Positions 1-64,000 of a stretch of 64,000 bases of DNA are shown here, piece by piece. The notes under the pieces were generated by a model. The model saw only the letters and a program-made list of their open reading frames with translations, made no database searches and was not told the origin of the DNA. Made by a program: the position numbers and the translations under genes. The stretch's first letter is position 1. Every line of letters starts with the position of its first letter. The stretch is from assembly GCF_000801335.2 (NCBI RefSeq), contig NZ_JSEH01000007.1, forward strand, positions 1-64,000, read 5' to 3'. The DNA is from Desulfovibrio sp. TomC (GTDB lineage Bacteria > Desulfobacterota > Desulfovibrionia > Desulfovibrionales > Desulfovibrionaceae).

Positions 1-959
1 AGGATCTCCTGTTGTTCGTGGACAGCCATGGCCCGGGCCACGTCAGCCGGGGACATGGTCGCCTTCCAGCCGAGATCGCGTTCGGCCTTGGCCGGATTGG
101 CCCGGCTGACGGCGATGTCGGCGGGCCGGAAAAGTTCGGGATCGACAAGCACATGTTCACGCCAGTCGAGGCCAAGGGCGGCAAAGGCCTCGGCCACAAA
201 TTCGCGCAGGGTGATGGTGTGGCCGGTGGCGATGACGTAATCCTCGGGCGTGTCGCGCTGGAGCATGCGCCACATGGCCTCGACATACTGCGGGGCGTAG
301 CCCCAGTCCCGGGCCACGTCGATGTTGCCCAGGCCAAGGGTCTCCCCGGAGCCGGCGGCAATGCGGGCGGCCGCAGCCACGATCTTGCGGGTGACGAAGC
401 GCTTGGGCCGCAGCGGCGACTCGTGATTGAACAGGATGCCGTTGCAGGCATAGAGATTGTAGGCCTCGCGGTAGTTGCCCACCTCGAAATGGGCGGCGGC
501 CTTGGCCACGGCATAGGGACTGCGCGGGGCAAAGGGGGTCAGTTCGGTGGCCGGCTCCCCGCCGGTGTCGCCGAAGCAGTCGCTGGAGGAGGCGTGGTAC
601 AGCCGGGCCGGCACGCCGAGAAAACGCACGGCTTCGAGCAGATTGAGCGTGCCCACGCCAATGGACATGAAGGTTTCCACGGGCTGGTCAAAGGACAGCC
701 CGACCGAGGACTGGCCGGCCAGATGGTAGATCTCGTCGGGCTTGACCGTGTTCAGCACGGTCAGCACGCTGCGAAAGTCGGTCAGGGTCACGGAATGCAC
801 CGCCACCCGCTCCCGGATGCCCAGGGCGGCGAGGCTGCCAAGCGACGCCATCTGGGCGTCCCGGGACGTACCGGCCACCTCGTAGCCCTTCTCCAGCAGC
901 AGTTGCGCCAGATAGGCTCCATCCTGGCCTGAAACGCCGAAAATGAGGGCTTGCTTCAT
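1..959 (-). CDS. gmd: GDP-mannose 4,6-dehydratase, 3' end cut by window edge
   Basis: This enzyme converts GDP-D-mannose to GDP-4-keto-6-deoxy-mannose, the precursor of fucose, rhamnose or perosamine in surface polysaccharides. The ATG is at 959 on the minus strand. The protein opens with the Rossmann motif GVSGQDGAYLAQLL, has YAVAK as the catalytic YxxxK of short-chain dehydrogenases, and carries NHESPLRPKRFVTRKI, a block typical of Gmd. About 320 residues are visible and the reading frame is still open at base 1, so the C-terminus lies outside. It starts 48 bp downstream of the zur stop on the same strand. No strong ribosome binding site is visible before the ATG. Confidence 0.93.
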   Translation of the reverse strand, partial: MKQALIFGVSGQDGAYLAQLLLEKGYEVAGTSRDAQMASLGSLAALGIRERVAVHSVTLTDFRSVLTVLNTVKPDEIYHLAGQSSVGLSFDQPVETFMSIGVGTLNLLEAVRFLGVPARLYHASSSDCFGDTGGEPATELTPFAPRSPYAVAKAAAHFEVGNYREAYNLYACNGILFNHESPLRPKRFVTRKIVAAAARIAAGSGETLGLGNIDVARDWGYAPQYVEAMWRMLQRDTPEDYVIATGHTITLREFVAEAFAALGLDWREHVLVDPELFRPADIAVSRANPAKAERDLGWKATMSPADVARAMAVHEQQEI

Positions 960-1007
960 AAATTTTGTGAAAGGCATCCAGGGAGCAGTATAGCGTGAAC
1001 CGGGAAT

Positions 1008-1496
1008 TTAGGAGTTTCCCGCGCCAACGTCAACAGCCGCGCCATCCGGGGAGGATTGTCGCCGACAACTGGCACACACGCCGTCGATACGCACTTCCAC
1101 GGCCATCACGTCCATGGCCAGCATCGGCCCCAGGGCGGCCACATCCACCACCCCAAGAGCCGCCGGCAGGCACTCCATGCGGCCGCAACGCACGCAGTAG
1201 GCATGGCAGTGCGGCCGGTCGGAGAAGCCCGGCTCCAGGCAGTACCGCAACGCCCGATCGCCGGAACTGTGGCGTCTGGCCAGTCCTTTTTCCACAAACA
1301 GATCCAGAATGCGATAGAGCGTCACCTTGTTGGCCTGGTGCTGCCGACGAACAAGCGTAAGGATATCGCCGGCCGGCAGCGCCCGGCCCTCCCCGGCCAG
1401 CACCTCGGCTACGGCCAGCCGCAACGGCGTGGGGTCGATGCCGGCCCGCGTCAGCATGGTCTTGCCCCCGATTGTTCCCAGGTTGTCCATGCCCAT
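1008..1496 (-). CDS. zur: Fur-family zinc uptake regulator
   Basis: A Fur-family repressor of 162 residues, probably zinc-sensing because it is the last gene of a zinc ABC transporter operon. A winged-helix region covers about residues 15-75. Two CxxC pairs (C101/C104 in CVRCG and C141/C144 in CASC) form the structural zinc site, and H96 and H98 lie near the sensing site. I chose the ATG at 1496, 4 bp after the znuB stop, because a longer reading would run back into znuB. It probably acts on the palindrome in front of znuA (4125-4139), which would make the operon autoregulated. Metal specificity is inferred from the neighbours. Confidence 0.85.
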   Translation of the reverse strand: MGMDNLGTIGGKTMLTRAGIDPTPLRLAVAEVLAGEGRALPAGDILTLVRRQHQANKVTLYRILDLFVEKGLARRHSSGDRALRYCLEPGFSDRPHCHAYCVRCGRMECLPAALGVVDVAALGPMLAMDVMAVEVRIDGVCASCRRQSSPDGAAVDVGAGNS

Positions 1497-1500
1497 ACCG

Positions 1501-2316
1501 TCAGGCTCCCTGCCGCCGACGGGCAAGGCCCGGGGCCAGGGAAACAAAAAAGACCGTGGCCGCCACGGCAATGATGGCCGCGCCGGAAGTCAGATTGAAT
1601 TGGTAGGCCAAAAGCAGACCGGACAAGCAGAAGACGGTATTGAGCAAGGAAGCCCAGACCATGGCCCGTCCGAGCGAGGCCGAGCGGCGGACAGCCAGAC
1701 TCGGAGCCACTGACAAAAGCGCAATGATGAGAATAAGCCCGGCCACCCGAATAAGCAGTACCACCGCAACCGCAGCCAGGGCGGTCAGCAGACAGTGCAA
1801 AAAGCCCACCGGCACGCCGCGCACCGCGGCAAACTCCCGGTCAAAGGCCATGGCCACAAACCCATTGTAATGACGAAGCGTGGTTCCCAGAAGCACCACG
1901 TCCAGACCGGCCAGGGCGTAGAGGTCGGCCGTCGGCACGCTGATGATGCTGCCAAAGAGGTAGCTCATGAGATCGGGCTTATACCCCGGGGTCAGGTCGA
2001 GCAGAATGATGCCAAAGGCCATGCCGGCAGCCCACAGGACACCGATGACCGTGTCGGTATCCTCAATGTGGCGCAGGGTGATGGCGGCCATGGCCAGGGC
2101 GGCGGCCACGGTAAAAACCACGGTGACCGGCAGGACAGGGAGGGCCAGAAAATAGGCCAGCCCCACGCCGCCGTAAGCGGCATGGGCCGCGCCGCCGGCC
2201 AGAAAGACCATGCGGTTGGCGACCACCAGGGTGCCGACAATCCCGCAGCACACGGCAGCCAGCAACGCCGCCAGCAGGGCGTTTTGCATAAACGGCAGGG
2301 CCAGATCCTCAATCAT
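1501..2316 (-). CDS. znuB: Zinc ABC transporter, membrane permease
   Basis: An integral membrane permease of 271 residues in the ABC-3 metal family (ZnuB/TroC/MntB), with about eight hydrophobic segments spread along the chain. It should carry zinc delivered by ZnuA through the inner membrane, driven by ZnuC. Its ATG overlaps the znuC stop by 4 bp (ATGA), so the two are probably translationally coupled. The sequence alone cannot separate zinc from manganese permeases. The His-rich binding protein and the Fur-family gene in the operon favour zinc. Confidence 0.87.
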   Translation of the reverse strand: MIEDLALPFMQNALLAALLAAVCCGIVGTLVVANRMVFLAGGAAHAAYGGVGLAYFLALPVLPVTVVFTVAAALAMAAITLRHIEDTDTVIGVLWAAGMAFGIILLDLTPGYKPDLMSYLFGSIISVPTADLYALAGLDVVLLGTTLRHYNGFVAMAFDREFAAVRGVPVGFLHCLLTALAAVAVVLLIRVAGLILIIALLSVAPSLAVRRSASLGRAMVWASLLNTVFCLSGLLLAYQFNLTSGAAIIAVAATVFFVSLAPGLARRRQGA

Positions 2317-3104
2317 CGCGTCTCCAACGGGGTCAGCCCGGCCAAATCAGGCGGCATGCGGCGCAAAAAGGCGTCCATGGGACAGGTGTGGCGGTGGATG
2401 CCATAGAGCAGGTCCATCATGTCCTGGTTGAGCCTCGGTTCAGGGGCATAGGCCATACGGCCGTTGACGCAGGCCACTGCCGTCACCCCGGCGGCCAGGA
2501 TGCTCAAGTCGTGGCTGACCACCAGCGAAGTGACGCCCTCGCCGATGCGGGCCAGGACTTCGTAGAGACAGAACTTGCCCTGAGGATCGATATTGGCGGT
2601 CGGCTCGTCGAGAATGAGCAGCCCCGGATCGGCCACCAAGGCCCGGGCAATGAGCGTTCGCTGCTTCTGGCCGCCGGACAGTTCGCAAAACCGTCGATGG
2701 GCCTGCCCGACCATCTCCACCCGGGTAAGCGTTGCCTCAGCCCGGTCGATCTCCTCGGCCGTGTAGCGAAACCCGCGCCGTCCCGGGGACAGCAGCCCCA
2801 TGAGCACCACCTCGCGCACCAGCACCGGCAGGTCCTTGCGCTCGGCCACGCCGTCCAGGCGCTGGGGCACATAGCCAATGCGAGCGCTCTGGCGGCCCGG
2901 GGCCTCGCCAAACACCCGGATAGTCCCGGTGGTCGGGGTCAGGATGCCAAGCAACAGCTTTAAAAGCGTGGTTTTGCCCCCGCCGTTGGGACCAAGGACC
3001 GCCAGACGCTGCCCGGCGGCAACGGCCAGGGTGATGCCCGAAAGCACCTCCTGGCCGTTGTAGGCAAAGGTCAGCTCACGAATATCGATGACCGGTTGCG
3101 TCAC
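2313..3104 (-). CDS. znuC: Zinc ABC transporter, ATP-binding protein
   Basis: The ATPase subunit, 263 residues, of the metal uptake transporter. Walker A (GPNGGGKTT) lies at about residues 38-46, the signature is LSGGQKQR, and Walker B is LLILDEPTANID. These are standard for the ZnuC/MntB branch. It overlaps znuB at its 3' end and znuA at its 5' end by 4 bp each, so the three subunits are made from one message. It works at the cytoplasmic face of the inner membrane. Confidence 0.9.
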   Translation of the reverse strand: MTQPVIDIRELTFAYNGQEVLSGITLAVAAGQRLAVLGPNGGGKTTLLKLLLGILTPTTGTIRVFGEAPGRQSARIGYVPQRLDGVAERKDLPVLVREVVLMGLLSPGRRGFRYTAEEIDRAEATLTRVEMVGQAHRRFCELSGGQKQRTLIARALVADPGLLILDEPTANIDPQGKFCLYEVLARIGEGVTSLVVSHDLSILAAGVTAVACVNGRMAYAPEPRLNQDMMDLLYGIHRHTCPMDAFLRRMPPDLAGLTPLETR

Positions 3105-4081
3105 TTGGCCTCCGTTTGGCCGACAAGTCCCTGGTGAAGCGCCGTGGCTGCGCCGAGCAGGCCGGCCGGCCAGTCCTCGGCCAGAGGATCAAGGGACGCC
3201 GTCGCGCCGCCAATGCCCTTGGCAATGCTCGCCGCCTGGGTCGCACTCATTTGGGGTTGGACGAAAACGACCTTGACCCCGTCGGCCTTGGCCTCTTTGA
3301 CCAGGGCAGCCAGGACCTTGGGTCCGGGTTCACGGCCAAGCTGCTCAATTGGCTCTTGGGTCAGGCCGTAGTCCCGGGCGAAATACCCCCAGGACGGGTG
3401 AAACACCATAAATTTATGTTCCCCGGCCGGCAGATCAGCAAAGATTTTTTTGATATCAGCGTCCAGGGCGTCGCACGCGGCGGCAAAACGGGCATAGCCG
3501 GCGGCATAGGCCGACGAGCCCTGGGGATCGGCCTGTATCAGGGCGTCGCGCATGGACGCGCCAATGACCTTGGCCAGCTGTGGCGACAGCCAGACATGGG
3601 GGTCTGGTTCGCCGTCATGATGCTCGTGCCCCTGGCCGGCCTCGGCCTTGTCGTGGCCGGCCTTTGCAGCGGCCCCGGCCGCATCGTGGTCCTTGCCGGC
3701 CTTGGCGTTGTCATGGCCATGTCCCTCGGCCTCATGGTCGTGGGCCGTCATGGGAATCTTCTCGATCCCGGCGTCGGTGTGGACAATGGCCATCTTTCCA
3801 TTGACCGCTGCGAACCGGGGCAGCCAGGCGTCTTCGAAATCCATGCCCACGGCGAAATAAACGGCCGCCTTGGCCAGCTCCGCCAACTGTCGGGGTTTGG
3901 GCTCATAGGTGTGGGCGTCGGCCCCGGCGGGCACCATGACCACCACATCGGCCCGGTCCCCGGCGATCTGCCGCAGAAAATAGGCCTGGGGGGCAATACT
4001 GACCGCAGCCAGAAGTTTGGCCTGGGCCGGGCCGGCAGCCATGAAAAGCAATCCCAGGATCAAAAGGGTCACGCGTTGCAT
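3101..4081 (-). CDS. znuA: Periplasmic zinc-binding protein
   Basis: The solute-binding protein of the zinc transporter, 326 residues, in the cluster-9 (SsuA/ZnuA) family. The ATG at 4081 has AAGGAG 8 bp upstream, and is preferred over an in-frame start 51 bp earlier. A signal peptide ends at about residue 21 (GPAQA). A His/Asp-rich loop in the middle (HDHEAEGHGHD, then further HD and GHEHHDG groups) is the flexible metal-collecting loop of zinc members and argues for zinc rather than manganese. It is the first gene of the znuA-znuC-znuB-zur operon. Confidence 0.9.
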   Translation of the reverse strand: MQRVTLLILGLLFMAAGPAQAKLLAAVSIAPQAYFLRQIAGDRADVVVMVPAGADAHTYEPKPRQLAELAKAAVYFAVGMDFEDAWLPRFAAVNGKMAIVHTDAGIEKIPMTAHDHEAEGHGHDNAKAGKDHDAAGAAAKAGHDKAEAGQGHEHHDGEPDPHVWLSPQLAKVIGASMRDALIQADPQGSSAYAAGYARFAAACDALDADIKKIFADLPAGEHKFMVFHPSWGYFARDYGLTQEPIEQLGREPGPKVLAALVKEAKADGVKVVFVQPQMSATQAASIAKGIGGATASLDPLAEDWPAGLLGAATALHQGLVGQTEAK

Positions 4082-4122
4082 AGGTACAGCTCCTTGCCGT
4101 CGCTTGGGACGGCGCAGCCGGC

Positions 4123-4151
4123 AATGCAACAAAGTTGCACAACGAAGTCAA
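4123..4151 (-). promoter_or_regulatory. znu promoter with candidate Zur operator
   Basis: Reading the minus strand, a TTGACT -35 (4146-4151) is followed after 17 bp by TGCATT as a weak -10 (4123-4128). A perfect inverted repeat, TGCAAC-AAA-GTTGCA (4125-4139), covers the spacer and -10, where a repressor would block polymerase. Its position in front of an operon that ends in zur makes it the likely Zur box. The assignment rests on symmetry and context only. Confidence 0.6.
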
Positions 4152-4221
4152 GCGCGCCTGTTCGCCGGGCCGGCATAATATCCTTGTCTTCTCCGGACAA
4201 CCCTTCTACTCCTAGGCCTCC

Positions 4222-4728
4222 ATGTCTGAGGTATCGTCCACCAAACTCTCCAGCCAGGGGTTCACGCGCCTGATCGGGACAGTGCTCGTCGTCCTGGCGG
4301 CCCTGGCCGTCTGGCATTATCTGGCCGTCTTTCGACCCTGGTACACGACCCAGCGCGCCGGCCTGTACCAGCAGCGCCAAAGCGACCTGGCCGCCATGCG
4401 CCAAGCCCTGGCCGCCTACCACGCCAAGTTCGGACGCTACCCGGCCACGCCCGGTTTTACCGGGGCCGTGACGGCCGCCGGGACCCGGACCAACGACTGG
4501 TTGCCGGGACTGGCCGGGGAATTTCTGCCCCAGCTGCCGCGCGATCCGGCCCAATCCAACGATCCCAACAAACAATACCTCTACTACTCCGACGGTACAG
4601 ATTACAAACTCCTGGCCCATGGCTCCGGCGATTGCGCCCTGGCCCGCAAAGACCACCCCGAACTGGTCGATCCGGCCCGCAACTGCTGGGCTTATGGCTA
4701 CTGGACTCCGGCTGCCGCCGCCTGGTGA
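4222..4728 (+). CDS. Membrane-anchored pilin-like protein, function unknown
   Basis: A protein of 168 residues with one N-terminal hydrophobic helix (about residues 16-33) and a soluble domain of about 130 residues. The start of the helix reads SSQGFTRLIGTVLVVL, which resembles a type IV prepilin site (G before FTLIE) but lacks the conserved Glu at +5. The segment after the helix (AAMRQALAAYHAKFGRYPATPGF) resembles the helix-to-loop turn of type II secretion pseudopilins. I infer a pilin-like fold exposed to the periplasm. No secretion or pilus genes are nearby; the next gene is an acyltransferase 10 bp downstream, so they may be co-transcribed. Confidence 0.6.
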   Translation: MSEVSSTKLSSQGFTRLIGTVLVVLAALAVWHYLAVFRPWYTTQRAGLYQQRQSDLAAMRQALAAYHAKFGRYPATPGFTGAVTAAGTRTNDWLPGLAGEFLPQLPRDPAQSNDPNKQYLYYSDGTDYKLLAHGSGDCALARKDHPELVDPARNCWAYGYWTPAAAAW

Positions 4729-4737
4729 TTTGCCCGT

Positions 4738-5874
4738 ATGCCCCACGCAGACACCTCTTCTTCGGCCATGGCCCGCCTGCGCAGCTTCCTTGCGGCCTTT
4801 GGCGACGTCTTCCAACTGCAGGCCTCACGCATCCCGGCCCTGGACGGCATTCGCGGCTGGGCCATTCTCATGGTGTTTAACGTCCATTTCTTCGCCCGCT
4901 ACCAGCCGCAGTTCTATTTCACCGAACCGGACAGCCCCCCGTGGACCATGCTCACCATCCTCCACGCCGGCAGTTTCGGCGTGGATCTGTTTTTCTTTTT
5001 AAGCGGCCTGCTGGTGTACAAGAGCATCACGGCCAAGAAACCCGGTGCGCTGCACTTTCTCTACGACCGGTATCGCCGCCTGCTGCCGGTCATCATTTTC
5101 ATCACCCTCTATGTGGCTGCCGACACAAAGCCCGCGCGCCTTTTTGACAATTTATTCTTTCTCAATATCTTCGATTTGCCGCCCATTCACTTTTTCACCT
5201 GGCCGCTGGTCTATGAGATGTATTTCTACGTCCTGTGTGCTGGCGTCTTCATTGCCTTGCGGCGTTTTCGACTCGTTTCGGGCTGGCCGTTTTTTTTCGT
5301 CCTGATCCTCGCCTGCGTCGTTTGCGAGTTTGCGTTTCACTTTCGCATTTCGTTCAGCCGATTTCTGGGATTTTTCTGGGGGGTGGCCCTGGCCCGGTTG
5401 CTTGGCACTGCCACCGGTCGCGATTTCCTCCAGCGCCTGCCCGGCTGGACCTGGATGCTTGGACTTGGCCTGTTCCTCTATTGCCGCTGGCTGTGGGGAT
5501 CGGGTTATTTCATGGCTGCCGGGGGCAATGAACACGTCAAAAACCTGCTCTTTTTCGGGGCCGTCGATGCTTCGCTCTTTTGCATCGTCGCCTCGGCGCT
5601 GACCCGGGAATCGATCCTGACCCGGATTTTTTCCTTCCCGCCGCTGCGCTTTCTCGGCATCATCAGCTATTCCCTGTTCATGACCCATATGTTGTCCATG
5701 CAGATCGCCCAGAATGTGCTGGGCATTTCGGTCACCGGAGTCTGGTCCATGCTGGCCAACCACGCCGCCACCCTGGTTTTCGCTCTGGGACTGGCCATGT
5801 TTTCGTTTTACTATCTGGAGCGTCCGTACTTCGCGCGCCCGGCATCCCCCACCCCAATGGCCCCTCCTCGGTAA
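4738..5874 (+). CDS. Acyltransferase 3 family membrane protein
   Basis: An integral membrane O-acyltransferase of 378 residues (OafA/YrhL type). These proteins usually acetylate surface sugars or peptidoglycan using acyl-CoA from the cytoplasm. The N-terminal motif IPALDGIRGWAILMVFNVHF is the family hallmark, with the His near the active site, followed by about ten hydrophobic segments. The chain ends soon after the last segment, so there is no fused SGNH domain. It lies 9 bp after the pilin-like gene. The substrate cannot be read from the sequence; an O-antigen or exopolysaccharide role would fit the nearby gmd. Confidence 0.82.
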   Translation: MPHADTSSSAMARLRSFLAAFGDVFQLQASRIPALDGIRGWAILMVFNVHFFARYQPQFYFTEPDSPPWTMLTILHAGSFGVDLFFFLSGLLVYKSITAKKPGALHFLYDRYRRLLPVIIFITLYVAADTKPARLFDNLFFLNIFDLPPIHFFTWPLVYEMYFYVLCAGVFIALRRFRLVSGWPFFFVLILACVVCEFAFHFRISFSRFLGFFWGVALARLLGTATGRDFLQRLPGWTWMLGLGLFLYCRWLWGSGYFMAAGGNEHVKNLLFFGAVDASLFCIVASALTRESILTRIFSFPPLRFLGIISYSLFMTHMLSMQIAQNVLGISVTGVWSMLANHAATLVFALGLAMFSFYYLERPYFARPASPTPMAPPR

Positions 5875-5896
5875 CGGGGCCGTCAGGAGCAATCGC

Positions 5897-6276
5897 ATGA
5901 CGACTACGGCGATTCCCGGCTTGACCACCGGTCAAGCAGCCAATCTGCTTGCATTCTGAGTTCCCTGGCCTGCATCGGCTGCGGCTGGTGCTGTCTGTCG
6001 GACCCGTGCGTGGAGTCGCATATCCGGTATGGCTATCTGCCGCGCTGCCCGGATCTCTACTGGGATGATGGCACAGGCTGTTACCGCTGCCGGCTGGCGG
6101 AAGATCCCGAACACGGGGAGCGGTTCCGCTTTTTGCTCGGCGTCGGACATGGCTGTTGCGCCCCGCTCAACTCCTTCCGGAACAATCTTCGCTGCCGCGA
6201 CGCGCCAGAGCCTCCCCGACACGCGTGTGACAATTTGCCGCACTTGCCGCCGCGCCAAAAACATTCTAGGAAATGA
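5897..6276 (+). pseudogene. Small Cys-rich protein gene with apparent frameshift
   Basis: An ATG at 5897 with AGGAG 7 bp upstream opens a frame that reads MTTTAIPGLTTGQAANLLAF and stops at 5957-5959. The overlapping frame then reads SSLACIGCGWCCLSDPC, further Cys residues and GCCAPLNSF, and stops at 6276. Neither piece looks complete: the first has the ribosome site, the second has the conserved-looking CxxCGWCC cluster, and the second frame has no ATG, GTG or TTG just before the Cys motif. One missing base near 5953-5956 would join them into about 125 residues. The Cys cluster resembles YkgJ-type metal-binding proteins. A real mutation, a sequencing error, or a separate start at GTG 6010 all remain possible. 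Confidence 0.55.
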
Positions 6277-6303
6277 CGGGGTTTCACTTCCAAGGAGGAT
6301 CGT

Positions 6304-7182
6304 ATGGAGTTTCGCGGCGCAATCACGGCGTTGGTGACGCCATTTCGAAACGGCGAAGTCGATGAAGAGGCATTTCGCGCGTTTATCGAATGGCAGATCG
6401 AGCAGGGCATCCACGGGCTTGTCCCCTGCGGTACGACAGGCGAATCCGCCACGCTGTCCCACGAGGAGCATAAACGGGTCATCCGCATCTGCGTCGACCA
6501 GGTCAAAGGCCGCGTGCCTGTCCTGGCTGGGGCCGGCTCCAACAATACCCGCGAGGCCATCGAGCTGACGCAAGACGCCAAGGATGCCAAGGCCGACGGC
6601 GCACTGCTCATTACGCCCTACTACAACAAACCCACCCAGGCCGGCCTGGTGGCCCATTTCAAGGCCATCGGCGAGCGGGTGGACATGCCCTTTATCGTCT
6701 ACAACGTGCCGAGCCGCACCGCCGTCAACCTGCTGCCCGAGACCCTGGCCATTCTCAAAAAGGAAATCCGGCAGGTCATCGGCGTCAAGGAAGCCACGGG
6801 CGACCTCAATCAGGTATCGCGGGTGCTGGAATTTTGCGGCGAGGATTTCCAGGTCCTGTCCGGCGACGATTTCACGGCCCTGCCCACCATGGCTATCGGC
6901 GGACGCGGCGTCATCTCGGTCGTTTCCAACTTCGTGCCCAAGATGATGTCCGACATGTGCGAGGCGGTCTTTGCCGGCGACCTGACCGCAGCCAAGGCCC
7001 GACATTATGCGATGAGTCCGCTCTACCGGGCGGCCTTTATCGAAACCAACCCCGTGCCCGCCAAGGTCGCCCTGGACCTTATGGGCCGTTTCCCCTTTGA
7101 GGCGCGCCTGCCCCTGGTTCCCCTGGAGCCGGGCAACAAGGCCAAATTGCAAGCAGTCCTTACCGCCGCCGGCCTCATCTGA
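6304..7182 (+). CDS. dapA: 4-hydroxy-tetrahydrodipicolinate synthase
   Basis: Condenses pyruvate with aspartate semialdehyde, the first dedicated step towards diaminopimelate and lysine. It is 292 residues, the normal length. The pyruvate-binding GTTGES motif lies at about residues 43-48, the catalytic Tyr in FIVYNVPSRT, and the Schiff-base Lys in IGVKEATGD. AAGGAGG lies 7 bp before the ATG. A strong terminator follows 24 bp after the stop, so transcription probably ends here. The enzyme is a cytoplasmic tetramer in known relatives. Confidence 0.96.
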   Translation: MEFRGAITALVTPFRNGEVDEEAFRAFIEWQIEQGIHGLVPCGTTGESATLSHEEHKRVIRICVDQVKGRVPVLAGAGSNNTREAIELTQDAKDAKADGALLITPYYNKPTQAGLVAHFKAIGERVDMPFIVYNVPSRTAVNLLPETLAILKKEIRQVIGVKEATGDLNQVSRVLEFCGEDFQVLSGDDFTALPTMAIGGRGVISVVSNFVPKMMSDMCEAVFAGDLTAAKARHYAMSPLYRAAFIETNPVPAKVALDLMGRFPFEARLPLVPLEPGNKAKLQAVLTAAGLI

Positions 7183-7205
7183 GCCGACCGGGTATGCCTT
7201 TCGCC

Positions 7206-7239
7206 ACGGGCCTTCCAACCGGAAGGCCCGTCTGTTTTT
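7206..7239 (+). terminator. Rho-independent terminator after dapA
   Basis: Perfect 11-bp stem (ACGGGCCTTCC / GGAAGGCCCGT) with an AACC loop, followed by CTGTTTTT. Confidence 0.9.
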
Positions 7240-7273
7240 GCCCACTCCGCAACCCAGCCGGAAAGCCACGCCC

Positions 7274-8785
7274 ATGCCCATCAACCTTACTCATGCCAGC
7301 GTCACCCTTGGCGGCGTCAAAGCCCTGTCCGACATCTCGCTGACCCTCAACACCGGCGAGACGCTCCTGGTGCTCGGGGCCAACGGCTCGGGAAAATCGA
7401 CCCTGCTTCGCCTCCTTCGCGGCGACATCTGGCCCGATGACGACGGCCGGGGCAGCCGGACCTACCGCTCCGGCGACGGTCCCGGCCGGGCCTCGCCCAT
7501 TGGGCTGCGCCACCGTTTCGGCATCGTGTCCCCGGAAATCCAGCGGGCGACCAAACGCATCTGGGGCCATCTCGAAGCCCAGACCGTCATCCTGTCCGGT
7601 CCCCGCGACGCCATGTACGTCCAGGGCGGCCCTACTGCGGCCGAATCCGCCGTCCTCGCCGACGTTGTGGCCCGGCTCGGCATCGGCCACCTGCGCCATG
7701 CCGCCGTGGCGTCGCTTTCCAACGGCCAATTGCGGGCGGTGCTCCTGGCCCGGGCCTTGGCTTGCCGGCCGGCGGTCCTTTTTCTCGATGAATTTCTCGA
7801 TGGACTCGACGCCGCCGCCACCGTGGCCGCCACCCGGGCCATGGCCGAAGCGGCCGCCGGCGGCGCGTCCATTGTCCTGACCAGCCACCAAGGCGACTCC
7901 CTGCCCCCAGGCGAGTCCCAGGGCATTGTTCTGGCCGGCGGCCGGCTTGTCCACGCCGGGACGGCCGCATCGGCCCGGGAGCACTGCCGCAAGACCCAGG
8001 CCTCCCAGGTCTCCGCCCGGAAGGTCGAACTGTCCGGGCGCCCGGAGACCGCGCCGGTCCTGGAAGATGCCGCCGGCTATCAGGGCCTGCCCCTGGTCGT
8101 CATCGAACACGCCTCGGTTTTTCTGGAACGCCGGGAGATCCTCCATGATGTCCATCTGACCGTGCCGCCCGGGGGACACCTGGCGGTGCTTGGCCCCAAC
8201 GGATCGGGCAAATCCACGCTGTTTAAGCTCATCGCCGGGGAACACCATCCGGCCCTTGGCGGGCGGGTCAGCCGGCCGGGGCTGACTGCGCCCGAAGGAT
8301 TGACCGATCTGCGCGACATTCGCCGGCGCATCGGCCTGGTGTCTTTTGAGCTGGAGGCCGACTACGACAAGGCCATTACCGCCCTGGAAGTGGTGGTATC
8401 CGGCATCCAGGCCAGCATTGGCCTGTATGCCGCGCCAACAGACAAGGAATTGGCGGCCGGGAAACGGTGGATGGAATTTTTCAGCGTGGCCGCTGTGGCG
8501 GACAGACAGCTTGGAGCGCTTTCCGCCGGCCAGACGCGACGGGTTTTTCTGGCCCGGGCCATGGTGGCCGAACCCCGGCTGTTGCTGCTCGACGAACCTT
8601 TCTCAGGCCTGGACGCGGCCTCGCGGCCGGTGGCAATGGCGGCTGTGTCGGCAGCCGCCCGCTCCGGGACGACGATCTTGTGCGCCGTGCACCATGCCGG
8701 CGACATCATCCCGGAAATCGAGACGATTGCCAGCCTGGACCAGGGGCGGCTCAGTCTCGATGCGACCGCTTGCCGGCGTTCTTAG
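7274..8785 (+). CDS. ABC ATPase with two nucleotide-binding domains (ModF/PhrA-like)
   Basis: A soluble protein of 503 residues with two complete ABC ATPase domains and no membrane segment. Domain 1 has Walker A GANGSGKST, signature LSNGQ and Walker B AVLFLDE. Domain 2 has GPNGSGKST, LSAGQ and LLLLDEP. Length and layout match the ModF/PhrA group, whose exact role is unclear; it has been linked to molybdate and photorepair genes in E. coli. I start at ATG 7274 because the motifs begin directly after it and an earlier start would lie inside dapA. Its last 35 bp overlap the end of the convergent LysM gene. Confidence 0.8.
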   Translation: MPINLTHASVTLGGVKALSDISLTLNTGETLLVLGANGSGKSTLLRLLRGDIWPDDDGRGSRTYRSGDGPGRASPIGLRHRFGIVSPEIQRATKRIWGHLEAQTVILSGPRDAMYVQGGPTAAESAVLADVVARLGIGHLRHAAVASLSNGQLRAVLLARALACRPAVLFLDEFLDGLDAAATVAATRAMAEAAAGGASIVLTSHQGDSLPPGESQGIVLAGGRLVHAGTAASAREHCRKTQASQVSARKVELSGRPETAPVLEDAAGYQGLPLVVIEHASVFLERREILHDVHLTVPPGGHLAVLGPNGSGKSTLFKLIAGEHHPALGGRVSRPGLTAPEGLTDLRDIRRRIGLVSFELEADYDKAITALEVVVSGIQASIGLYAAPTDKELAAGKRWMEFFSVAAVADRQLGALSAGQTRRVFLARAMVAEPRLLLLDEPFSGLDAASRPVAMAAVSAAARSGTTILCAVHHAGDIIPEIETIASLDQGRLSLDATACRRS

Positions 8786-9638
8786 TCCCGGCCTTGGCCA
8801 CCACGACAATCTCGCCGGCTGCCTTGGCATTGGGAACGAACACCGTTTCCCCGGCCTCGGAGCGAATGGCCACGTAACAGCCGCCAATCCCCTCCACCCG
8901 GCCAGCAATACCGGCCAGCATCACCGCATCGCCGGGACGAAACGGCCGCAACACCCGCAACGTCAGCCCGGCAGCCAGATTCCCCAGCACGCCTTGCAAA
9001 ACAAGCACCAGGGCCGCGACGAGGCCAACACCTCCGACAATACCCCAGACCGGCCAGCCCGGGGCAACCGGCGGCATCGGTCCGGCCTCCCGATCCCGGC
9101 GCGGATCGGCCTCGTTGGCCGGCGATGCCTGGGCTGCGGGTTTGGCTGGTTCGGGCTGGGCCGCGTCCCGGGGAGCCGGTGTAACGGCGGTCTTGGCCGG
9201 CCCATCGACGAGATCATGGGATTTGAGGCCGCCGCCAAGCGGCGGCGTGGCTTGTGGGGCCTTTTCGGGACGCAATTCGAGACCGCCGGCGGCCGGTGTC
9301 GACGACACGACGGCCGGCACGGCAACCGTTGGCGCAGCCGGCGCTTCGGTCCCGGGCTTGGTCGCGACAGGGATAATGATTTCCTTGCCCAGAGGCATCC
9401 GGGCAGGGTTGAGGCCCGGATTGGCCCGCAAAATGGCCGCCGCGGGCACGCCGTGACGAAGGGCCAGAAGATTGACCGTATCGCCGGCTTTGATGACATA
9501 CTTGCCGGGACCGACAGCCAACACGATCACCGGGGCCGGCTCGCTCGGGCGCGAATGGCAGGGTCCGGCCTCGGCCGTCAGCAGACAGGCCGCAAGCACC
9601 AGGGTCAGGCCCAAAAACTTCGCAGCATCGCCGACCAT
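8751..9638 (-). CDS. LysM protein with a C-terminal MscS-like beta domain
   Basis: A protein of 295 residues with an unusual domain order. ATG 9638 has GGAGG 6 bp upstream. A signal peptide occupies about residues 1-24, a LysM peptidoglycan-binding domain about 42-92 (KYVIKAGDTVNLLALRHG), a long Pro/Ala linker follows, then one membrane helix (about 196-217). The chain ends in a segment resembling the MscS channel beta domain (RPFRPGDAVMLAGIAGRVE, then VFVPNA). Normally that domain follows pore helices, which are reduced here to a single helix. A cell-wall-anchored channel-like or scaffold protein is an inference. Gene and function are otherwise unrecognised. Confidence 0.68.
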   Translation of the reverse strand: MVGDAAKFLGLTLVLAACLLTAEAGPCHSRPSEPAPVIVLAVGPGKYVIKAGDTVNLLALRHGVPAAAILRANPGLNPARMPLGKEIIIPVATKPGTEAPAAPTVAVPAVVSSTPAAGGLELRPEKAPQATPPLGGGLKSHDLVDGPAKTAVTPAPRDAAQPEPAKPAAQASPANEADPRRDREAGPMPPVAPGWPVWGIVGGVGLVAALVLVLQGVLGNLAAGLTLRVLRPFRPGDAVMLAGIAGRVEGIGGCYVAIRSEAGETVFVPNAKAAGEIVVVAKAGTKNAGKRSHRD

Positions 9639-9750
9639 GCTCACCTCCGGGAACCGCCGTGCCTTGGGCGCTGGCGGTCGGGGAAAGCTAGCACAGACCG
9701 TCTTGAAACGCCAAGGCCGGCCACGTGTTACGTTTTGAAAGTCCTGCGCT

Positions 9751-10347
9751 TCAGGCTCTGGTGCGTCGGGCCGTCAACACCCCGGAACCAATGGGAACCA
9801 CCACGGCATCGAACCTGGGATCGGCCAGAATTCGCTCCGCCACGCCCGGAATCTCGGCGGCGTGGCTGATGACGTTATCGGCGGCCAACAGGCCCCCGGG
9901 AACAAGGCGGTCGGCCAAAAGTTCCACACATTGGGCCAGGACGTCGCGGTTGGCGTCAATAAAGGCAAAGGCCACGTTGTCCAGGCCGGCCACAATCTCC
10001 AGGGCGTCGCCGCAGACCAGTCGAACCACATCGGCCGTTCCTGTCGTCTCCAGCGTTTGCCGGGCCAGGGCCAGCTTGTCCGGGTCGCGGTCGATGGAGG
10101 TCAGCACGCCGCCCCGCTCCCGGCAGGCCAGCGACAGCCATAGGGCGGAATAGCCGGCGCTGGTCCCCACTTCGACCATCTGTCCGGCCGGGGCGCTGGC
10201 GGCCAGGATGGCCAGATACCGCCCGGTATCCGGCGGAATCTGGCGCAGCCGCCGGCCATGGGGCGTGCCGTCGGCGCGGTCAGCCGCGTCAATGGCTTCC
10301 AGTTCGGCCATGCGGGCCAGCATGGTCGGCGTCAGATCATGAAACAT
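9751..10347 (-). CDS. SAM-dependent O-methyltransferase (class I, COMT-like)
   Basis: A methyltransferase of 198 residues in the O-methyltransferase family 3 (YrrM / caffeoyl-CoA type). The SAM-binding loop is MVEVGTSAGYSALWLSLA, followed by LTSIDRDPDKLALA, the metal-site FIDANRD and the LLAADNV segment. The ATG at 10347 has GGGAGGG upstream. Enzymes of this group are cytoplasmic and Mg-dependent and act on catechol-like or tRNA substrates; the substrate here is unknown. The neighbours give no clue. Confidence 0.85.
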   Translation of the reverse strand: MFHDLTPTMLARMAELEAIDAADRADGTPHGRRLRQIPPDTGRYLAILAASAPAGQMVEVGTSAGYSALWLSLACRERGGVLTSIDRDPDKLALARQTLETTGTADVVRLVCGDALEIVAGLDNVAFAFIDANRDVLAQCVELLADRLVPGGLLAADNVISHAAEIPGVAERILADPRFDAVVVPIGSGVLTARRTRA

Positions 10348-10380
10348 ATACCCTCCCGGGGACCGCAACGGTCGCGCGCG

Positions 10381-10827
10381 TTATTGAAAAACAAACTCGG
10401 AAAAATAGAGGTTTTTCACCTTGCCCGCGCCAGCGTATTTGGAAAACAGGTCAATAAGTTCCTTGCGCAAAATCATCTTGCCGGAATTGCCCAGCAGGTC
10501 ATCCGCCACCTTGCTCGACAGCAGGAGAATGAGGTCTTCCTTGGCATCGGCCTTGACCAGCCGTTCGGCCGCCTCGTTGTCCCCGCACTCGACGATCATG
10601 CTCAGACGGAAAAACCGATAGCCCTTGTTGCTGAGGATGTTGACCACCAGCGGGCCGATGGTGATAACGCCGTTTTCGGCTTTGCCCGCTTCTTTCTTTT
10701 CACCTTTCTCCTTTTTCTTGGACTCCCCGCCGCCGTGCCCGCCTTCATCAGAGGAAGCCTGTACGGAAATGGGGCAGGCCAAGGAAACGATCAGGAGAAA
10801 CACCATCAGTTGCATCAAACGCCGCAT
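10381..10827 (-). CDS. fliL: Flagellar basal-body-associated FliL-family protein
   Basis: A single-span membrane protein of 148 residues. The ATG at 10827 has AAGGAG 8 bp upstream. A hydrophobic segment (about residues 5-22) is followed by a charged Lys/Glu-rich linker and a periplasmic domain with GPLVVNILSNKGYRFFRLSMIVECGD, typical of FliL, ending LYFSEFVFQ. FliL associates with the stator and supports torque. It stands alone here without other flagellar genes, so it may be a second copy or a displaced gene. The first segment could be read as a signal peptide (ends VQA), which would make it periplasmic. Confidence 0.78.
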   Translation of the reverse strand: MRRLMQLMVFLLIVSLACPISVQASSDEGGHGGGESKKKEKGEKKEAGKAENGVITIGPLVVNILSNKGYRFFRLSMIVECGDNEAAERLVKADAKEDLILLLSSKVADDLLGNSGKMILRKELIDLFSKYAGAGKVKNLYFSEFVFQ

Positions 10828-10926
10828 CAACGATCTCCTTGCCCGCCGGGCCAGGCACAGCGAGTGTTTTCCCCGTAGGCCAGACACGGCAGCATCGGTT
10901 GCAGCCGTGTCGCGTCCACGAATTGT

Positions 10927-10960
10927 GTTTCCGTAACCGCTCAGCCTGAGCGTCGGAAAC
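10927..10960 (-). terminator. Hairpin after glcB, possible terminator
   Basis: Nested inverted repeat: outer arms GTTTCCG/CGGAAAC, inner arms CGCTCAG/CTGAGCG around a single base. It lies 24 bp after the glcB stop but has no T-run, so intrinsic termination is uncertain. Confidence 0.4.
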
Positions 10961-10984
10961 AGTGATCAGGCCGGGAATGCCCCA

Positions 10985-13156
10985 CTAGGCCCGGGCCTTG
11001 GCCTGACGACGCCTCGCGGTCAAAATGGGTTCGGTATAGCCGTTTGGCTGCGCCCTGCCGGCTACAATCAGCTCCTTGGCGGCTGTAAAGGCCAGGGAAG
11101 AAGCGAAATCCGGGGCCATGGGACGGTACGCCGGGTCCAGGGCGTTTTGGCGATCAACCACCGCCGCCATGCGTTCCAGGACGGAGAGCACCTCAGCTTC
11201 GGTGCAGATCCCGTGACGCAGCCAGTTGGCGATGTGCTGGCTTGAGATGCGAAGCGTGGCCCGGTCTTCCATCAGCCCGACATCAGCCAGATCCGGCACC
11301 TTGGAACAACCGATGCCCTGGTCCACCCAGCGCGACACGTAGCCGAGAATGCTCTGGCAGTTGGTCTCCAATTCCCGGGTCACCGCCTCCCGGGTCGGGG
11401 GGGAGTCGCCAAGCAACGGCAAGGTGAGCAGCACCTCGCGCGCAGCCCGCATGCGGCCGGCCAGTTCACGCTGGCGGGCAAAGACGTCCACGGCATGGTA
11501 GTGCATGGCGTGGAGCGTGGCCGCCGTCGGCGAGGGCACCCAGGCGCAGTTGGCCCCGGCCCGGGGATGATCGATCTTGGCCGCCACCATCTCGGCCATC
11601 TGGTCCGGCTTGGCCCACATGCCCTTGCCGATTTGGGCTTTGCCGGAAAAGCCGCAAGCCAGCCCCACATCCACGTTGCCGTCCTCATAGGCGGCCATCC
11701 AGGGCTGGGAACGCATGTCGTTTTTGCCGACCACCGGCCCGGCTTCCATGACGGTGTGAATCTCGTCGCCCGTGCGGTCGAGAAAACCGGTATTGATAAA
11801 GATGATGCGGTCCCTGGCCGCGCGCACGCATTCCTTGAGATTGAGCGACGTGCGCCGCTCTTCGTCCATGACGCCGATTTTAAGGGTCAGCGGCGGAAGG
11901 CCAAGGACCTGTTCCACCCGGGCAAAAAGCGCGCAGGCAAAGGCCACTTCCTCCGGCCCGTGCATCTTGGGCTTGACGATGTAGACGCTGCCGGCCCGGG
12001 AATTTCGTTTTGCGCCAAGTCCTCGCTGGTCATGCAGGCCGACCAGACCGGTGACCATGGCGTCGAGCATCCCTTCGGGGATCGCCTCCCCCTCGGCGTC
12101 CAGAACCGCGTCGGTGGTCATCAGGTGCCCGACGTTTCGCACGAGCATAAGACTGCGTCCGGGCAGAGAGTGCGCCGCGCCGTCCGGGGCGGTATAGGTC
12201 CGGTCCTCGGCCAACCCGCGCGATACGGACCGTCCGCCCTTGTCAAAGGAAGTCGTCAGTTCGCCCCGAAACAGCCCGAGCAGGTTGTGGTAGGCCAGGG
12301 CCTTGTCCGGGCCGTCCACCACGGCCACGGAATCCTCGCAATCGAGAATAGTGGTGAGCGCCGCTTCCAGGACCACGTCTTTGAGTCCTGACGGGCTGGC
12401 CGCACCGACCGGATGGGCGCGGTCGAACAGGAGTTCAATATGCAGGCCGTTTTTGACCAGACAGACCGAGGTCGGGGCCTGGGTTGGGCCGGTGTAGCCG
12501 ACAAGCTGGTCGAGCCGGGCCAGACCGGTCATCTGGCCGGCGGCAAAGGTCACGGTCAGCACACCGTCGAGAATGGCATAGCCGGTCACGTCGGCGTGGC
12601 GGCCAAAGGCCAGCGGCGTGGCCATGTCCAGGAAGGCGGCGGCGTAGGCCACGACCGCCGCGCCGCGCACCGGGTTGTATCCAGGCCCCTTGGTAGCGCC
12701 ATCGGTTTGGGGGATCACGTCGGTGCCGTACAGGGCGTCGTAAAGGCTGCCCCAACGGGAGTTGGCGGCGTTTATGGCGTAGCGGGCGTTGGTGATGGGG
12801 ACCACGAGCTGGGGACCGGCAACGGCGGCAATCTCCGGGTCCACGCCGGCCGTTTCAATGGCGAAATCCGGGCCTTCGGGGAGCAGGTAGCCGATGCCGG
12901 CCAAAAAGCACTCGTAGGCTTCGGAATCATGGGGCTGGCCGCGCCGTTCGTTGTGCCAGACGTCAATGGCGGCCTGCATGACATCGCGCTTGGCGAGGAG
13001 TTCACGATTTTTCGGGCCAAGATCCGCGACGAGGGCGGCCAGACCGGTGAAAAAGACTTCGGCGTCAAGGCCGGTTGCGGGCAGGATTTCGCCCACAATG
13101 ACGTCATGGAGCGTTTTTTCGACGGACAGGCCGGCAATGGCGATACGCTGCGACAT
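10985..13156 (-). CDS. glcB: Malate synthase G
   Basis: Joins glyoxylate and acetyl-CoA to give malate. It is 723 residues, the size of the monomeric G isoform rather than the shorter A isoform. The segment [22 protein letters not shown] is characteristic of malate synthase G, and AAGGAG lies just before ATG 13156. No isocitrate lyase or glycolate oxidase gene is in the window, so whether it serves a glyoxylate shunt or glycolate salvage cannot be told. It is a cytoplasmic Mg-dependent enzyme. Confidence 0.96.
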
Positions 13157-13279
13157 GGGGCACTCCTTGCAACTTCCGGTGCTTCCCGCCAGGCGGGCAG
13201 ATTTCCGGCAGTGTACGAGATTTGCCAGGGAGTGCAACGGTGGACCGGCTCGGACCGGCCCACCGGCTGCCATGCTGCA

Positions 13280-13900
13280 CTATTTGCTCACGATCTCTTC
13301 CAGGCTCTTGCGCTTTCTGGGATAGACCACCGGTTCGTCCGGCCGGCCGACAGCCAGCAGGTTGACGATGCGCCAGCCGTCCGGGAGGCCAAGGCGCGCC
13401 TTGATGTTAGCCTCGACAAACATGCCGATCCAGCAGGAGCCAAGGCCCATCTCCACGGCCCGCAGCATCATAAACGACACGGCCAGCCCCACGTTCATGG
13501 CGCAGGCCCCGAACTTGGCCGCCTCGGTGGCGGCGGCTTCCCGGGCCACGTAGGCGTCGATGCCGTCCATGGGCTCGCCGTCGATAATCTTGTTGTCGCG
13601 GTAGAAAAAGGCGGCCGACTGGGAATCCTTGACGTAGTGCTCAAGATCGGCGCAGCAGACAATAATGGCCGGGGCGGCGGACAACCAGCCCTGCTTGCGG
13701 GTGGCTTCCGAGGTGCCAAACCAGGCTAGATCGGCCGGATCAGTCACAACTTTGAAGCGCCAGGGCTGGGAATTGAGACTGGAGGGGGCGTTGCGGCCGG
13801 CTTCCAGCAGTTCGAAAATCTCCGCTTCGGTCAGCGGTTCCTTGGTAAAGGCGCGCACGCTGTGGCGCGCGGCAATGGCATCCTTGACGGTCATGGACAT
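13280..13900 (-). CDS. Nitroreductase-family flavoprotein
   Basis: An FMN-dependent oxidoreductase of 206 residues, of the type that reduces nitro compounds, quinones or flavins. The N-terminal AIAARHSVRAF and the APSSLNSQPWRFKVV stretch bind FMN phosphate in the family, and GLGSCWIGMF is another family motif. ATG 13900 has AAAGGAG 8 bp upstream; a second ATG two codons on is equally possible. The physiological substrate is unknown. Confidence 0.85.
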   Translation of the reverse strand: MSMTVKDAIAARHSVRAFTKEPLTEAEIFELLEAGRNAPSSLNSQPWRFKVVTDPADLAWFGTSEATRKQGWLSAAPAIIVCCADLEHYVKDSQSAAFFYRDNKIIDGEPMDGIDAYVAREAAATEAAKFGACAMNVGLAVSFMMLRAVEMGLGSCWIGMFVEANIKARLGLPDGWRIVNLLAVGRPDEPVVYPRKRKSLEEIVSK

Positions 13901-14053
13901 GATGGCGACTCCTTTGGTTCTATCGAAGGCGCGGTTGACGCGGATTCCGGACCGGTCGGTCCAACCGGGGAGAACTGAAGCCTGTGTCGCAAGGATCGCA
14001 ATTTCCCGCAAGGCCGCAAGCGATTGCTTTCCCAAAAGTCCTTCACTATCGGC

Positions 14054-14812
14054 TTACCCACCAGCCAGCGCAAACACCGCCAAATATTCCTGATTGCCTT
14101 TCGGCCCCTTGACCTTGGACGGGACCACGCCGCGAAGGACGAGGCCCAGTTGGTCACGGGCAAAGGCCGTCACCATGTCCACGGCTTCCCGCTGGTGGGC
14201 TACGTCGCGCACCACGCCGCCCTTGGCGATCTTGTCCGGCGAGACCTCGAACTGCGGCTTGACCAGGGCCACGACCAGGCCGCCCGGGCGTAATAAGGGC
14301 AAACACGACGGCAACACCTTGGTCAGCGAGATAAAGGAAACATCAGCCACGATGAGGTCCACCGGCTCCGGCAGCAGGTCAGGCGGCGCATGGCGCAGGT
14401 TGACGTTTTCCATGGACACGACCCGGGGATCGGCCCGCAGCTTTTCATGCAGCTGGGCCGTGCCCACATCCACGGCATAGACGCGCACCGCACCGTGCTG
14501 GAGCAGGCAGTCCGTGAACCCGCCTGTGGAGGCCCCGGCATCCAGGGCCGTCATCCCGGCGACATCCAGACCAAAGGCCTCAAGGGCCGTCTCAAGCTTG
14601 CCGCCGCCCCGGCTGACGTAGCGGTCCCCCTGCTCCAGCCGAAAGACCGTGCCGGCCGCAAACATCCGCCCCGGCTTGTCCACCACCGTCTCCCGGCCTT
14701 TTTCAAGGACGCGCACCAGACCGGCCATGATAAGGCGCATGGCCCGCTTCTGGTCCTCGGCCAGTCCGAGTTCGTACACGAGTTGATCGGCCCGGGCCTT
14801 CAGTTTGGCCAT
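14054..14812 (-). CDS. tlyA: TlyA-family rRNA 2'-O-methyltransferase
   Basis: 252 residues. An N-terminal S4-type RNA-binding domain (about residues 1-60, with KARADQLVYELGL and TVFRLEQGDRYVSRGGGKLETAL) is followed by an FtsJ-like Rossmann domain (ALDAGASTGGFTDCLLQHGA, VDLIVADVSFISL, VVALVKPQFEV). TlyA enzymes methylate 16S C1409 and/or 23S C1920 and set sensitivity to capreomycin; many are mislabelled haemolysin. Which rRNA site is used here cannot be told. Confidence 0.92.
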   Translation of the reverse strand: MAKLKARADQLVYELGLAEDQKRAMRLIMAGLVRVLEKGRETVVDKPGRMFAAGTVFRLEQGDRYVSRGGGKLETALEAFGLDVAGMTALDAGASTGGFTDCLLQHGAVRVYAVDVGTAQLHEKLRADPRVVSMENVNLRHAPPDLLPEPVDLIVADVSFISLTKVLPSCLPLLRPGGLVVALVKPQFEVSPDKIAKGGVVRDVAHQREAVDMVTAFARDQLGLVLRGVVPSKVKGPKGNQEYLAVFALAGG

Positions 14813-14887
14813 GGCCTCTCCCCTGCCTTCGCGGTTGCCAGCATCAGAGGCAGCATTTTTCGTCCACCAGACAGACCAAAAGACGCA

Positions 14888-16225
14888 TTAGTCGTCCTCG
14901 TCGCGCCGCCCCAGGATGCGGCGCAAGGTATCCTTGGAAATCCCCAGTTCACGGCAGGCGGCATTGCGATTGCCGCCATGGCGTTCCACGGCCTCCCGGG
15001 CCGCATGCAATCGGATTTCGGTCATGGTCCGCGCGCCCCGGGCCGGGCAAGCCCCGGATTCGCCGCGCAGATGCTCGGGCAGATGACACAACTCGATGGC
15101 TTTGCCCTGACAGAGTATGGCTGCGTATTCAATGATATTTTCAAGTTCGCGGATGTTGCCGGGATAGTCGTGGGCCATGAGCCGGGCCATGGCTTCGGGA
15201 GCAACGGTCTCGATGTTTTTACTGACCGCCATGCGACAGCGCCCCAGCAGGCGTTCGATCAAAAGCGGCACATCGTCAAGCCGCTGGCGCAGGGCCGGGA
15301 TGCGGATGACCACCACATTCAGGCGATAATAGAGGTCCTGGCGAAACGTGCCCTCAGCCACCATGCGGCCAAGATCACGGTTGGTGGCGGCCACCACCCG
15401 CACGTCGGCCGGGATGGTCTCGACGCCGCCAAGCGGTTCAAAAGCGCGTTCCTGCAGGGCGCGCAGGATCTTGGCCTGCATGGCGTAGGGCAAATCGCCG
15501 ATTTCATCGAGAAACAGCGTGCCGGCCTCGGCCAGGGCGAACCGGCCGGGCTTATCCCGGCGGGCATCGGTAAACGCCCCGGATTTATAGCCAAAAAGCT
15601 CAGACTCCATGAGCTGCTCCGGCAAAGCGCCGCTGTTGACGGCCACAAAGGGTCCGGCGTTTCGCTGGGAGAGCTTGTGGATGGCCCGGGCAAAAAGCTC
15701 CTTGCCCGTGCCGGACTCGCCAAGGAGCAGGACGGTTGAGTCACTCTGGGCAATTTGCGGCAACATGCGCACAATTTCAGAGAGTTGCGGATCACGGGTG
15801 CCAAAATCGTCCAGCGGTTGGAGACCGGCCAGACGACTGACAAAGCCCCCGCCGGACAGGTCTCGAAAGACCTGCACCCCGCCGATGACCGTCCCGCCCA
15901 TGGCCCAGATGGGGGCGGCGCTGATGCTGACGGGCACATCGGGGCAGCTCGTGCGTTTGAGCGTCACAATGCGGTTGGCGATGGGCTTGGCTTCGTCCAT
16001 GCTCTGACGCAACACGCAGACATTGCGGCAATTTTTAACGCCAAACACCTCACGGCAGGTGCGGCCCACGGCCTCGGCCGGGGCGCAACGGGCGATCTCG
16101 GCAGCAGCCAGATTGCAGTAGCGCACGATAAAATCCCGGTCCACGGCAAACACGGCATCGGCCACGTTCTCCAGGGCAAAGGCACTGGCTTCATCGCCGG
16201 GAAAGGGGTCATGGGGTCGTTTCAT
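14888..16225 (-). CDS. PAS-domain sigma-54-dependent activator
   Basis: 445 residues: an N-terminal PAS domain (about 14-125), a sigma-54 AAA+ ATPase (about 145-375, Walker A GESGTGKE, Walker B GTLFLDEIGDLP) and a Fis-type helix-turn-helix at the end (NRNAACRELGISKDTLRRILG). There is no receiver domain, so it probably senses a ligand or redox state directly. The PAS domain is Cys-rich (RCAP, RTC, NCRNVC, TSC), which could bind a metal or respond to oxidation. The sigma-54 contact loop reads GAFTDA instead of GAFTGA. It is divergent from the gene at 16455, which has a sigma-54 promoter and is its most likely target. Confidence 0.88.
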   Translation of the reverse strand: MKRPHDPFPGDEASAFALENVADAVFAVDRDFIVRYCNLAAAEIARCAPAEAVGRTCREVFGVKNCRNVCVLRQSMDEAKPIANRIVTLKRTSCPDVPVSISAAPIWAMGGTVIGGVQVFRDLSGGGFVSRLAGLQPLDDFGTRDPQLSEIVRMLPQIAQSDSTVLLLGESGTGKELFARAIHKLSQRNAGPFVAVNSGALPEQLMESELFGYKSGAFTDARRDKPGRFALAEAGTLFLDEIGDLPYAMQAKILRALQERAFEPLGGVETIPADVRVVAATNRDLGRMVAEGTFRQDLYYRLNVVVIRIPALRQRLDDVPLLIERLLGRCRMAVSKNIETVAPEAMARLMAHDYPGNIRELENIIEYAAILCQGKAIELCHLPEHLRGESGACPARGARTMTEIRLHAAREAVERHGGNRNAACRELGISKDTLRRILGRRDEDD

Positions 16226-16374
16226 GGAATTGTGCTCCGAGCCAGGGTCGCGCGGGTGGAGTGTGCTTCGGATGCCCTGGCCGGGTCAACCGTATCGGAC
16301 GCAAAAATCGTCCCCAGAAACCCAGATACACGAGTCTGAAGAGATATCTTGCTTGAATAACTTACAAAAATATT

Positions 16375-16390
16375 CGGCACGAAAAGTGCT
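16375..16390 (+). promoter_or_regulatory. Sigma-54 (RpoN) promoter
   Basis: CGGCACGAAAAGTGCT: GG at 16376-16377 and GC at 16388-16389 with exactly 10 bases between, matching the -24/-12 rule and the GGCACG half of the consensus. It lies 65 bp upstream of the ATG at 16455 and next to a divergent sigma-54 activator gene. Confidence 0.75.
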
Positions 16391-16454
16391 TTTTTTCTCA
16401 ATCAAACGGGAGCCCAATGCAATCCCCAGAATCCAACTCCCAAGGAGATTTTAT

Positions 16455-17024
16455 ATGAACCTGACCCTGACCATCACCGGTTCTTGCTGTGATCTGGCCT
16501 TGCATCCAGTCAGTGCGGAAACTGCAGCTCGCGTCTGCACCCTTGGCGAGGACCTCTACAAGACCAATTCCATTGAATGGTGGCGGGCCAACAGCAACAA
16601 CACCTGCGGCATGCGCCTGACGGCCGATGCACGCATTGAAGCCACTCTGGGCGACGCGCCCGTGGCTCTCGACGTCAACCGCATCGCCACCTCGGCGGCC
16701 ATGCTCACCCAGCGTGCCTTTTTGGAAACCCCGGAGAAGGATCTGTGCCTGCTCGGCTACGACGACGAAGCCTGTTCCCGGACCTGGACCTGGCACAACG
16801 TCACCGCGTATGATGCCGCCCTGTTTGAATTTTTCGTCCAGCGCTGGGACGGCGTCCTTGGAGTGCGGGACTACCTGGTCATCGACGATATCTGTTACGA
16901 CGGCCGTCCGGCCGATGTCGCCGAGTGGGGCCAGAGTCAGGGCTTTACCTTCATGACGCCGCAGGTTGTCCGGGCTGATGTCGTCCGCGCCCAGTTGGCT
17001 CCGATTGTCAGCCGGGCCGCCTAA
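16455..17024 (+). CDS. Unknown protein under sigma-54 control
   Basis: 189 residues, not recognised. ATG 16455 has AAGGAG 8 bp upstream. There is no signal peptide or membrane helix. It has a Cys pair near the N-terminus (SCCDL), several aromatic clusters (EWWRANSNNTCGM, RTWTWHNV) and an acidic segment around DYLVIDDICYDGRP. It looks like a soluble globular cytoplasmic protein. It is a single-gene transcription unit: a sigma-54 promoter in front, a strong terminator 104 bp after the stop, and the presumed activator divergent upstream. The activator's signal is probably linked to this protein's job, but I cannot name it. Confidence 0.7.
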   Translation: MNLTLTITGSCCDLALHPVSAETAARVCTLGEDLYKTNSIEWWRANSNNTCGMRLTADARIEATLGDAPVALDVNRIATSAAMLTQRAFLETPEKDLCLLGYDDEACSRTWTWHNVTAYDAALFEFFVQRWDGVLGVRDYLVIDDICYDGRPADVAEWGQSQGFTFMTPQVVRADVVRAQLAPIVSRAA

Positions 17025-17039
17025 GACGCCGCTGCGTCA

Positions 17040-17536
17040 ACAACAGTGTTCTTGCCCGGGAGGGCGATGCCCTCCCCCTCCCGGCCCGCCGACCCGTTCC
17101 TGCCATGTTCCCGGTCCAAGCAATGCTGCCGCCGGTCTGGAGAAGGTCCCCCTCCAGACCGGCGGTCTTTTGTAGCGGAAGCTGGCCGACGACGGCCGGG
17201 GAGCAAGATGAAAGATGGGCCTCCGGCGGTCGGAATGAAAGACGGAAGAGGCCTCCGGCGGGCAAGGGAAGAAGCCCTCGGCGGCTGGGGGAGGAAGCCC
17301 CCGGCCGCCGGCAAAGGGGACAGTTTTTCCAAGGGGTACTTGGACTGGCCGATAAGCCGGACGGCGCTGGATCGGGACAAACAGGCCTTTGCCCCAGAGA
17401 GGAACCACCGTTGCTTCGCCGGCCGGGGGACAAGTCCCCCGGCCGGCGGCAAAGACGGAACTGTTTGCAACAGGTGGGTTATCCATGCGTGGGATCCACC
17501 CGACCGGGGGAGGCTGTGCGGCGCGCGGCCAAAAAA
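17040..17536. repeat. Hairpin-rich intergenic region
   Basis: About 500 bp without a credible gene; open frames through it are repeat-like Pro/Gly/Ala/Arg strings. Perfect or near-perfect inverted repeats lie at 17058-17076 (GGGAGGGC/GCCCTCCC), 17129-17165 (terminator), 17280-17309 (12-bp stem with one G-T pair) and 17418-17447 (14-bp stem, AA loop). The 11-mer GCCTCCGGCGG occurs at 17219 and 17251 and is the reverse complement of the end of the 53-bp repeat at 28021 and 44429. It looks like a cluster of REP-type elements. Confidence 0.6.
17129..17172 (+). terminator. Rho-independent terminator after the sigma-54 gene
   Basis: Perfect 14-bp stem (CCGCCGGTCTGGAG / CTCCAGACCGGCGG) with a 9-base loop, followed by TCTTTTG. 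It ends transcription from the unit starting at 16455. Confidence 0.8.
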
Positions 17537-18988
17537 CTATTTCCGGGTCAGCCCCAGAGAGGCCACAATGGCCTCGGCCGCCTTGGCCGTATAGGCTTCG
17601 GGGGTCAGGGCCGCCTTGTCGGACTCGGTGAGAATCGCCCGGGGCCGGTTGACGTATTTGGCGTCGGAAGTCACGCCGTATTCGGCCGGGAAGCTGTCCT
17701 CGAAATACATCTGCTGGAAGCCGATGAATTTGAGGTGATGGGCCGTGGCGTCCAGGATCGAGACTTCCGAGGCCTCGACCAACCCCTGCTCCCGGGCCTT
17801 GATAAGGCCGGCCAGACACTCGCCGCCCTGAGTGCAGCTGATGTGCCCGTGGCGGTTGGCCAGGAGCATCCCTTCGACAATGGCCTGCTCGGTCACCTGG
17901 ATCACCTGGAAGCTGCCGGGACCGCCGATTTTTTCGTATTCCTTGGCAAAATGGGCCACCCTGGGAAACGAGACCGGATTGCCGATCATGGCCGCCTGGG
18001 CCGCGCTCGGGGTCACGGCCACCGGCTCGAAATGCCGTTTGGCCGGGTCGGCTTCGTCGTAATACTGGAAGACCGGGTCGGCGTGATGGGACTGCACCCC
18101 GAAAATGCGCGGCAGGGAGCGGATGATGCCGAGCTTTTTGAGTTTCAAAAAGCCGCCCATGATGGCTGTCACGTTGCCGGCGTTGCCGATGGGCACGAAC
18201 ACGCATTTGCGGTAGGTGTCCCAGCCAAACCACTGGGCCACTTCAAAGGCGTAGGATTCCTGGCCGAGGATGCGCCAGGCGTTTTTGGAATTGAGCAGGG
18301 CCACCCGGTAGTTGTCGGCCAGAAGCTCGACCACCTTCATGCAGTCGTCAAAGACCCCGGGCACCTCGATGACGGTGGCGCCGCTGCCCAGCGGCTGGGC
18401 CAGCTGCTGCGGCGTCACCTTGCCCTTGGGCAGGATCACCACCGACTTGATGGGACCGCCCACATAGGCGGCATAGAGCGCAGCGGCAGCCGAGGTGTCG
18501 CCGGTCGAAGCGCACACCGTCAGCACCGAATCCCAGCCGTTGACCCGGACCAAGTGCTTTAAATAACTGAATGCACAGGCCATGCCCCGGTCCTTGAAGG
18601 AGGCGCTGGGGTTTTGGCCGTCGTTTTTGTAGTAAAACGGCGCGCCGACCAGCTCGGTCAGGGCGTCATTGGCCGCCACGATGGGAGTGTGGCCCTCGCC
18701 AAGGTAGACAATGTCTTCCTCGTCCATGACCGGGGCCATGAGTTCGTAAAAGCGCAAAACGCCGCGAAGGGCCGTCACCCGGGTGGAGGCGCGCTTGTCA
18801 AAGAGTCCCTGCCAGTAGCTGGCCGGATATTCGAGCAGGCTGTCAAAGGAAGTGTCTTCCAGAATGAACACCCCGCCGCAATGGGGGCAGGTGTAGTAAA
18901 GCTCGTGAATGTCGAACCGGGCCTGACAGCCCAGGCAGACATATTCCATCGTACCCCGGTATTTGGGGAAATCGCTGACCGTAATCAT
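17537..18988 (-). CDS. thrC: Threonine synthase
   Basis: PLP enzyme of 483 residues converting O-phosphohomoserine to threonine. An N-terminal zinc-ribbon-like segment (YVCLGCQARFD, YYTCPHCGG) precedes the catalytic domain, as in the longer threonine synthases. The PLP Lys is in NPSASFKDRGMA, and the phosphate-binding loop is IGNAGNVTA. ATG 18988 has AAAGGAAG upstream. It follows the DUF456 gene by 13 bp and may share its message. The enzyme is cytoplasmic. Confidence 0.95.
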   Translation of the reverse strand: MITVSDFPKYRGTMEYVCLGCQARFDIHELYYTCPHCGGVFILEDTSFDSLLEYPASYWQGLFDKRASTRVTALRGVLRFYELMAPVMDEEDIVYLGEGHTPIVAANDALTELVGAPFYYKNDGQNPSASFKDRGMACAFSYLKHLVRVNGWDSVLTVCASTGDTSAAAALYAAYVGGPIKSVVILPKGKVTPQQLAQPLGSGATVIEVPGVFDDCMKVVELLADNYRVALLNSKNAWRILGQESYAFEVAQWFGWDTYRKCVFVPIGNAGNVTAIMGGFLKLKKLGIIRSLPRIFGVQSHHADPVFQYYDEADPAKRHFEPVAVTPSAAQAAMIGNPVSFPRVAHFAKEYEKIGGPGSFQVIQVTEQAIVEGMLLANRHGHISCTQGGECLAGLIKAREQGLVEASEVSILDATAHHLKFIGFQQMYFEDSFPAEYGVTSDAKYVNRPRAILTESDKAALTPEAYTAKAAEAIVASLGLTRK

Positions 18989-19001
18989 GCCGCTTCCTTT
19001 G

Positions 19002-19508
19002 TTAAGCAGGCCACAGTTCCCGGGCGCTGGCCGTCCACATGACGACGCCGCAGGCCACCTTGGCCGTCAGCCCGAACACCTTGCCGTACATGGCTCCCAA
19101 AGCGGCGCGCCGGGCCTCGGCGTCGTCGCGTCCGTGCAGCCGTTCAAACATATAACAGCCGAAAAAGGCCCCGGCAACGGCCCCGAAAAGCGCCCCCAGG
19201 CCCAGGAAAAACGGCGCGCCGCACAGCGCGCCGCCAAGAGCCCCGAGAAAACCGCCCAGATTGCCTTTGCCCGTCGCCCCGTAGCGTTTGGCTCCAAAGA
19301 GCTGGGCAAAAAGCTCGACCGCCTCTCCAGCCAGGGCCACACACACCAGCAAGGCGTAAAACCCGAACCCCAGATGGAGCGTCGGATGGAGTACGTCCCA
19401 CAGGACCACCAGCCCAAGCATGGCCCAGTTCCCCGGCAATCCGAAGACATGCAGGGCCAGACAGGCGAGCAAGACCAACAGGAACACCGTCAAAAGGACA
19501 AGGCTCAC
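19002..19508 (-). CDS. DUF456-family membrane protein
   Basis: 168 residues, several hydrophobic segments and Gly-rich helices (NLGGFLGALGGALCGAPFFLGLGALFGAVAGAFFGCY), matching the DUF456 family, whose function is unknown. The GTG start overlaps the paaK stop by 4 bp (GTGA), so it is translationally coupled to paaK. It should sit in the inner membrane. Confidence 0.8.
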   Translation of the reverse strand: MSLVLLTVFLLVLLACLALHVFGLPGNWAMLGLVVLWDVLHPTLHLGFGFYALLVCVALAGEAVELFAQLFGAKRYGATGKGNLGGFLGALGGALCGAPFFLGLGALFGAVAGAFFGCYMFERLHGRDDAEARRAALGAMYGKVFGLTAKVACGVVMWTASARELWPA

Positions 19509-20803
19509 GCGCCGACTCCACGTTTATCGAGGACGCGGGTTGCCTTGCCCTCGGTCTTGGGCAGGCTGTTGCGTTCGACCAGCTCCACCTTGGGCGTGAC
19601 CAGCAACTCGTCGCGAAGCCGTGAGGCGATGCGCTTTTGCAAGGCCCCGAGCTGGCGCATGTCCTCAACGAAAAACTCGTCGCGGATCTCCACCTTGACC
19701 CGGATGTTGTCGATATAGCCGTCGCGCTCAAGGACGATCTGGTAATCCTGCCCTACTTCCGGCATGGCCAGCAGCACCCGTTCGATCTGCATGGGGAAAA
19801 TATTGACGCCTTTTATTATGATCATGTCGTCGCAGCGCCCGTGCAGCCGGTCGATGCGGCGATGGACCCGGCCGCAGGGACAGGGACCGGTCAGGAAACG
19901 GGTCATGTCCCGGGTGCGGTAGCGGATGACCGGCATCCCCTCGCGGCCAAGGGTGGTCATAACCAGCTCGCCCAGTTCGCCGTCAGGCACAGGCTCGCCC
20001 GTGACCGGATCGACGATCTCGGCCAGATAGGCGTCCTCCCAGACATGCATCCCGTGCTGCTCCTGGCATTCGAAGGCCACGCCCGGACCGTTCATCTCGG
20101 AAAGACCATAGGAGTTGTAGGCCTTGAGGCCGTAGAGTTCCTGCAGCCGCTGGCGGGCTTCCTCGGTGTAGGGTTCGGCTCCGACCAGAGCGATGCGCAG
20201 GGAAAGGGACTTGGGATCGAGGCCAAGCTCGGCAAAAATGGCGGAGAGGTACAGGGCATAGGACGGGATGATATGGATGCCCGTGACCTTGAAGTCGGTC
20301 AAAAGCTTGATCTGGCGGTGGCTGTTGCCGGCCCCGGCCGGGATGGTCAGGCAGCCAAGGCGTTCTGCGCCGTAGTGGATACCAAGGCCCCCGGTGAAAA
20401 GGCCGTAGCCGGACATGTTCTGAAACACGTCGGTGCGCCTCAGGCCAGCCATGTGCATGCACCGGGCCATCAGCGAGGCCCACCAGTCCAGGTCGTTTTG
20501 GGTATGATATATGACCGTGGGGGTGCCGGTGGTGCCGGAGGAGGCGTGCATGCGCACCATCTCGGACACGGGCATGGCCAGCATGGCGTCGGGGTAGCTG
20601 TCGCGCAGATCCTGCTTGGTGGTAAACGGAATGCGGGGCACATCGGCCAGACTGGCGACCGAGGCAGGATCAAAACCGACCTCGGCAAACCGCCGGCTGT
20701 AAAACGGCGATTTGGTCGCCTGGGTCAGCGACCAGCGCAACCGCGTGAGTTGCAGGCGCTCTATCTCAAGTCTGGAAAGCGTTTCCGCAGCATCGTAGTA
20801 CAC
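19505..20803 (-). CDS. paaK: Phenylacetate-CoA ligase family protein
   Basis: AMP-forming CoA ligase of 432 residues. The ATP-binding loop is MHASSGTTGTPTVIYHT, and the YGLSEMNGPGVAFECQEQ stretch is typical of PaaK. The start is GTG 20803 with AAGGAG 5 bp upstream. It activates phenylacetate or a related aryl acid to its CoA thioester. Anaerobes that ferment or salvage aromatic amino acids often carry such ligases without a degradation operon, as here. Substrate is inferred from the family. It heads a likely paaK-DUF456-thrC unit. Confidence 0.88.
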   Translation of the reverse strand: MYYDAAETLSRLEIERLQLTRLRWSLTQATKSPFYSRRFAEVGFDPASVASLADVPRIPFTTKQDLRDSYPDAMLAMPVSEMVRMHASSGTTGTPTVIYHTQNDLDWWASLMARCMHMAGLRRTDVFQNMSGYGLFTGGLGIHYGAERLGCLTIPAGAGNSHRQIKLLTDFKVTGIHIIPSYALYLSAIFAELGLDPKSLSLRIALVGAEPYTEEARQRLQELYGLKAYNSYGLSEMNGPGVAFECQEQHGMHVWEDAYLAEIVDPVTGEPVPDGELGELVMTTLGREGMPVIRYRTRDMTRFLTGPCPCGRVHRRIDRLHGRCDDMIIIKGVNIFPMQIERVLLAMPEVGQDYQIVLERDGYIDNIRVKVEIRDEFFVEDMRQLGALQKRIASRLRDELLVTPKVELVERNSLPKTEGKATRVLDKRGVGA

Positions 20804-21106
20804 GACAACTCCTTGGCGGGATGTAAGGCGGTGGGGGCACGCATCTGTGTGTCAGGCCTCAACGGCCACCCTTGGAAACAGGCTGCCGGCACACCCCAAG
20901 GGGAGGGGTCCGGGGGCATCATGCCCCCGGCGGGGTGCAGGGGCAGCGCCCCTGCTTATCAGCCCTGCGCCCAAACGCCCGACGCAGGCTATACCCCTGC
21001 AAGCGCTTGGCTTCAAGGGTTGGCGGAGCAGAAAGCAGAAAAAGCCGCCGCCAGGGATACCCCCGGGGACGCACGGCGAAAAACGTCAAACGGAGGGGAA
21101 AGCCGA
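20804..21106. other. Intergenic region with two hairpins
   Basis: No gene seen in about 300 bp between paaK and dnaB. It holds two perfect inverted repeats: CCGGGGGCAT/ATGCCCCCGG around one C (20910-20930) and GCAGGGGC/GCCCCTGC with loop AGC (20937-20955). These look like a GC-rich mosaic repeat. The ribosome site of paaK lies at the left edge. Confidence 0.55.
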
Positions 21107-22564
21107 TCAGCCCATGCCGAATTCAGACGGGGGCGGGATGTCGGAAAGATTCTCGAAGGCCGTTGATTCCTTGAGGAAAAGAAGCTTCACCATGCCTGTC
21201 GGACCATTGCGCTGCTTGCCGATGATAATTTCGGCCACGTTGTCCTCAGGGGTGAGTTCCTCTTTTTTCTTATAGGCCGCACCGCGATAGAGAAAGATGA
21301 TGACGTCGGCGTCCTGCTCGATAGCGCCGGATTCCCGCAGGTCAGACATCATGGGGCGTTTGTCGGCGCGCTCTTCGACCTTGCGGTTAAGCTGCGACAG
21401 GGCCACCACGGGCACATGCAGTTCCTTGGCCAGGGATTTGAGGCTCCGGGAGATTTCGGAGATTTCCTGTTCGCGCGAATCAATGCGCCGCGAGGCCCGC
21501 ATGAGCTGGAGATAGTCCACCATGATAAGCCCCAGGCCATGTTCGGCCTTGAGCCGGCGGCAGCGGGCGCGCAGGTCCATGGTGGTGATGGCCGGGGTGT
21601 CGTCGATGAAAATCGGCGAGGCAGACAAGTGGTTGGCGGCATCATACAGCCGCGACCAGTCCTCGTCATCAAGCCGCGCCCGGCGCAGCTTGGCCAGATC
21701 GACCTTGCCCCAGCAGCACAGCATGCGTTGCATGATCTGCTCCATGGACATTTCCAGGGAGAAGATCGCAGTCGGAATGGCGCTCATGGCTGCCGCGCGC
21801 ATGGCCACGTTCATGGCAAAAGCGGTCTTGCCCATGGACGGACGACCGGCCACGATGATGAGGTCGGAGGGTTGCAGGCCGGCAGTATATTCGTCGAACT
21901 GGTAGTAGCCAGACGGCACGCCGGTGACCAGTTCCTGGTTCTCCATGCGCTGCTCGATCTGCTCAAAAACCCGGGTGATCAGGTCTTTGGAAGAGCGGAA
22001 GCCCTTGGTCGAGCGGGAGTCGGCAATGGCGAAAATGGCCTGTTCGGACTCATCGAGCAATTGCTCGGTTTCCTGGCCGCCGTCGTAGCAACGGGTGATG
22101 ATATCGACGGCCGTGCTGATGAGCTTGCGCTGAACGGATTTTTCACGAACGATCTCGGCATGGTGCAGGGCATTGGCCGAGGACACCGTGGACGAGGCCA
22201 GATCGCCCAGATAGGCCGGACCGCCCACTTCGTCGAGACGCCCGGAAACCCGCAACGCTTCGGCCAGGGATACGAGATCAATGGGAGCGTTTTTGCGCGA
22301 CAGGTCGAGAATGGCCTGAAAAATATAGCGGTGGGCCGGGGAGTAGAAATCATCCTCATCGACCAGGTCGACGAGATTAAACAGAATGGAATTCTTGAGT
22401 AATATCCCCCCCAGAACCGACTGCTCGGCTTCGAGATTCTGGGGGGGGACTTTTCGCAGGACGTCTGAGGAGACCCGCTCCAGGGCCTGCCCGGTCAGCG
22501 GTTCGCCGCTCCCGGAAAGGCCGGAAGACTTGGAGTTACGCGGTTTCTTCCTCGGGCTGTCCAT
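21107..22564 (-). CDS. dnaB: Replicative DNA helicase
   Basis: DnaB of 485 residues, the hexameric 5'-3' helicase of the replication fork. The N-terminal domain begins LRKVPPQNLEAEQSVLGGIL, and the RecA-like domain has Walker A AGRPSMGKTA, VDYLQLM and an ALSQLNRKVE motif. I place the start at ATG 22564, which overlaps the rplI end by 29 bp; longer readings run through rplI. It is the last gene of the rpsF-rpsR-rplI-dnaB operon, an order common in bacteria. No intein is seen. Confidence 0.94.
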   Translation of the reverse strand: MDSPRKKPRNSKSSGLSGSGEPLTGQALERVSSDVLRKVPPQNLEAEQSVLGGILLKNSILFNLVDLVDEDDFYSPAHRYIFQAILDLSRKNAPIDLVSLAEALRVSGRLDEVGGPAYLGDLASSTVSSANALHHAEIVREKSVQRKLISTAVDIITRCYDGGQETEQLLDESEQAIFAIADSRSTKGFRSSKDLITRVFEQIEQRMENQELVTGVPSGYYQFDEYTAGLQPSDLIIVAGRPSMGKTAFAMNVAMRAAAMSAIPTAIFSLEMSMEQIMQRMLCCWGKVDLAKLRRARLDDEDWSRLYDAANHLSASPIFIDDTPAITTMDLRARCRRLKAEHGLGLIMVDYLQLMRASRRIDSREQEISEISRSLKSLAKELHVPVVALSQLNRKVEERADKRPMMSDLRESGAIEQDADVIIFLYRGAAYKKKEELTPEDNVAEIIIGKQRNGPTGMVKLLFLKESTAFENLSDIPPPSEFGMG

Positions 22565-23063
22565 TGGCTTCGACCTGTGCCCCGGCAGGGGTGACGACGA
22601 CATCTTCATCTTCAGCGCCGCCCTGACGGACAACGGAGACGCGAACCGTGCCGCGCAGTTCCGGCATGAGCTTGACTTCGACATCGTAGTGGCCAAGCGA
22701 CCGGATGGGGTCGGCCAGGACGATTTTCTTGCGGTCGATGTCAAATCCCTGCTCGGCCAGCTTGTCGGCGATGATGGCGGAGGTGACGGAGCCGTACAGC
22801 TTGTCGCCTTCACCAACGCGGACTTCGATCAGGACGGTGGCAGCGGCCAGCTTGTCGGCCAACGACTGGGCATCGGCCACCTGGGCGTCACGCTTGGCTT
22901 GCAGTTTCTTGCGTTCGTTTTCAAAACGGCGCAGGTTGGACTCGCAGGCCAGCATGGCGAGCCCCTGGGGAATCAGATAATTGCGGCCGTACCCGGGTTT
23001 GACGGAGACCTTGTCGCCGAGGCGGCCGAGGTTTTCCACGTCCGCGCGCAAAATAAGTTCCAT
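22536..23063 (-). CDS. rplI: Ribosomal protein L9
   Basis: Large-subunit protein of 175 residues. The N-terminus MELILRADVENLGRLGDKVSVKPGYGRNYLIP is the L9 signature, followed by the long connecting helix (about residues 42-75) and the C-terminal RNA-binding domain. The last 25 residues are an acidic tail beyond the usual length of about 150. It sits 12 bp after rpsR and overlaps dnaB. Confidence 0.96.
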   Translation of the reverse strand: MELILRADVENLGRLGDKVSVKPGYGRNYLIPQGLAMLACESNLRRFENERKKLQAKRDAQVADAQSLADKLAAATVLIEVRVGEGDKLYGSVTSAIIADKLAEQGFDIDRKKIVLADPIRSLGHYDVEVKLMPELRGTVRVSVVRQGGAEDEDVVVTPAGAQVEANGQPEEETA

Positions 23064-23075
23064 GGCTTCCCTACC

Positions 23076-23333
23076 TTACATTTTCTTCAGATGCTCGGCG
23101 CTGTGCGTGGCCGTATAGTACAACATCGCCATCTGGCGGGCGCGCTTGATCTCAAGCGTCAGGCGGCGCTGGCACTTGGCACAGGTGCCGGTGATGCGCC
23201 GGGCAATGATCTTGCCGCGATCCGTAATGAAATCCTTAAGGATATCCGGACGCTTGTAATCAACGGGAAGGTTCTTGTTGGCGCAGAAGCGGCAAAACTT
23301 CTTTTTCGGGGTGAACTTTTTCTTAAATGCCAT
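23076..23333 (-). CDS. rpsR: Ribosomal protein S18
   Basis: Small-subunit protein of 85 residues, partner of S6 on the platform. It has the typical [24 protein letters not shown] block. Four Cys (FCRFC near the start, CAKC in the middle) indicate the zinc-binding form of S18. It starts 3 bp after the rpsF stop. Confidence 0.96.
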
Positions 23334-23336
23334 GGC

Positions 23337-23651
23337 TTAGGCCCCCTCAACAACAGGCACGTATTTGTCGGCAAGCTTGACGGTGATGAACTTCATGATG
23401 CCGTCGGTGATGCGCACGATACGTTCGAATTCAGCGATGGCCGTGGCCGGAGCCGCGAACTCGAAACGGGTGTAATGGCCCCGGGTCTTCTTCTGCACCG
23501 GATACGCCAGTTCCTTCATGCCCCATTCGTCAACAGCCAGCATCGTGGCGTCCTGACGCTCGAGCACCCCTTTGAGGTTCTCGAGAATCTCCTGCCGATT
23601 GTCGGTTGCCAGCTCCGGAGAGAGCAACAGCAAGGCTTCGTACTTCCGCAT
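23337..23651 (-). CDS. rpsF: Ribosomal protein S6
   Basis: Small-subunit protein of 104 residues. The ATG at 23651 has GGAGGAACC directly upstream; an in-frame start 27 bp earlier is rejected. MRKYEALLLLSPEL and the KKTRGHYTRFEFAAP strand are typical. It heads the rpsF-rpsR-rplI-dnaB operon; the promoter must lie in the 210 bp shared with the divergent phosphatase gene. Confidence 0.96.
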   Translation of the reverse strand: MRKYEALLLLSPELATDNRQEILENLKGVLERQDATMLAVDEWGMKELAYPVQKKTRGHYTRFEFAAPATAIAEFERIVRITDGIMKFITVKLADKYVPVVEGA

Positions 23652-23861
23652 GGTTCCTCCTTTTGGTCCATGGCCCATCCTCCGGGACGTGTGTCCTCCG
23701 GGAAGAGCAAGGTGAAGGGGAGTCGTTACCCGCGCCGTCCTGGTCTGTCAAGGACTAAGGCCCATCCTTGCCAATATCGACCCGCCCGTCTACAGAGTTG
23801 GCTGGCCGGAAACCTTCTTTCGCCTTCCGCTCCACCCCAGCCAGCCGCAGCCGAGGTCTCC

Positions 23862-25892
23862 ATGCGCATCCGTACCAAGCTTCTCATCATCCTGCTCGCG
23901 CTGGTTCTGCCCCCACTTGTGGCCATCAGCATCTACGCCCTGCGCGAAGCCCGGCTGCTTGGCCACGAACTGGCCCAACGAGCCGCAGTTTCCTATAAGC
24001 ACGCCGCCGAGTCCGAACTGGCCCTTATGGTGGATCTGATCGGCGAAGACGTGGCCGACAACCGACAGATGCTCGAACTGGCCCTGGCCATGCTTGCCGG
24101 CGATGCCGCCCGCATCCTGGAGACAGCGCCGGACCGCCTGGACGGGAAGCAGCCCGCCGACACGCCCCGGCCGTCCCTGGACGGTCCCGGCGCGATGTCC
24201 CGGGAGCAGGCCGAGCAGGCCGGGGCGGCGCTGCTGGGTCTGGCTCCGACCTTTGACACGCTCAAACACAAGCTTGGCGACAGCATGTTGTGGGCCTACA
24301 TCGCCCGGCCAGACGGCATCATTGCCACGGCCCCGGCCCATGGACCCATGCCCCCCGGCTACGACGCCCGGGAGCGCCCCTGGTTCCGTGGGGCCGTGGA
24401 AACAAACGGCGTGGTCTGGCGTGTTCTCATTGACGCCACCACCAGCCGGCTAACGGCCACTGTCTCGGCCCCGATCCGCAGCCACGACGGCCAGCTGCTC
24501 GGCGTTGTCGGCATCGACGCTCCGCTTGAGTCACTCCTGCCGGAAAGCGACCTGTCCCGGCGATGGGGCGACGGTGTTCGGGCCTGCTTCGTCCAGATCA
24601 ACGGGGACCACCTCGAAATCATCGGCAACCGGGATTTCCTCGACCCGAAACTCGGTTGGAAGACGCCGGTGACGCCAACCCCGCTGGCCATCGACGATCC
24701 GGCCGGACTGTCCAGGCTCCAGACAGCCATGGAATCCCGGCAGGCCGCCCAGCTGCACCTGACGCTTGGCAATGAGGACTATTTCGCCGTGTTGCGGCCC
24801 TTTTCCCTGGCCCCGGCCGGACTGCTCGTGCTGGTCCCCAGGCAGGCGGTGCTGCATCAGGCCGATTCCGCCGAGTCAGCCATTTTGGCGCGCACCCAAA
24901 GCATGATGACCGTGGTGGTCTTCTTTGCCCTCCTGGCCGTGGCTGCGGCGGCGATCCTGGCCTATTACGGCTCCCGGGCGGTGACCCGGCCCCTGACCGG
25001 CCTGTCTGCCGCCGCCGCCCGGCTGGCCGAGGGCGATTTCGAGGCCCGGGCTCCGGTCACCGGGCAGGACGAGCTGGGCCTGTTGGCCCAGACCTTCAAT
25101 ACCATGGCCCCCAAGCTGGCCGAGCGACTGCGGCTCAAGCAGGACATGCAGCTGGCCAAAGAAGTGCAGCAAAACCTGCTGCCCAAGGCCCCACCCCACT
25201 TGCCCGGCCTGGATCTGGCCGGGGCCACGATTTTTTGCGACGAGACCGGCGGCGACTATTTCGACTACCTGTCCTTTGCCCCGGCCCCGGACGGCGGCTG
25301 CGACATCATTGTCGGCGACGCGACCGGCCACGGCATTGCCGCAGCCCTTTTTATGGCCACCGGCCGGGCGCTCTTGCGTGGGGGGCAGGGCGCAGGCAGC
25401 GGCCCGGCCGCCCTGCTCACCCTGGCCAACGTCCTTTTGTGGCAGGATACGGCTGATTCGGGGCGCTTTATCACGCTCTATTTCCTGCGTCTGGAAGGCG
25501 GCGGACTGGCTCCCAAGGGCCGTCTGGTCTGGTCGCGGGCCGGGCATGACCCGGCAATGGTCTACGATCCGGCTACCGACAGCTTTGTCGAACTCCTCGG
25601 CCCGGGGCTGCCGCTTGGCGTCCTGCCGGACTACAGCTACGAAGAGCAGTCCTGTCCGGGACTGTCTCCCGGACAGCTTCTGCTCCTTGGCACGGACGGC
25701 ATCTGGGAGGCCCGCAATCCGGCCGACGCCATGTACGGCAAGGACCGGTTCCGGGAGGTGGTGCGCCGCCACGCCAACCTGTCTGCCGAGGCAATTGTGG
25801 CGGCCGTCCACGCCGATGTGGCCGCTTTCCAGGAGAGCGCCCCCCGCGACGACGACATCACCCTGGTGGTCCTCAAGGCAACAGCTGCCTAA
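23862..25892 (+). CDS. Membrane sensor with HAMP and SpoIIE-type (PP2C) phosphatase domain
   Basis: 676 residues. One N-terminal helix (about 7-27), a large periplasmic sensing region of the Cache type (WAYIARPDGIIATAPAHG, RERPWFRGAV, VVGIDAPLESLLP), a second helix (about 345-370), a HAMP domain (SRAVTRPLTGL onward) and a C-terminal SpoIIE/RsbU serine phosphatase. The metal-binding Asp motifs are in DETGGDYFDY, GDATGHGIAAAL, LGTDGIWEARN and RDDDITLVVL. Such proteins dephosphorylate STAS-domain anti-sigma antagonists when the ligand binds outside. No STAS gene is adjacent; those at 30505 and 40526 are candidates within the window. The ATG at 23862 has GAGG upstream. Confidence 0.88.
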   Translation: MRIRTKLLIILLALVLPPLVAISIYALREARLLGHELAQRAAVSYKHAAESELALMVDLIGEDVADNRQMLELALAMLAGDAARILETAPDRLDGKQPADTPRPSLDGPGAMSREQAEQAGAALLGLAPTFDTLKHKLGDSMLWAYIARPDGIIATAPAHGPMPPGYDARERPWFRGAVETNGVVWRVLIDATTSRLTATVSAPIRSHDGQLLGVVGIDAPLESLLPESDLSRRWGDGVRACFVQINGDHLEIIGNRDFLDPKLGWKTPVTPTPLAIDDPAGLSRLQTAMESRQAAQLHLTLGNEDYFAVLRPFSLAPAGLLVLVPRQAVLHQADSAESAILARTQSMMTVVVFFALLAVAAAAILAYYGSRAVTRPLTGLSAAAARLAEGDFEARAPVTGQDELGLLAQTFNTMAPKLAERLRLKQDMQLAKEVQQNLLPKAPPHLPGLDLAGATIFCDETGGDYFDYLSFAPAPDGGCDIIVGDATGHGIAAALFMATGRALLRGGQGAGSGPAALLTLANVLLWQDTADSGRFITLYFLRLEGGGLAPKGRLVWSRAGHDPAMVYDPATDSFVELLGPGLPLGVLPDYSYEEQSCPGLSPGQLLLLGTDGIWEARNPADAMYGKDRFREVVRRHANLSAEAIVAAVHADVAAFQESAPRDDDITLVVLKATAA

Positions 25893-25897
25893 GGCCG

Positions 25898-26680
25898 TCA
25901 GATCCAGGAGAGCCGGGCCGGATTGCGCGGCGGCACGCCGGCATAGCGCACCTTGGGATAGCCGAGCATCAGGCCGCCTTCGACGATCTGGCCCTGGGGC
26001 AGGCCAAGGGCCTGGCGAAGCGGCGCCGAATGCTTGGCCGCATGGGTGAGCAGACCGGCCCAGCAGGTCCCAAGGCCCCGGGCCACGGCGGCCAGTTCCA
26101 TAAAGGTCAGGGCAATGCCGCAATCCGCCGCCCCGAACGGGGCGTCGGCCGGCACATAGGACACGGCCAGGGCCGGCGCGCTGCGCAGAAAATAGTCCAA
26201 CCCCTGCTCCCACATGGCCGAGTACTTGGGGCGGGTGCCCTGTTGCGCGAAATAGGCGGCAGTCAGACCGGCCAATTCCCGGACCTTGGCCGGGTCGCCA
26301 GTGACGATCCAACCCACTTCCTGGACATTGGACGCGGTCGGGGCAAATCGGGCCACATCCACGAGTTCGGCCAGGACCTCGCGGGCAACCGGCGTGTCCT
26401 TGTAGGCCCGGATGGAGCGACGCCCGCGCAACATGGCGTCCACCACGTCCGGGGCCGGCCAGGAGCGGATGTTCTTTCGCATCTCGGCCGCAGGGACGCG
26501 GCTGTGGGCCAGGGCGTCATGGGGACAGACAGCCACGCAGTGCCCGCAGGCGTTGCACACGGCGGCATCGGCCACAACCGGCCCGCCGTCCTCGCCCGCA
26601 CCCAGACAACCGCTTGGGCACACGGCGACACACAGACCGTCGTGCTTGCAACGCGCGGCATCGACTTCAATGAATTGCAT
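25898..26680 (-). CDS. Ferredoxin-fused nitroreductase-family protein
   Basis: 260 residues: an N-terminal 2[4Fe-4S] ferredoxin domain (CKHDGLCVAVCPSGCL and CNACGHCVAVCPHDAL, eight cluster Cys plus one extra) followed by a nitroreductase FMN domain (RGRRSIRAYKDTPV, APTASNVQEVGW, GLGTCWAG). The fusion lets ferredoxin-type electron carriers feed the flavin. ATG 26680 has GGAGG 6 bp upstream. It ends 5 bp past the stop of the convergent phosphatase gene. The substrate is unknown. Confidence 0.87.
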   Translation of the reverse strand: MQFIEVDAARCKHDGLCVAVCPSGCLGAGEDGGPVVADAAVCNACGHCVAVCPHDALAHSRVPAAEMRKNIRSWPAPDVVDAMLRGRRSIRAYKDTPVAREVLAELVDVARFAPTASNVQEVGWIVTGDPAKVRELAGLTAAYFAQQGTRPKYSAMWEQGLDYFLRSAPALAVSYVPADAPFGAADCGIALTFMELAAVARGLGTCWAGLLTHAAKHSAPLRQALGLPQGQIVEGGLMLGYPKVRYAGVPPRNPARLSWI

Positions 26681-26895
26681 CACAGTCCTCCTGTTCCCCC
26701 TGAGGGGAGGCAACATCCCCCCGAACATCCACTATGCCCGGGGTCAGGACTGACTACTACCCTGCTGCTCCGCTTTGGCAAGAGGGCACGCGCAAGTGCC
26801 GCAGGCACCGGCAGGATACCGGCTGATCCGGGTTTCCCTTGAGCATCGGGCCACCTTGGGATAGAAGTTCCCGGAAGACAACTCACGGAGGCGTC

Positions 26896-27291
26896 ATGCG
26901 GGTTTTGGTTGTGGATGACGATCCGGCCAGCCGTCAGGTGCTGTCGGCCCACCTCGGCAGTCTGGCCGAATGCGTCCTGTGCGGCTCAGGCCCCGAAGCC
27001 GTGGAGGCTGTGGCCCGGGGCATTGTCGAAGGCGAACCGTTTGACGTGGTGTTTTTAGACATCATCATGCCCCACATGGACGGCCATGAAACCCTGGCCC
27101 AAATTCGGGAGACCGAGGAAACCGCCTGCCTGCCCCCTGAATGCCGGGCCAAGGCGGTCATGGTCACGTCCATGGACGACGAAGCCAACACCCTAAACGC
27201 CCTCTTCGACGGCCAGGTGGCCGCCTATCTCATCAAACCGGCCAGCCGGTCGGAACTGCTCAACAAGCTCTCCGTACTCGGCCTCATCTGA
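26896..27291 (+). CDS. Stand-alone receiver (CheY-like) protein
   Basis: 131 residues, one receiver domain and no output domain. The acidic pocket is VVDDDP, the phosphorylated Asp is in VVFLDIIMPHMDG, the Thr in VMVTSMDD and the Lys in YLIKPAS. ATG 26896 has GGAGG 5 bp upstream. No kinase is adjacent, so the partner is unknown. It may pass phosphate on or bind a partner protein, as CheY does. Confidence 0.87.
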   Translation: MRVLVVDDDPASRQVLSAHLGSLAECVLCGSGPEAVEAVARGIVEGEPFDVVFLDIIMPHMDGHETLAQIRETEETACLPPECRAKAVMVTSMDDEANTLNALFDGQVAAYLIKPASRSELLNKLSVLGLI

Positions 27292-27395
27292 GTCCGCACC
27301 GTCGGTCCCGGCCCTTGCTGCCGGAGCACTGATATTTTTGAGTCTATATATAAATTTCTATTCTCTTTCGCCGGGCATTGCATTAGCATTGCTCT

Positions 27396-27797
27396 ATGCG
27401 ATTTCCCTCTGTCGCCTGTCTGCTCCTGCTGCTGCTCTGGTCGTGCTTCGGCCCGGCCTTGGCCGGCGGCCCGGATTTCGGCCAAGCCAGGGGCGTGGTG
27501 GTGCGGGTTTGCGACGGAGACACGGTGGTGGTGGATATTCCGGAGTATCCGGACATTATCGGCAAATCGATCCGGGTGCGGCTGGCCGGGGTGGACGCGC
27601 CGGAGTTGCGCCATCGCGATCCGGCCGTGCGGCAGTCGGCCCAGGCGGCGCGCCAAGCCCTGGCCGCCCTGCTCCCGGCGGGCACGACCGTGACCCTGAC
27701 GCAGCTCAAACGTGACAAGTATTTTCGCCTGGATGCCGTGGTGCTGGTGGACGGCCGCGACGCTGCCGCCGTGCTTGGCCTGCCGCCCTCGCGGTGA
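27396..27797 (+). CDS. Exported SNase-like (thermonuclease) domain protein
   Basis: 133 residues. A signal peptide (about 1-23, ending PALAGG) is followed by a staphylococcal-nuclease fold: VVRVCDGDTVVVDIPEY, then IRVRLAGVDAPELRH, where the R of RLAGVDAPE and the Asp residues match the active site. The fold is shorter than the classical enzyme, and the last strand and the second catalytic Arg region are weakly kept, so activity is uncertain. No good ribosome site is seen before the only ATG. It is probably periplasmic or secreted. Confidence 0.75.
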   Translation: MRFPSVACLLLLLLWSCFGPALAGGPDFGQARGVVVRVCDGDTVVVDIPEYPDIIGKSIRVRLAGVDAPELRHRDPAVRQSAQAARQALAALLPAGTTVTLTQLKRDKYFRLDAVVLVDGRDAAAVLGLPPSR

Positions 27798-28104
27798 CAG
27801 CCCGCCCCTGGCGCAGCGCACTTAAAGCCCGACCGGACTTCAAGCGACCGCAGGCAATTCGTTTGCGCACCCTCCCCGTTGCCGAGGGTTTGGGACTCCA
27901 TTTCCTCGGCCGCCGGAGCAACGGTGGTTCCCGTCAAGCGCCCGTTGCGACTATCCCGATCCACGGCCATCGTTTCTGGCGAGCTTCCGCCCATCGACGT
28001 AGCAACACCCCCGTCACAGCAAACGAACCCCAGGTGGGATTCCAAAGGGGTCACCCCTTTGGCCGCCGGAGGCACTCTTTACTCTTCTTGACTCCCTCAA
28101 CCGA
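27798..28104. other. Intergenic region between the nuclease and dynamin-like genes
   Basis: About 300 bp between two converging genes with no credible coding frame. The 53-bp hairpin repeat (28021-28073) occupies its right part. The rest (27798-28020) shows no hairpin with a T-run or other feature I can support, apart from a short GGCCGCCGGAG match to the repeat end near 27909. Confidence 0.5.
28021..28073 (+). repeat. 53-bp hairpin repeat, copy 1
   Basis: Identical at 52 of 53 positions to 44429-44481. The core is a perfect inverted repeat with arms CCAAAGGGG and CCCCTTTGG around TCA, followed by GGCCGCCGGAGGC. Both copies sit between convergent genes, as expected for REP-like elements or shared terminators. 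It is not coding. Confidence 0.85.
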
Positions 28105-29814
28105 CTAGCGCGGCGTAAAATCGCGTAGCGTCGTTTCCAGGTCGGTCTGGCGGGTCCGGCAAGCGGCCAGGGTCTGGCTGCGGGTGGCGATGTCGGCAAA
28201 AAACGGCTCGAACCGGCTGGCCAGTTCCCGAAATATCCGGTCCAGGCGGGCGGACAGGCGTTCGTTTAATTCCTGGCGCAGGGTTTCACCGCCAACGGCC
28301 AACCGCCGGCGCATCTCCCGCAGAACCCTCGGTCGTTGCCAGTACAGGGCGCTGCCGGCCAGCAAGGCCCCAAGGGCCGCCACCACGCCGCCGGTGACAT
28401 CGATGACCGCGCTTTTGACCGACACGGCAAAAATGGTCCCCAAGACCACCAGCGCCCCGCCCATGGCCGCGCGCGGGTCCATGGCCGTGACGGTTTTGGG
28501 ATCGATGCCGGCCATGGGGCCGCCCTCGGCCAGAAGCGACTCCACCCGGCCGGCCACCTCGGCCAACACCCGGTCCCGTTCCCCGGACAAAGGATCGCCG
28601 TCAGGCGTTGCGAGGGCCAGCCGCCGCTGGCGCAGCTCGTCCAAAAGCATCCGGGCATAGCCGGACACGCTCTCAAAAATATGGGCCGCGCCCTGGTTGG
28701 CAATGGATTCCACCTCGCGCTCCAGGTCCCGGGCAAAGGCTTCGCCCAGTTCCTTGAGACGCGCCGACGGTCCCCCGTTGCCCTTGCCGCGCCGCCACAG
28801 GCCGGCGATGGAGCGGCCAAGCATCCCGGACAGGGTCAGTTCGGCGGCAAAGGCTGCCTCAAACTCCCCGGCCAGCCGGGCATAGGCGGCCTCGACCCGG
28901 GTGCGCAGCACTTCGGCCTCGCGCCCGGCGGCCTGCCGGGCTGCGTCCAGACGATGGCGAATGCGCCCGGCCTCGGTCTCATCCGCAGCCAGTTCCTGCA
29001 TCCGCCCCTCCATCATCCGGCCAAGCTCGGCCAGCAGATGGAGGGCGGAACGCCGGGTGGCATCAAGCTTGCCGGCAAAATGGCCGCCGCCGGCCGTCAG
29101 TTCCCGGATGTGGCGGCGAAGGGCCTCGATGCCCCCGGCCTCAGGGTCTGTGGCGCTCCTGGCCGAGGACACCAGAAATATCTTCGGCTCGGCCAGCCCC
29201 CGGTCGCGGGCCAGTTCCCGCAGCCGGCTGGTGTTGACCTCTATCTGTTCCGAACTGGCCAGATCGGCCATGGTCAGGGCAAAGGCCACGTTTCGGCCCC
29301 AGGTGTCGGCCACCAGATCAAAAAATGTCCAGGCCGAGCGGGAATAGGGATTGAGCGCGGAAAAGCAAAACAGCACCAGATCGGCGCGGGGGATGAAATG
29401 CTCGGTGATTTCCTGGTGGCGGTCGATGATGCTGTCCACGCCCGGGGTGTCCACGATGGACAGGCCGTCAAGCAGCCAACTGTCCACGGTCGCCCGCACC
29501 ACCAGGTCACCGGCCGCAGTTTCGCCAGGGGTCCCGCTTCGGCCGATGATGCGGATACGGTCGGTGCAGGGGTCCGGGGCCACGTCCGTGACCGTTGTCC
29601 CGAGCAGGGCGTTAATGAGGCTGCTTTTGCCGGCCTTGACCTCGCCCACCACCACGAAGAGAAACGGTTCGGCCACATGGGCCAACAATTCCTTGGCCGC
29701 AACGACGGCTTCCGGCCGGCCGCAGCCGGCCAGCAACTCGCACAACCGGCCAAGATGTCCCGACAACTCGGCCTGCAAGGCCAGATAGCGCGTTTCCAGC
29801 AGAGTCGTAGTCAC
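28105..29814 (-). CDS. Dynamin-family GTPase
   Basis: A large GTPase of 569 residues. The P-loop GEVKAGKSSLINALLG is at about residues 57-72, the switch Thr region is VTDVAPDPCTDRI, and G3 is IVDTPGVDS. A helical stalk fills about residues 250-430, with a hydrophobic double helix near 435-490 (GGALVVLGTIFAVSVKSAVIDVTGG, ALGALLAGSALYW) that should insert in membrane. Bacterial dynamin-like proteins remodel or protect membranes. It is the last gene of a four-gene minus-strand unit with 22 bp to the preceding gene. There is no second dynamin gene beside it, although many bacterial dynamins come in pairs. Confidence 0.87.
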   Translation of the reverse strand: MTTTLLETRYLALQAELSGHLGRLCELLAGCGRPEAVVAAKELLAHVAEPFLFVVVGEVKAGKSSLINALLGTTVTDVAPDPCTDRIRIIGRSGTPGETAAGDLVVRATVDSWLLDGLSIVDTPGVDSIIDRHQEITEHFIPRADLVLFCFSALNPYSRSAWTFFDLVADTWGRNVAFALTMADLASSEQIEVNTSRLRELARDRGLAEPKIFLVSSARSATDPEAGGIEALRRHIRELTAGGGHFAGKLDATRRSALHLLAELGRMMEGRMQELAADETEAGRIRHRLDAARQAAGREAEVLRTRVEAAYARLAGEFEAAFAAELTLSGMLGRSIAGLWRRGKGNGGPSARLKELGEAFARDLEREVESIANQGAAHIFESVSGYARMLLDELRQRRLALATPDGDPLSGERDRVLAEVAGRVESLLAEGGPMAGIDPKTVTAMDPRAAMGGALVVLGTIFAVSVKSAVIDVTGGVVAALGALLAGSALYWQRPRVLREMRRRLAVGGETLRQELNERLSARLDRIFRELASRFEPFFADIATRSQTLAACRTRQTDLETTLRDFTPR

Positions 29815-29837
29815 AAGGCTCCTTTCAAGGGCCGGGA

Positions 29838-30482
29838 TCAGCGCGGCAGATACCAGTCAAGGCCCAGGTCATCGATGCTGGTTCCATCGGTTGGCAGCGA
29901 CTGGCCCTTTTTCCCGTCGGCCGGACCGGTATGGCAGACCTCTTCGGCCCGGACCAGATCGGTGGCGGCAATGCGAATGGAGTTTCCGTCGGTAAATGCC
30001 CCGTCGTCGCCGACATAGTGCATGAGAATGAGACTCACCGGCCCGACGGCCTTGGATTGAAGGCTCCATTTCCAGGTGCGCAAGGTGCCAAAGGCGTTGC
30101 CGCGCCATTCCTTGGGTTCGCCGTAGCGTTTGGTGAGCGCTTCGAGGATACGGTTGAAAAACTCCAGAGAATCGTCGCCGTAATTCATCTTGACGCGCAC
30201 CACCCGCCCCTTGGCGGCGCACAGGCCGTAGTCCACGTAGCCGCTGCGATAGCCTTTGAGCGCGGCCACGGGCATGACGCCAAGATAGGGCCGGTGAAAG
30301 GCCCGGTCGGCCTCGGAGGACAGGAGCTTGGCGGATTGTTCTTCCACCGTCAGGCCGAGTTTGACCCCGGCCAGGGAGTCGGGACCGTCGCCAGCCCGGA
30401 CCTCCCAGGCAGCCAACACGAGGACGACAACAAGCCCGGCAGCCAGGATCGCCCGACCCGGCCCGGCAAAATGTCTGCGCAT
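29838..30482 (-). CDS. Exported protein of unknown function
   Basis: 214 residues. ATG 30482 has GGGGAGG 8 bp upstream. A signal peptide (about 1-33, ending VRAGDG) suggests periplasmic location. The mature part has GVKLGLTVEEQSAKLL and a KRYGEPKEW segment, a pattern common in small periplasmic proteins that modulate by length, then a beta-rich region. I do not recognise it. It lies 22 bp after the STAS gene and 23 bp before the dynamin gene, so a link between the sigma-type switch and membrane work is possible. Confidence 0.7.
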   Translation of the reverse strand: MRRHFAGPGRAILAAGLVVVLVLAAWEVRAGDGPDSLAGVKLGLTVEEQSAKLLSSEADRAFHRPYLGVMPVAALKGYRSGYVDYGLCAAKGRVVRVKMNYGDDSLEFFNRILEALTKRYGEPKEWRGNAFGTLRTWKWSLQSKAVGPVSLILMHYVGDDGAFTDGNSIRIAATDLVRAEEVCHTGPADGKKGQSLPTDGTSIDDLGLDWYLPR

Positions 30483-30504
30483 CACGACAGCCTCCCCAAA
30501 GCCA

Positions 30505-30840
30505 TCAGGAAAAATTGGCCAGAGCCTCTTCCTGAGTCGTAAAAATCGGAAAAATCTCAGTATATCCGGATATTTCAAAAACTTCCTTCATGTAATCCTT
30601 GATTGATGACAACACGAGGCGTCCCTGAATCTTTTTGAGCTGCTGCAAGGCCAGAAGCAGCACCCGCAAACCTGTGGAATTGATATAATCCACGTCCTTG
30701 AAATCCATGAGCACCTTCTTCTTGCCCTGGCCAAGAATCTCCATCACCTTGTCTTCCAGCACCTTGGACGTATTGCTGTCGAGCCTGCCGCCAAGCTCCA
30801 GCACCGTCACTTCGCCGCTCTCCTTCTCCACCAGTTGCAT
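30505..30840 (-). CDS. STAS-domain anti-sigma factor antagonist
   Basis: 111 residues, a single STAS domain (SpoIIAA/RsbV type). The phosphorylated Ser is in VDYINSTGLRVLLLAL. ATG 30840 has AAGGGGG upstream. Unphosphorylated STAS proteins bind the kinase and release its target; the kinase gene is directly upstream by 19 bp. No sigma factor gene is in the operon, so the output may be something other than transcription. Confidence 0.9.
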   Translation of the reverse strand: MQLVEKESGEVTVLELGGRLDSNTSKVLEDKVMEILGQGKKKVLMDFKDVDYINSTGLRVLLLALQQLKKIQGRLVLSSIKDYMKEVFEISGYTEIFPIFTTQEEALANFS

Positions 30841-30859
30841 ATCGCCCCCTTTGTCAGTG

Positions 30860-31276
30860 TCAGATGATATCTTTTTCCAGTAGCAGGCGGTTGAGTCCAC
30901 CCACGTGTTCATACGCCACGCGGTCCATAATCGCTCGCACCAGATGAATGCCCAAACCGCCTATGGCCCGGTCGTCGGCAGCGGCGGCGATATCGGGCGC
31001 TTTGGCCGTCAGCGGATCGAAGGGCCGAGCGTCGTCCTCCAGGAGAAAACGCAGGCGCTGCCCGTCCTGGCTCATGGTCACGCTGATGGCGTGCTCGCCG
31101 TCGTCCGGATAGCCGTAACTGATCGTGTTGGTGAGAAGCTCATCCAGAACGAGTCGGATCTGGTAACGCAGTTTGGCCGGCAGGCCATGGGCCTCGCCAA
31201 AGGCTTCCACGGCATCGGCCACGCGGTCCAGTTCCAGCAGACGGTTTGTTATGCGCAAGGAAAAACCCGGCAGCAT
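30860..31276 (-). CDS. RsbW-like anti-sigma / Ser-Thr kinase
   Basis: 138 residues, one HATPase_c domain of the SpoIIAB/RsbW kind. The N-box is LVLDELLTNTISYGYPD, and the G-box is RAIGGLGIHLVRAIMD. These proteins phosphorylate a STAS partner and sequester a sigma factor or other target. It is the first gene of a unit with STAS, an exported protein and a dynamin GTPase. The ribosome site (GGGGACAGG) is close to the ATG. Confidence 0.88.
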   Translation of the reverse strand: MLPGFSLRITNRLLELDRVADAVEAFGEAHGLPAKLRYQIRLVLDELLTNTISYGYPDDGEHAISVTMSQDGQRLRFLLEDDARPFDPLTAKAPDIAAAADDRAIGGLGIHLVRAIMDRVAYEHVGGLNRLLLEKDII

Positions 31277-31523
31277 CCTGTCCCCGGCGCGCGGCGCATG
31301 TCTCGCCTGTCCGCTGCGCTTGAGCTTGGCCGTTGGGCGGGAGTAAGGGTCCTATGACCCGCGCCGGCGGCTCGTCCTCTAGCCGGCCATGCGGCAAAAT
31401 CCCATGACCGATTGCTTCAAGGTCCCTGTTTTTAAAGGCCCTGTCAAGGCGGGACGGCGGCGTGCCCGGTTGCCAAGGGACGGCCAGGGGCGCTAAAGGC
31501 TCCTGGCAAGGAGCACTGCCGCC

Positions 31524-32330
31524 ATGAAAGACTTGAACTCCGCGCTGGCCGAAAACGAGGCCGACGCCACCGAAGCATTTCTCAAGTCCCTGCCGGAACT
31601 GAAAGCCGGCGAGACCTTCCAGTTTGCCTGCCATCCCGAGGTGCCGTGCTTTAATGCCTGCTGCTCGGACCTGACGCTCATGCTCACGCCCTATGACGCC
31701 CTGCGCCTGCGCCGGGCCCTCGGCGTGTCGCCGGCCGATCTGATCAACCACTTTGCCCGTCGCTTCGAAGCTCCGGATACCGGCTTTCCCATGCTGCACC
31801 TGAAAATGCGCGAGGAACGCCAGAAGCGCTGTCCCTTTGTGTCGCCCGAGGGCTGCAAAATCTACGGCGACCGCCCCGGGGCCTGCCGCACCTATCCTCT
31901 GGGCCGGGCCACCAAGCTCGACGACGACGGACAGGTCATCGAACAGTTTTTCGTCGTGCGCGAACCGCATTGCCAGGGCTTTGAGGAAACGAAGGACTGG
32001 AGCAGCGCCGGCTGGCTGGCCGACCAGGATCTGGCCGTCTACAATCGGTTTAACGACCGCTACATGTTTCTTATGGCGCTGACCCGGGGCAAGGGCGTCG
32101 GACTTTCGCCCAAACAGATCCAGATGGTCTGGCTGGCCCAGTATCTGCCCGACGAATTCCGGGACCTGATCGGCAAGATGGGCATTTTCAATCTCGTGGA
32201 GATTGATGCCGCCCGCCAGGAGCGCATCATGGCCGATGAGGAGGAGACGTTGCTCTTTGGCCTGGACTGGTTGGAGCTGGTCTTTTTCGGCCGCCAGGAA
32301 CGCCTACGCCGCAGACGCCATGACATTTGA
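31524..32330 (+). CDS. YkgJ-family cysteine-cluster protein
   Basis: 268 residues with the CxnC pattern of the YkgJ/CxxCxxCC zinc- or iron-sulfur-binding family: [23 protein letters not shown] near the start, [24 protein letters not shown] in the middle and PHCQGF after it. AAGGAG lies 10 bp before ATG 31524. Family members have no settled function; some assist maturation of methyltransferase or Fe-S proteins. It overlaps the next gene by 11 bp, so the two are coupled. Confidence 0.82.
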
Positions 32331-32811
32331 GCACGAAAAAATTCTGCCCCGGGAGGCCCTGGTCGCTGCCCTTGCCCGGGTGCGGCCGGGGCGCACGGTC
32401 GTTTTCACCAACGGCTGCTTCGATCTGCTCCATGCCGGCCATGTGGACGTGCTGACCCGGGCCAGGACCCTGGGCGATCTGCTGGTGGTCGGATTAAACG
32501 ACGACGCCTCGGTGGTCCGCCTCAAAGGCGCGCGCCGGCCGATCACGCCTGTAGCCGAGCGGGCCTACGTCCTGGCCGGGCTGGCCTGCGTGGATTTCGT
32601 GTCGCCTTTTGCCGAAGACACGCCGCTTGAACTTATTGAGGCCGTCCTGCCCGACGTGCTGGTCAAAGGCGGCGACTGGCCGGTTTCGGCCATTGTCGGC
32701 GGCGATGTCGTCACCGCCCGGGGCGGCCGGGTGGCGAGCCTGCCCCTGGCGCCGGGCCTGTCCACCACAGCCGTCATTGAGCGGATCATCGCCCGGTATA
32801 CTGCGTCCTGA
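32320..32811 (+). CDS. rfaE2: Heptose-1-phosphate adenylyltransferase (HldE C-terminal type)
   Basis: 163 residues, the size of a free-standing RfaE domain [18 protein letters not shown] contains the HxGH nucleotidyltransferase motif, and [10 protein letters not shown] and [14 protein letters not shown] match the family. It should make ADP-heptose precursor for LPS inner core by transferring AMP to heptose-1-phosphate. The separate kinase (domain I) is not in the window. The ATG at 32320 lies within the end of the YkgJ gene. Confidence 0.9.
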
Positions 32812-32981
32812 ACGCACCGGCGGTACGATTTGCCCCGCCTTCGCGGCCAGACTCACGGCCTGGCGTCCGCACTTCCTTTCCACAACGACTCCCGGTCCAG
32901 TTGACGCCCTCGCCCTCCGGAATGTTCCGGCAAGGGCCTGGCCGTCCAACCGCAACGCCACGCCTTCCTGCTCAAAATAGA

Positions 32982-32997
32982 TGGAATATTTCTTGCT
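32982..32997 (+). promoter_or_regulatory. Possible sigma-54 promoter
   Basis: TGGAATATTTCTTGCT has GG (32983-32984) and GC (32995-32996) separated by 10 bases, a full TTGCT at -12 and TGG at -24; the rest of the -24 box is poor. It lies 57 bp before ATG 33054. No activator gene is adjacent. Confidence 0.45.
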
Positions 32998-33053
32998 TGG
33001 TTACGCCGGCAGGATTTTTTTACCCACCCATCAAGCCAAGGGAAAGGTCAGCC

Positions 33054-33533
33054 ATGCTCGCCACCGCCGATGCCATTGCCAGCACCCTTGCAACAGCCCG
33101 CGATCTCGCCCGAACCGAACCAAACAACACCGCTGCCGCATCTGCCTCGCAATTTGCCGCAGTGCTTGCAGACAATGCCCTCGCCGCAGCCCCGGACACA
33201 CAAGCAAACGCCACGACCACCGGGCGCAGTGCCGCCTGGGAGGATTTCTACAGCCACCCGGTCATCGGGACCAGTGAAGACGGCCTCCCCATCGTCGGGG
33301 AAACCGAAGCCGAACTGGCCAACACCCAGGCCGTCTATGCCAAAATGGCAACAGCCCATGGCCTTGACCCGCAGCCCACCGCGACGTTGCAGGCCAGGAT
33401 GCCGGTCACTGACGGCCTTTTGGGTCCGAAACTCGGCTATCACCAGATGACGGCCTTGGCCCTGCCGGTCGCTTTGACCCAGGCTTCGCTGCACTCCGCC
33501 CCTTCCTGGCTGCCGTCCGAGGCCGAGGCGTGA
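33054..33533 (+). CDS. Unknown small protein
   Basis: 159 residues, not recognised. ATG 33054 follows GGGAAAGG. There is no signal peptide or membrane helix. The N-terminal third is rich in Ala/Thr/Asn and probably flexible; the middle part (WEDFYSHPVIGTSEDGLPIVGETEAELANT) is more structured-looking and acidic. A possible sigma-54 promoter lies upstream; in related bacteria many sigma-54 genes are flagellar, but nothing in this sequence shows that. It converges on the transpeptidase-like gene with a 1-bp gap. Confidence 0.55.
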   Translation: MLATADAIASTLATARDLARTEPNNTAAASASQFAAVLADNALAAAPDTQANATTTGRSAAWEDFYSHPVIGTSEDGLPIVGETEAELANTQAVYAKMATAHGLDPQPTATLQARMPVTDGLLGPKLGYHQMTALALPVALTQASLHSAPSWLPSEAEA

Positions 33534-33534
33534 G

Positions 33535-34788
33535 TTACGGCAGTCCCCAGGCGGCCGCCAGGGCGCGGTATTCGGCTTGGGGCAAAACGGCCAAAAGCGG
33601 CTTGGCCCCGGGATCGAGCCAGGCGACCAGGGCGGCGGCCTGGTCGGACGGGATGGCGATGCTGCCGCCGGTCGGCGGGCCGTCGGCCGGGCGCACGTTG
33701 ACAAACAGGCAGGTTCCGCCTTCGGGGTCGATGGTTTCGCTGTTGTGCCCGATGACCACGCCCCAGACGTTGGCAGCATCGTCACGGACCATGCGGTCCT
33801 GGCGAAGTCCCCCTTCGGGGCGCTCCTCCGGGCCGACGACACGGCCGAAGAGCGGCGACCCCGTGTCGGTCACGCAGGAAACGCGGTCCGTCACGGCGAC
33901 ATAGGGCAGACGGACCCCGGCAGCCGCAGCCGTCTCTGCGCCGGCATAGCCAAAGGCCGCCGGCAGGGCAAAAAGTCCGGCCGGGGTGCGGCCGTCGCCC
34001 TGACGCTTGACCGGTCCGCCGGACAACACCTGCCCCAGCCCACGTCCCAGGCCAAGTCCCTTGCGGCCCAGCTGGCACGGCACGGGCGGCCCGGTTTCGG
34101 TCCAGGGCGACCCCGGGCCGCTTCGCGTCAACCGCCGCAGCGTCCCCCGGGTCGCTTGAAAATCTGCGGCCGTCACCAGCACGAGCTGACGGGAATCGGC
34201 CGCAGGGAATCCTGTCGAGGCCCGACCCGTGGCCCCCGTGGCCCCAGAGGTTCCAGAGGTTCCGGAGGTTCCGGACGCCGGCATCGTCGCCGGTTGCTCA
34301 GCCGGCGTTGCAGCCACGGTCCGGCCCGGTTGCTGCGTCGGCGACAAGGCCGCCCCCCCGGTTGCCGGTTGGCCAGATGAGGACGCCTTGTCCGCGATCG
34401 CTCCTTTTCCCGAGGCAACGCCAGGGGCCATGGGGGCAGGCGTCGACGACGCGCCAGGAGCCGGGGCGGGGTTGACGGCAAAAAGCCGTCCGGCAGCTGG
34501 CTCCCCCGCCGTCTCCCGGCCGGACGGCCCCGGTCCGACGGCCGCCACGGACCCGGCAGCCGGCCCCGGCGTCATGTCCTGACGATAATCCGGAGACAGC
34601 ACCGCCGCCCGGCCGCCGTTTGGACCATAGACGTCTTCCGGGCGCACCACCGGCGTCTTGCCGGTCACGCGCCCTCCGTCGTCTCCGGCCGGCTCGTCGG
34701 AACACCCGGTCAGGACCAGACACACCAAGCCCGCCGCTGCCGCCCGGCGCAACCAGCAAAAAAACCTGCCGCCCCTCGCGATTATCAT
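33535..34788 (-). CDS. L,D-transpeptidase-like lipoprotein lacking catalytic residues
   Basis: 417 residues. A lipoprotein signal peptide ends at LVLTGCSDE, so it should be anchored by its Cys. Residues about 35-190 are a low-complexity Pro/Ala/Gly/Thr linker. The C-terminal 210 residues match YkuD-type transpeptidase relatives (RLPYVAVTDRVSCV, DRMVRDDAANVWGVVIGHN, GTCLFVNV, PPTGGSIAIP, ALVAWLDP). The expected catalytic His (FxH) is Asn in FVNV and the catalytic Cys (TxGC) is Ser in TGGS; I checked both codons (AAC and AGC). It is therefore probably a binding or regulatory pseudoenzyme. It overlaps the gene at 34785 by 4 bp. Confidence 0.8.
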   Translation of the reverse strand: MIIARGGRFFCWLRRAAAAGLVCLVLTGCSDEPAGDDGGRVTGKTPVVRPEDVYGPNGGRAAVLSPDYRQDMTPGPAAGSVAAVGPGPSGRETAGEPAAGRLFAVNPAPAPGASSTPAPMAPGVASGKGAIADKASSSGQPATGGAALSPTQQPGRTVAATPAEQPATMPASGTSGTSGTSGATGATGRASTGFPAADSRQLVLVTAADFQATRGTLRRLTRSGPGSPWTETGPPVPCQLGRKGLGLGRGLGQVLSGGPVKRQGDGRTPAGLFALPAAFGYAGAETAAAAGVRLPYVAVTDRVSCVTDTGSPLFGRVVGPEERPEGGLRQDRMVRDDAANVWGVVIGHNSETIDPEGGTCLFVNVRPADGPPTGGSIAIPSDQAAALVAWLDPGAKPLLAVLPQAEYRALAAAWGLP

Positions 34789-35291
34789 GCCTCAGGGGAG
34801 GCCGCAGCCTCGGCCGGAGCGTCTCCGGCGTCGGCTTCGGCCGACTTGTCTCGTCGTTTTGGTCGTTTGCCGGACTGGATCAGGACAGCAAGCTTTTCAG
34901 CGGCCTTGTCGGTTTCCTCCGCCTTGCCCAGATAATGCATCTCGCCGCGCGGCGAGATCCAGTGCCAACCGGCCGGCTTGACCAACTCGTTGGCCCCGTG
35001 GCGCTGGAGATATTCCAGGGCCTTGGCGGCATCCAGTTCCCGGGCGCAGGTGGCCAACATGTCTTCGGCATCAAAAACCGAAGCGGCATGGCGAAAAATC
35101 TCAAAAGCACCGTGCACCACATCAAAAGGAGAAAAATCAGCCTTCCGACGCCGTCCCGACAGAACAGCCTCCAGGGTATTTAAATCGTTGCGCAGGGCTT
35201 TCAGTTCCTTAAGCGCGGCTTCACGGGCCTGATCACGCCGATCTTCCAGTGTTTTGCCGACAGCGGCCGCAGTGGCGTTTTTCGGGGGCAT
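34785..35291 (-). CDS. Unknown cytoplasmic protein with coiled coil
   Basis: 168 residues, not recognised. ATG 35291 has GAGGAAG upstream. A predicted coiled-coil helix occupies about residues 15-45 (EDRRDQAREAALKELKALRNDLNTLEAVL), followed by a helical domain (DVVHGAFEIFRHAASVFDAEDMLATC) and a charged, Lys/Ala-rich tail. No signal peptide. The stop overlaps the start of the transpeptidase-like gene by 4 bp, so the two are coupled and may act together. Confidence 0.65.
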   Translation of the reverse strand: MPPKNATAAAVGKTLEDRRDQAREAALKELKALRNDLNTLEAVLSGRRRKADFSPFDVVHGAFEIFRHAASVFDAEDMLATCARELDAAKALEYLQRHGANELVKPAGWHWISPRGEMHYLGKAEETDKAAEKLAVLIQSGKRPKRRDKSAEADAGDAPAEAAASPEA

Positions 35292-35521
35292 GGCTTCCTC
35301 GCTCGTTTCCGCCAGCCTAGAAGAAAATCGCGGGAAAGTGGAGTACAAAGAAACGGGGTCGCCCTACATTTTGACCAACAGGCAGTATGGTGCCAATATG
35401 GCCCCAGACGTGTGAAATACGAATAAAGGCGTTGTCTTTGTCGCAAATTACCTGTATCGAACCAACTAGATAGCATTCATAACAAATCACACCACGGAGC
35501 AGGAACCAAAGGGAGCATCAT

Positions 35522-36067
35522 ATGGCCCAGGACGCCCAATACGGCAGCCAGCGCTTTCTCACGTTGACCCTCGGGGACGAGCTCTTCGCCATCGACATCT
35601 TCTCGGTCCGGGAAATTCTCGACTATACGGATATCACCCGTATCCCCCAGACCCCGGAATACATGCGCGGAGTGGTCAATGTGCGCGGCAGCGCCGTTCC
35701 TGTCGTCGATTTACGGATGAAATTCGGTTTGGGACAGGTTGAACGCACGCTCAACACGCGCATTGTCATCGTGGAAATCAAGAAGGACGACACCCTGTCG
35801 GTCATGGGCGCCCTGGCCGATTCGGTCAAGGAAGTCCTGGAACTGGAAACCGACCGCATTGATCCGCCGCCGCGCATGGGAGCCGCAGTCCGGGCCGATT
35901 TCATCCGAGGCATCGGCAAACATGGCGAGCGGTTTCTACTGGTCCTTGACGTCGACAAGGTCTTCTCCAGCGACGAGGTCCAGGATCTGTCCCGCATGAT
36001 GGGGGATGCAACGCAGCCACCCCCAGAAGCGACGCCAACCGGATCGGACGAAGATTTTTTCCGGTAG
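35522..36067 (+). CDS. cheW: Chemotaxis coupling protein
   Basis: A CheW of 181 residues that joins receptor and kinase. [23 protein letters not shown] and the [18 protein letters not shown] core are typical, as is [23 protein letters not shown] 20-residue Pro/acidic tail is an addition. AAAGGGAG lies upstream of ATG 35522. It is the first gene of a five-gene chemosensory operon; 230 bp upstream hold its promoter, which I could not identify with confidence. Confidence 0.94.
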
Positions 36068-36191
36068 CATTCCCGCCGGCCCGTGCCAGCGAGGCCCAAT
36101 CGGCGACATCGCCAATGGACGCCAGCCTTGCTGGGTACGCTTGCCCCAATGGATGAGACTCTCGTTTACAACACGAACCTGGAAGTGCGTG

Positions 36192-38285
36192 ATGTTTCGA
36201 AATCGTGGTCTTGCCTTCAAACTTGGATCGGGATTCGCCCTGCTGATTGTCTTCAGCATCACTATATCCGTCATTTCCTATCTGAGCCTTGGGGATATGC
36301 TGTCACGCGTTGACAAAACGGACACCGTCAACACCATCAGCGACGGCGTTACCAATGCCCGGCTGGATATGCTTTACTTCGTCAACTACAAAGATGCGTC
36401 CAAGCTCGACAGTTTTCGCAAACATCTTGGAAATGCCCGGGAGAGCGCCCAAACTCTCAAGCGATCTCTGAAAGATCCGAAAAATATCGAACGCATGGAA
36501 AACTTTGTAGCGGCGGCTACTGCCTATGAGACCGGACTTTCACGCTATCTTGAGAGTGAAAAGAATCGAGAGGAAACGTTGAAGGTCGTTGTCGAATCCG
36601 CCAACTCCCTGCAAAAAGTCACTGAAGAACTTATCAACCGGCTGAGCGAACAGCAAAAAAAGACTTCTGATTCCGGCAGTGAGAATATAAACCGGCTCGG
36701 GAGCCTTCGCAGCAAGCTCGATGCCATTGAGCAACAGTTTCTGCGCGCCCGGATCGAGGTGCTGTATTATCTGTGGCGCGGCGACAAGACGCGCATGGAC
36801 GCCGCCCACTCCATCCTTGACAAGCTCGTGGCCGTCTCCCGCGAAACATCTCCCCTGCTGACCACCGCCGAAGATCGGACCCTCATGGCCGAACTGGTAT
36901 CCAAAGCCGAGGCCTACAAAAACCGGATGGACGGTTTTGTCCAGGCGGCGGATGCCCAGGCGGCCGTGGTCAAGGACATGGCTGCCGCTGCCGACAAGGC
37001 CGGCAAGATGGCTGACGAAGCCGTGGAATCCCAAAAAGCCAGCATGGCCGACGAAGCCCGCCTGGCCAATCTGGAAAGCCTCGGCGTTTCGGCCGCAGCT
37101 GTGCTGCTTGGCATCCTGTTCGCCGTCCTCATCACCCGGGGCATCCTGCGTGGCATCCGTGGCGCCATCACCGTGGCCGAGGCCGTCTCCCACGGCGATC
37201 TCGACGTGGACGTGGTCATCGACAGCCGCGACGAAATCGGCACGCTGCTTGCCGCCATGGAGCGCATGATTGCGGCCGAACGCATGGCCGCCGCCGTGGC
37301 CGGCAGCCTGGCCGACGGCGACCTGAGCGTTGCCGTCACGCCCCGGTCGGACAAAGACGTTTTGTTGCGTAGTATGCTTGAAATGATTGAACGCCTGCGC
37401 GACGTGGTGGGTGAGGTGCAATCCGGAGCCGAAAATGTCGCCTCGGGCAGCGAGGAAATGAGCGCCTCGGCTGAGTCGCTTTCCCAGGGGGCCACCGAAC
37501 AGGCCTCGGCCGTGGAAGAATCCTCCTCAGCCATGGAAGAAATGGCCTCCAGCATCAGCCAGAACGCCGACAACGCCAGCCAGACCGAATCCATCGCCAT
37601 CAAGGCTGCCGGCGACGCCCGTGAATCCGGCCAGGCCGTGACCCAGGCCGTGGCCGCCATGAAGGAAATCGCCGGCAAGATCTCGATTATCGAGGAAATC
37701 GCCCGGCAAACCGACCTGCTGGCCTTAAATGCCGCGGTGGAAGCGGCCCGGGCCGGCGAACACGGCCGGGGTTTTGCCGTGGTTGCCGCCGAAGTCCGCA
37801 AACTGGCCGAACGCAGTCAGGCGGCGGCCTCGGAAATCACCCAACTGTCGCGCTCCTCCACCAGCGTGGCCGAACGGGCCGGGGAGCTGCTTGGCAAACT
37901 CGTCCCGGACATCCAGCGCACCGCCGATCTCGTCCAGGAAATAAACGCCGCCAGCCAGGAACAATCCACCGGCTCATCCCAGGTCAACAAGGCCCTGCAG
38001 CAACTCGATCAAGTCATCCAGCAAAATGCCTCGGCCTCCGAGGAACTGGCCTCCACTTCCGAGGAGCTCTCCGCCCAGGCCGAACAACTCCAAGCCAGCA
38101 TCTCCTATTTCCGCCTCGACAACACGGCACGCCCGACCTCGCTCCGTCCCAAGGCCGTAACAGGCCCCAAACGCGCCAAGCCGGCCCCGGCGCGCCCCAC
38201 CGCGAGGCCTTCGGGACAAAAAACCAAGGCTGCCGCCCTATCCATCGACATGGAGGGTGAAGATGAGCAGTTTGAGCGCTTTTAA
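36192..38285 (+). CDS. Methyl-accepting chemotaxis receptor with long helical sensor
   Basis: 697 residues. TM1 at about 10-32, a periplasmic all-helical region of about 260 residues ([14 protein letters not shown], then [14 protein letters not shown]) that looks like a helical bimodular (HBM) sensor, TM2 at about 300-320, two HAMP-like units ([19 protein letters not shown] and [17 protein letters not shown]), then the signalling hairpin ([36 protein letters not shown]). HBM domains in known receptors bind organic acids, but the ligand here is unknown. There is no C-terminal CheR-tether pentapeptide. ATG 36192 has GGAAG upstream. Confidence 0.9.
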
Positions 38286-38338
38286 AACACCGGACCATAA
38301 CGCCGCAGTGGCGACAGCGGACGTCATGGAGGCAGCCC

Positions 38339-40504
38339 ATGTCGGATTTTGATCCGTCCATTGGACTTTATGTCGAGGAGACCCGGGAACTGCTGGGCGA
38401 ACTTGAGCGCGGTCTGCTTGAACTGGAAACCAGTCCCGGCGATGCGGAACGGCTGGACGCCTGCTTTCGGGCCATGCACACCATCAAGGGCGGCGGCGCG
38501 ATGTTCGGTTTCGACGAAATATCCCGCTTCACCCACGATGTCGAAACCGTCCTGGACCGGGTGCGCTCCGGCGAACTGCCCATGACCAAAGAGCTTTTGA
38601 CCCTGACTCTGGAGGCCAAGGACCATATTCTGTCCCTGCTCGAAGCGCCCAGGGACAGCGCGGGGACGGAGTTGCGCGCAGCCTCCGATGCCCTGCTCGC
38701 CTCCTTTGCCGCCTACCTGCCTGCCGGCAGCCACGCAGCCGAAGCTGCCGAAGCTGCCAAAACCGCCCAGCATGTTCACCTGCCGAGCGAAACCGATATC
38801 TATGCCTGTCCGTCCCTATCCGGCCCCCCCGGCATCTACTGGGTGCGGCTTCGCCCTGCGCCGGCCATGTTGCATACCGGCAACGATCCTGTTCGTCTGC
38901 TGGCAGAAATGGACACCATGGGCCTGATACGCGTCCTACGTCACGGTCCCATCCCTGGCCTCGACGAAGCCGACTACGACCCCGAGGCCGTTTATGGCGT
39001 TTTCGACCTGCTTGTATGTACCCCCTGCAGCAGCGAAAGCCTGCGGGATGTCTTCATCTTCGTGGAAGGCGATTCCGATGTCTCCATCCACCGCGTATAC
39101 ACCGGCACCCTTCGCAGCAGCGACCTTGACGAACTGTTGGCAACGCTCATCGGTCAGGATGCAACCGACAGCGACACGGTCCGCCGCCACCTGGAGGCCG
39201 CTTTTGCCGCCAAGGCAGCAGTTATCGAAACCGCTAAGCTCAAAGCCCAGACGCAAAATATCCAGCACGACCCGGGCAAACCCGCTCCTGCGCGACAGCC
39301 TGCAGCGGCCGCTGCGGCCACCTTGCGCGTGGACGCCGGCCGGCTGGACAGTCTGGTGAGCATGGTCGGTGAACTGGTCATCCTGCAATCCCGTTTGCGG
39401 CAGGCCGCCAAGGCCCGGGACCTGACCACCGTGACCGAGGTGGATGAGGATCTTGAGCGCCTGACCGACAACCTGCGTGATGTGGCCCTGGGCCTTCGCA
39501 TGCTGCCCATCGGCTCGGTGTTCAGCCAGTTCACCCGGCTGACCCGCGATCTGGCCGAGAGTCTCGGCAAGGACGTGGAATTCGTGGCCCATGGCGGCGA
39601 AACCGAGTTGGACAAGACTGTGATTGACCGCATCAAGGACCCGCTCGTCCATCTGCTGCGCAACAGTCTTGACCATGGCCTGGAGCCGCCCGCCGACCGG
39701 GAGGCTGCCGGCAAGACCCGGCGTGGACGCATTACTCTCTCGGCCGCGCACTCGGCCGGCAATGTGGTCATCACCATTGCCGACGACGGGCACGGCATTG
39801 ATCCGGCGATCGTGCGCCGCAAGGCCATCGAGCGCGGGCTGATCGCCGCGGACGCCGAACCCACGGAAAAAGAACTCCTCGACTGTATCTTCATGCCGGG
39901 CTTTTCCACCGCCGCCACAGTGTCCGACGTGTCCGGCCGGGGCGTGGGCATGGATGTGGTCAAACGCAACATCGAGGCCCTTCGCGGCACCGTCGAACTC
40001 GACAGCGTTCTGGGCAAAGGGACCACCGTTACCATCCGGCTGCCCCTGACCCTGGCCATCATCGACGGCTTCAACGTCATGGTGGGCGGCGATTCCTTCA
40101 TCGTCCCCCTGGTCAACCTGCGGGGCTTCCAGGAACGGTTCGTGGCCAATGCGGTGCGCACGGTGGAAACCCTGGAACGTATGGGTGAAATGGTGCCGGT
40201 GGTCAGCCTGCGCCGGCTGTTTGCCGTTCCCGGTGAGCAACCAGGTTACGAACGGGTGGTCATGACCGAGACCGAAGGCGAGATGGTGGGGTTTTGCGTG
40301 GATCGGGTCATCGGCCGGCAACAGGCCGTCATCAAGAGCCTGGACGACTGCTACCGCCATCTCAAGTGGATTTCCGGCACAACCATCAATGGGGACGGCA
40401 GCATCTCGCTTATCCTCGATGTCCCCCAACTCGTCCGATTCGTGCGCGCTCGTGAAGAGAGCCGCTTGCATGGAAGCGAACCCTTTCGTACACTCCCGCA
40501 GTAG
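38339..40504 (+). CDS. cheA: Chemotaxis histidine kinase
   Basis: 721 residues. P1/HPt domain with the phosphorylated His at residue 47 (FRAMHTIKGGGAMFG), a central region of about 150 residues (VFDLLVCTPCSSESLRDVFIFVEGD) not of the E. coli P2 type, a P3 dimerisation segment (about 325-385, VDAGRLDSLVSMVGELVILQSRL), P4 HATPase (HLLRNSLDHG, DDGHGID, GRGVGMDVV) and a CheW-like P5 end. It should phosphorylate the CheY at 40851. cheR and cheB are not in the cluster. Confidence 0.94.
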   Translation: MSDFDPSIGLYVEETRELLGELERGLLELETSPGDAERLDACFRAMHTIKGGGAMFGFDEISRFTHDVETVLDRVRSGELPMTKELLTLTLEAKDHILSLLEAPRDSAGTELRAASDALLASFAAYLPAGSHAAEAAEAAKTAQHVHLPSETDIYACPSLSGPPGIYWVRLRPAPAMLHTGNDPVRLLAEMDTMGLIRVLRHGPIPGLDEADYDPEAVYGVFDLLVCTPCSSESLRDVFIFVEGDSDVSIHRVYTGTLRSSDLDELLATLIGQDATDSDTVRRHLEAAFAAKAAVIETAKLKAQTQNIQHDPGKPAPARQPAAAAAATLRVDAGRLDSLVSMVGELVILQSRLRQAAKARDLTTVTEVDEDLERLTDNLRDVALGLRMLPIGSVFSQFTRLTRDLAESLGKDVEFVAHGGETELDKTVIDRIKDPLVHLLRNSLDHGLEPPADREAAGKTRRGRITLSAAHSAGNVVITIADDGHGIDPAIVRRKAIERGLIAADAEPTEKELLDCIFMPGFSTAATVSDVSGRGVGMDVVKRNIEALRGTVELDSVLGKGTTVTIRLPLTLAIIDGFNVMVGGDSFIVPLVNLRGFQERFVANAVRTVETLERMGEMVPVVSLRRLFAVPGEQPGYERVVMTETEGEMVGFCVDRVIGRQQAVIKSLDDCYRHLKWISGTTINGDGSISLILDVPQLVRFVRAREESRLHGSEPFRTLPQ

Positions 40505-40525
40505 GCGGGTTTTCGAGGAGTGGCC

Positions 40526-40858
40526 ATGGAACTGACCCAACGCACGGACGGCACAAGGCTCGTCCTTGGCATTGCCGGAAAATGCAGTGTGGAACACGCT
40601 GCCGCCCTGCGAGACGCCCTGCTGGCAGCACTGGCCACGGCCCCAAACCTGGCCCTTGATATTTCTGCAGTCGAAGAAGCTGACATCACCTTCCTGCAAC
40701 TGCTGCTGTCCACGGCGATCACCCTGGAACAAAACGGCGGCGTCCTGACCCGCCACGGCCCCGTATCCCAGGCAGCCCTAGCAGCCGCCCGGGTCTCAGG
40801 ATTCATGCAAACGCCCCAACTCACAAACTTTTTTTCCGATGAGGGACGAAATGGCTAA
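40526..40858 (+). CDS. STAS-domain protein of chemosensory cluster
   Basis: 110 residues, one STAS domain. ATG 40526 has GAGGAG 5 bp upstream, better than the GTG two codons earlier. The segment LDISAVEEADITFLQLLLS aligns with the SpoIIAA loop, but the usual phospho-Ser position appears as Thr in DIT, so phosphorylation is uncertain. It overlaps cheY by 8 bp. A STAS protein between cheA and cheY points to an output other than, or in addition to, flagellar switching. Confidence 0.82.
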   Translation: MELTQRTDGTRLVLGIAGKCSVEHAAALRDALLAALATAPNLALDISAVEEADITFLQLLLSTAITLEQNGGVLTRHGPVSQAALAAARVSGFMQTPQLTNFFSDEGRNG

Positions 40859-41213
40859 GCGTATCATGACTGTGGATGATTCGGCCAGCGTCAGGCAAAT
40901 GGTGGCCTTTACGCTGAAAAAGGAAGGCTACGACGTCATCGAAGCTTGTGACGGCAAAGATGCCTTATCCAAACTCACCGGCACCATTGACATGGTCCTC
41001 ACCGACCTCAATATGCCCAATCTTGACGGCATCGGTCTGATCAAGGGCATTCGGGCTCAGGCTGCCTACAAATTTATCCCGGTCGTCATGCTGACCACCG
41101 AATCCCAGGCCGGCAAGAAGGCCGAAGGGAAATCCGCCGGAGCAACCGGTTGGATCGTCAAACCATTCACCCCGGACCAGCTCCTGGCCGTGGTCAAGAA
41201 AGTGCTGCGCTAA
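40851..41213 (+). CDS. cheY: CheY-type response regulator
   Basis: 120 residues, one receiver domain. DD near the start (MTVDDSASVR), the phospho-Asp in VLTDLNMPNLDG, Thr in VMLTTES and Lys in WIVKPFTPDQL. GAGGGACGAA precedes ATG 40851. As the last gene of the operon, it is the likely phosphate acceptor for CheA. A terminator begins 23 bp after the stop. Confidence 0.93.
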   Translation: MAKRIMTVDDSASVRQMVAFTLKKEGYDVIEACDGKDALSKLTGTIDMVLTDLNMPNLDGIGLIKGIRAQAAYKFIPVVMLTTESQAGKKAEGKSAGATGWIVKPFTPDQLLAVVKKVLR

Positions 41214-41235
41214 CCCGCGTCCGCCCGAAACCATG

Positions 41236-41260
41236 GCCCCGGCTCGTCCGGGGCTTTTTT
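41236..41260 (+). terminator. Rho-independent terminator of chemosensory operon
   Basis: GCCCCGG/CCGGGGC stem with a 5-base loop, followed directly by six T. Confidence 0.9.
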
Positions 41261-41304
41261 ATGTGCCCCTGATTATCCCTTCTGTCCGTCAGCCATGCCG
41301 AAAC

Positions 41305-41335
41305 AAAAAGGCCCGGCGGTTAACCGGGCCTTTTT
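41305..41335 (-). terminator. Terminator downstream of tRNA-His (bidirectional)
   Basis: Perfect 12-bp stem (AAAAAGGCCCGG / CCGGGCCTTTTT) with a 7-base loop. The A and T runs give a T-tract on both strands, so it can stop the tRNA transcript on minus and any read-through from cheY on plus. Confidence 0.9.
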
Positions 41336-41348
41336 CAAGGAAAATTAC

Positions 41349-41425
41349 TGGGGTGACTGATGGGGCTCGAACCCACGACAACCAGGGCCACAACCTGGGA
41401 CTCTACCAACTGAGCTACAGCCACC
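41349..41425 (-). tRNA. tRNA-His (anticodon GTG)
   Basis: The minus strand folds as a full cloverleaf: acceptor GTGGCTG/CAGTCAC, anticodon stem CCAGG/CCTGG with loop TTGTGGC and anticodon GTG, T-arm GTGGG-TTCGAGC-CCCAT. The base before G1 is G (the G-1 of histidine tRNAs), the discriminator is C73, and CCA is encoded. Confidence 0.97.
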
Positions 41426-41442
41426 ACTGACGAAGAAGGAGG

Positions 41443-41471
41443 TATTTAACCAGCAGCCGGTTCATTGTCAA
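41443..41471 (-). promoter_or_regulatory. Sigma-70 promoter of tRNA-His
   Basis: On the minus strand: TTGACA (41466-41471), 17-bp spacer, TAAATA (41443-41448). The -35 is consensus. Transcription should start a few bases before the mature tRNA end. Confidence 0.85.
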
Positions 41472-41578
41472 CAGGTTTTTCCCTCACTTGCCCAAAAGGG
41501 CCGGCCGCGCTATCGTTGCTTGGCAAGCGACCCCGCCGTTTCTTGCCACTCCTACCCAAACCAGCTAAGGATCGTTTT

Positions 41579-42829
41579 ATGGATAAACTGCTCATCCGGG
41601 GCGGCAAGCCCCTTCATGGTCCCATCCGGGTCAGCGGCTCGAAAAACGCCGCCCTGCCCATCCTCCTTGCCGCGCCGCTGCTCACCAAGCAGGCTGTGGT
41701 CCACAATGTGCCCCGCCTGCGCGACATCCATACCACCCTCAAACTCAACGACATCCTCGGCTGTCCCTCCACCTTCGAGGGCAATACCGTCACCATGGAA
41801 CCGTCCACGACGTTAAATCCGGAGGCCCCCTACGATCTGGTGCGCACCATGCGCGCCTCGGTGCTCGTCCTTGGTCCGCTTCTGGCCCGCACCGGCCACG
41901 CCCGGGTCGCCCTGCCCGGCGGCTGCGCCATTGGCGCCCGGCCGGTCAACCTGCACCTGACCGCCCTGGAAAAGATGGGAGCCACCTTCACCCTGGAGGC
42001 CGGCTATATCGAAGGCCGTTGCGACGGCCTGACCGGGGCGGATATCATTTTCGACTTCCCGACCGTCGGCGGCACGGAAAACCTGCTCATGGCCGCCAGT
42101 CTGGCCCAGGGCACAACGGTCCTGGAAAATGCCGCCCGTGAGCCGGAAGTGGCTGATCTGGCCGATTTCCTTAACGCCATGGGGGCCAGGATCACCGGGC
42201 ACGGCACCTCGGTCATCACCATTGAGGGCGTTCCAAGCCTTGGCGGCGGCGTCTACAGCGTCATGCCCGATCGCATCGAAGCCGCCACCTACATGATCGC
42301 GGCAGCCATCACCGATGGCGAACTGCGCCTGGAGTGCTGCCCGTTTATGGAACTCGACGCCGTGGTCTCCAAGCTTAGGGAGATGGGCGTTGCCATCGAG
42401 GCCACCAATGCCGGCGTGGTGGTGCGCCGCCGCGAACAGCTCATTGGCGTGGATGTGGCAACCCAGCCCTATCCCGGTTTTCCCACCGACGTACAGGCGC
42501 AGATCATGTCGCTTATGTGCGTGGCCATGGGGTCCAGCTCCATCCGCGAAACCATTTTCGAAAACCGCTTCATGCATGTCCAGGAACTGGTCCGCCTGGG
42601 CGCGCAGGTCCGCACCTCCTCCCAGACCGCCTTTATCCGGGGAGCCAAGGGCCTCACCGGCGCGCCGGTCATGGCCTCCGATCTGCGGGCCAGCGCCTCG
42701 CTGGTCCTGGCTGGTCTGGCCGCCCAGGGCGAGACGCTCATTCAGCGCGTGTACCATCTGGATCGGGGCTATGAGGCCATGGAAGTGAAACTTCGTAACG
42801 TCGGGGCGGATATCGAGCGCATTGCCTGA
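41579..42829 (+). CDS. murA: UDP-N-acetylglucosamine 1-carboxyvinyltransferase
   Basis: 416 residues, the first dedicated step of peptidoglycan synthesis: transfers enolpyruvate from PEP to UDP-GlcNAc. [10 protein letters not shown] carries the conserved Lys-Asn, and [15 protein letters not shown] contains the catalytic Cys that fosfomycin attacks. ATG 41579 follows CTAAGGA; the in-frame extension upstream overlaps the tRNA-His promoter and is rejected. The enzyme is cytoplasmic. Confidence 0.96.
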
Positions 42830-42849
42830 CATCCGCCACGGAGGTCGCC

Positions 42850-43236
42850 ATGCCGTCAGTTTTTCGTGCCTTGGTTGTTATCGCCTGCCTGGCTCTGGCC
42901 GGGCCGGCCCAGGCCTACGGCCTTTTCTCCTGTGTGGACGCCGCCGGCCATGAGGTCTGCGTCATCGACACCGGAACGGCCACCGACATCGTGCCCAGCC
43001 AGCTCTGCAACGCCTCCTGCCCGCCTTGCGCCGGCCGCTGCGATGCGGCCAGGCGTTACGAGGGCCAGGCCGGACACTGGCAGAAAGGCTGGCAGGTGGC
43101 CCCGGGCATTGACGGCAACAACCGCATGGTTCCCGGGGCAGGTCCCCAGGAAGATGCCCGGACCATCCTGAACGAAGGGCTGGTTGCGCCCCAGTCGCCG
43201 CCGGTGCTGCCGCCGTCGGGCTACACCGGCTCTTGA
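42850..43236 (+). CDS. Small exported Cys-rich protein, unknown
   Basis: 128 residues. ATG 42850 follows GGAGG 5 bp upstream. A clear signal peptide ends at GPAQA (about residue 22). The first half of the mature part has eight Cys (FSCVD, EVCVI, QLCNASCPPCAGRC is the densest part), suggesting disulfides in the periplasm. The C-terminal half is Pro/Gly-rich. I do not recognise it. It lies 20 bp after murA. Its stop codon forms part of the -35 box of the next promoter. Confidence 0.72.
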   Translation: MPSVFRALVVIACLALAGPAQAYGLFSCVDAAGHEVCVIDTGTATDIVPSQLCNASCPPCAGRCDAARRYEGQAGHWQKGWQVAPGIDGNNRMVPGAGPQEDARTILNEGLVAPQSPPVLPPSGYTGS

Positions 43237-43261
43237 CGGGCCGCCCGGTTTGCGCTTAGAT
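43233..43261 (+). promoter_or_regulatory. Sigma-70 promoter of the leader transcript
   Basis: TTGACG (43233-43238), 17-bp spacer, TTAGAT (43256-43261). The expected start point is about 43268, directly before or at the A of the leader-peptide ATG (43269), which would make the leader message leaderless or nearly so. Confidence 0.78.
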
Positions 43262-43268
43262 TCGGCCC

Positions 43269-43367
43269 ATGCAGACTCGTCAGACCGCCACGCGCCTCGC
43301 TTTTTTCGGACCGTATTATTATTACGGCCTTCGCGCTCGCGGCTTGGCGGGTGGTGGGGCCAGATAG
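43269..43367 (+). CDS. Leader peptide with Phe-Phe and four Tyr codons
   Basis: A 32-codon frame: ATG at 43269, stop TAG at 43365-43367. Its middle reads AFFGPYYYYG: Phe codons at 43302-43307 and four consecutive Tyr codons at 43314-43325. Such runs are the sensing device of attenuator leader peptides (as in pheA or his leaders), where scarce charged tRNA stalls the ribosome. There is no clear Shine-Dalgarno, but the promoter predicts a transcript starting at or one base before the ATG. It precedes an aromatic-pathway gene with a terminator between. Too short for routine gene calling. Confidence 0.85.
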   Translation: MQTRQTATRLAFFGPYYYYGLRARGLAGGGAR

Positions 43368-43392
43368 GGCCACACCGCAAAACTCCGCCGAC

Positions 43393-43427
43393 AAGGGCCG
43401 CGGGCAACATGCCCGGCGGCCCTTTTT
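43393..43427 (+). terminator. Attenuator terminator of the aromatic aldolase gene
   Basis: Stem AAGGGCCGC/GCGGCCCTT extended by GGGC/GCCC around AACAT, with one bulged G, followed by TTT (five T in a row in all). An alternative pairing of 43335-43343 (GCTCGCGGC) with 43397-43405 (GCCGCGGGC, one G-U pair) would remove the left arm and act as antiterminator. The arm at 43335 starts 9 bases after the last Tyr codon. Confidence 0.85.
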
Positions 43428-43480
43428 CATAAGCGCTGCCGGGTCCCGGCTCCAGGCGACAACCGCCAGGGAGAACCACC

Positions 43481-44284
43481 ATGACCATCGGCAAATCCAT
43501 CCGTCTTGAGCGCATCATCAACCGCGACACCGGCCGGACCATCATCGTGCCACTCGATCACGGCGTCACCGTCGGTCCCATCGCGGGCATCGCCGACATG
43601 CGCGAGACCGTGACCAACATTGTGGCCGGCGGAGCCAATGCCGTGCTCATGCACAAGGGCGTTGTGCGCTGCGGCCACCGGGCGCGCGGCCGCGACGTCG
43701 GGCTGATCATCCATCTCTCAGCCAGCACCAGCCTGTCCCCCTTCCCCAACGCCAAGACCCTGGTGTGCACGGTGGAAGAAGGCATGCGCCTGGGGGCCGA
43801 CGCCGTCTCGGTCCACGTCAATCTCGGCGACGCCACCGAGGCCCGCATGCTTGACGACATGGGTCGGGTCACCGAGGCGGCCGTGTCCTGGGGCATTCCG
43901 GTGCTGGCCATGATGTACGCCCGGGGGCCGAAGATTTCCAACGAGTTCGACGCCGACGTGGTGGCCCACTGCGCCCGGGTGGGCAACGAGCTTGGGGCCG
44001 ACATCGTCAAAGTGCCCTACACCGGCGACCCGGACAGCTTTGCCAAGGTGGTGGCCGGCTGCTGCGTGCCGGTGGTCATTGCCGGCGGTCCCAAGACCGA
44101 CACCACCCGCGGCTTCCTGACCATGATCGCCGACAGCGTCATGGCCGGCGGCTCCGGCCTGTCTGTTGGCCGCAACATCTTCCAGGACCCGGACCCGGCC
44201 AAACTGCTGGCGGCGGTGACGGCCATTGTGCACGAAGGGAAAAGCGTCGATGCGGCGATGGAGATGCTCGGGCGGGGGGAATAA
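43481..44284 (+). CDS. ADH synthase-like aldolase (DhnA/FbaB family)
   Basis: 267 residues, a class I aldolase of the DhnA/MJ0400 type. The opening [17 protein letters not shown] and the Schiff-base Lys in [13 protein letters not shown] match the family, as does the phosphate site ([26 protein letters not shown]). In archaea and in Desulfovibrio, members make 2-amino-3,7-dideoxy-D-threo-hept-6-ulosonate, the first step of an aromatic amino acid route that bypasses DAHP synthase. The other family role is fructose-bisphosphate aldolase. The Phe/Tyr attenuator upstream strongly favours the aromatic role. The partner AroB'-like gene is not adjacent. GGGAG precedes ATG 43481. Confidence 0.86.
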
Positions 44285-44291
44285 GACGATT

Positions 44292-44326
44292 CCGGGGGCC
44301 TGTGCCATCTGGTCCCAGGCCCCCGG
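44292..44326 (+). terminator. Hairpin after the aldolase gene
   Basis: Perfect 11-bp stem (CCGGGGGCCTG / CAGGCCCCCGG) with a 13-base loop, 7 bp after the stop, followed by ATTT only. A likely but weak intrinsic terminator. Confidence 0.65.
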
Positions 44327-44428
44327 ATTTCACATTGCGGCTTTTGCAACAAAGTACGGACCCGGCCTCTCCCCGTCTTGTCTTCTCCAACTTCAGTTCA
44401 CCGACTGGGCAGTACACCCGGTCAAATC

Positions 44429-44481
44429 AAACGCACCCCAGGTGGGATTCCAAAGGGGTCACCCCTTTGGCCGCCGGAGGC
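44429..44481 (+). repeat. 53-bp hairpin repeat, copy 2
   Basis: Matches 28021-28073 at 52 of 53 bases. Same perfect hairpin core. Like copy 1 it lies between converging genes (aldolase and bioD) and in the same orientation in the window. Confidence 0.85.
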
Positions 44482-44495
44482 TTCTTTCCCTCCCA

Positions 44496-45092
44496 CTACA
44501 TAAATGCCGCGTCAAACCGATACATCGTCTGGCTCGTATAATGCTCGGCAATGACTGCCGCGTTGCGGTCGGCCTCGCGGGCGTTGGCTGCGAAATGGTC
44601 GTTTAGGGCGATGGCCGACAGCGCCAGCTTGTGGCGCTTGGCGAAATGGCCGTAGACGATGGCGTCGGACAGGCAGCCCAGGCGGTTGGGCACGACCAGG
44701 ATCACTTCCAGGCCCAGTTCCAGGGCGAAATGATAGTTGTAGCGCCGCTGGCCCAGGGGCACGGCCAGCCCGCCGGCGCTTTCGACCAGCACCGCGTCGC
44801 GGTCCGCGCTTAAGGCCTCGATCCGGCCCACGCATTCGGCAAAGGGAAACGGGTCAAAGACGAAACACGGCGAGGCCGGTTCGGCGGCCGTGTAGAGTGT
44901 CACCGCGTCTGCGGCAGTAAGTCCCGCCTGCTTGGCCACAAAGGCTGCGTCATCATCCTCGGGAAACCCGGTGGCCACGGGTTTGATGTAGCGCACCGTC
45001 TGGCCCTCGGCTGTGAGCTTTTGGGCGAAAAGGGCCGAAAAATACGATTTGCCGATGCCGGTTCCAGTTCCGGTAATGAAATAGCGCGTCAT
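44496..45092 (-). CDS. bioD: Dethiobiotin synthetase
   Basis: 198 residues. Forms the ureido ring of dethiobiotin from DAPA, CO2 and ATP. The P-loop is ITGTGTGIGKSYFSALFA, and the substrate loop VESAGGLAVPLG is typical. ATG 45092 overlaps the bioA stop by 4 bp, so bioA-bioD is a coupled pair. Longer readings run into bioA. Confidence 0.93.
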   Translation of the reverse strand: MTRYFITGTGTGIGKSYFSALFAQKLTAEGQTVRYIKPVATGFPEDDDAAFVAKQAGLTAADAVTLYTAAEPASPCFVFDPFPFAECVGRIEALSADRDAVLVESAGGLAVPLGQRRYNYHFALELGLEVILVVPNRLGCLSDAIVYGHFAKRHKLALSAIALNDHFAANAREADRNAAVIAEHYTSQTMYRFDAAFM

Positions 45093-46432
45093 CCGAGCAC
45101 CGCCTCGACCGCATCGAACGCGATGTCGGTCAGCTTGTCGATTTCTTCCAGAGTAATCACATACGGCGGCATGAAATAGATCATATCGCCGAGATTTCGC
45201 AACCAAGCCCCGCGCTTGATGGCCTCGCGGTAGATGCGAAAGCCGGTGCGCTCCCGCCCGTCAAAAGCCGTGCCTTTTTCCGGGTCGGCGGCCAGGGAGA
45301 CGGCCGTGATCCAGCCGGTGGACCGGATGTCGGACACGTGGCGATGTCCGGCAAAACGCTCGCGCACGGCCGCCTGCAAATGGGCGATCTTGGGCTTGTT
45401 GGCCGCGATCACGTCGTCTTCCTCAAAAATGCGCAGGGTCTCGCAGGCGGCGGCGCAGGCCAGCGGATTGCCCGTATAGCTGTGACTGTGCAGGAAGGCC
45501 TTGTCCTCGGCGTAGTCGTGGTAAAAGGCGTCAAAGACTGCGTCGGTGGTCAAAACGCACGACAGCGGCAGCGTGCCACTGGTGATGCCCTTGGACAGGC
45601 ACAGGAAATCCGGCGACACGTCGGCCTGCTCGCAGGCGAACATGGTGCCGGTGCGACCAAAGCCCACGGCGATCTCGTCGGCAATCAGATGGCAGCCGGC
45701 GGCCGTGGCCGCCCGACGCAGCCTGGACAGGTAGGCCGGCGGGTGCATGTGGAAATTGCCGGCGCACTGCACCAGCGGTTCGATGATGATCCCGGAGAGT
45801 ACCTCGGCGTTGGCTTCGATGGCCGCCTGCATGGGACCAAAACACTCGGCCTGGCAAGTCTGGCGGGTTTTGCCGCAGGGACAGGCATGGCACACCGGCC
45901 CGGCCACCTCGATTTGCGGCACAACCAGCGGGGCAAAGGGCGCGGCATAGAGCGCATCGCCGCACACGCCCAAGGCCCCGGCCGTCTCGCCGTGGTAGCC
46001 GTTGGTGAGGTAGATAAACCGGCACTTCTCCGGATGGCCCAGGTTGCGCCAGGAGGCGTGGCTCATTTTGAGCGCCGCTTCCACGGCGCAAGAGCCGTTG
46101 TCGGCAAAAAAGACCCGGGAAAGTCCGGCCGGGACCACGGCCAAAAGGCGCGTGGCCAGTTCTTCGGCCGGGCCGTGGGTGCAGCCGGCGAAAATGACAT
46201 GCTCGAGACGAGCCAGTTGCTCACCCACCGCCCGGGTGATGCGGGGATTGGCATGACCAAAGAGGTTGACCCACCACGAGGAAATGGCGTCGATATAGGC
46301 CCGGCCCTCCCGGTCATAGAGGTAAATCCCTTGACCCCGGTCGATAAAGACGGGAGGATAATTCTCGTGGTCCTTCATCTGGGTGCAGGGATGCCAGATC
46401 CGCATGGCCTCCTTCCCGACAACGTGAGACAT
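45089..46432 (-). CDS. bioA: Adenosylmethionine-8-amino-7-oxononanoate transaminase
   Basis: 447 residues, a PLP transaminase that makes 7,8-diaminopelargonate. IWHPCTQMKDHE near the start and DEIAVGFGRTGTMFACEQ, LCLSKGITSGTLPLSCVL (PLP Lys) are characteristic. The start at ATG 46432 has AAGGA 7 bp upstream; a second ATG at 46405 is possible. Its start codon overlaps that of bioF on the other strand, so there is no spacer between the two units. Confidence 0.93.
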   Translation of the reverse strand: MSHVVGKEAMRIWHPCTQMKDHENYPPVFIDRGQGIYLYDREGRAYIDAISSWWVNLFGHANPRITRAVGEQLARLEHVIFAGCTHGPAEELATRLLAVVPAGLSRVFFADNGSCAVEAALKMSHASWRNLGHPEKCRFIYLTNGYHGETAGALGVCGDALYAAPFAPLVVPQIEVAGPVCHACPCGKTRQTCQAECFGPMQAAIEANAEVLSGIIIEPLVQCAGNFHMHPPAYLSRLRRAATAAGCHLIADEIAVGFGRTGTMFACEQADVSPDFLCLSKGITSGTLPLSCVLTTDAVFDAFYHDYAEDKAFLHSHSYTGNPLACAAACETLRIFEEDDVIAANKPKIAHLQAAVRERFAGHRHVSDIRSTGWITAVSLAADPEKGTAFDGRERTGFRIYREAIKRGAWLRNLGDMIYFMPPYVITLEEIDKLTDIAFDAVEAVLG

Positions 46433-47609
46433 GAGCACATCCTTTTTCGGTAAATATATCGTCCCCGAAGCAGCCACGCTTCGCAACTCGGACAGCTATC
46501 GGACCATCCCGCCAGTCGATGACGGTGCGGCCCGGGAAGTCCTCTATTCGGGCACCCGGCTGTTAAATCTCGCCTCCAACAACTACCTGGGGCTTTCCAG
46601 CCACCCCGAACTCATTGAAGCCTCGGCCAAGGGACTGGCCCGTCACGGCTGCTCGTCCGGGGCCTCGCGGCTGATCACCGGCAACTTCGCCCTGGCCGAA
46701 ACCCTGGAAGCGGAACTGGCCACCTTCAAATACCAGGAAGCGGCCCTGGTCACCGGCAGCGGCTATGCCGCCAATCTGGCCGTTTTCTCTGCCCTGGCCG
46801 ACCGCCGCACCGCGGTATTCTCCGACCGCCTCAACCATGCCAGCATCGTCGACGGCATCCTGCTGTCCGGGGCGCGGATGGTGCGCTACCGCCACCTGGA
46901 CATGGACCACCTGGAGCGGTTGCTGCAACGTGAGGCCCTGGTCGAAAAAAAGATCATCGTCACCGACACGGTGTTCAGCATGGACGGCGACGTGGCCCCC
47001 TTAGCGCGATTGGTCGAGCTTGGCAAAGCCCACGGGGCGCTCATCGTGGTGGACGAGGCCCACGCCATGGGGGTGCTGGGTCGGGGGCGTGGACTGGCGG
47101 CGGCCCTGGGGTTGTCCGACGATGTGGACGTCCATGTGGGGACGCTCTCCAAGGCGCTGGGGTCTCTTGGCGGCTATGTGGCCGCCCGGATCGAGACCAT
47201 CGAACTTCTTCGCAACCGGGGCCGCTCGTTCATTTTTTCCACGGCCCTGCCGCCGGCCGTACTGGCCGCCTCCCTGGCCGCCCTGCGCCACATCAAGTCC
47301 AACCACGGCCTGGGCGCGCGGCTTATGCGCCTGTCCAAGGAAGTGCGCGACCACTTAATCAGCCTGGGCTTTGACACCATGGGCTCCACCACCCAGATCA
47401 TTCCCGTGGCCTGCGGCCGAAACCGGGTGGCCCTGCATGCCCAGGCCTTGCTGCGCGGCGAAGGATTGCTGGTCGCCGCCGTGCGTCCGCCAACCGTTCC
47501 CCAGGGCTCGGCCCGGCTTCGCCTGTCGCTTCGGGCCGATCTGACCGACGACGACCTCAAACGCATCCGCCTCGGTTTTTCCAGGCTCCGGGTTTCCTTT
47601 TTCCCATGA
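46431..47609 (+). CDS. bioF: 8-amino-7-oxononanoate synthase
   Basis: 392 residues, PLP enzyme joining pimeloyl-ACP/CoA and L-alanine. NLASNNYLGLSSHPE, DEAHAMGVLG and the PLP Lys in GTLSKALGSLGGYVA are typical. The only usable start is ATG 46431, with no clear ribosome site; it overlaps the bioA ATG by 2 bases on the opposite strand. It overlaps the next gene by 4 bp (ATGA), giving a bioF-bioH-bioC unit. Confidence 0.93.
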   Translation: MSTSFFGKYIVPEAATLRNSDSYRTIPPVDDGAAREVLYSGTRLLNLASNNYLGLSSHPELIEASAKGLARHGCSSGASRLITGNFALAETLEAELATFKYQEAALVTGSGYAANLAVFSALADRRTAVFSDRLNHASIVDGILLSGARMVRYRHLDMDHLERLLQREALVEKKIIVTDTVFSMDGDVAPLARLVELGKAHGALIVVDEAHAMGVLGRGRGLAAALGLSDDVDVHVGTLSKALGSLGGYVAARIETIELLRNRGRSFIFSTALPPAVLAASLAALRHIKSNHGLGARLMRLSKEVRDHLISLGFDTMGSTTQIIPVACGRNRVALHAQALLRGEGLLVAAVRPPTVPQGSARLRLSLRADLTDDDLKRIRLGFSRLRVSFFP

Positions 47610-48208
47610 CCGACACGCTGTTTTGTTCCGGCTTTGCCGGTCCCGAGACGCTTTTTCCCGGCCTCTCGGGGCGCTGGCGCTTTGCCGCGCCGTTTCTCGA
47701 TGGCGACGAGGCGGCCATCGTGGCCTTTTTGCGCGCCTCCCCGGGCCGCGTTCTCGGCGGCTGGTCCACCGGGGCGCACATCATCCTCAAGCACGCCCCC
47801 GAACTATTGCCGCGCTTTGAACGGGTGGTGCTTCTCTCCCCGTTCCTGCGCTTTGCCGACTGTTTCCCGCCGCGCCTGACCCGGGCCATGGCCGCTGGCC
47901 TGGCGAGAGCCCCCGAAGAGACCGTGCGCGGCTTTTGGACAAACTGCGGCATCAAAGGCTCCCCAGCCTGGAATCCGGCCTGGGCCGCACCACTCGCCGC
48001 TGCCCTAAACTATCTGCTGAGTTCCGAGGCCAACCCCACACCCGTGGCCGCCGGCCATGTCATCGTCGTCTCGGGCGAAACCGACCGCATCGTGCGCCCG
48101 GCCGCCGTGGACAACGTCCTGGCCGCCCTGCCCGGGGCGACGCACGTGGTCCATCCCGGCGGCCATTTCCCTGCGGTTGCCCTGCTGGCGAGCCTGCTGT
48201 GGCCCTGA
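47606..48208 (+). CDS. BioH/BioG-like pimeloyl-ACP methyl ester esterase
   Basis: 200 residues, an alpha/beta hydrolase. The nucleophile Ser is in GGWSTGAH, the Asp in SGETDRIV and the His in HPGGHFPA. It sits between bioF and bioC and overlaps both, so it should remove the methyl group that BioC adds, ending pimelate synthesis. It is shorter than E. coli BioH and may belong to the BioG or another non-homologous class. Confidence 0.85.
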   Translation: MTDTLFCSGFAGPETLFPGLSGRWRFAAPFLDGDEAAIVAFLRASPGRVLGGWSTGAHIILKHAPELLPRFERVVLLSPFLRFADCFPPRLTRAMAAGLARAPEETVRGFWTNCGIKGSPAWNPAWAAPLAAALNYLLSSEANPTPVAAGHVIVVSGETDRIVRPAAVDNVLAALPGATHVVHPGGHFPAVALLASLLWP

Positions 48209-48978
48209 TGTCTGCCGATATCCGTCGCCGTTTCGACCGGGCCGGGGCCAGCTACGAGGCCGCCGCCGTTGTCCAGGCCCGGGTGGCCGAGGGTCTGGCC
48301 GGGCTGTGCCCCGAGCGCCTGACCGGCCGGGTGCTGGAGATCGGAACCGGCAGCGGCCTGCTCACCCGCCTGCTCGCCCCGCGGCTGGCTGCCGGCGGTC
48401 TGTACGTAGCCCTTGACCTGTCGCCCGGGATGCTCAGCCATGCCGCCCTGCCGGCAGATGTGGGCCGGCTGGCCGCCAATGGCGAGGCCGTCCCCTTTGC
48501 CCCGGGGACGTTTGATTTCCTGGCCTCGGCCTCGGCCATGCACTGGTACGCCGATCCGGCCGCCTCGATTGCGGCCAATGTGCGGCTCTTGCGGCCCGGC
48601 GGCGGCTTTGCCCTGGCCGTGTACGTGGCCGGAACGCTGGGAGAGCTGGAAGAGGCGTCGCGGGCCACGGGCTTTGGCTCGGTCTATCCCATGCGCCCGG
48701 CGTCGTATTACCGGGACATGCTCAAAAGCCTGCCCGGCGTGGTCTGGCAGATGGAGGAGACGCGCCACACGGTTGTCCACGACAGCGTGCGGGCACTCTT
48801 AAAAAGCCTCAAGGGTGCTGGCGTGACCCACACGGCCGGCCGGCGCGCGGCCAGTCCGGGGCGGTATCGGGAGTTCGTGCGGTATTATGAGGCGCACTTT
48901 GGTGCGGATGGGGGCGTGGCGGCGAACTACCACGTGGCCGTGGTGACCGGCTCTAGGCCAGCAGCCCCCGTTTGTTGA
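48208..48978 (+). CDS. bioC: Malonyl-ACP O-methyltransferase
   Basis: 256 residues, SAM methyltransferase. MSADIRRRFDRAGASYEAAA is the family N-terminus, VLEIGTGSGLLTRLLA binds SAM, and LASASAMHWYADP is typical of BioC. The ATG shares one base with the bioH stop (TGATG). It starts pimelate synthesis by methylating malonyl-ACP. Its last 26 bp overlap the convergent membrane protein gene. bioB is not in the window. Confidence 0.9.
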   Translation: MSADIRRRFDRAGASYEAAAVVQARVAEGLAGLCPERLTGRVLEIGTGSGLLTRLLAPRLAAGGLYVALDLSPGMLSHAALPADVGRLAANGEAVPFAPGTFDFLASASAMHWYADPAASIAANVRLLRPGGGFALAVYVAGTLGELEEASRATGFGSVYPMRPASYYRDMLKSLPGVVWQMEETRHTVVHDSVRALLKSLKGAGVTHTAGRRAASPGRYREFVRYYEAHFGADGGVAANYHVAVVTGSRPAAPVC

Positions 48979-49402
48979 GTCGCCAGGAGTAGAAGACCAC
49001 CAGCCCAAGCATCCCAATGCCAAGGGCCTGGGCAAGTAGCCCGGTCGGGCTGGTCACCGCCGCCGGGTCGGTCTTAAACCAGACCACGGCGGTGGAAAAG
49101 AGATTGAGGGCAAAGGCCAGGGCCAGCACGTTGACCGCTTGCTTGCGCAGGGAAAATAAGAGCGTCACGCCGACCAGGGTGATCCCGGCGTTGGCGTAGC
49201 CGATGACCCGATCCATGGCTGTGAATTTCGCCAGATAGGCCTGCTGCTCCGGGGCCATGTCCACGCCGCCGGCCGAGACAAAAAACATGGCCACGATCAC
49301 CTGCACACAGCTTATCAAATAGAATAAAAAGATGATCCAGACCAGAATGGGACGCTTGCGCACTGGGGCCGCATCGGTCCGGGTCGGGGTCGCGTCGGTC
49401 AT
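48953..49402 (-). CDS. Small membrane protein, unknown
   Basis: 149 residues with about four hydrophobic helices (VWIIFLFYLISCVQVIVAMFF, ITLVGVTLLFSL, VLALAFALNLFSTAVVWF, LAQALGIGMLGLVVFYSW) and a short charged N-terminus. No known motif. It lies alone on minus between two plus-strand units and overlaps bioC at its 3' end. Confidence 0.65.
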   Translation of the reverse strand: MTDATPTRTDAAPVRKRPILVWIIFLFYLISCVQVIVAMFFVSAGGVDMAPEQQAYLAKFTAMDRVIGYANAGITLVGVTLLFSLRKQAVNVLALAFALNLFSTAVVWFKTDPAAVTSPTGLLAQALGIGMLGLVVFYSWRLNKRGLLA

Positions 49403-49542
49403 GGCCGCCTCCTTGCTTGCCCGGCCACTGTATGAATCGACCGAGCCTGCGTCAAATACCGCCGGACCAAAATCCGGCCCTGTCTCGACAAAACCCTCGC
49501 TACACTTTACAGCTTTGACGTTTGCTGCAACAGGGAGGGGGC

Positions 49543-50961
49543 ATGGCGAAGATTTTAGTCATCGACGACGACACGCATATCCGTGAGGTATGCAAACTGG
49601 TCATCGAAAGCATGGGCCATGAGGTGACCACCCAGCCAACCCTGGCCAAAGGCCTTGATGCCCTGGACCATGAATTTTACGACGTCCTCTATCTCGACGT
49701 TGATCTGCCCGACGGCAACGGACTCATTGCCATCCCCAAAATCACCGAACGTGAACGCGCCCCGGAAGTCATCATTTTCACCGGCGCGAGCTACCCCAAC
49801 GGCGCGGAACTGGCCATTAAAAACGGGGCCTGGGACTACATCGAAAAGCCGGCCACGGCCGAGTCCATGACCCTGCCGCTCATTCGCGCCCTGCAGTACC
49901 GCAAGGAGAAATTCGCCCACCGCCCGCCCACGGTGGCGCTCAAACGCGAAGGCATCATCGGCAACAGCCCGCGCGTGGCCAGCTGCCTCGATCTGGTGGC
50001 CCAGGCCGCCAATTCCGACGCCAACACGCTCATTACCGGCGAAACCGGCACCGGCAAGGAACTCTTTGCCCGGGCCATCCACGACAACAGCGAACGCGCC
50101 GAGGGGCCGTTTGTCGTGGTCGACTGCTCCAGCCTGACCGAAACACTCATCGAATCCGTACTCTTTGGCCACGCCAAGGGAGCCTTTACCGGGGCGGAGA
50201 AAAAGCAGGAAGGCCTGATCAAGCAGGCGGACAAGGGCACGCTTTTTCTCGATGAAGTGGGCGAGTTGCCCATTTCCCAGCAAAAGGCCTTTTTGCGCGT
50301 GCTCCAGGAGCACCGCTTCCGGCCGGTCGGAGCCAAGGAAGAAGAGACCAGCGATTTCCGGCTGGTGGCCGCCACCAACAAGGACCTCGAAACCTTGGTG
50401 GCTGCCGGCGACTTCCGAAACGACCTGCTCTTTCGCCTGCGCACCATGCACTTGAATATCCCGGCCCTGCGCTATCGCGGCGAGGACATCCGGGAGCTGG
50501 CCATTTACTACATGAATGCCTTCTGCAAGAAGTACAAGGTGCCGCTCAAGGGCTTTTCTCCGGAATTCCTGGACAGCCTGGAAGAATACGACTGGCCGGG
50601 CAATGTGCGCGAACTGGTCAATCTCATGGAAAATATCATCGTGCGCGCCCAGTACGAGCCAACGCTGTATCCCAAGCACCTGCCCCCTGAAATCCGCATC
50701 CGCATCATGAGCGGCCGGCGTCAGGAAGGGATCACCGCCCAGGACAACGAGTTGCTCCCGGTCCAGGAACAGGGCGGAGCCGGCCCGGAACTGGTGCTGA
50801 CTCCCTTTGACGATTACAAAAGGGACGTGGAGCACCGCTATTTCAAACTGCTCATGCAGACCGCCGGCGGCGACATCCACAAGGCCTGCGAACTGTCGGA
50901 ACTTGGCAAGCAGAGCCTGTACCGCTACCTGCGCATCCACGGCATCCCGACCCGGGCCTAA
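49543..50961 (+). CDS. NtrC-type sigma-54 response regulator
   Basis: 472 residues: receiver (about 1-120, phospho-Asp in VLYLDVDLPDGNG, Lys in YIEKPA), sigma-54 AAA+ ATPase (about 140-380, GETGTGKE, GAFTGA intact, GTLFLDEVGELP) and a Fis-type helix-turn-helix at the end (ACELSELGKQSLYRYLRIHGI). ATG 49543 has GGGAGGGGG upstream. The kinase is not adjacent. Its targets are unknown. Confidence 0.92.
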   Translation: MAKILVIDDDTHIREVCKLVIESMGHEVTTQPTLAKGLDALDHEFYDVLYLDVDLPDGNGLIAIPKITERERAPEVIIFTGASYPNGAELAIKNGAWDYIEKPATAESMTLPLIRALQYRKEKFAHRPPTVALKREGIIGNSPRVASCLDLVAQAANSDANTLITGETGTGKELFARAIHDNSERAEGPFVVVDCSSLTETLIESVLFGHAKGAFTGAEKKQEGLIKQADKGTLFLDEVGELPISQQKAFLRVLQEHRFRPVGAKEEETSDFRLVAATNKDLETLVAAGDFRNDLLFRLRTMHLNIPALRYRGEDIRELAIYYMNAFCKKYKVPLKGFSPEFLDSLEEYDWPGNVRELVNLMENIIVRAQYEPTLYPKHLPPEIRIRIMSGRRQEGITAQDNELLPVQEQGGAGPELVLTPFDDYKRDVEHRYFKLLMQTAGGDIHKACELSELGKQSLYRYLRIHGIPTRA

Positions 50962-50997
50962 GTCCGGCCGCGCTGCGCCAACGTCCCCGGAGTCGTT

Positions 50998-51333
50998 ATG
51001 GCTGTCGTCCTCGCCTATGTCACCACCGAGTCCGTCGAGCAGGCCGAGCGCATCGGCCGTGCCCTGGTGGCCGAACGTCTGGCCGCCTGCGCCAACATCC
51101 TGCCCGGGATGCGCTCCATCTACCGCTGGAAGGGGACGGTGGAGACGGCCGAAGAGACCGTGCTCATTGCCAAGACCCGCGATACCCTGGCCGAGGCCCT
51201 GACCGCACGGGTCCGTGAGCTCCACTCCTACGAAGTCCCCTGCATCGTCATCCTGCCCATCACCGGCGGGCTGCCCGATTTTCTGCGCTGGATCGACGAC
51301 GAGACAGCCCCCAGCGACAACCCAACCGCATGA
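50998..51333 (+). CDS. cutA: CutA1 divalent-cation tolerance protein
   Basis: 111 residues, the usual size for the trimeric CutA1 family. LAYVTTESVEQAERIGRALVAERLAACANI and WKGTVETAEETVLIAKT plus HSYEVPCIV are signature segments. It binds Cu or other divalent ions in known members; the physiological role is debated. It is followed by a kinase gene 14 bp on. Confidence 0.93.
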   Translation: MAVVLAYVTTESVEQAERIGRALVAERLAACANILPGMRSIYRWKGTVETAEETVLIAKTRDTLAEALTARVRELHSYEVPCIVILPITGGLPDFLRWIDDETAPSDNPTA

Positions 51334-51347
51334 AGGAGACGCCACCC

Positions 51348-52280
51348 ATGCGCATTCTCGTTTCCGGCTCCCTGGCCTATGACCGCATCATGAGCTTTCC
51401 GGGCAGCTTTGCCGACCACATCCTGCCCGACAAAATCCATATCTTAAACGTCTGCTTCCTGGTCGATGGCCTGGAAGAGAAGTTCGGCGGCACGGCCGGC
51501 AACATCGCCTACTGCCTGCGTCTTTTGGGCGAAACGCCGACCATTGTGGCCACGGCCGGCAAGGATTTTGCCGCCTACGAAGCCTGGCTTCGCCACTGCG
51601 GCCTGTCCCTGGAGGGCATTCGCCGGGTCAACAGCGAATTCACGGCCGGGGCCTACATCACCACGGACAAGGCCGACAACCAGATCACGGGCTTTAATCC
51701 CGGGGCCATGAAGCATCGGGCCGAATACCCGGTCGACGACTGCGATCCGGCCGACGCCTTTGCGGTCCTCGCCCCGGGCAACCTCGAAGACATGCAGGAC
51801 TACGCCCGCCGTTACAAGGCCAAGGGCATTCCCTGCATGGTCGACCCCGGCCAGAACATCCCGGCCTTTTCCGGCGAGCAGTTGACCGAAATGCTCACCG
51901 GCGCAACCTATCTCATCTCCAACGACTACGAGTTGCAGCTGATCCAGAATGCCACGGGCCTGACCCAGGCCGAGATCGTGGCCCGGGCCGGCTCAGTCAT
52001 CACCACCCTTGGCGAAAACGGCTCGGTCATCCGCCAGGGAGCATCCGAAATCGTCATCCCGCCCTGCCCCGTGGCCGACGTCAAAGACCCGACCGGCGCC
52101 GGCGACGCCTTCCGGGCCGGCTTTATCAAGGGCCTGTCCCTGGGCAAGGCCCCGGCCGACGCGGCCCGACTCGGGTCGGTGTCGGCGGCCTATGCCGTGG
52201 AAAAGCACGGCACCCAGGAACATCAATTCACCTGGCAGGAATTTTGCGACCGCTACGCCGCCGCCTTCGGCCCCCTGTAG
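51348..52280 (+). CDS. PfkB-family sugar/nucleoside kinase (adenosine kinase-like)
   Basis: 310 residues. The C-terminal signature DPTGAGDAFRAGFIKG holds the catalytic Asp, and the N-terminal GSLAYDRIMSFPG and GGTAGNIAYCL match the ribokinase/adenosine kinase fold; LISNDYELQLI is typical of the adenosine kinase-like branch. Substrate is not certain. ATG 51348 has AAGGAG 9 bp upstream. Confidence 0.87.
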   Translation: MRILVSGSLAYDRIMSFPGSFADHILPDKIHILNVCFLVDGLEEKFGGTAGNIAYCLRLLGETPTIVATAGKDFAAYEAWLRHCGLSLEGIRRVNSEFTAGAYITTDKADNQITGFNPGAMKHRAEYPVDDCDPADAFAVLAPGNLEDMQDYARRYKAKGIPCMVDPGQNIPAFSGEQLTEMLTGATYLISNDYELQLIQNATGLTQAEIVARAGSVITTLGENGSVIRQGASEIVIPPCPVADVKDPTGAGDAFRAGFIKGLSLGKAPADAARLGSVSAAYAVEKHGTQEHQFTWQEFCDRYAAAFGPL

Positions 52281-52355
52281 CCCGCCTGCCACCGCTCCAC
52301 GCCGGGGACGTCGCGCCGTCACGCCGCCCGTCCCCGGCCAAAGGACCCCACTTTC

Positions 52356-53318
52356 ATGGCCCGCATCACTTCCGAAGACGATTTTCTGGCCCTGTTGGAC
52401 AGCCATTTTCCCCGCGCCGGAGACGGCATTGTCCTGCCGCGCGGCGATGACGCCGCTATCATTGCCTGTCCACAACAGTTGTGCGTCACCACCGACCTCT
52501 TTGTGGAAGACATCCATTTCCGACGGCGCTATTTCACCCCCGGCCAAGTCGGGGCCAAGGCCCTGGCCGTCAATATAAGCGACGTGGCGGCCATGGGAGC
52601 CGTGCCGACCGGTTTTGTCCTTGGTCTGGTCTGTCCCGACGACGCTGACCGCGACTACTGGGACGCCCTGCTGGCCGGCATGGCTGCCCTGGCTGCCCGC
52701 CACAAGGTGCCCCTGGTCGGCGGCGACCTGTCCAAGGGAGACAAAATCGCCGTGTCCGTCACGGCCTGGGGCGCGCCTGGTCCGTCGGGACGCCTGCTTA
52801 CCCGGGGGAGCGGCGCGGCCGGCGATGTGCTCGTGTCTGTGGGCGACCTGGGGCTGGCCCGAGTGGGGTTGGCCGTCCTGGAAAAGGACGGCCTTCGTGC
52901 CGCAGCCGACTGGCCCGCCGCCGTCGCTGCGCATCTGTCCCCGGTCCCGCGTCTGGAAGCCGGCCTGGCCCTGGCCGCCATCCCCGGCGTGACCTCTTGC
53001 ATGGACGTGTCCGATGGGCTGGCCCAGGATCTGCCGCGCCTGCTTCCCTCGGGCTGCGGGGCAGACCTCTTTTTCCCGCCGACCACCCTGCATCCGGAGG
53101 TGACGGCCCACGCCGCCGGCCATGGAAGACCGCCGGAAAAGGTGGCCTTTTTTGGCGGCGAGGACTATGCGCTGCTGGCAACAATCACTCCGGCCGCCCT
53201 GCCGGCCCTGCGCACGGCCCTGCCCGAGGCCAAACCCATCGGCCGCCTGACCGCCACCCCCGGGTATACGCTCAACGGCGCACCCATAAACGAACGCGGC
53301 TTCGACCACTTCGGCTGA
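52356..53318 (+). CDS. thiL: Thiamine-monophosphate kinase
   Basis: 320 residues. RGDDAAIIA, TTDLFVEDIHF, VGAKALAVNISDVAAMGA and SCMDVSDGLAQDL are ThiL hallmarks. It phosphorylates thiamine phosphate to the pyrophosphate cofactor. It is followed 3 bp later by a DMT exporter gene, so it may be co-transcribed. No TPP riboswitch is seen upstream. Confidence 0.94.
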   Translation: MARITSEDDFLALLDSHFPRAGDGIVLPRGDDAAIIACPQQLCVTTDLFVEDIHFRRRYFTPGQVGAKALAVNISDVAAMGAVPTGFVLGLVCPDDADRDYWDALLAGMAALAARHKVPLVGGDLSKGDKIAVSVTAWGAPGPSGRLLTRGSGAAGDVLVSVGDLGLARVGLAVLEKDGLRAAADWPAAVAAHLSPVPRLEAGLALAAIPGVTSCMDVSDGLAQDLPRLLPSGCGADLFFPPTTLHPEVTAHAAGHGRPPEKVAFFGGEDYALLATITPAALPALRTALPEAKPIGRLTATPGYTLNGAPINERGFDHFG

Positions 53319-53321
53319 TTC

Positions 53322-54173
53322 ATGGGACAACTTCTTTTCGGCGCGATCATTATCAGCTTTTCGGCTGTGTTCGTGAAGCTGGCCGGCGTCCCTCCGGCGG
53401 TGTCGGCCTTTTACCGCATGTTTTTTGGCGGCCTGACCTTGCTCGTCATGCTGGCCGCCACGCGAAACCTGTCCGCTGTACGTCGGAGCCTCGCCTGGCC
53501 GGCCCTGGCCTGCGCCGTGTTCTTCTGCGCCGACCTGCTGTGCTGGCACGCCAGCATTAACAACATAGGACCGGGACTGGCCACGCTGGTCGCCAATTTC
53601 CAGGTCTTTCTCATCACCCTCGTGGCCGCGATCCAGGCCCGCCGCCTTCCCCGGCCCGTGTTTCTGGCCGCCATGGGGCTGGCTATTGCCGGCCTCTATC
53701 TCGTCGTTGGCCACGGCTTTGCCAGTCAGACCCCGGAATTCCGTTTGGGCATCGGCTACGGACTGTCTGCCGCCGTATTCTATGGCCTGTTCATCCTGAC
53801 CCTGAAAAAAGCCGTCACCGACGGCGGCCGGGCCGGCCCCATGGCGGCCATGGCCGTATTGTCTCTGGCCGGGGCCGTCCTGCTTGCTCCAGTGGTCCTT
53901 TTGGGGGGCGACAGTCTGGCCCTGCCGACGGCGACCAGCTTTTTTTCCCTCATGGGCCTTGGCATCATCGGGCAGGGCATCGGCTGGCTGGCTATTTCAA
54001 CCGGGCTGGCCGGCGTCCGCCCGGCCCTGGCCGGGCTCATCCTGCTCTTGCAACCCACCTTGTCCTATGTCTGGGACGTGAGTTTTTTCGGCAAGACGAC
54101 CGGCCCGGTGGAACTGTGCGGCGTGGCCCTGGCCCTGGCCGGCATCTACATCGGCTCCACCCGACCCAGCTGA
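53322..54173 (+). CDS. DMT/EamA-family transporter
   Basis: 283 residues with about ten membrane helices arranged as two EamA repeats (first about 1-130, second about 140-280). FSAVFVKLAGVPPAVSAFYRMFFGG is typical. The family exports metabolites and drugs; substrate unknown. It is tightly coupled to thiL. Confidence 0.83.
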   Translation: MGQLLFGAIIISFSAVFVKLAGVPPAVSAFYRMFFGGLTLLVMLAATRNLSAVRRSLAWPALACAVFFCADLLCWHASINNIGPGLATLVANFQVFLITLVAAIQARRLPRPVFLAAMGLAIAGLYLVVGHGFASQTPEFRLGIGYGLSAAVFYGLFILTLKKAVTDGGRAGPMAAMAVLSLAGAVLLAPVVLLGGDSLALPTATSFFSLMGLGIIGQGIGWLAISTGLAGVRPALAGLILLLQPTLSYVWDVSFFGKTTGPVELCGVALALAGIYIGSTRPS

Positions 54174-54268
54174 CCCTGCCTCGGGTCCCCGGAATCGCCA
54201 TGGACGCAAGAGAAGGCTCATGACCTGAATTCCTTTTATGAAAAAACCGTCAGCCCAAGGAGGCTTCC

Positions 54269-54675
54269 ATGGATCTTGGCCTCACCGTCATCGGCGTGGT
54301 GCGCTCGCCGCTCACCGACAAAGCTACGGCCCCGAAATTTGAAACCGACAACGCCCCCCGGCCGAGATCGTGCTCGACCCGGCCTATGCGCCGGCGGCCA
54401 AGGACTTGGCCGTGGGCCAGGAGATTCTCCTTTTCACTTGGCTGCATCAGGCTGACCGCACCTGTCAGGCCGTCCATCCCCGCCGCGACCTGAGCCGGCC
54501 GCTGACCGGCGTTTTTTCCACCCGCTCTCCGGACCGCCCCAATCCCATCGGCCTGCACCAGGTGCGCGTGACGGGCATCGCCGGCAACGTCGTCAGCCTG
54601 GACGCCCTGGAGGCCCTGAACCAAACACCGGTCATCGACATCAAACCGCTGGCGGATCGAGGCGGCAAAGACTGA
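54269..54675 (+). pseudogene. trmO: TrmO (TsaA)-like tRNA methyltransferase gene, frameshifted
   Basis: ATG 54269 has AAGGAGG upstream and reads MDLGLTVIGVVRSPL, then changes sense. A second frame from about 54360 continues the family: GQEILLFTWLHQADRTC, GVFSTRSPDRPNPIGLHQV. The frames meet at a run of six C (54354-54359); a seventh C would restore one 135-residue protein. TrmO N6-methylates t6A37 of tRNA. A one-base loss in a homopolymer can be a real mutation, phase variation or a sequencing error. As written, the gene is broken. Confidence 0.85.
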
Positions 54676-54798
54676 CGGCATAGTCGTCGCCATTGCCCTC
54701 CAAAACGGTTGTTTTTCGACCCAAGGCTTGCTATCAAAAGAAAATATTTTCGTATTGCACGATCACATCTCCACGCTTGCATCCACAAGGAGTCGTCC

Positions 54799-55059
54799 AT
54801 GCCGAAGAAAGAACATGTGAAAAAAGTCAACGCCGTCATCTGCGCCTATTTCGCCCACACCGGCTATCTGACTCGGGAAGAAGCCAAGGAACTGTGCGGC
54901 CTGGAAGACAGTGGCTTCGAGGAAGCCTACAAAAAGGCCGGCAACATCTTTGCCAAGGTCGGCTCGGAGCCGGACAAGGGCGTCAGCAAACTGTTTACCC
55001 ACCTGTCCCACGAAGTCGACGAATACATGAAGCACATCAGCGGCTACGGCATCGCCTAG
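54799..55059 (+). CDS. Small protein, unknown
   Basis: 86 residues, soluble, charged and helical: KKEHVKKVNAVICAYFAHTGYLTREEAKELCG and DEYMKHISGYGIA. ATG 54799 has AAGGAG 6 bp upstream. The opening looks like a small helical domain resembling a winged-helix start, but I cannot name it. A strong terminator follows 16 bp after the stop, so it has its own transcript. The AT-rich upstream stretch (54735-54760, including a GAAAATATTTTC palindrome) may hold its promoter. Confidence 0.72.
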   Translation: MPKKEHVKKVNAVICAYFAHTGYLTREEAKELCGLEDSGFEEAYKKAGNIFAKVGSEPDKGVSKLFTHLSHEVDEYMKHISGYGIA

Positions 55060-55075
55060 TCCGCCTCCTCCAGGA

Positions 55076-55113
55076 AGCCCCGGCCCGGCCTTGTGCCCGG
55101 CCGGGGCTTTTTT
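55076..55113 (+). terminator. Rho-independent terminator
   Basis: Perfect 10-bp stem (AGCCCCGGCC / GGCCGGGGCT) followed by TTTTTT in total. Confidence 0.9.
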
Positions 55114-55242
55114 ATGACCGGCCCCGGTGCATCCGAAGAGCAAGCGGACTGTCACAGCGACGCAACGTGGACGCCAACCCTTTTCAATGCCGGCCTATTC
55201 CGTTACAGCCAGCCCTTGCCCGCAGCAATCAAGGAGTCGCCC

Positions 55243-56046
55243 ATGCCGTCACTGTCGTTCATGCTCGCCTACCTCGTTTTCGGGGCGGTTGCCGGCGTCA
55301 TCGCCGGACTGCTTGGGGTTGGCGGCGGCATTGTCGTGGTCCCGGCCCTGTTCTGGTTTTTCACCGCCCAGGGCTTTTCCCCGGACATCATCATGCAGAT
55401 GGCCCTTGGCACGTCGTTGGCCGCCATCATGTTCACCTCAATCTCAAGCCTTCGGGCCCACCACCGCCGGGGCGCGGTCCTGTGGCCCATTGTCAAAGCC
55501 ATCACTCCGGGTATCCTGATAGGCACCTTTGCCGGCTCCTGCGTGGCCGCCAAGCTCCCCACCGGCTTTCTCAAGGGCTTTTTCGTGTGCTTTCTCTATT
55601 ACGTCGCCATCCAGATGCTGCTCAACATCAAGCCCAAGGCCAGCCGCCAGATTCCGGGCCAGGCCGGCATGTTCGGGGCCGGGTTTGGCATCGGCGCGGT
55701 GTCGAGTCTGGTCGGCATCGGCGGCGGCACCTTGTCCGTACCATTTATGGTCTGGTGCAACATCGCCATGCACACGGCCGTTGGCACTTCCGCCGCCATC
55801 GGCTTCCCCATCGCCCTGGCCGGAACCGTCGGATACGTCGTCAACGGCCTGGGCGCGGCGAATCTGCCGCCGCTGTCTTTTGGCTATATCTATCTGCCGG
55901 CCCTGGTCGGCGTGGCGGCTGTCAGCATCCTGACCGCTCCCTACGGCGCCAAGCTCGCGCACAAGCTGCCGGTTCCCACCCTCAAACGCTTCTTCGCCCT
56001 GTTCGTCCTGGCCATGGCCACGCGGATGCTGTGGGGCATGTTCTAA
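55243..56046 (+). CDS. TSUP-family (TauE/SafE) transporter
   Basis: 267 residues with about eight membrane helices and two Gly-rich repeats (GLLGVGGGIVVVPAL and SLVGIGGGTLSVPFM), the family mark. Members move sulfite, sulfoacetate or related anions, a plausible job in a sulfur-metabolising bacterium, but the substrate is inferred. ATG 55243 has AAGGAG 6 bp upstream. A CNT gene follows 26 bp later. Confidence 0.86.
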   Translation: MPSLSFMLAYLVFGAVAGVIAGLLGVGGGIVVVPALFWFFTAQGFSPDIIMQMALGTSLAAIMFTSISSLRAHHRRGAVLWPIVKAITPGILIGTFAGSCVAAKLPTGFLKGFFVCFLYYVAIQMLLNIKPKASRQIPGQAGMFGAGFGIGAVSSLVGIGGGTLSVPFMVWCNIAMHTAVGTSAAIGFPIALAGTVGYVVNGLGAANLPPLSFGYIYLPALVGVAAVSILTAPYGAKLAHKLPVPTLKRFFALFVLAMATRMLWGMF

Positions 56047-56072
56047 CCCGCCGCAACAGAAGGGACCTCGCC

Positions 56073-57317
56073 ATGCTGCAACCCCTGATCGGACTGGCCG
56101 TCATCCTGGCCGTCGCCGCGCTTGTGAGCGAACACCGGGGCAAAATCCCCTGGCGCATGGCGGCCGGCGGTCTCGGTTTGCAATTCGCCCTGGCGGCGCT
56201 GATGCTCAAGGCTCCTTTTTTGCGCGGCATTTTTCTCGGCCTCAATGCCCTGGTGGCCGCCATGGACGAGGCCACCCGGGCCGGCACGGCCTTTGTGTTC
56301 GGCTATGTGGGCGGCGGCCCGGCTCCCTTTGCCGCAACCGATCCGGGCGCGAGCTTTATCCTCGGCTTCCAGGCCCTGCCCCTGGTCATCGTCATCGCCG
56401 CCCTGGCCGCCCTGCTCTATTACTGGAATATCCTGCCCCATGTCGTCCGGGCCTTTTCCCTGCTGCTTGAAAAGGTCATGGGCATCGGCGGCGTGCTGGG
56501 CGTGGGGGCCGGGGGCTGCATCTTTCTCGGCATGATCGAAGCCCCGCTGCTCATTCGTCCCTATTTAAACCGCATGACCCGCAGCGAACTGTTTGCCATG
56601 ATGACCACCGGCATGTCCTGCATCGCCGGCACCATGCTCATGCTCTACGCCACGGTCTTGAAATCCGTCATCCCCGATGCCCTGGGGCACATCCTGACCG
56701 CCTCGGTCATCCACGCCCCGGCAGCCCTGCTTATTGCCGGGCTGATGCTGCCGGAAACCGGCCAGCCGACCCTTGGCCGCACCATCCCCAAGTCCACGGC
56801 CTCAGGCAGCATGGACGCCATTGTGTCGGGCACGGCCGACGGTCTTCGCCTGTTCTGGAGCATCATCGCCACCCTGCTCGTCTTCGTGGCCCTGGTGAAA
56901 CTGGCCAACATCCTTCTTGGGGCCATGCCCGATCTGGCCGGCGCACCGATCACCCTGGAACGGGCCTTGGGCGTCCTCATGGCCCCGGCCGCCTGGCTCA
57001 TCGGCGTGCCCTGGGCCGAGGCGTCCACGGCCGGGACGCTCCTTGGCGCCAAGATCGTGCTCAATGAATTTATTGCCTTCATCGACATGGCCAAACTGCC
57101 GGCCGGGTCGCTGTCGGACCACTCCCGCCTCATTATGACCTATGCCATGTGCAGCTTCGCCAACTGCGGCTCGGTGGGCATCCTGCTGGCCGGCCTGACC
57201 TCGCTTTGCCCGGAACGCAAGGCCGAGATCACGTCTCTGGGGGGGCGGGCGCTGCTTGGCGGTGTGCTGGCGTCGCTGTCGACGGGTGCTGTGGTGGGGA
57301 TTCTGGCAGCGTTTTAG
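56073..57317 (+). CDS. Concentrative nucleoside transporter (NupC/CNT family)
   Basis: 414 residues, about ten membrane helices, with the CNT motif GAKIVLNEFIAF and the EAPLLIRPYL and SFANCGSVGI stretches of the family core. It takes up nucleosides with Na+ or H+. AAGGGA precedes ATG 56073. The last 89 bp overlap the end of the convergent channel gene, a long overlap; both frames look protein-like at their ends. Confidence 0.9.
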   Translation: MLQPLIGLAVILAVAALVSEHRGKIPWRMAAGGLGLQFALAALMLKAPFLRGIFLGLNALVAAMDEATRAGTAFVFGYVGGGPAPFAATDPGASFILGFQALPLVIVIAALAALLYYWNILPHVVRAFSLLLEKVMGIGGVLGVGAGGCIFLGMIEAPLLIRPYLNRMTRSELFAMMTTGMSCIAGTMLMLYATVLKSVIPDALGHILTASVIHAPAALLIAGLMLPETGQPTLGRTIPKSTASGSMDAIVSGTADGLRLFWSIIATLLVFVALVKLANILLGAMPDLAGAPITLERALGVLMAPAAWLIGVPWAEASTAGTLLGAKIVLNEFIAFIDMAKLPAGSLSDHSRLIMTYAMCSFANCGSVGILLAGLTSLCPERKAEITSLGGRALLGGVLASLSTGAVVGILAAF

Positions 57318-58008
57318 CCGGAAGACTCCGCTCCTTCTCGGCCACATGCAAGCCGACAAGCCGGGCCATGAAAAAGACCATGTAGAACTGGCCGGCAATG
57401 CCCTCAAGCACGGACAGCGTCCGGGCCACCGGCGAAATGGGTACGATGTCGCCGTAGCCAGTGGTCAAGAGCGACACATAACTGAAGAAAAAGAGCAGCC
57501 GATCCTGCTCCTGATCAGACAGATTGTGCCCGTGGACCGTAAAATCAAAGGCTGCCGGGTTGATACGGACGACGAGAGAATAGAGTACATACCACATGGC
57601 TCCGATAAACATATAAACACACAAACCGCCAAGGACTGTATCCAGATCGACCCGACGTTGCCGGGACAGATACTGCGAAACCTCCACGGCCGTAAAAAGA
57701 ATGACGCTGGCAACGAGAAAATCTCCAACAATATCTACATAGAGAAATCCTATTGTGTATTTTATCACAACAATAAAGGCGCAACATCCTGTCAGGACGC
57801 AATTTACATTGTTTAACAGACTTTTTCCGGCGATGCCCAAGGCTGCCAGCAATATCCCCAGAAAGAGGAGATCCTGTATGACAGCCCCTATGGCGCCGAC
57901 GACAAACGGCGAGGCTATAAGCTGGAGCAACAAGGCCGCCAGCAGCCAGTGAAATCGTTTGCTGGTGGTGGTGACCGCTGTTGCGATATGGGGCGAGACG
58001 GTGGGCAT
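57229..58008 (-). CDS. Potassium-channel-like protein
   Basis: 259 residues with six hydrophobic segments and one pore loop, selectivity filter SLLTTGYGDIVPISP. No N-terminal or C-terminal nucleotide-binding domain. ATG 58008 has AAAGGAA upstream. The C-terminal 40 residues (Pro/Ser-rich) overlap nupC in antisense and may be unstructured. It follows the HD-GYP gene by 60 bp. Confidence 0.85.
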   Translation of the reverse strand: MPTVSPHIATAVTTTSKRFHWLLAALLLQLIASPFVVGAIGAVIQDLLFLGILLAALGIAGKSLLNNVNCVLTGCCAFIVVIKYTIGFLYVDIVGDFLVASVILFTAVEVSQYLSRQRRVDLDTVLGGLCVYMFIGAMWYVLYSLVVRINPAAFDFTVHGHNLSDQEQDRLLFFFSYVSLLTTGYGDIVPISPVARTLSVLEGIAGQFYMVFFMARLVGLHVAEKERSLPAKTLPESPPQHPSTATPAHRQAAPAPPET

Positions 58009-58068
58009 GCGATATTCCTTTCGAAAAGGGCTACACGAGCCGGCAGCCGGCGGCAAGGAAGCAAGGGA

Positions 58069-59058
58069 TTACAGCAGGGCCGCACCGCTTAACAGCATGA
58101 CGAAGCGTTTGTAGAGGTCGACGTCAAAAGAGCCGGCCATTTCATGGCGCATGATGCGAAGGGCTTCAAAAGGACGCACGGCATCGGCATAGCAGCGTCT
58201 GGAGGTCAGGGCGTCGTAGACATCGGCCAGGGACACGGCCCGGACGTGGAGTGGGATAGCCTCGCCGGCCCTGCCTCCGGGATACCCCTTCCCGTCGAGC
58301 TTTTCGTGGTGCATGAGAATGCATTCCCGGGCCAGACGCGACAGGGACAATCCCCGGCAAAGCCGCACACCCAAAGCCGGATGCTCTTTTACGGTCAGAA
58401 ATTCCCCGGGCGTGAGCCTTCCGGGTTTGGACAGGACGGCCGGGTCAACGGCCTCCTTGCCGCTGTCGTGCAACAGCGCCCCGACGCCGGCCTGGACGAT
58501 CGTGGGCGTGGGCAGCCCCAGGGAACGCAGCAGAAAAACCGTGTACACAAAGACATGCACGCCGTGGCTGTAGACATCATAGTCATGAGCCATGAGCGCC
58601 CCCATCCGGGCCAGTCCGGCCTCGGAGCACAAAAACGCCACGCTATCGCGGGCATAGCCCACAAACAGCCGGCCATGCACGTCGGAGACGGCCTGGGGCA
58701 GGCGCTCCCGGATGAGATCACTGACGATGTCGCAGCAATTATGGTAAAAAACCGTAGCCTTGTCCGCGATGGGCAGTTGTGCGCCAAGAAGCGCCCCAGG
58801 CAAATGACGGCGCATGTAGGCGCGGTAGCTGTCCCGCTCGTCCCGGTGGATGAAGACCGTGCGCACGCCGTATTCACCCAGCATTTCCCGGCGTACCCCG
58901 GTGAGCGCTTCGCCGCTTCGGGCAAACAGGGTATGCGTATCGCCGTGGCGCAAATAGATATGAAATTCTCCCGGGGCATGGGGAAATATATGCCCCACCG
59001 GGATCGGGTGGTACTCACTGGCCGGATCGACCGACGGCGGCGGTGCAAGCTGCGTCAT
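58069..59058 (-). CDS. HD-GYP domain cyclic-di-GMP phosphodiesterase-like protein
   Basis: 329 residues. A PilZ/DUF3391-like N-terminal part (about 20-95) precedes an HD-GYP domain (HDYDVYSHGVHVFVYT, LLHDSGKEAVDP, HHEKLDGKGYPGG). The HD and GYP residues are intact, so it probably hydrolyses c-di-GMP. No promoter or partner is evident; the divergent SRAP gene starts 182 bp away. Confidence 0.9.
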   Translation of the reverse strand: MTQLAPPPSVDPASEYHPIPVGHIFPHAPGEFHIYLRHGDTHTLFARSGEALTGVRREMLGEYGVRTVFIHRDERDSYRAYMRRHLPGALLGAQLPIADKATVFYHNCCDIVSDLIRERLPQAVSDVHGRLFVGYARDSVAFLCSEAGLARMGALMAHDYDVYSHGVHVFVYTVFLLRSLGLPTPTIVQAGVGALLHDSGKEAVDPAVLSKPGRLTPGEFLTVKEHPALGVRLCRGLSLSRLARECILMHHEKLDGKGYPGGRAGEAIPLHVRAVSLADVYDALTSRRCYADAVRPFEALRIMRHEMAGSFDVDLYKRFVMLLSGAALL

Positions 59059-59240
59059 CGTGGGTTTGACTTTGTTACATTTTCTGTTCAGTTTTTTTGG
59101 TGATTTGCGCCCAGGCTCTCACGCCCAGTCTTTGAGCCGCTGTAATGCCGGCATTTTCTAAAACAAACCTTATTCCCTGGCCCGAAAGTCAACTTTCCTC
59201 CGAGGGTTAGCAAAACCCGGGCCGAAAAAGGGGGACCTTC

Positions 59241-59885
59241 ATGTGCGGCAGATTCGCCCTGGCCGTGCCGCGTCGGCTGGTGGCCGAAGCCATGGGTGTA
59301 CCGGATATGCCCGAGGTCCCGGCCCGACCGGAAATTTTCCCGTCGCAACTCATTGAAGCCGTGTTCACGGCCCGGGAGAGCGCACGGCGTATGGCCGGTC
59401 TTTTTCGGTGGGGATTTGTCCCGGTCTTTCTCAAGGACGATCCGGCAGCGCGGCCTATGATCAATGCCCGGTGTGAAACCGTGCTCACCCTGCCCTCGTT
59501 CCGGGCGGCGGCCCGCTACCGGCGCTGCATCGTGCCGGCCGAGGGCTACTATGAATGGCGCAAGGACCCCGGAGGACGCAAAACGCGGTTTTTCCTGAGC
59601 GTTCCAGGGACGCCAGTCCTTGGGCTCGCCGGCATCTATGAACGCGCAGTCACCACTGCCGGCGAGGTGCGCGACACCGTGGCCATTCTCACCCGGCCAG
59701 CCGAAGGCGTGGCGGCCGCTGTCCACCCCCGGATGCCGCTTGTCATCGCCACCCAGGCCATGGAGGCTTGGCTTGATCCCGGACGCACCGAACGGACGGA
59801 CATCGAACCGCTGTTGGCTCTGGCTCCGCCCGGGGGACTCAAGGCCAGCGCGGCTCCGGGGGAGCCGTCGCTGCTGGTGCTGTGA
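59241..59885 (+). CDS. SRAP (HMCES/YedK) abasic-site protein
   Basis: 214 residues. MCGRFAL supplies the catalytic Cys2 that links to abasic sites in single-stranded DNA; MINARCETV carries the Asn, AEGYYEW the Glu and VHPRMPLVI the His of the active site. All key residues are present. It protects replication forks in known members. There is no lexA-like site that I can see. Confidence 0.92.
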   Translation: MCGRFALAVPRRLVAEAMGVPDMPEVPARPEIFPSQLIEAVFTARESARRMAGLFRWGFVPVFLKDDPAARPMINARCETVLTLPSFRAAARYRRCIVPAEGYYEWRKDPGGRKTRFFLSVPGTPVLGLAGIYERAVTTAGEVRDTVAILTRPAEGVAAAVHPRMPLVIATQAMEAWLDPGRTERTDIEPLLALAPPGGLKASAAPGEPSLLVL

Positions 59886-59975
59886 GGAAGGAACCGCCCT
59901 GGAAGAGGGCCTTTGGGCGAGGAGTCGTTGCAGCGTGCGCCTAGCCTGTGAAAAAAGCCGGCGCGCTGCGGTGGG

Positions 59976-61625
59976 TCAGCCCTGCTCCGGCTCCGAAAGC
60001 GCTGCTGCGCTGGGCCGTTCGTAGGGGGCAACGAACGTAAAACAACTGCCCGATCCTGGCATGCTGGCAACCGTCAGCCGACCGCCCATGGCCTGGGCCA
60101 GTTTGCCGGCAATGGCCAGTCCCAGGCCCGCGCCGCCAAAACGCCGGGTCTTGCTGCCGTCGGCCTGACGAAATGGCTCAAAAATGGTCTCGCTCTGGTC
60201 AGGGGCAAGCCCGATGCCGGTATCGCGGACCGCCAGGGCGAGGACCACCGACGGCACTGGAGTCGCCATGTCTCCGGGAGGCTGGTCCTCGACGGTTGCC
60301 ACGACTGCGATCGTGCCCGTTTCCGTGAATTTGACGGCATTGCTGAGCAAGGCAGCCAGGATCTGGCGCAGCCCGCCGCCGTCGCCGACCACCAGCTCCG
60401 GAATCCGACGGTCCACGGTCCAGGTCAGGGCCAGCCCCTTTTGTATGGCCGCCCCGCCAAAGGAATTGACCACGCCCTCAATGATATTGGCTACGCTAAA
60501 GGGCGCCCGGCGTGTCTGCACGTCTCCGGAATCGAGGCGGGCAAAATCAAGGACACTCTCCAGCAGGGCGGCCAGGGTGCGGCCGGATTCCTTGAGCGTC
60601 TCAATGAGTTCCTGCTGTTCGGCAGTCAGGGCCGTGATTCCGAGCAGTTCGGCCATGCCCAGAATGCCATTTAAGGGGGTGCGGATCTCATGGGACATGT
60701 TGTCCATGAATTCGTGCTTGAGCCGTTCAGCGGCCAGGGTGGCCTCCTCGGCCAGCCGACGATCCGTGACGTCTTCCATGATCCAGATGGAACCTTCCTG
60801 GGGACGGTCGGCGTACAGCACCTGGCCGATCAGGCGACACCAGAAATGCACACCATCGCTGCGACGCATGACAGAGACGGTGTCCACCCGCTCCCCTCGG
60901 CCAAGCACCGGGTAGAATCGTTGGCCAAAGGCTTCAAATGCGGCCTGGTCCAGATAAAACGCCGCCGTGGAAAGACCGGCCGCCTTCCCCTGCTCCAGGC
61001 TGAAAAGCTCGTGAAACCGCGGGTTGGCCCGCCGTACAACGCGGTCGGCGACAAAAGCGATGCCGATGGGGCTGTTTTCAAAAATGTAGTTGAGACTGCG
61101 GTGGGATTCCTCCAAGGCCTTTTCGGCCTTGCGTCGTTCTCCCATCTCGTGGCGCAACTCCTGATTGGCCCGTCGCAGGTCTTCGGCCCGCTCCGCAACG
61201 TCGCGTTCAAGCACAGCCAGGGTCTGCCGGTTTTGGGCATCCACCCTCTTTTGCGCCGTGATGTTGCGGGCAACGCAAACAACCCCGGCCATCTGGCCCG
61301 TTTGGTCCATGACCGGGGTTTTGAGCACTTGCAACCAGACCGAACGGTCATCGCGTTCGACAACATATTCAAACATCTGAGGCTGCCCGGAGGCCATGAC
61401 TGTCTGATCGGCCTGGCGGTGGCGGTTGGCGCTGGAAGCCGGAAACGCCGTGAAATCGGTGCTGCCCACAATCGCCTGGGCCGGAATGCCGAACAGCTCG
61501 CAAAATGCCCGGTTCACATACCGATAGGTGAAGCTGGCGTCCTTGAAAAAAAAGATGTCCGACGAAGCATCCACCATGGCCCAACACAGGCTTGGGTCGA
61601 GAGGCGGCATTGCGGGGTCAATCAT
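59976..61625 (-). CDS. PAS-PAS hybrid-less sensor histidine kinase
   Basis: 549 residues, soluble. PAS domain 1 (about 10-125), a coiled coil (about 130-170), PAS domain 2 (about 170-285), HisKA with the phospho-His in MDNMSHEIRTPLNG (about 308-320) and a HATPase_c (about 395-530; LLSNAVKFTETG, DTGIGLAPDQ, GGAGLGLAI). No receiver or transmembrane helix, so it senses inside the cell. No response regulator is adjacent; the receiver protein at 26896 and NtrC-like regulator at 49543 are possible partners only in principle. Confidence 0.9.
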   Translation of the reverse strand: MIDPAMPPLDPSLCWAMVDASSDIFFFKDASFTYRYVNRAFCELFGIPAQAIVGSTDFTAFPASSANRHRQADQTVMASGQPQMFEYVVERDDRSVWLQVLKTPVMDQTGQMAGVVCVARNITAQKRVDAQNRQTLAVLERDVAERAEDLRRANQELRHEMGERRKAEKALEESHRSLNYIFENSPIGIAFVADRVVRRANPRFHELFSLEQGKAAGLSTAAFYLDQAAFEAFGQRFYPVLGRGERVDTVSVMRRSDGVHFWCRLIGQVLYADRPQEGSIWIMEDVTDRRLAEEATLAAERLKHEFMDNMSHEIRTPLNGILGMAELLGITALTAEQQELIETLKESGRTLAALLESVLDFARLDSGDVQTRRAPFSVANIIEGVVNSFGGAAIQKGLALTWTVDRRIPELVVGDGGGLRQILAALLSNAVKFTETGTIAVVATVEDQPPGDMATPVPSVVLALAVRDTGIGLAPDQSETIFEPFRQADGSKTRRFGGAGLGLAIAGKLAQAMGGRLTVASMPGSGSCFTFVAPYERPSAAALSEPEQG

Positions 61626-61804
61626 GAGGCCAACTCTAGCGCAGACAGCTTCGGTGCGGCAACGGATTTCATACTGGCAAGGCGTGGCCGGGAGACGGCG
61701 GGAAAACCGCTGGCGACGGCCTTCCCCGCCATTGCCGGGCCGAAGAAAATATGGTTAGGTCCAGCCCACATAACGCGGCCTTTGCCGGCCGCATGGGAGC
61801 ATTC

Positions 61805-62143
61805 ATGCGCAAATCCGCTTTGCCGGTGCTGTTGGCCACCAGCCTGTTTATCGCTTCGTCCCCGGTTTGGGCCGGCCAGGAACCTCAAGCCGCCCCCCCG
61901 TCCGAGCAGCCGGCAGCGCAACCGACAGCGCAACCAGCCAAGGCCAGCGGCCCTTCCACCACGCGCTCGGATGCGGCCGAAGCCCGCTACCGCGCCTGGG
62001 TGGACAAAGAGCATGCCCAGGACGCCGCGGAATTTGCCAAGGAAAAATCCAAGGTCGAAGACAAATACAAAGGCTACGTGCGCCCCAAACGGGAGAAAAA
62101 GGGCGGCAAGGCCGAGCCTGCTGACAAGCCGGCCAAGCCCTGA
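61805..62143 (+). CDS. Small exported charged protein, unknown
   Basis: 112 residues. ATG 61805 has GGGAG upstream. Signal peptide of about 23 residues ending PVWA, then a Pro/Ala/Gln-rich stretch and a strongly charged helical C-terminus (AEFAKEKSKVEDKYKGY, then Lys-rich tail). It is probably periplasmic. Function unknown. Confidence 0.65.
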   Translation: MRKSALPVLLATSLFIASSPVWAGQEPQAAPPSEQPAAQPTAQPAKASGPSTTRSDAAEARYRAWVDKEHAQDAAEFAKEKSKVEDKYKGYVRPKREKKGGKAEPADKPAKP

Positions 62144-62176
62144 CCCCCGCTTTCAGCCTGCTGCCTAGCGGCCGGC

Positions 62177-64000
62177 TTACCCCCGGCACAACGCCTCGGC
62201 CATGACGCCGGCCACCTCGCCCAGTTCGCCGCAGACCGTTATTCCCGCTTGCTCCAGACAGGCCAGTTTTTCGGCCGCGCCGCCGGGACGCTCCAAAAGC
62301 GCCCCGGCATGGCCAAGGGTGCGCCCCGGCGGCGCGGTCAAACCGGCCACAAAGGCCAGCACCGGCTTGGGGTAGACCGTACGCTGCACGTATTCGGCCA
62401 GCTCCTCCTCAGCCGTGCCGCCGACCTCGCCGATGACCATGACCGCCTTGACCCGCGCATCATCGCGCACCATCTCGCACAGCTCGACAAACCCCGCCCC
62501 GCCAAACGGATCGCCCCCGATGCCGACGGCCAATGCCTGCCCGATGCCGGCTGCCGTCAGTCGTGAAGCGACTTCGTAGGTGAGCGTGCCGCTGCGTGAA
62601 AAAACCGCCGTCGGTCCAGGCGAAAACGGTTCCACCGGCATGATGCCGGCCAGGAACTGCTTCCCCGGCACAATGAATCCCGGCGAATTGGGACCGATGA
62701 CCAGCGTCCCCCGACCGGCCAGGGCAGCGCGCACCAGCAGCATGTCGCGCTGGGGGATGCCGTCGGTGATGCAGACAATGCGCGCCACGCCAGCGGCCGC
62801 CGCCTCCAGCACGGCGTCGGCCGCGCCGGGGGCAGGGACGAAAATGACGGACAGGTCGATATCGTGCTCGGCCACGGCTTCGGCCACGGTGTCGTAGACC
62901 GGCGTCCCGTCCACCATACTCCCGCCCCGAAACGGGGTGACCCCGGCCACCACCTGCACGCCATAGGCCCGCATCCGCTTCGCATGGGCGCTGCCGGCCC
63001 GGCCGGTCAGGCCCTGGATAAGCACCCGGGCGTCCGGTCCCAGATCGAGCAGACCCGGCAGTACCGGTCCGCGTGGACCACACCCGGCCCGGCGGATCAC
63101 GGATCGGTTCAGCGGCGGCTGGGGACAGATTGCCGCCCCGGTCACAGCCTGGGGTCGCCCAGGGCTCGGCACAACTTCGGAAAGCATGGCCACGGCCTGA
63201 TCCATATCCTCAGCCACCAACACCCGCCCCCCGGACATGGCCCGCAGCCGGTCCGCGCCGGCCTTGGCCGCATTGCCGGCAAAACGGACCACCAACGGCC
63301 GGCCCGGCCCGTCGCCAAGGGCCTTGGCCAACGCCTCGGCCACGTCGGCACAGGACAGGATGCCGCCGTACATGTTGACGCAGCAGGCTTCCACGGCCGG
63401 GTCGGCAAAAAGAAGGTCAAAGGCCGCCCGCAATCGGACCGCATCGGCCGTGCCGCCAAAATCAAGGAAATTGGCCGCCGGCAGTCCCGCCGCCCCCAGG
63501 GCGTCCATGGTGGCCATGGCCAGTCCAGCGCCGTTGGCCACCAGCCCCACCCGGCCGGACAAGCTCACAAACGACAGCCGATGGACAGCCGCCTGGCGTT
63601 CGGCCGGCGTGGCAAAGCGGTCGTCGCCAAACTGGGCCAGCTTCGGGCGCTGGGCCACGACGTTGTCATCGATGATGCACTTGGCGTCCAAGGCCACGAA
63701 GCGTCCCTCGGCCGTAACGGCCAGGGGATTGATCTCGGCCAGGAGCAAGCCGTACTCGGCCACGGCTCCAAAAAGCCGGCCAAGCAGGCTCTCGAAGGCG
63801 GCCCAGGTCTCCCGCTCCAGGCGAAGATGGAAAAAAGCGGCCCGGGCCAGCCAGTCCGGACAGACCAGCGACGGCGGCACATCCAGGACCAGCAGGTCCG
63901 GGGTACCGGCCAGCGTTTCGACATCCACGCCGCCCTGGCGGCCAAGGGTCAGACAAAAGCTCTTGCGCTGCCTGGAGACGCCAAGCGAGAGGTAGCAGGC
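62177..64000 (-). CDS. Fused succinyl-CoA-synthetase-like protein (beta then alpha), 5' end cut
   Basis: At least 607 residues on minus; the frame is open past base 64000. The N-terminal part matches the C-terminal half of the SucC beta subunit (EINPLAVTAEGRFVALDAKCIID, VGLVANGAGLAMATMD, NFLDFGGTADA). After a linker, a SucD-like alpha part follows (LIQGLTGRAGSAHAKRMRAYG, PPGRTLGHAGALL with the phospho-His). The conserved GPNCPG Cys is Ser (GPNSPG). Beta-alpha fusion in one chain is unlike the usual two-gene sucCD; the acyl-CoA substrate cannot be stated. Confidence 0.85.
   Translation of the reverse strand, partial: ACYLSLGVSRQRKSFCLTLGRQGGVDVETLAGTPDLLVLDVPPSLVCPDWLARAAFFHLRLERETWAAFESLLGRLFGAVAEYGLLLAEINPLAVTAEGRFVALDAKCIIDDNVVAQRPKLAQFGDDRFATPAERQAAVHRLSFVSLSGRVGLVANGAGLAMATMDALGAAGLPAANFLDFGGTADAVRLRAAFDLLFADPAVEACCVNMYGGILSCADVAEALAKALGDGPGRPLVVRFAGNAAKAGADRLRAMSGGRVLVAEDMDQAVAMLSEVVPSPGRPQAVTGAAICPQPPLNRSVIRRAGCGPRGPVLPGLLDLGPDARVLIQGLTGRAGSAHAKRMRAYGVQVVAGVTPFRGGSMVDGTPVYDTVAEAVAEHDIDLSVIFVPAPGAADAVLEAAAAGVARIVCITDGIPQRDMLLVRAALAGRGTLVIGPNSPGFIVPGKQFLAGIMPVEPFSPGPTAVFSRSGTLTYEVASRLTAAGIGQALAVGIGGDPFGGAGFVELCEMVRDDARVKAVMVIGEVGGTAEEELAEYVQRTVYPKPVLAFVAGLTAPPGRTLGHAGALLERPGGAAEKLACLEQAGITVCGELGEVAGVMAEALCRG

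Follow-up and report, generated by a model that had tools for sequence, protein, structure and literature searches.

A predicted tyrosine-sensing leader-peptide attenuator before a stand-alone ADH synthase gene of Desulfovibrio, and the family of aromatic leaders to which it belongs

The pheL-pheA, pheST and trpL-trp attenuators of Escherichia coli follow a four-region logic; their leaders have Shine-Dalgarno sites, and their targets are terminal-branch or synthetase genes. All of them are named in PMC11802643, which, together with PMC4046766, describes in its accessible sections the aroR-aroF system of Corynebacterium glutamicum, where an aromatic leader peptide attenuates a DAHP synthase gene and is reported to answer phenylalanine limitation (the availability of tyrosine is said in PMC11802643 not to matter). 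In Sinorhizobium meliloti, according to the accessible sections of PMC10117765, the trpL transcript begins with the very AUG at which translation of the leader peptide starts. With respect to the entry step of the aromatic pathway, E. coli divides it among the copies AroF, AroG and AroH, which answer tyrosine, phenylalanine and tryptophan (PMC5343134, as excerpted). Finally, for Desulfovibrio vulgaris, Table 7 of PMC1173090 (2005) gives a putative attenuator, taken from the Merino web database, before the aroA'-aroB'-pheA-aroF-tyrA-trp operon; in the accessible part of that paper, whose main text does not contain the word "leader", neither a leader peptide nor a sensor codon or an amino acid is named for it, and there is nothing on a stand-alone Tyr copy, a division among isozymes or transporters.

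The locus considered here lies in a window of 64,000 nucleotides, the whole stretch of Desulfovibrio sp. TomC DNA that was analysed. Judged by its protein sequence, the gene at 43481-44284 is an MJ0400-like ADH (2-amino-3,7-dideoxy-D-threo-hept-6-ulosonate) synthase: it passes the curated threshold of TIGR01949 (376.1 bits, cut-off 299.45), its closest solved chain is 2qjg (MJ0400, E 9.1e-95) and its best named matches come from Desulfovibrio sp. DV and Solidesulfovibrio aerotolerans. It is a stand-alone gene: an ORF matching AAA_26, presumably bioD, is the next large one and lies on the opposite strand. The host genome (G000, 5.07 Mb) has a second ADH synthase, 66% identical to the window copy (G000:C8:219774-220562), which is preceded by an F/Y/W leader with the run GFYFWFWF and heads an aro-phe-tyr-trp operon, with the one DHQ synthase II of the genome (G000:C8:220581-221543) directly 3' of it and then PheA, AroA, TyrA, TrpE, TrpG, TrpD, TrpC and TrpF. 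Family searches of this genome gave zero matches to both DAHP_synth_1 and DAHP_synth_2, and since there is a DHQ synthase II, aromatic entry through ADH synthase is likely in the host, in agreement with the proposal of an earlier sequence-only reading that the aldolase belongs to a route replacing DAHP synthase. The DAHP_synth_1 family also includes KDO-8-phosphate synthase. It was matched in 22 of the 40 genomes searched, one of them of the host genus (G003), a count that does not separate KDO-8-phosphate synthase and that speaks against generalising an entry through ADH synthase only.

The leader, promoter, terminator and alternative helix that the same reading had described before this gene are all present, and the features are as follows:

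43233 to 43261, + strand: promoter, with the -35 box TTGACG at 43233-43238, a 17-nt spacer and the -10 box TTAGAT at 43256-43261 (from the sequence and the relatives).
43269 to 43367, + strand: leader-peptide ORF of 32 codons; the transcript 5' end is predicted to coincide with its start or to lie no more than a few nt from it.
43275 to 43352, + strand: putative protector hairpin 1:2, 43275-43295 with 43333-43352 (from the fold).
43302 to 43307, + strand: TTT TTC (Phe-Phe), not conserved and probably not a sensor.
43314 to 43325, + strand: sensor codons TAT TAT TAT TAC (four Tyr).
43335 to 43405, + strand: antiterminator 2:3, 43335-43350 with 43385-43405 (from the fold, shuffles and alignment).
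43393 to 43427, + strand: intrinsic terminator 3:4 with T-run (from the fold and alignment).
43468 to 43473, + strand: Shine-Dalgarno-like AGGGAG of the aldolase gene (read from the sequence).
43481 to 44284, + strand: ADH synthase, stand-alone copy, 267 aa (TIGR01949, 2qjg).

The predicted peptide, MQTRQTATRLAFFGPYYYYGLRARGLAGGGAR, runs from the ATG at 43269, 7 nt 3' of the -10 box, to a TAG stop at 43365-43367, with 6 nt between the Phe pair and the Tyr run; with both strands of the 64 kb considered, this leader is the one ORF of 60 codons or fewer that has at least six aromatic residues within eight codons. A promoter scan of 42700-44000 returned a single site (shuffles lead one to expect 0.1), TTGACG-18-TAGATT, which has 9 matches out of 12. 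The ORF further upstream (42850-43236) encodes a small, Cys-rich protein of 128 aa which by eye is likely to have a signal peptide; it has no Pfam or NCBIfam match.

It is very likely, in our opinion, that this element is a ribosome-mediated transcription attenuator sensing charged tRNA-Tyr. Transcription would begin at the leader ATG or slightly upstream of it, and a ribosome would load on the resulting leaderless or nearly leaderless end. With Tyr-tRNA plentiful, the ribosome would cover the arm 43335-43350, the whole of which is spanned by the leader frame, the terminator (43393-43424) would form and transcription would stop. With Tyr-tRNA short, it would stall on the Tyr codons, a run that begins 21 nt ahead of the arm at 43335 and stops 9 nt short of it; the arm would then pair with 43385-43405, the terminator would be broken and the aldolase gene transcribed. 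Were no ribosome loaded, hairpin 1:2 might hide the arm and so favour termination.

In the fold, the terminator stem pairs 43393-43406 with 43410-43424 (-26.5 kcal/mol); a simple terminator scan did not report a hairpin at 43393. As the sequence-only reading had it, GCTCGCGGC (43335-43343) can pair with GCCGCGGGC (43397-43405), and the region folded alone gives the longer antiterminator 43335-43350/43385-43405, at a total of -46.9 kcal/mol. At this locus the alternative helix is only modestly above chance (7 of 200 dinucleotide shuffles are equally strong) because the region is very GC-rich, and the case for an antiterminator therefore rests on the relatives.

To assemble these relatives, 59 genomes (host included) were searched, 80 named loci were kept and 60 stretches were added by coordinates. 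Discarding tblastn matches that started after query residue 12, ended before residue 200 or had less than 120 nt upstream left 176 aldolase starts with at least 120 nt upstream, and merging identical regions reduced these to 147. A run with at least five aromatic residues in eight codons occurs in 112 of the 147 upstream regions of related ADH-synthase genes; the reverse strand gave 6 of 147, and dinucleotide shuffles gave about 3.2 per 147. Taking as a leader at least four aromatic codons in eight, and as a terminator a hairpin with dG of at most -12, we scored a leader in 124 regions, a terminator in 121, both in 118 and neither in 20; L033 and L084 count as terminator-less, although a hairpin with a T-run is present a few bases away from where the rule looks. 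By this rule the full device is absent in 29 of the 147, mostly unattenuated paralog clades and the second genes of tandems. Two groups of paralog clades have neither the full device nor a DHQ synthase neighbour, one comprising L051, L052, L019, L020, L023 and L064, the other L053, L059, L061, L066 and L068. Over the 118 relatives with both elements, the leader stop lies a median of 36 nt after the last aromatic codon, with a further 25 nt (median) from there to the start of the terminator.

This recurrence bears on the simplest alternative, in which the hairpin does no more than end transcription of the upstream 128-aa ORF and the leader is a chance ORF. The stop codon of that ORF does overlap the -35 box, so that the terminator would serve it too; nevertheless, aromatic leaders precede 112 of 147 related genes and the promoter-to-ATG spacing is nearly fixed (see below), and we give this explanation almost no credence. 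A chance ORF was rejected on the grounds of its recurrence in relatives and of its being the single ORF with six aromatics in eight codons in the 64 kb.

Within the host genus, all 13 aligned copies, counting that of the window, retain the Tyr run: it has four Tyr codons, except that there are five in L035 and that it is split as YYYGY in L011. TTGACG is likewise found in all 13, at 35-37 nt 5' of the ATG, and the frame is also kept, while the sequence between the promoter boxes is not conserved. A check of the Tyr run, the frame and the alternative hairpins in orthologues, as the sequence-only reading had suggested, thus came out in favour on every point. That reading had also supposed that the window copy senses both tRNA-Tyr and tRNA-Phe, a stall at either FF or YYYY freeing the arm. 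The window copy, L034 and L014 do carry two Phe codons before the Tyr run; yet these are the only 3 of the 13 copies with the pair, nine having one Phe and L037 none, and so we consider that dual sensing is unlikely and that a response to tRNA-Tyr is the better account of the window copy.

Control by a T-box or a metabolite riboswitch is another conceivable explanation, T-boxes being used by aromatic genes in other phyla. An Rfam scan of the window gives one match above the gathering score, a tRNA gene at 41352-41424 on the - strand, and in eight loci (L001 and seven others) no family reaches its gathering score. The Phe_leader family (RF01859) has no match in the window, and its best score among the eight loci is 31.4 bits (L081), as against the 55 needed. 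We regard an RNA sensor of this kind as extremely improbable, and continue with the attenuator.

The competing hairpins were examined in the 118 relatives by computing how well the leader tail pairs with a segment made up of the 5' arm of the terminator and 14 further nt, and by comparing the result with 200 dinucleotide shuffles of the tail. At most 10 of the 200 shuffles were as strong in 105 of the 118 relatives, where about 6 would be expected, and at most 2 in 90 (median z -3.4). Nine of the 13 misses are copies from the genus itself (L008, L010, L012, L015, L016 and L035-L038), which fall short because their GC-rich tails let the shuffles pair well too; the others are L103, L110, L147 and L166. 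For the alignment, 117 sequences (L147 was dropped) were clustered at 80% similarity, giving 50 non-redundant ones. In these, the antiterminator has 91.2% standard pairs and 19 cells changed on both sides; none of 500 shuffles scored as high on four of five measures (31 of 500 did on the fifth), and slid versions of the helix pair at 37-43%. The pair 31/110, for example, is UA in 28 sequences, CG in 14, UG in 5, AU in 1 and something else in 2, and since the terminator model assigns no partner to column 110, this covariation belongs to the antiterminator. The terminator itself has 98.8% paired cells and double changes at 10 of 12 pairs, but its presence was a rule by which the sequences were selected, which was not the case for the antiterminator. 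Both arms are invariant within the genus, so that the covariation comes from more distant relatives, the nearest being L040, the Tyr-type copy of Fundidesulfovibrio agrisoli, where GTTCGCGG faces CCGCGAAC. The putative protector is less uniform: 65 of the 118 relatives have a 1:2 pairing that outdoes 190 of 200 shuffles, and in the window copy, where 39 of 200 shuffles are as strong, the pairing does not exceed chance.

These helices also bear on the idea of a control without early termination, for instance one in which the leader ORF affects only ribosome loading at the aldolase gene. Against it, in 118 of 147 regions leader and gene are separated by a strong terminator with a T-run, the leader arm has the 5' arm of this terminator as its partner, and the fold places the aldolase Shine-Dalgarno sequence (43468-43473) outside both the antiterminator and the terminator helices; we find such a mechanism quite improbable. 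The proposal of a leader-peptide attenuator before an MJ0400-like aldolase is, on the other hand, supported by the gene's TIGR01949 and 2qjg assignments and with alternative hairpins that covary in distant relatives.

The leaders of most of these relatives are probably leaderless or nearly so, as had been suggested for the window copy, judging by the distance from TTGAC(A/C/G) to the ATG. For each of the 118, we took the in-frame ATG and TTGAC(A/C/G) whose distance was nearest to 36 nt, a rule which itself favours 36: the distance is 35-40 nt in 106, 53-65 nt in 7, and 5 have no such pair. A distance of 35-40 nt puts the predicted transcript start on the ATG itself or no more than about 5 nt upstream of it. 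Among 38 long ORFs taken from the window (a rough set), none has TTGAC at a leader-like distance. An SD-like tetramer precedes only 8 of the 106 leaders in the 35-40 nt class, as against 111 of 118 aldolase starts. Five of the seven leaders at 53-65 nt (L130, L141, L163, L165 and L169) do have one, as if a lineage had moved between two modes of leader translation. The 106 candidate leaderless leader peptides, along with these few SD-like relatives with longer 5' ends, offer a test case for leaderless translation.

Classified by their sensor codons, the 147 copies comprise 82 with pan-aromatic (F, Y, W) leaders, 12 with Tyr, 11 with Phe, 11 with Phe+Tyr and 2 with other leaders, and the 29 in which the full device is absent. 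A DHQ synthase gene follows within 2.5 kb in 74 of 80 pan-aromatic copies versus 5 of 33 copies with other leaders (these counts leave out 5 copies whose flanks are short and the 29 in which the full device is absent), although the Fisher p of 9e-16 overstates the independence of what are related ADH-synthase copies. All five exceptions are Phe+Tyr copies; none of the 12 Tyr copies, and none of the 9 Phe copies with adequate flanks, has this neighbour. On a protein tree made by a quick method, the leader classes need 24 changes versus 60.7 in shuffles, the Tyr copies forming one clade that includes one Phe+Tyr copy and the Phe copies falling in two separate places. Twelve of the 14 genomes of the genus have both a Tyr copy and an operon copy; G007 has the Tyr copy only, and G002 (69% complete) has a single copy with a pan-aromatic leader, cut by a contig end. 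In G017, G026 and G033, a Phe copy occurs alongside a pan-aromatic one. The window gene may thus serve as a tyrosine-controlled isozyme beside the pan-aromatic operon copy.

Operon content was read from the flanks of 41 loci, of which 40 were used, that of L191 being too short. Every one of the 31 loci that include trpE carries W in its leader (G042 was judged by its leader), and five of the nine without trpE nearby (G016, G019, G021, G025 and G032) have no W in the run; these five are related, so that few independent events lie behind the Fisher p of 2e-4. The exceptions are G014, G018, G030 and G037, which have W with no trpE nearby. In the nine genomes a TrpE search located six genes at other sites; G016, G021 and G025 (89, 95 and 83% complete) yielded none. 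Each of the six separate trpE genes has a short W-containing ORF upstream, in a scan made without a shuffled control, and in three of them (G018, G032 and G037) this ORF coincides with a match to the RNA model described below. Across the family, leader sensor codons tend to match the gene content.

To obtain a wider view of this promoter-leader-hairpin chassis, we built a covariance model from 50 sequences, the window copy among them. Among the matches listed, 54 of 58 genomes, host and training genomes included, are matched at E up to 0.01. The model finds the window site at E 9.5e-9, a match that gives no independent support since the window copy was a training sequence. Twenty further matches, chosen by eye, were examined. 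Six (L253, L254, L255, L257, L258 and L259) precede Na+/solute symporters of the SSF type and have Phe runs, with Phe/Tyr in L255, which suggests that these symporters import aromatic amino acids, phenylalanine in particular. Three others (L260, L262 and L268) are Trp-codon leaders before DctP binding proteins of TRAP transporters, suggesting tryptophan as the transported substrate. The remainder include one TrpB-like gene with Trp codons, two trpE and one ADH-synthase leader. L261, L263-L266, L269 and L270 (7 of the 20) were rejected, having no convincing aromatic leader and looking like ordinary terminators. A search of 118 genomes drawn evenly from the phylum gave six with a match at E of 1e-5 or lower; four of the six (host included) belong to the family of the window, and the device thus appears to be largely confined to this lineage; such leaders also occur at ADH-synthase loci labelled Desulfobacteraceae or Desulfobacterales, for example L097, L103 and L110. 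Two more matches may be mentioned. L277 (about 1380-1591), from a distant family of the phylum, has a leader with six Ala codons, and TTGACA 37 nt 5' of the ATG, before an ORF that by eye is aminotransferase-like; it may be an alanine attenuator or a product of chance. L274 (about 1390-1593; 62.8 bits) has a leader with Trp-Ile-Phe, and TTGACA 38 nt 5' of the ATG, before an ORF that by eye is an EamA-like transporter.

We lean, with some reserve, towards a general scheme in which a single chassis, mostly with leaderless leaders, governs much of the aromatic economy of the Desulfovibrionales, duplication and codon exchange having adapted it to Tyr, Phe and pan-aromatic ADH synthases, to Phe and Trp importers and to trp genes. 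This scheme would offer a testable answer to the question of how sulfate reducers that seemingly enter the pathway via ADH synthase could control that entry. The paralogs, differing in their sensor codons on a constant hairpin chassis, would constitute an evolutionary series for changes of attenuator specificity. The substrate of an unassigned transporter could be read from its leader, and the scheme predicts the amino acid imported by several such symporters and TRAP transporters.

A search of open-licence papers found no description of a leader peptide before an ADH synthase gene. Such leaders may also be listed in a comparative attenuation survey that the Lyubetsky group published in 2010. 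The statement of the sequence-only reading that it knew of no description for this gene thus stands for the stand-alone copy, within the literature searched, but not for the operon copy, in view of the putative D. vulgaris attenuator in the accessible part of PMC1173090; the gene family and the type of operon concerned there are those of the second copy of the host. The class of mechanism is an old one, and to go by the accessible parts of the sources, a putative D. vulgaris operon attenuator, aroR-aroF and a leaderless trpL were already on record; as far as we have searched, the novelty would lie in the leader peptides, in a Tyr copy that stands alone, in isozymes divided by their leader codons and in one chassis put to use again for importers. 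In both aroR-aroF, as excerpted, and the window element a leader peptide with aromatic codons is coupled to attenuation of the first enzyme of the pathway, but the former has a Phe-Tyr-Phe leader, a DAHP synthase and an actinobacterial host, and the latter a Tyr run and an ADH synthase. The trpL of S. meliloti, as its excerpts describe it, resembles our leaders in its leaderless start, and differs in its 14-aa leader and in its target, the trp operon (trpE), with no ADH synthase involved. With pheL-pheA, pheST and trpL-trp, as presented in the accessible part of PMC11802643, the window family shares sensor codons in a leader and attenuation; unlike those E. coli leaders, it is probably leaderless, has a Tyr-only version and targets the entry enzyme. 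Finally, the division among AroF, AroG and AroH is achieved by feedback inhibition and by TyrR and TrpR, whereas that among the ADH synthases would have come about by the exchange of leader codons and, if the scheme is true, would be its counterpart at the level of RNA.
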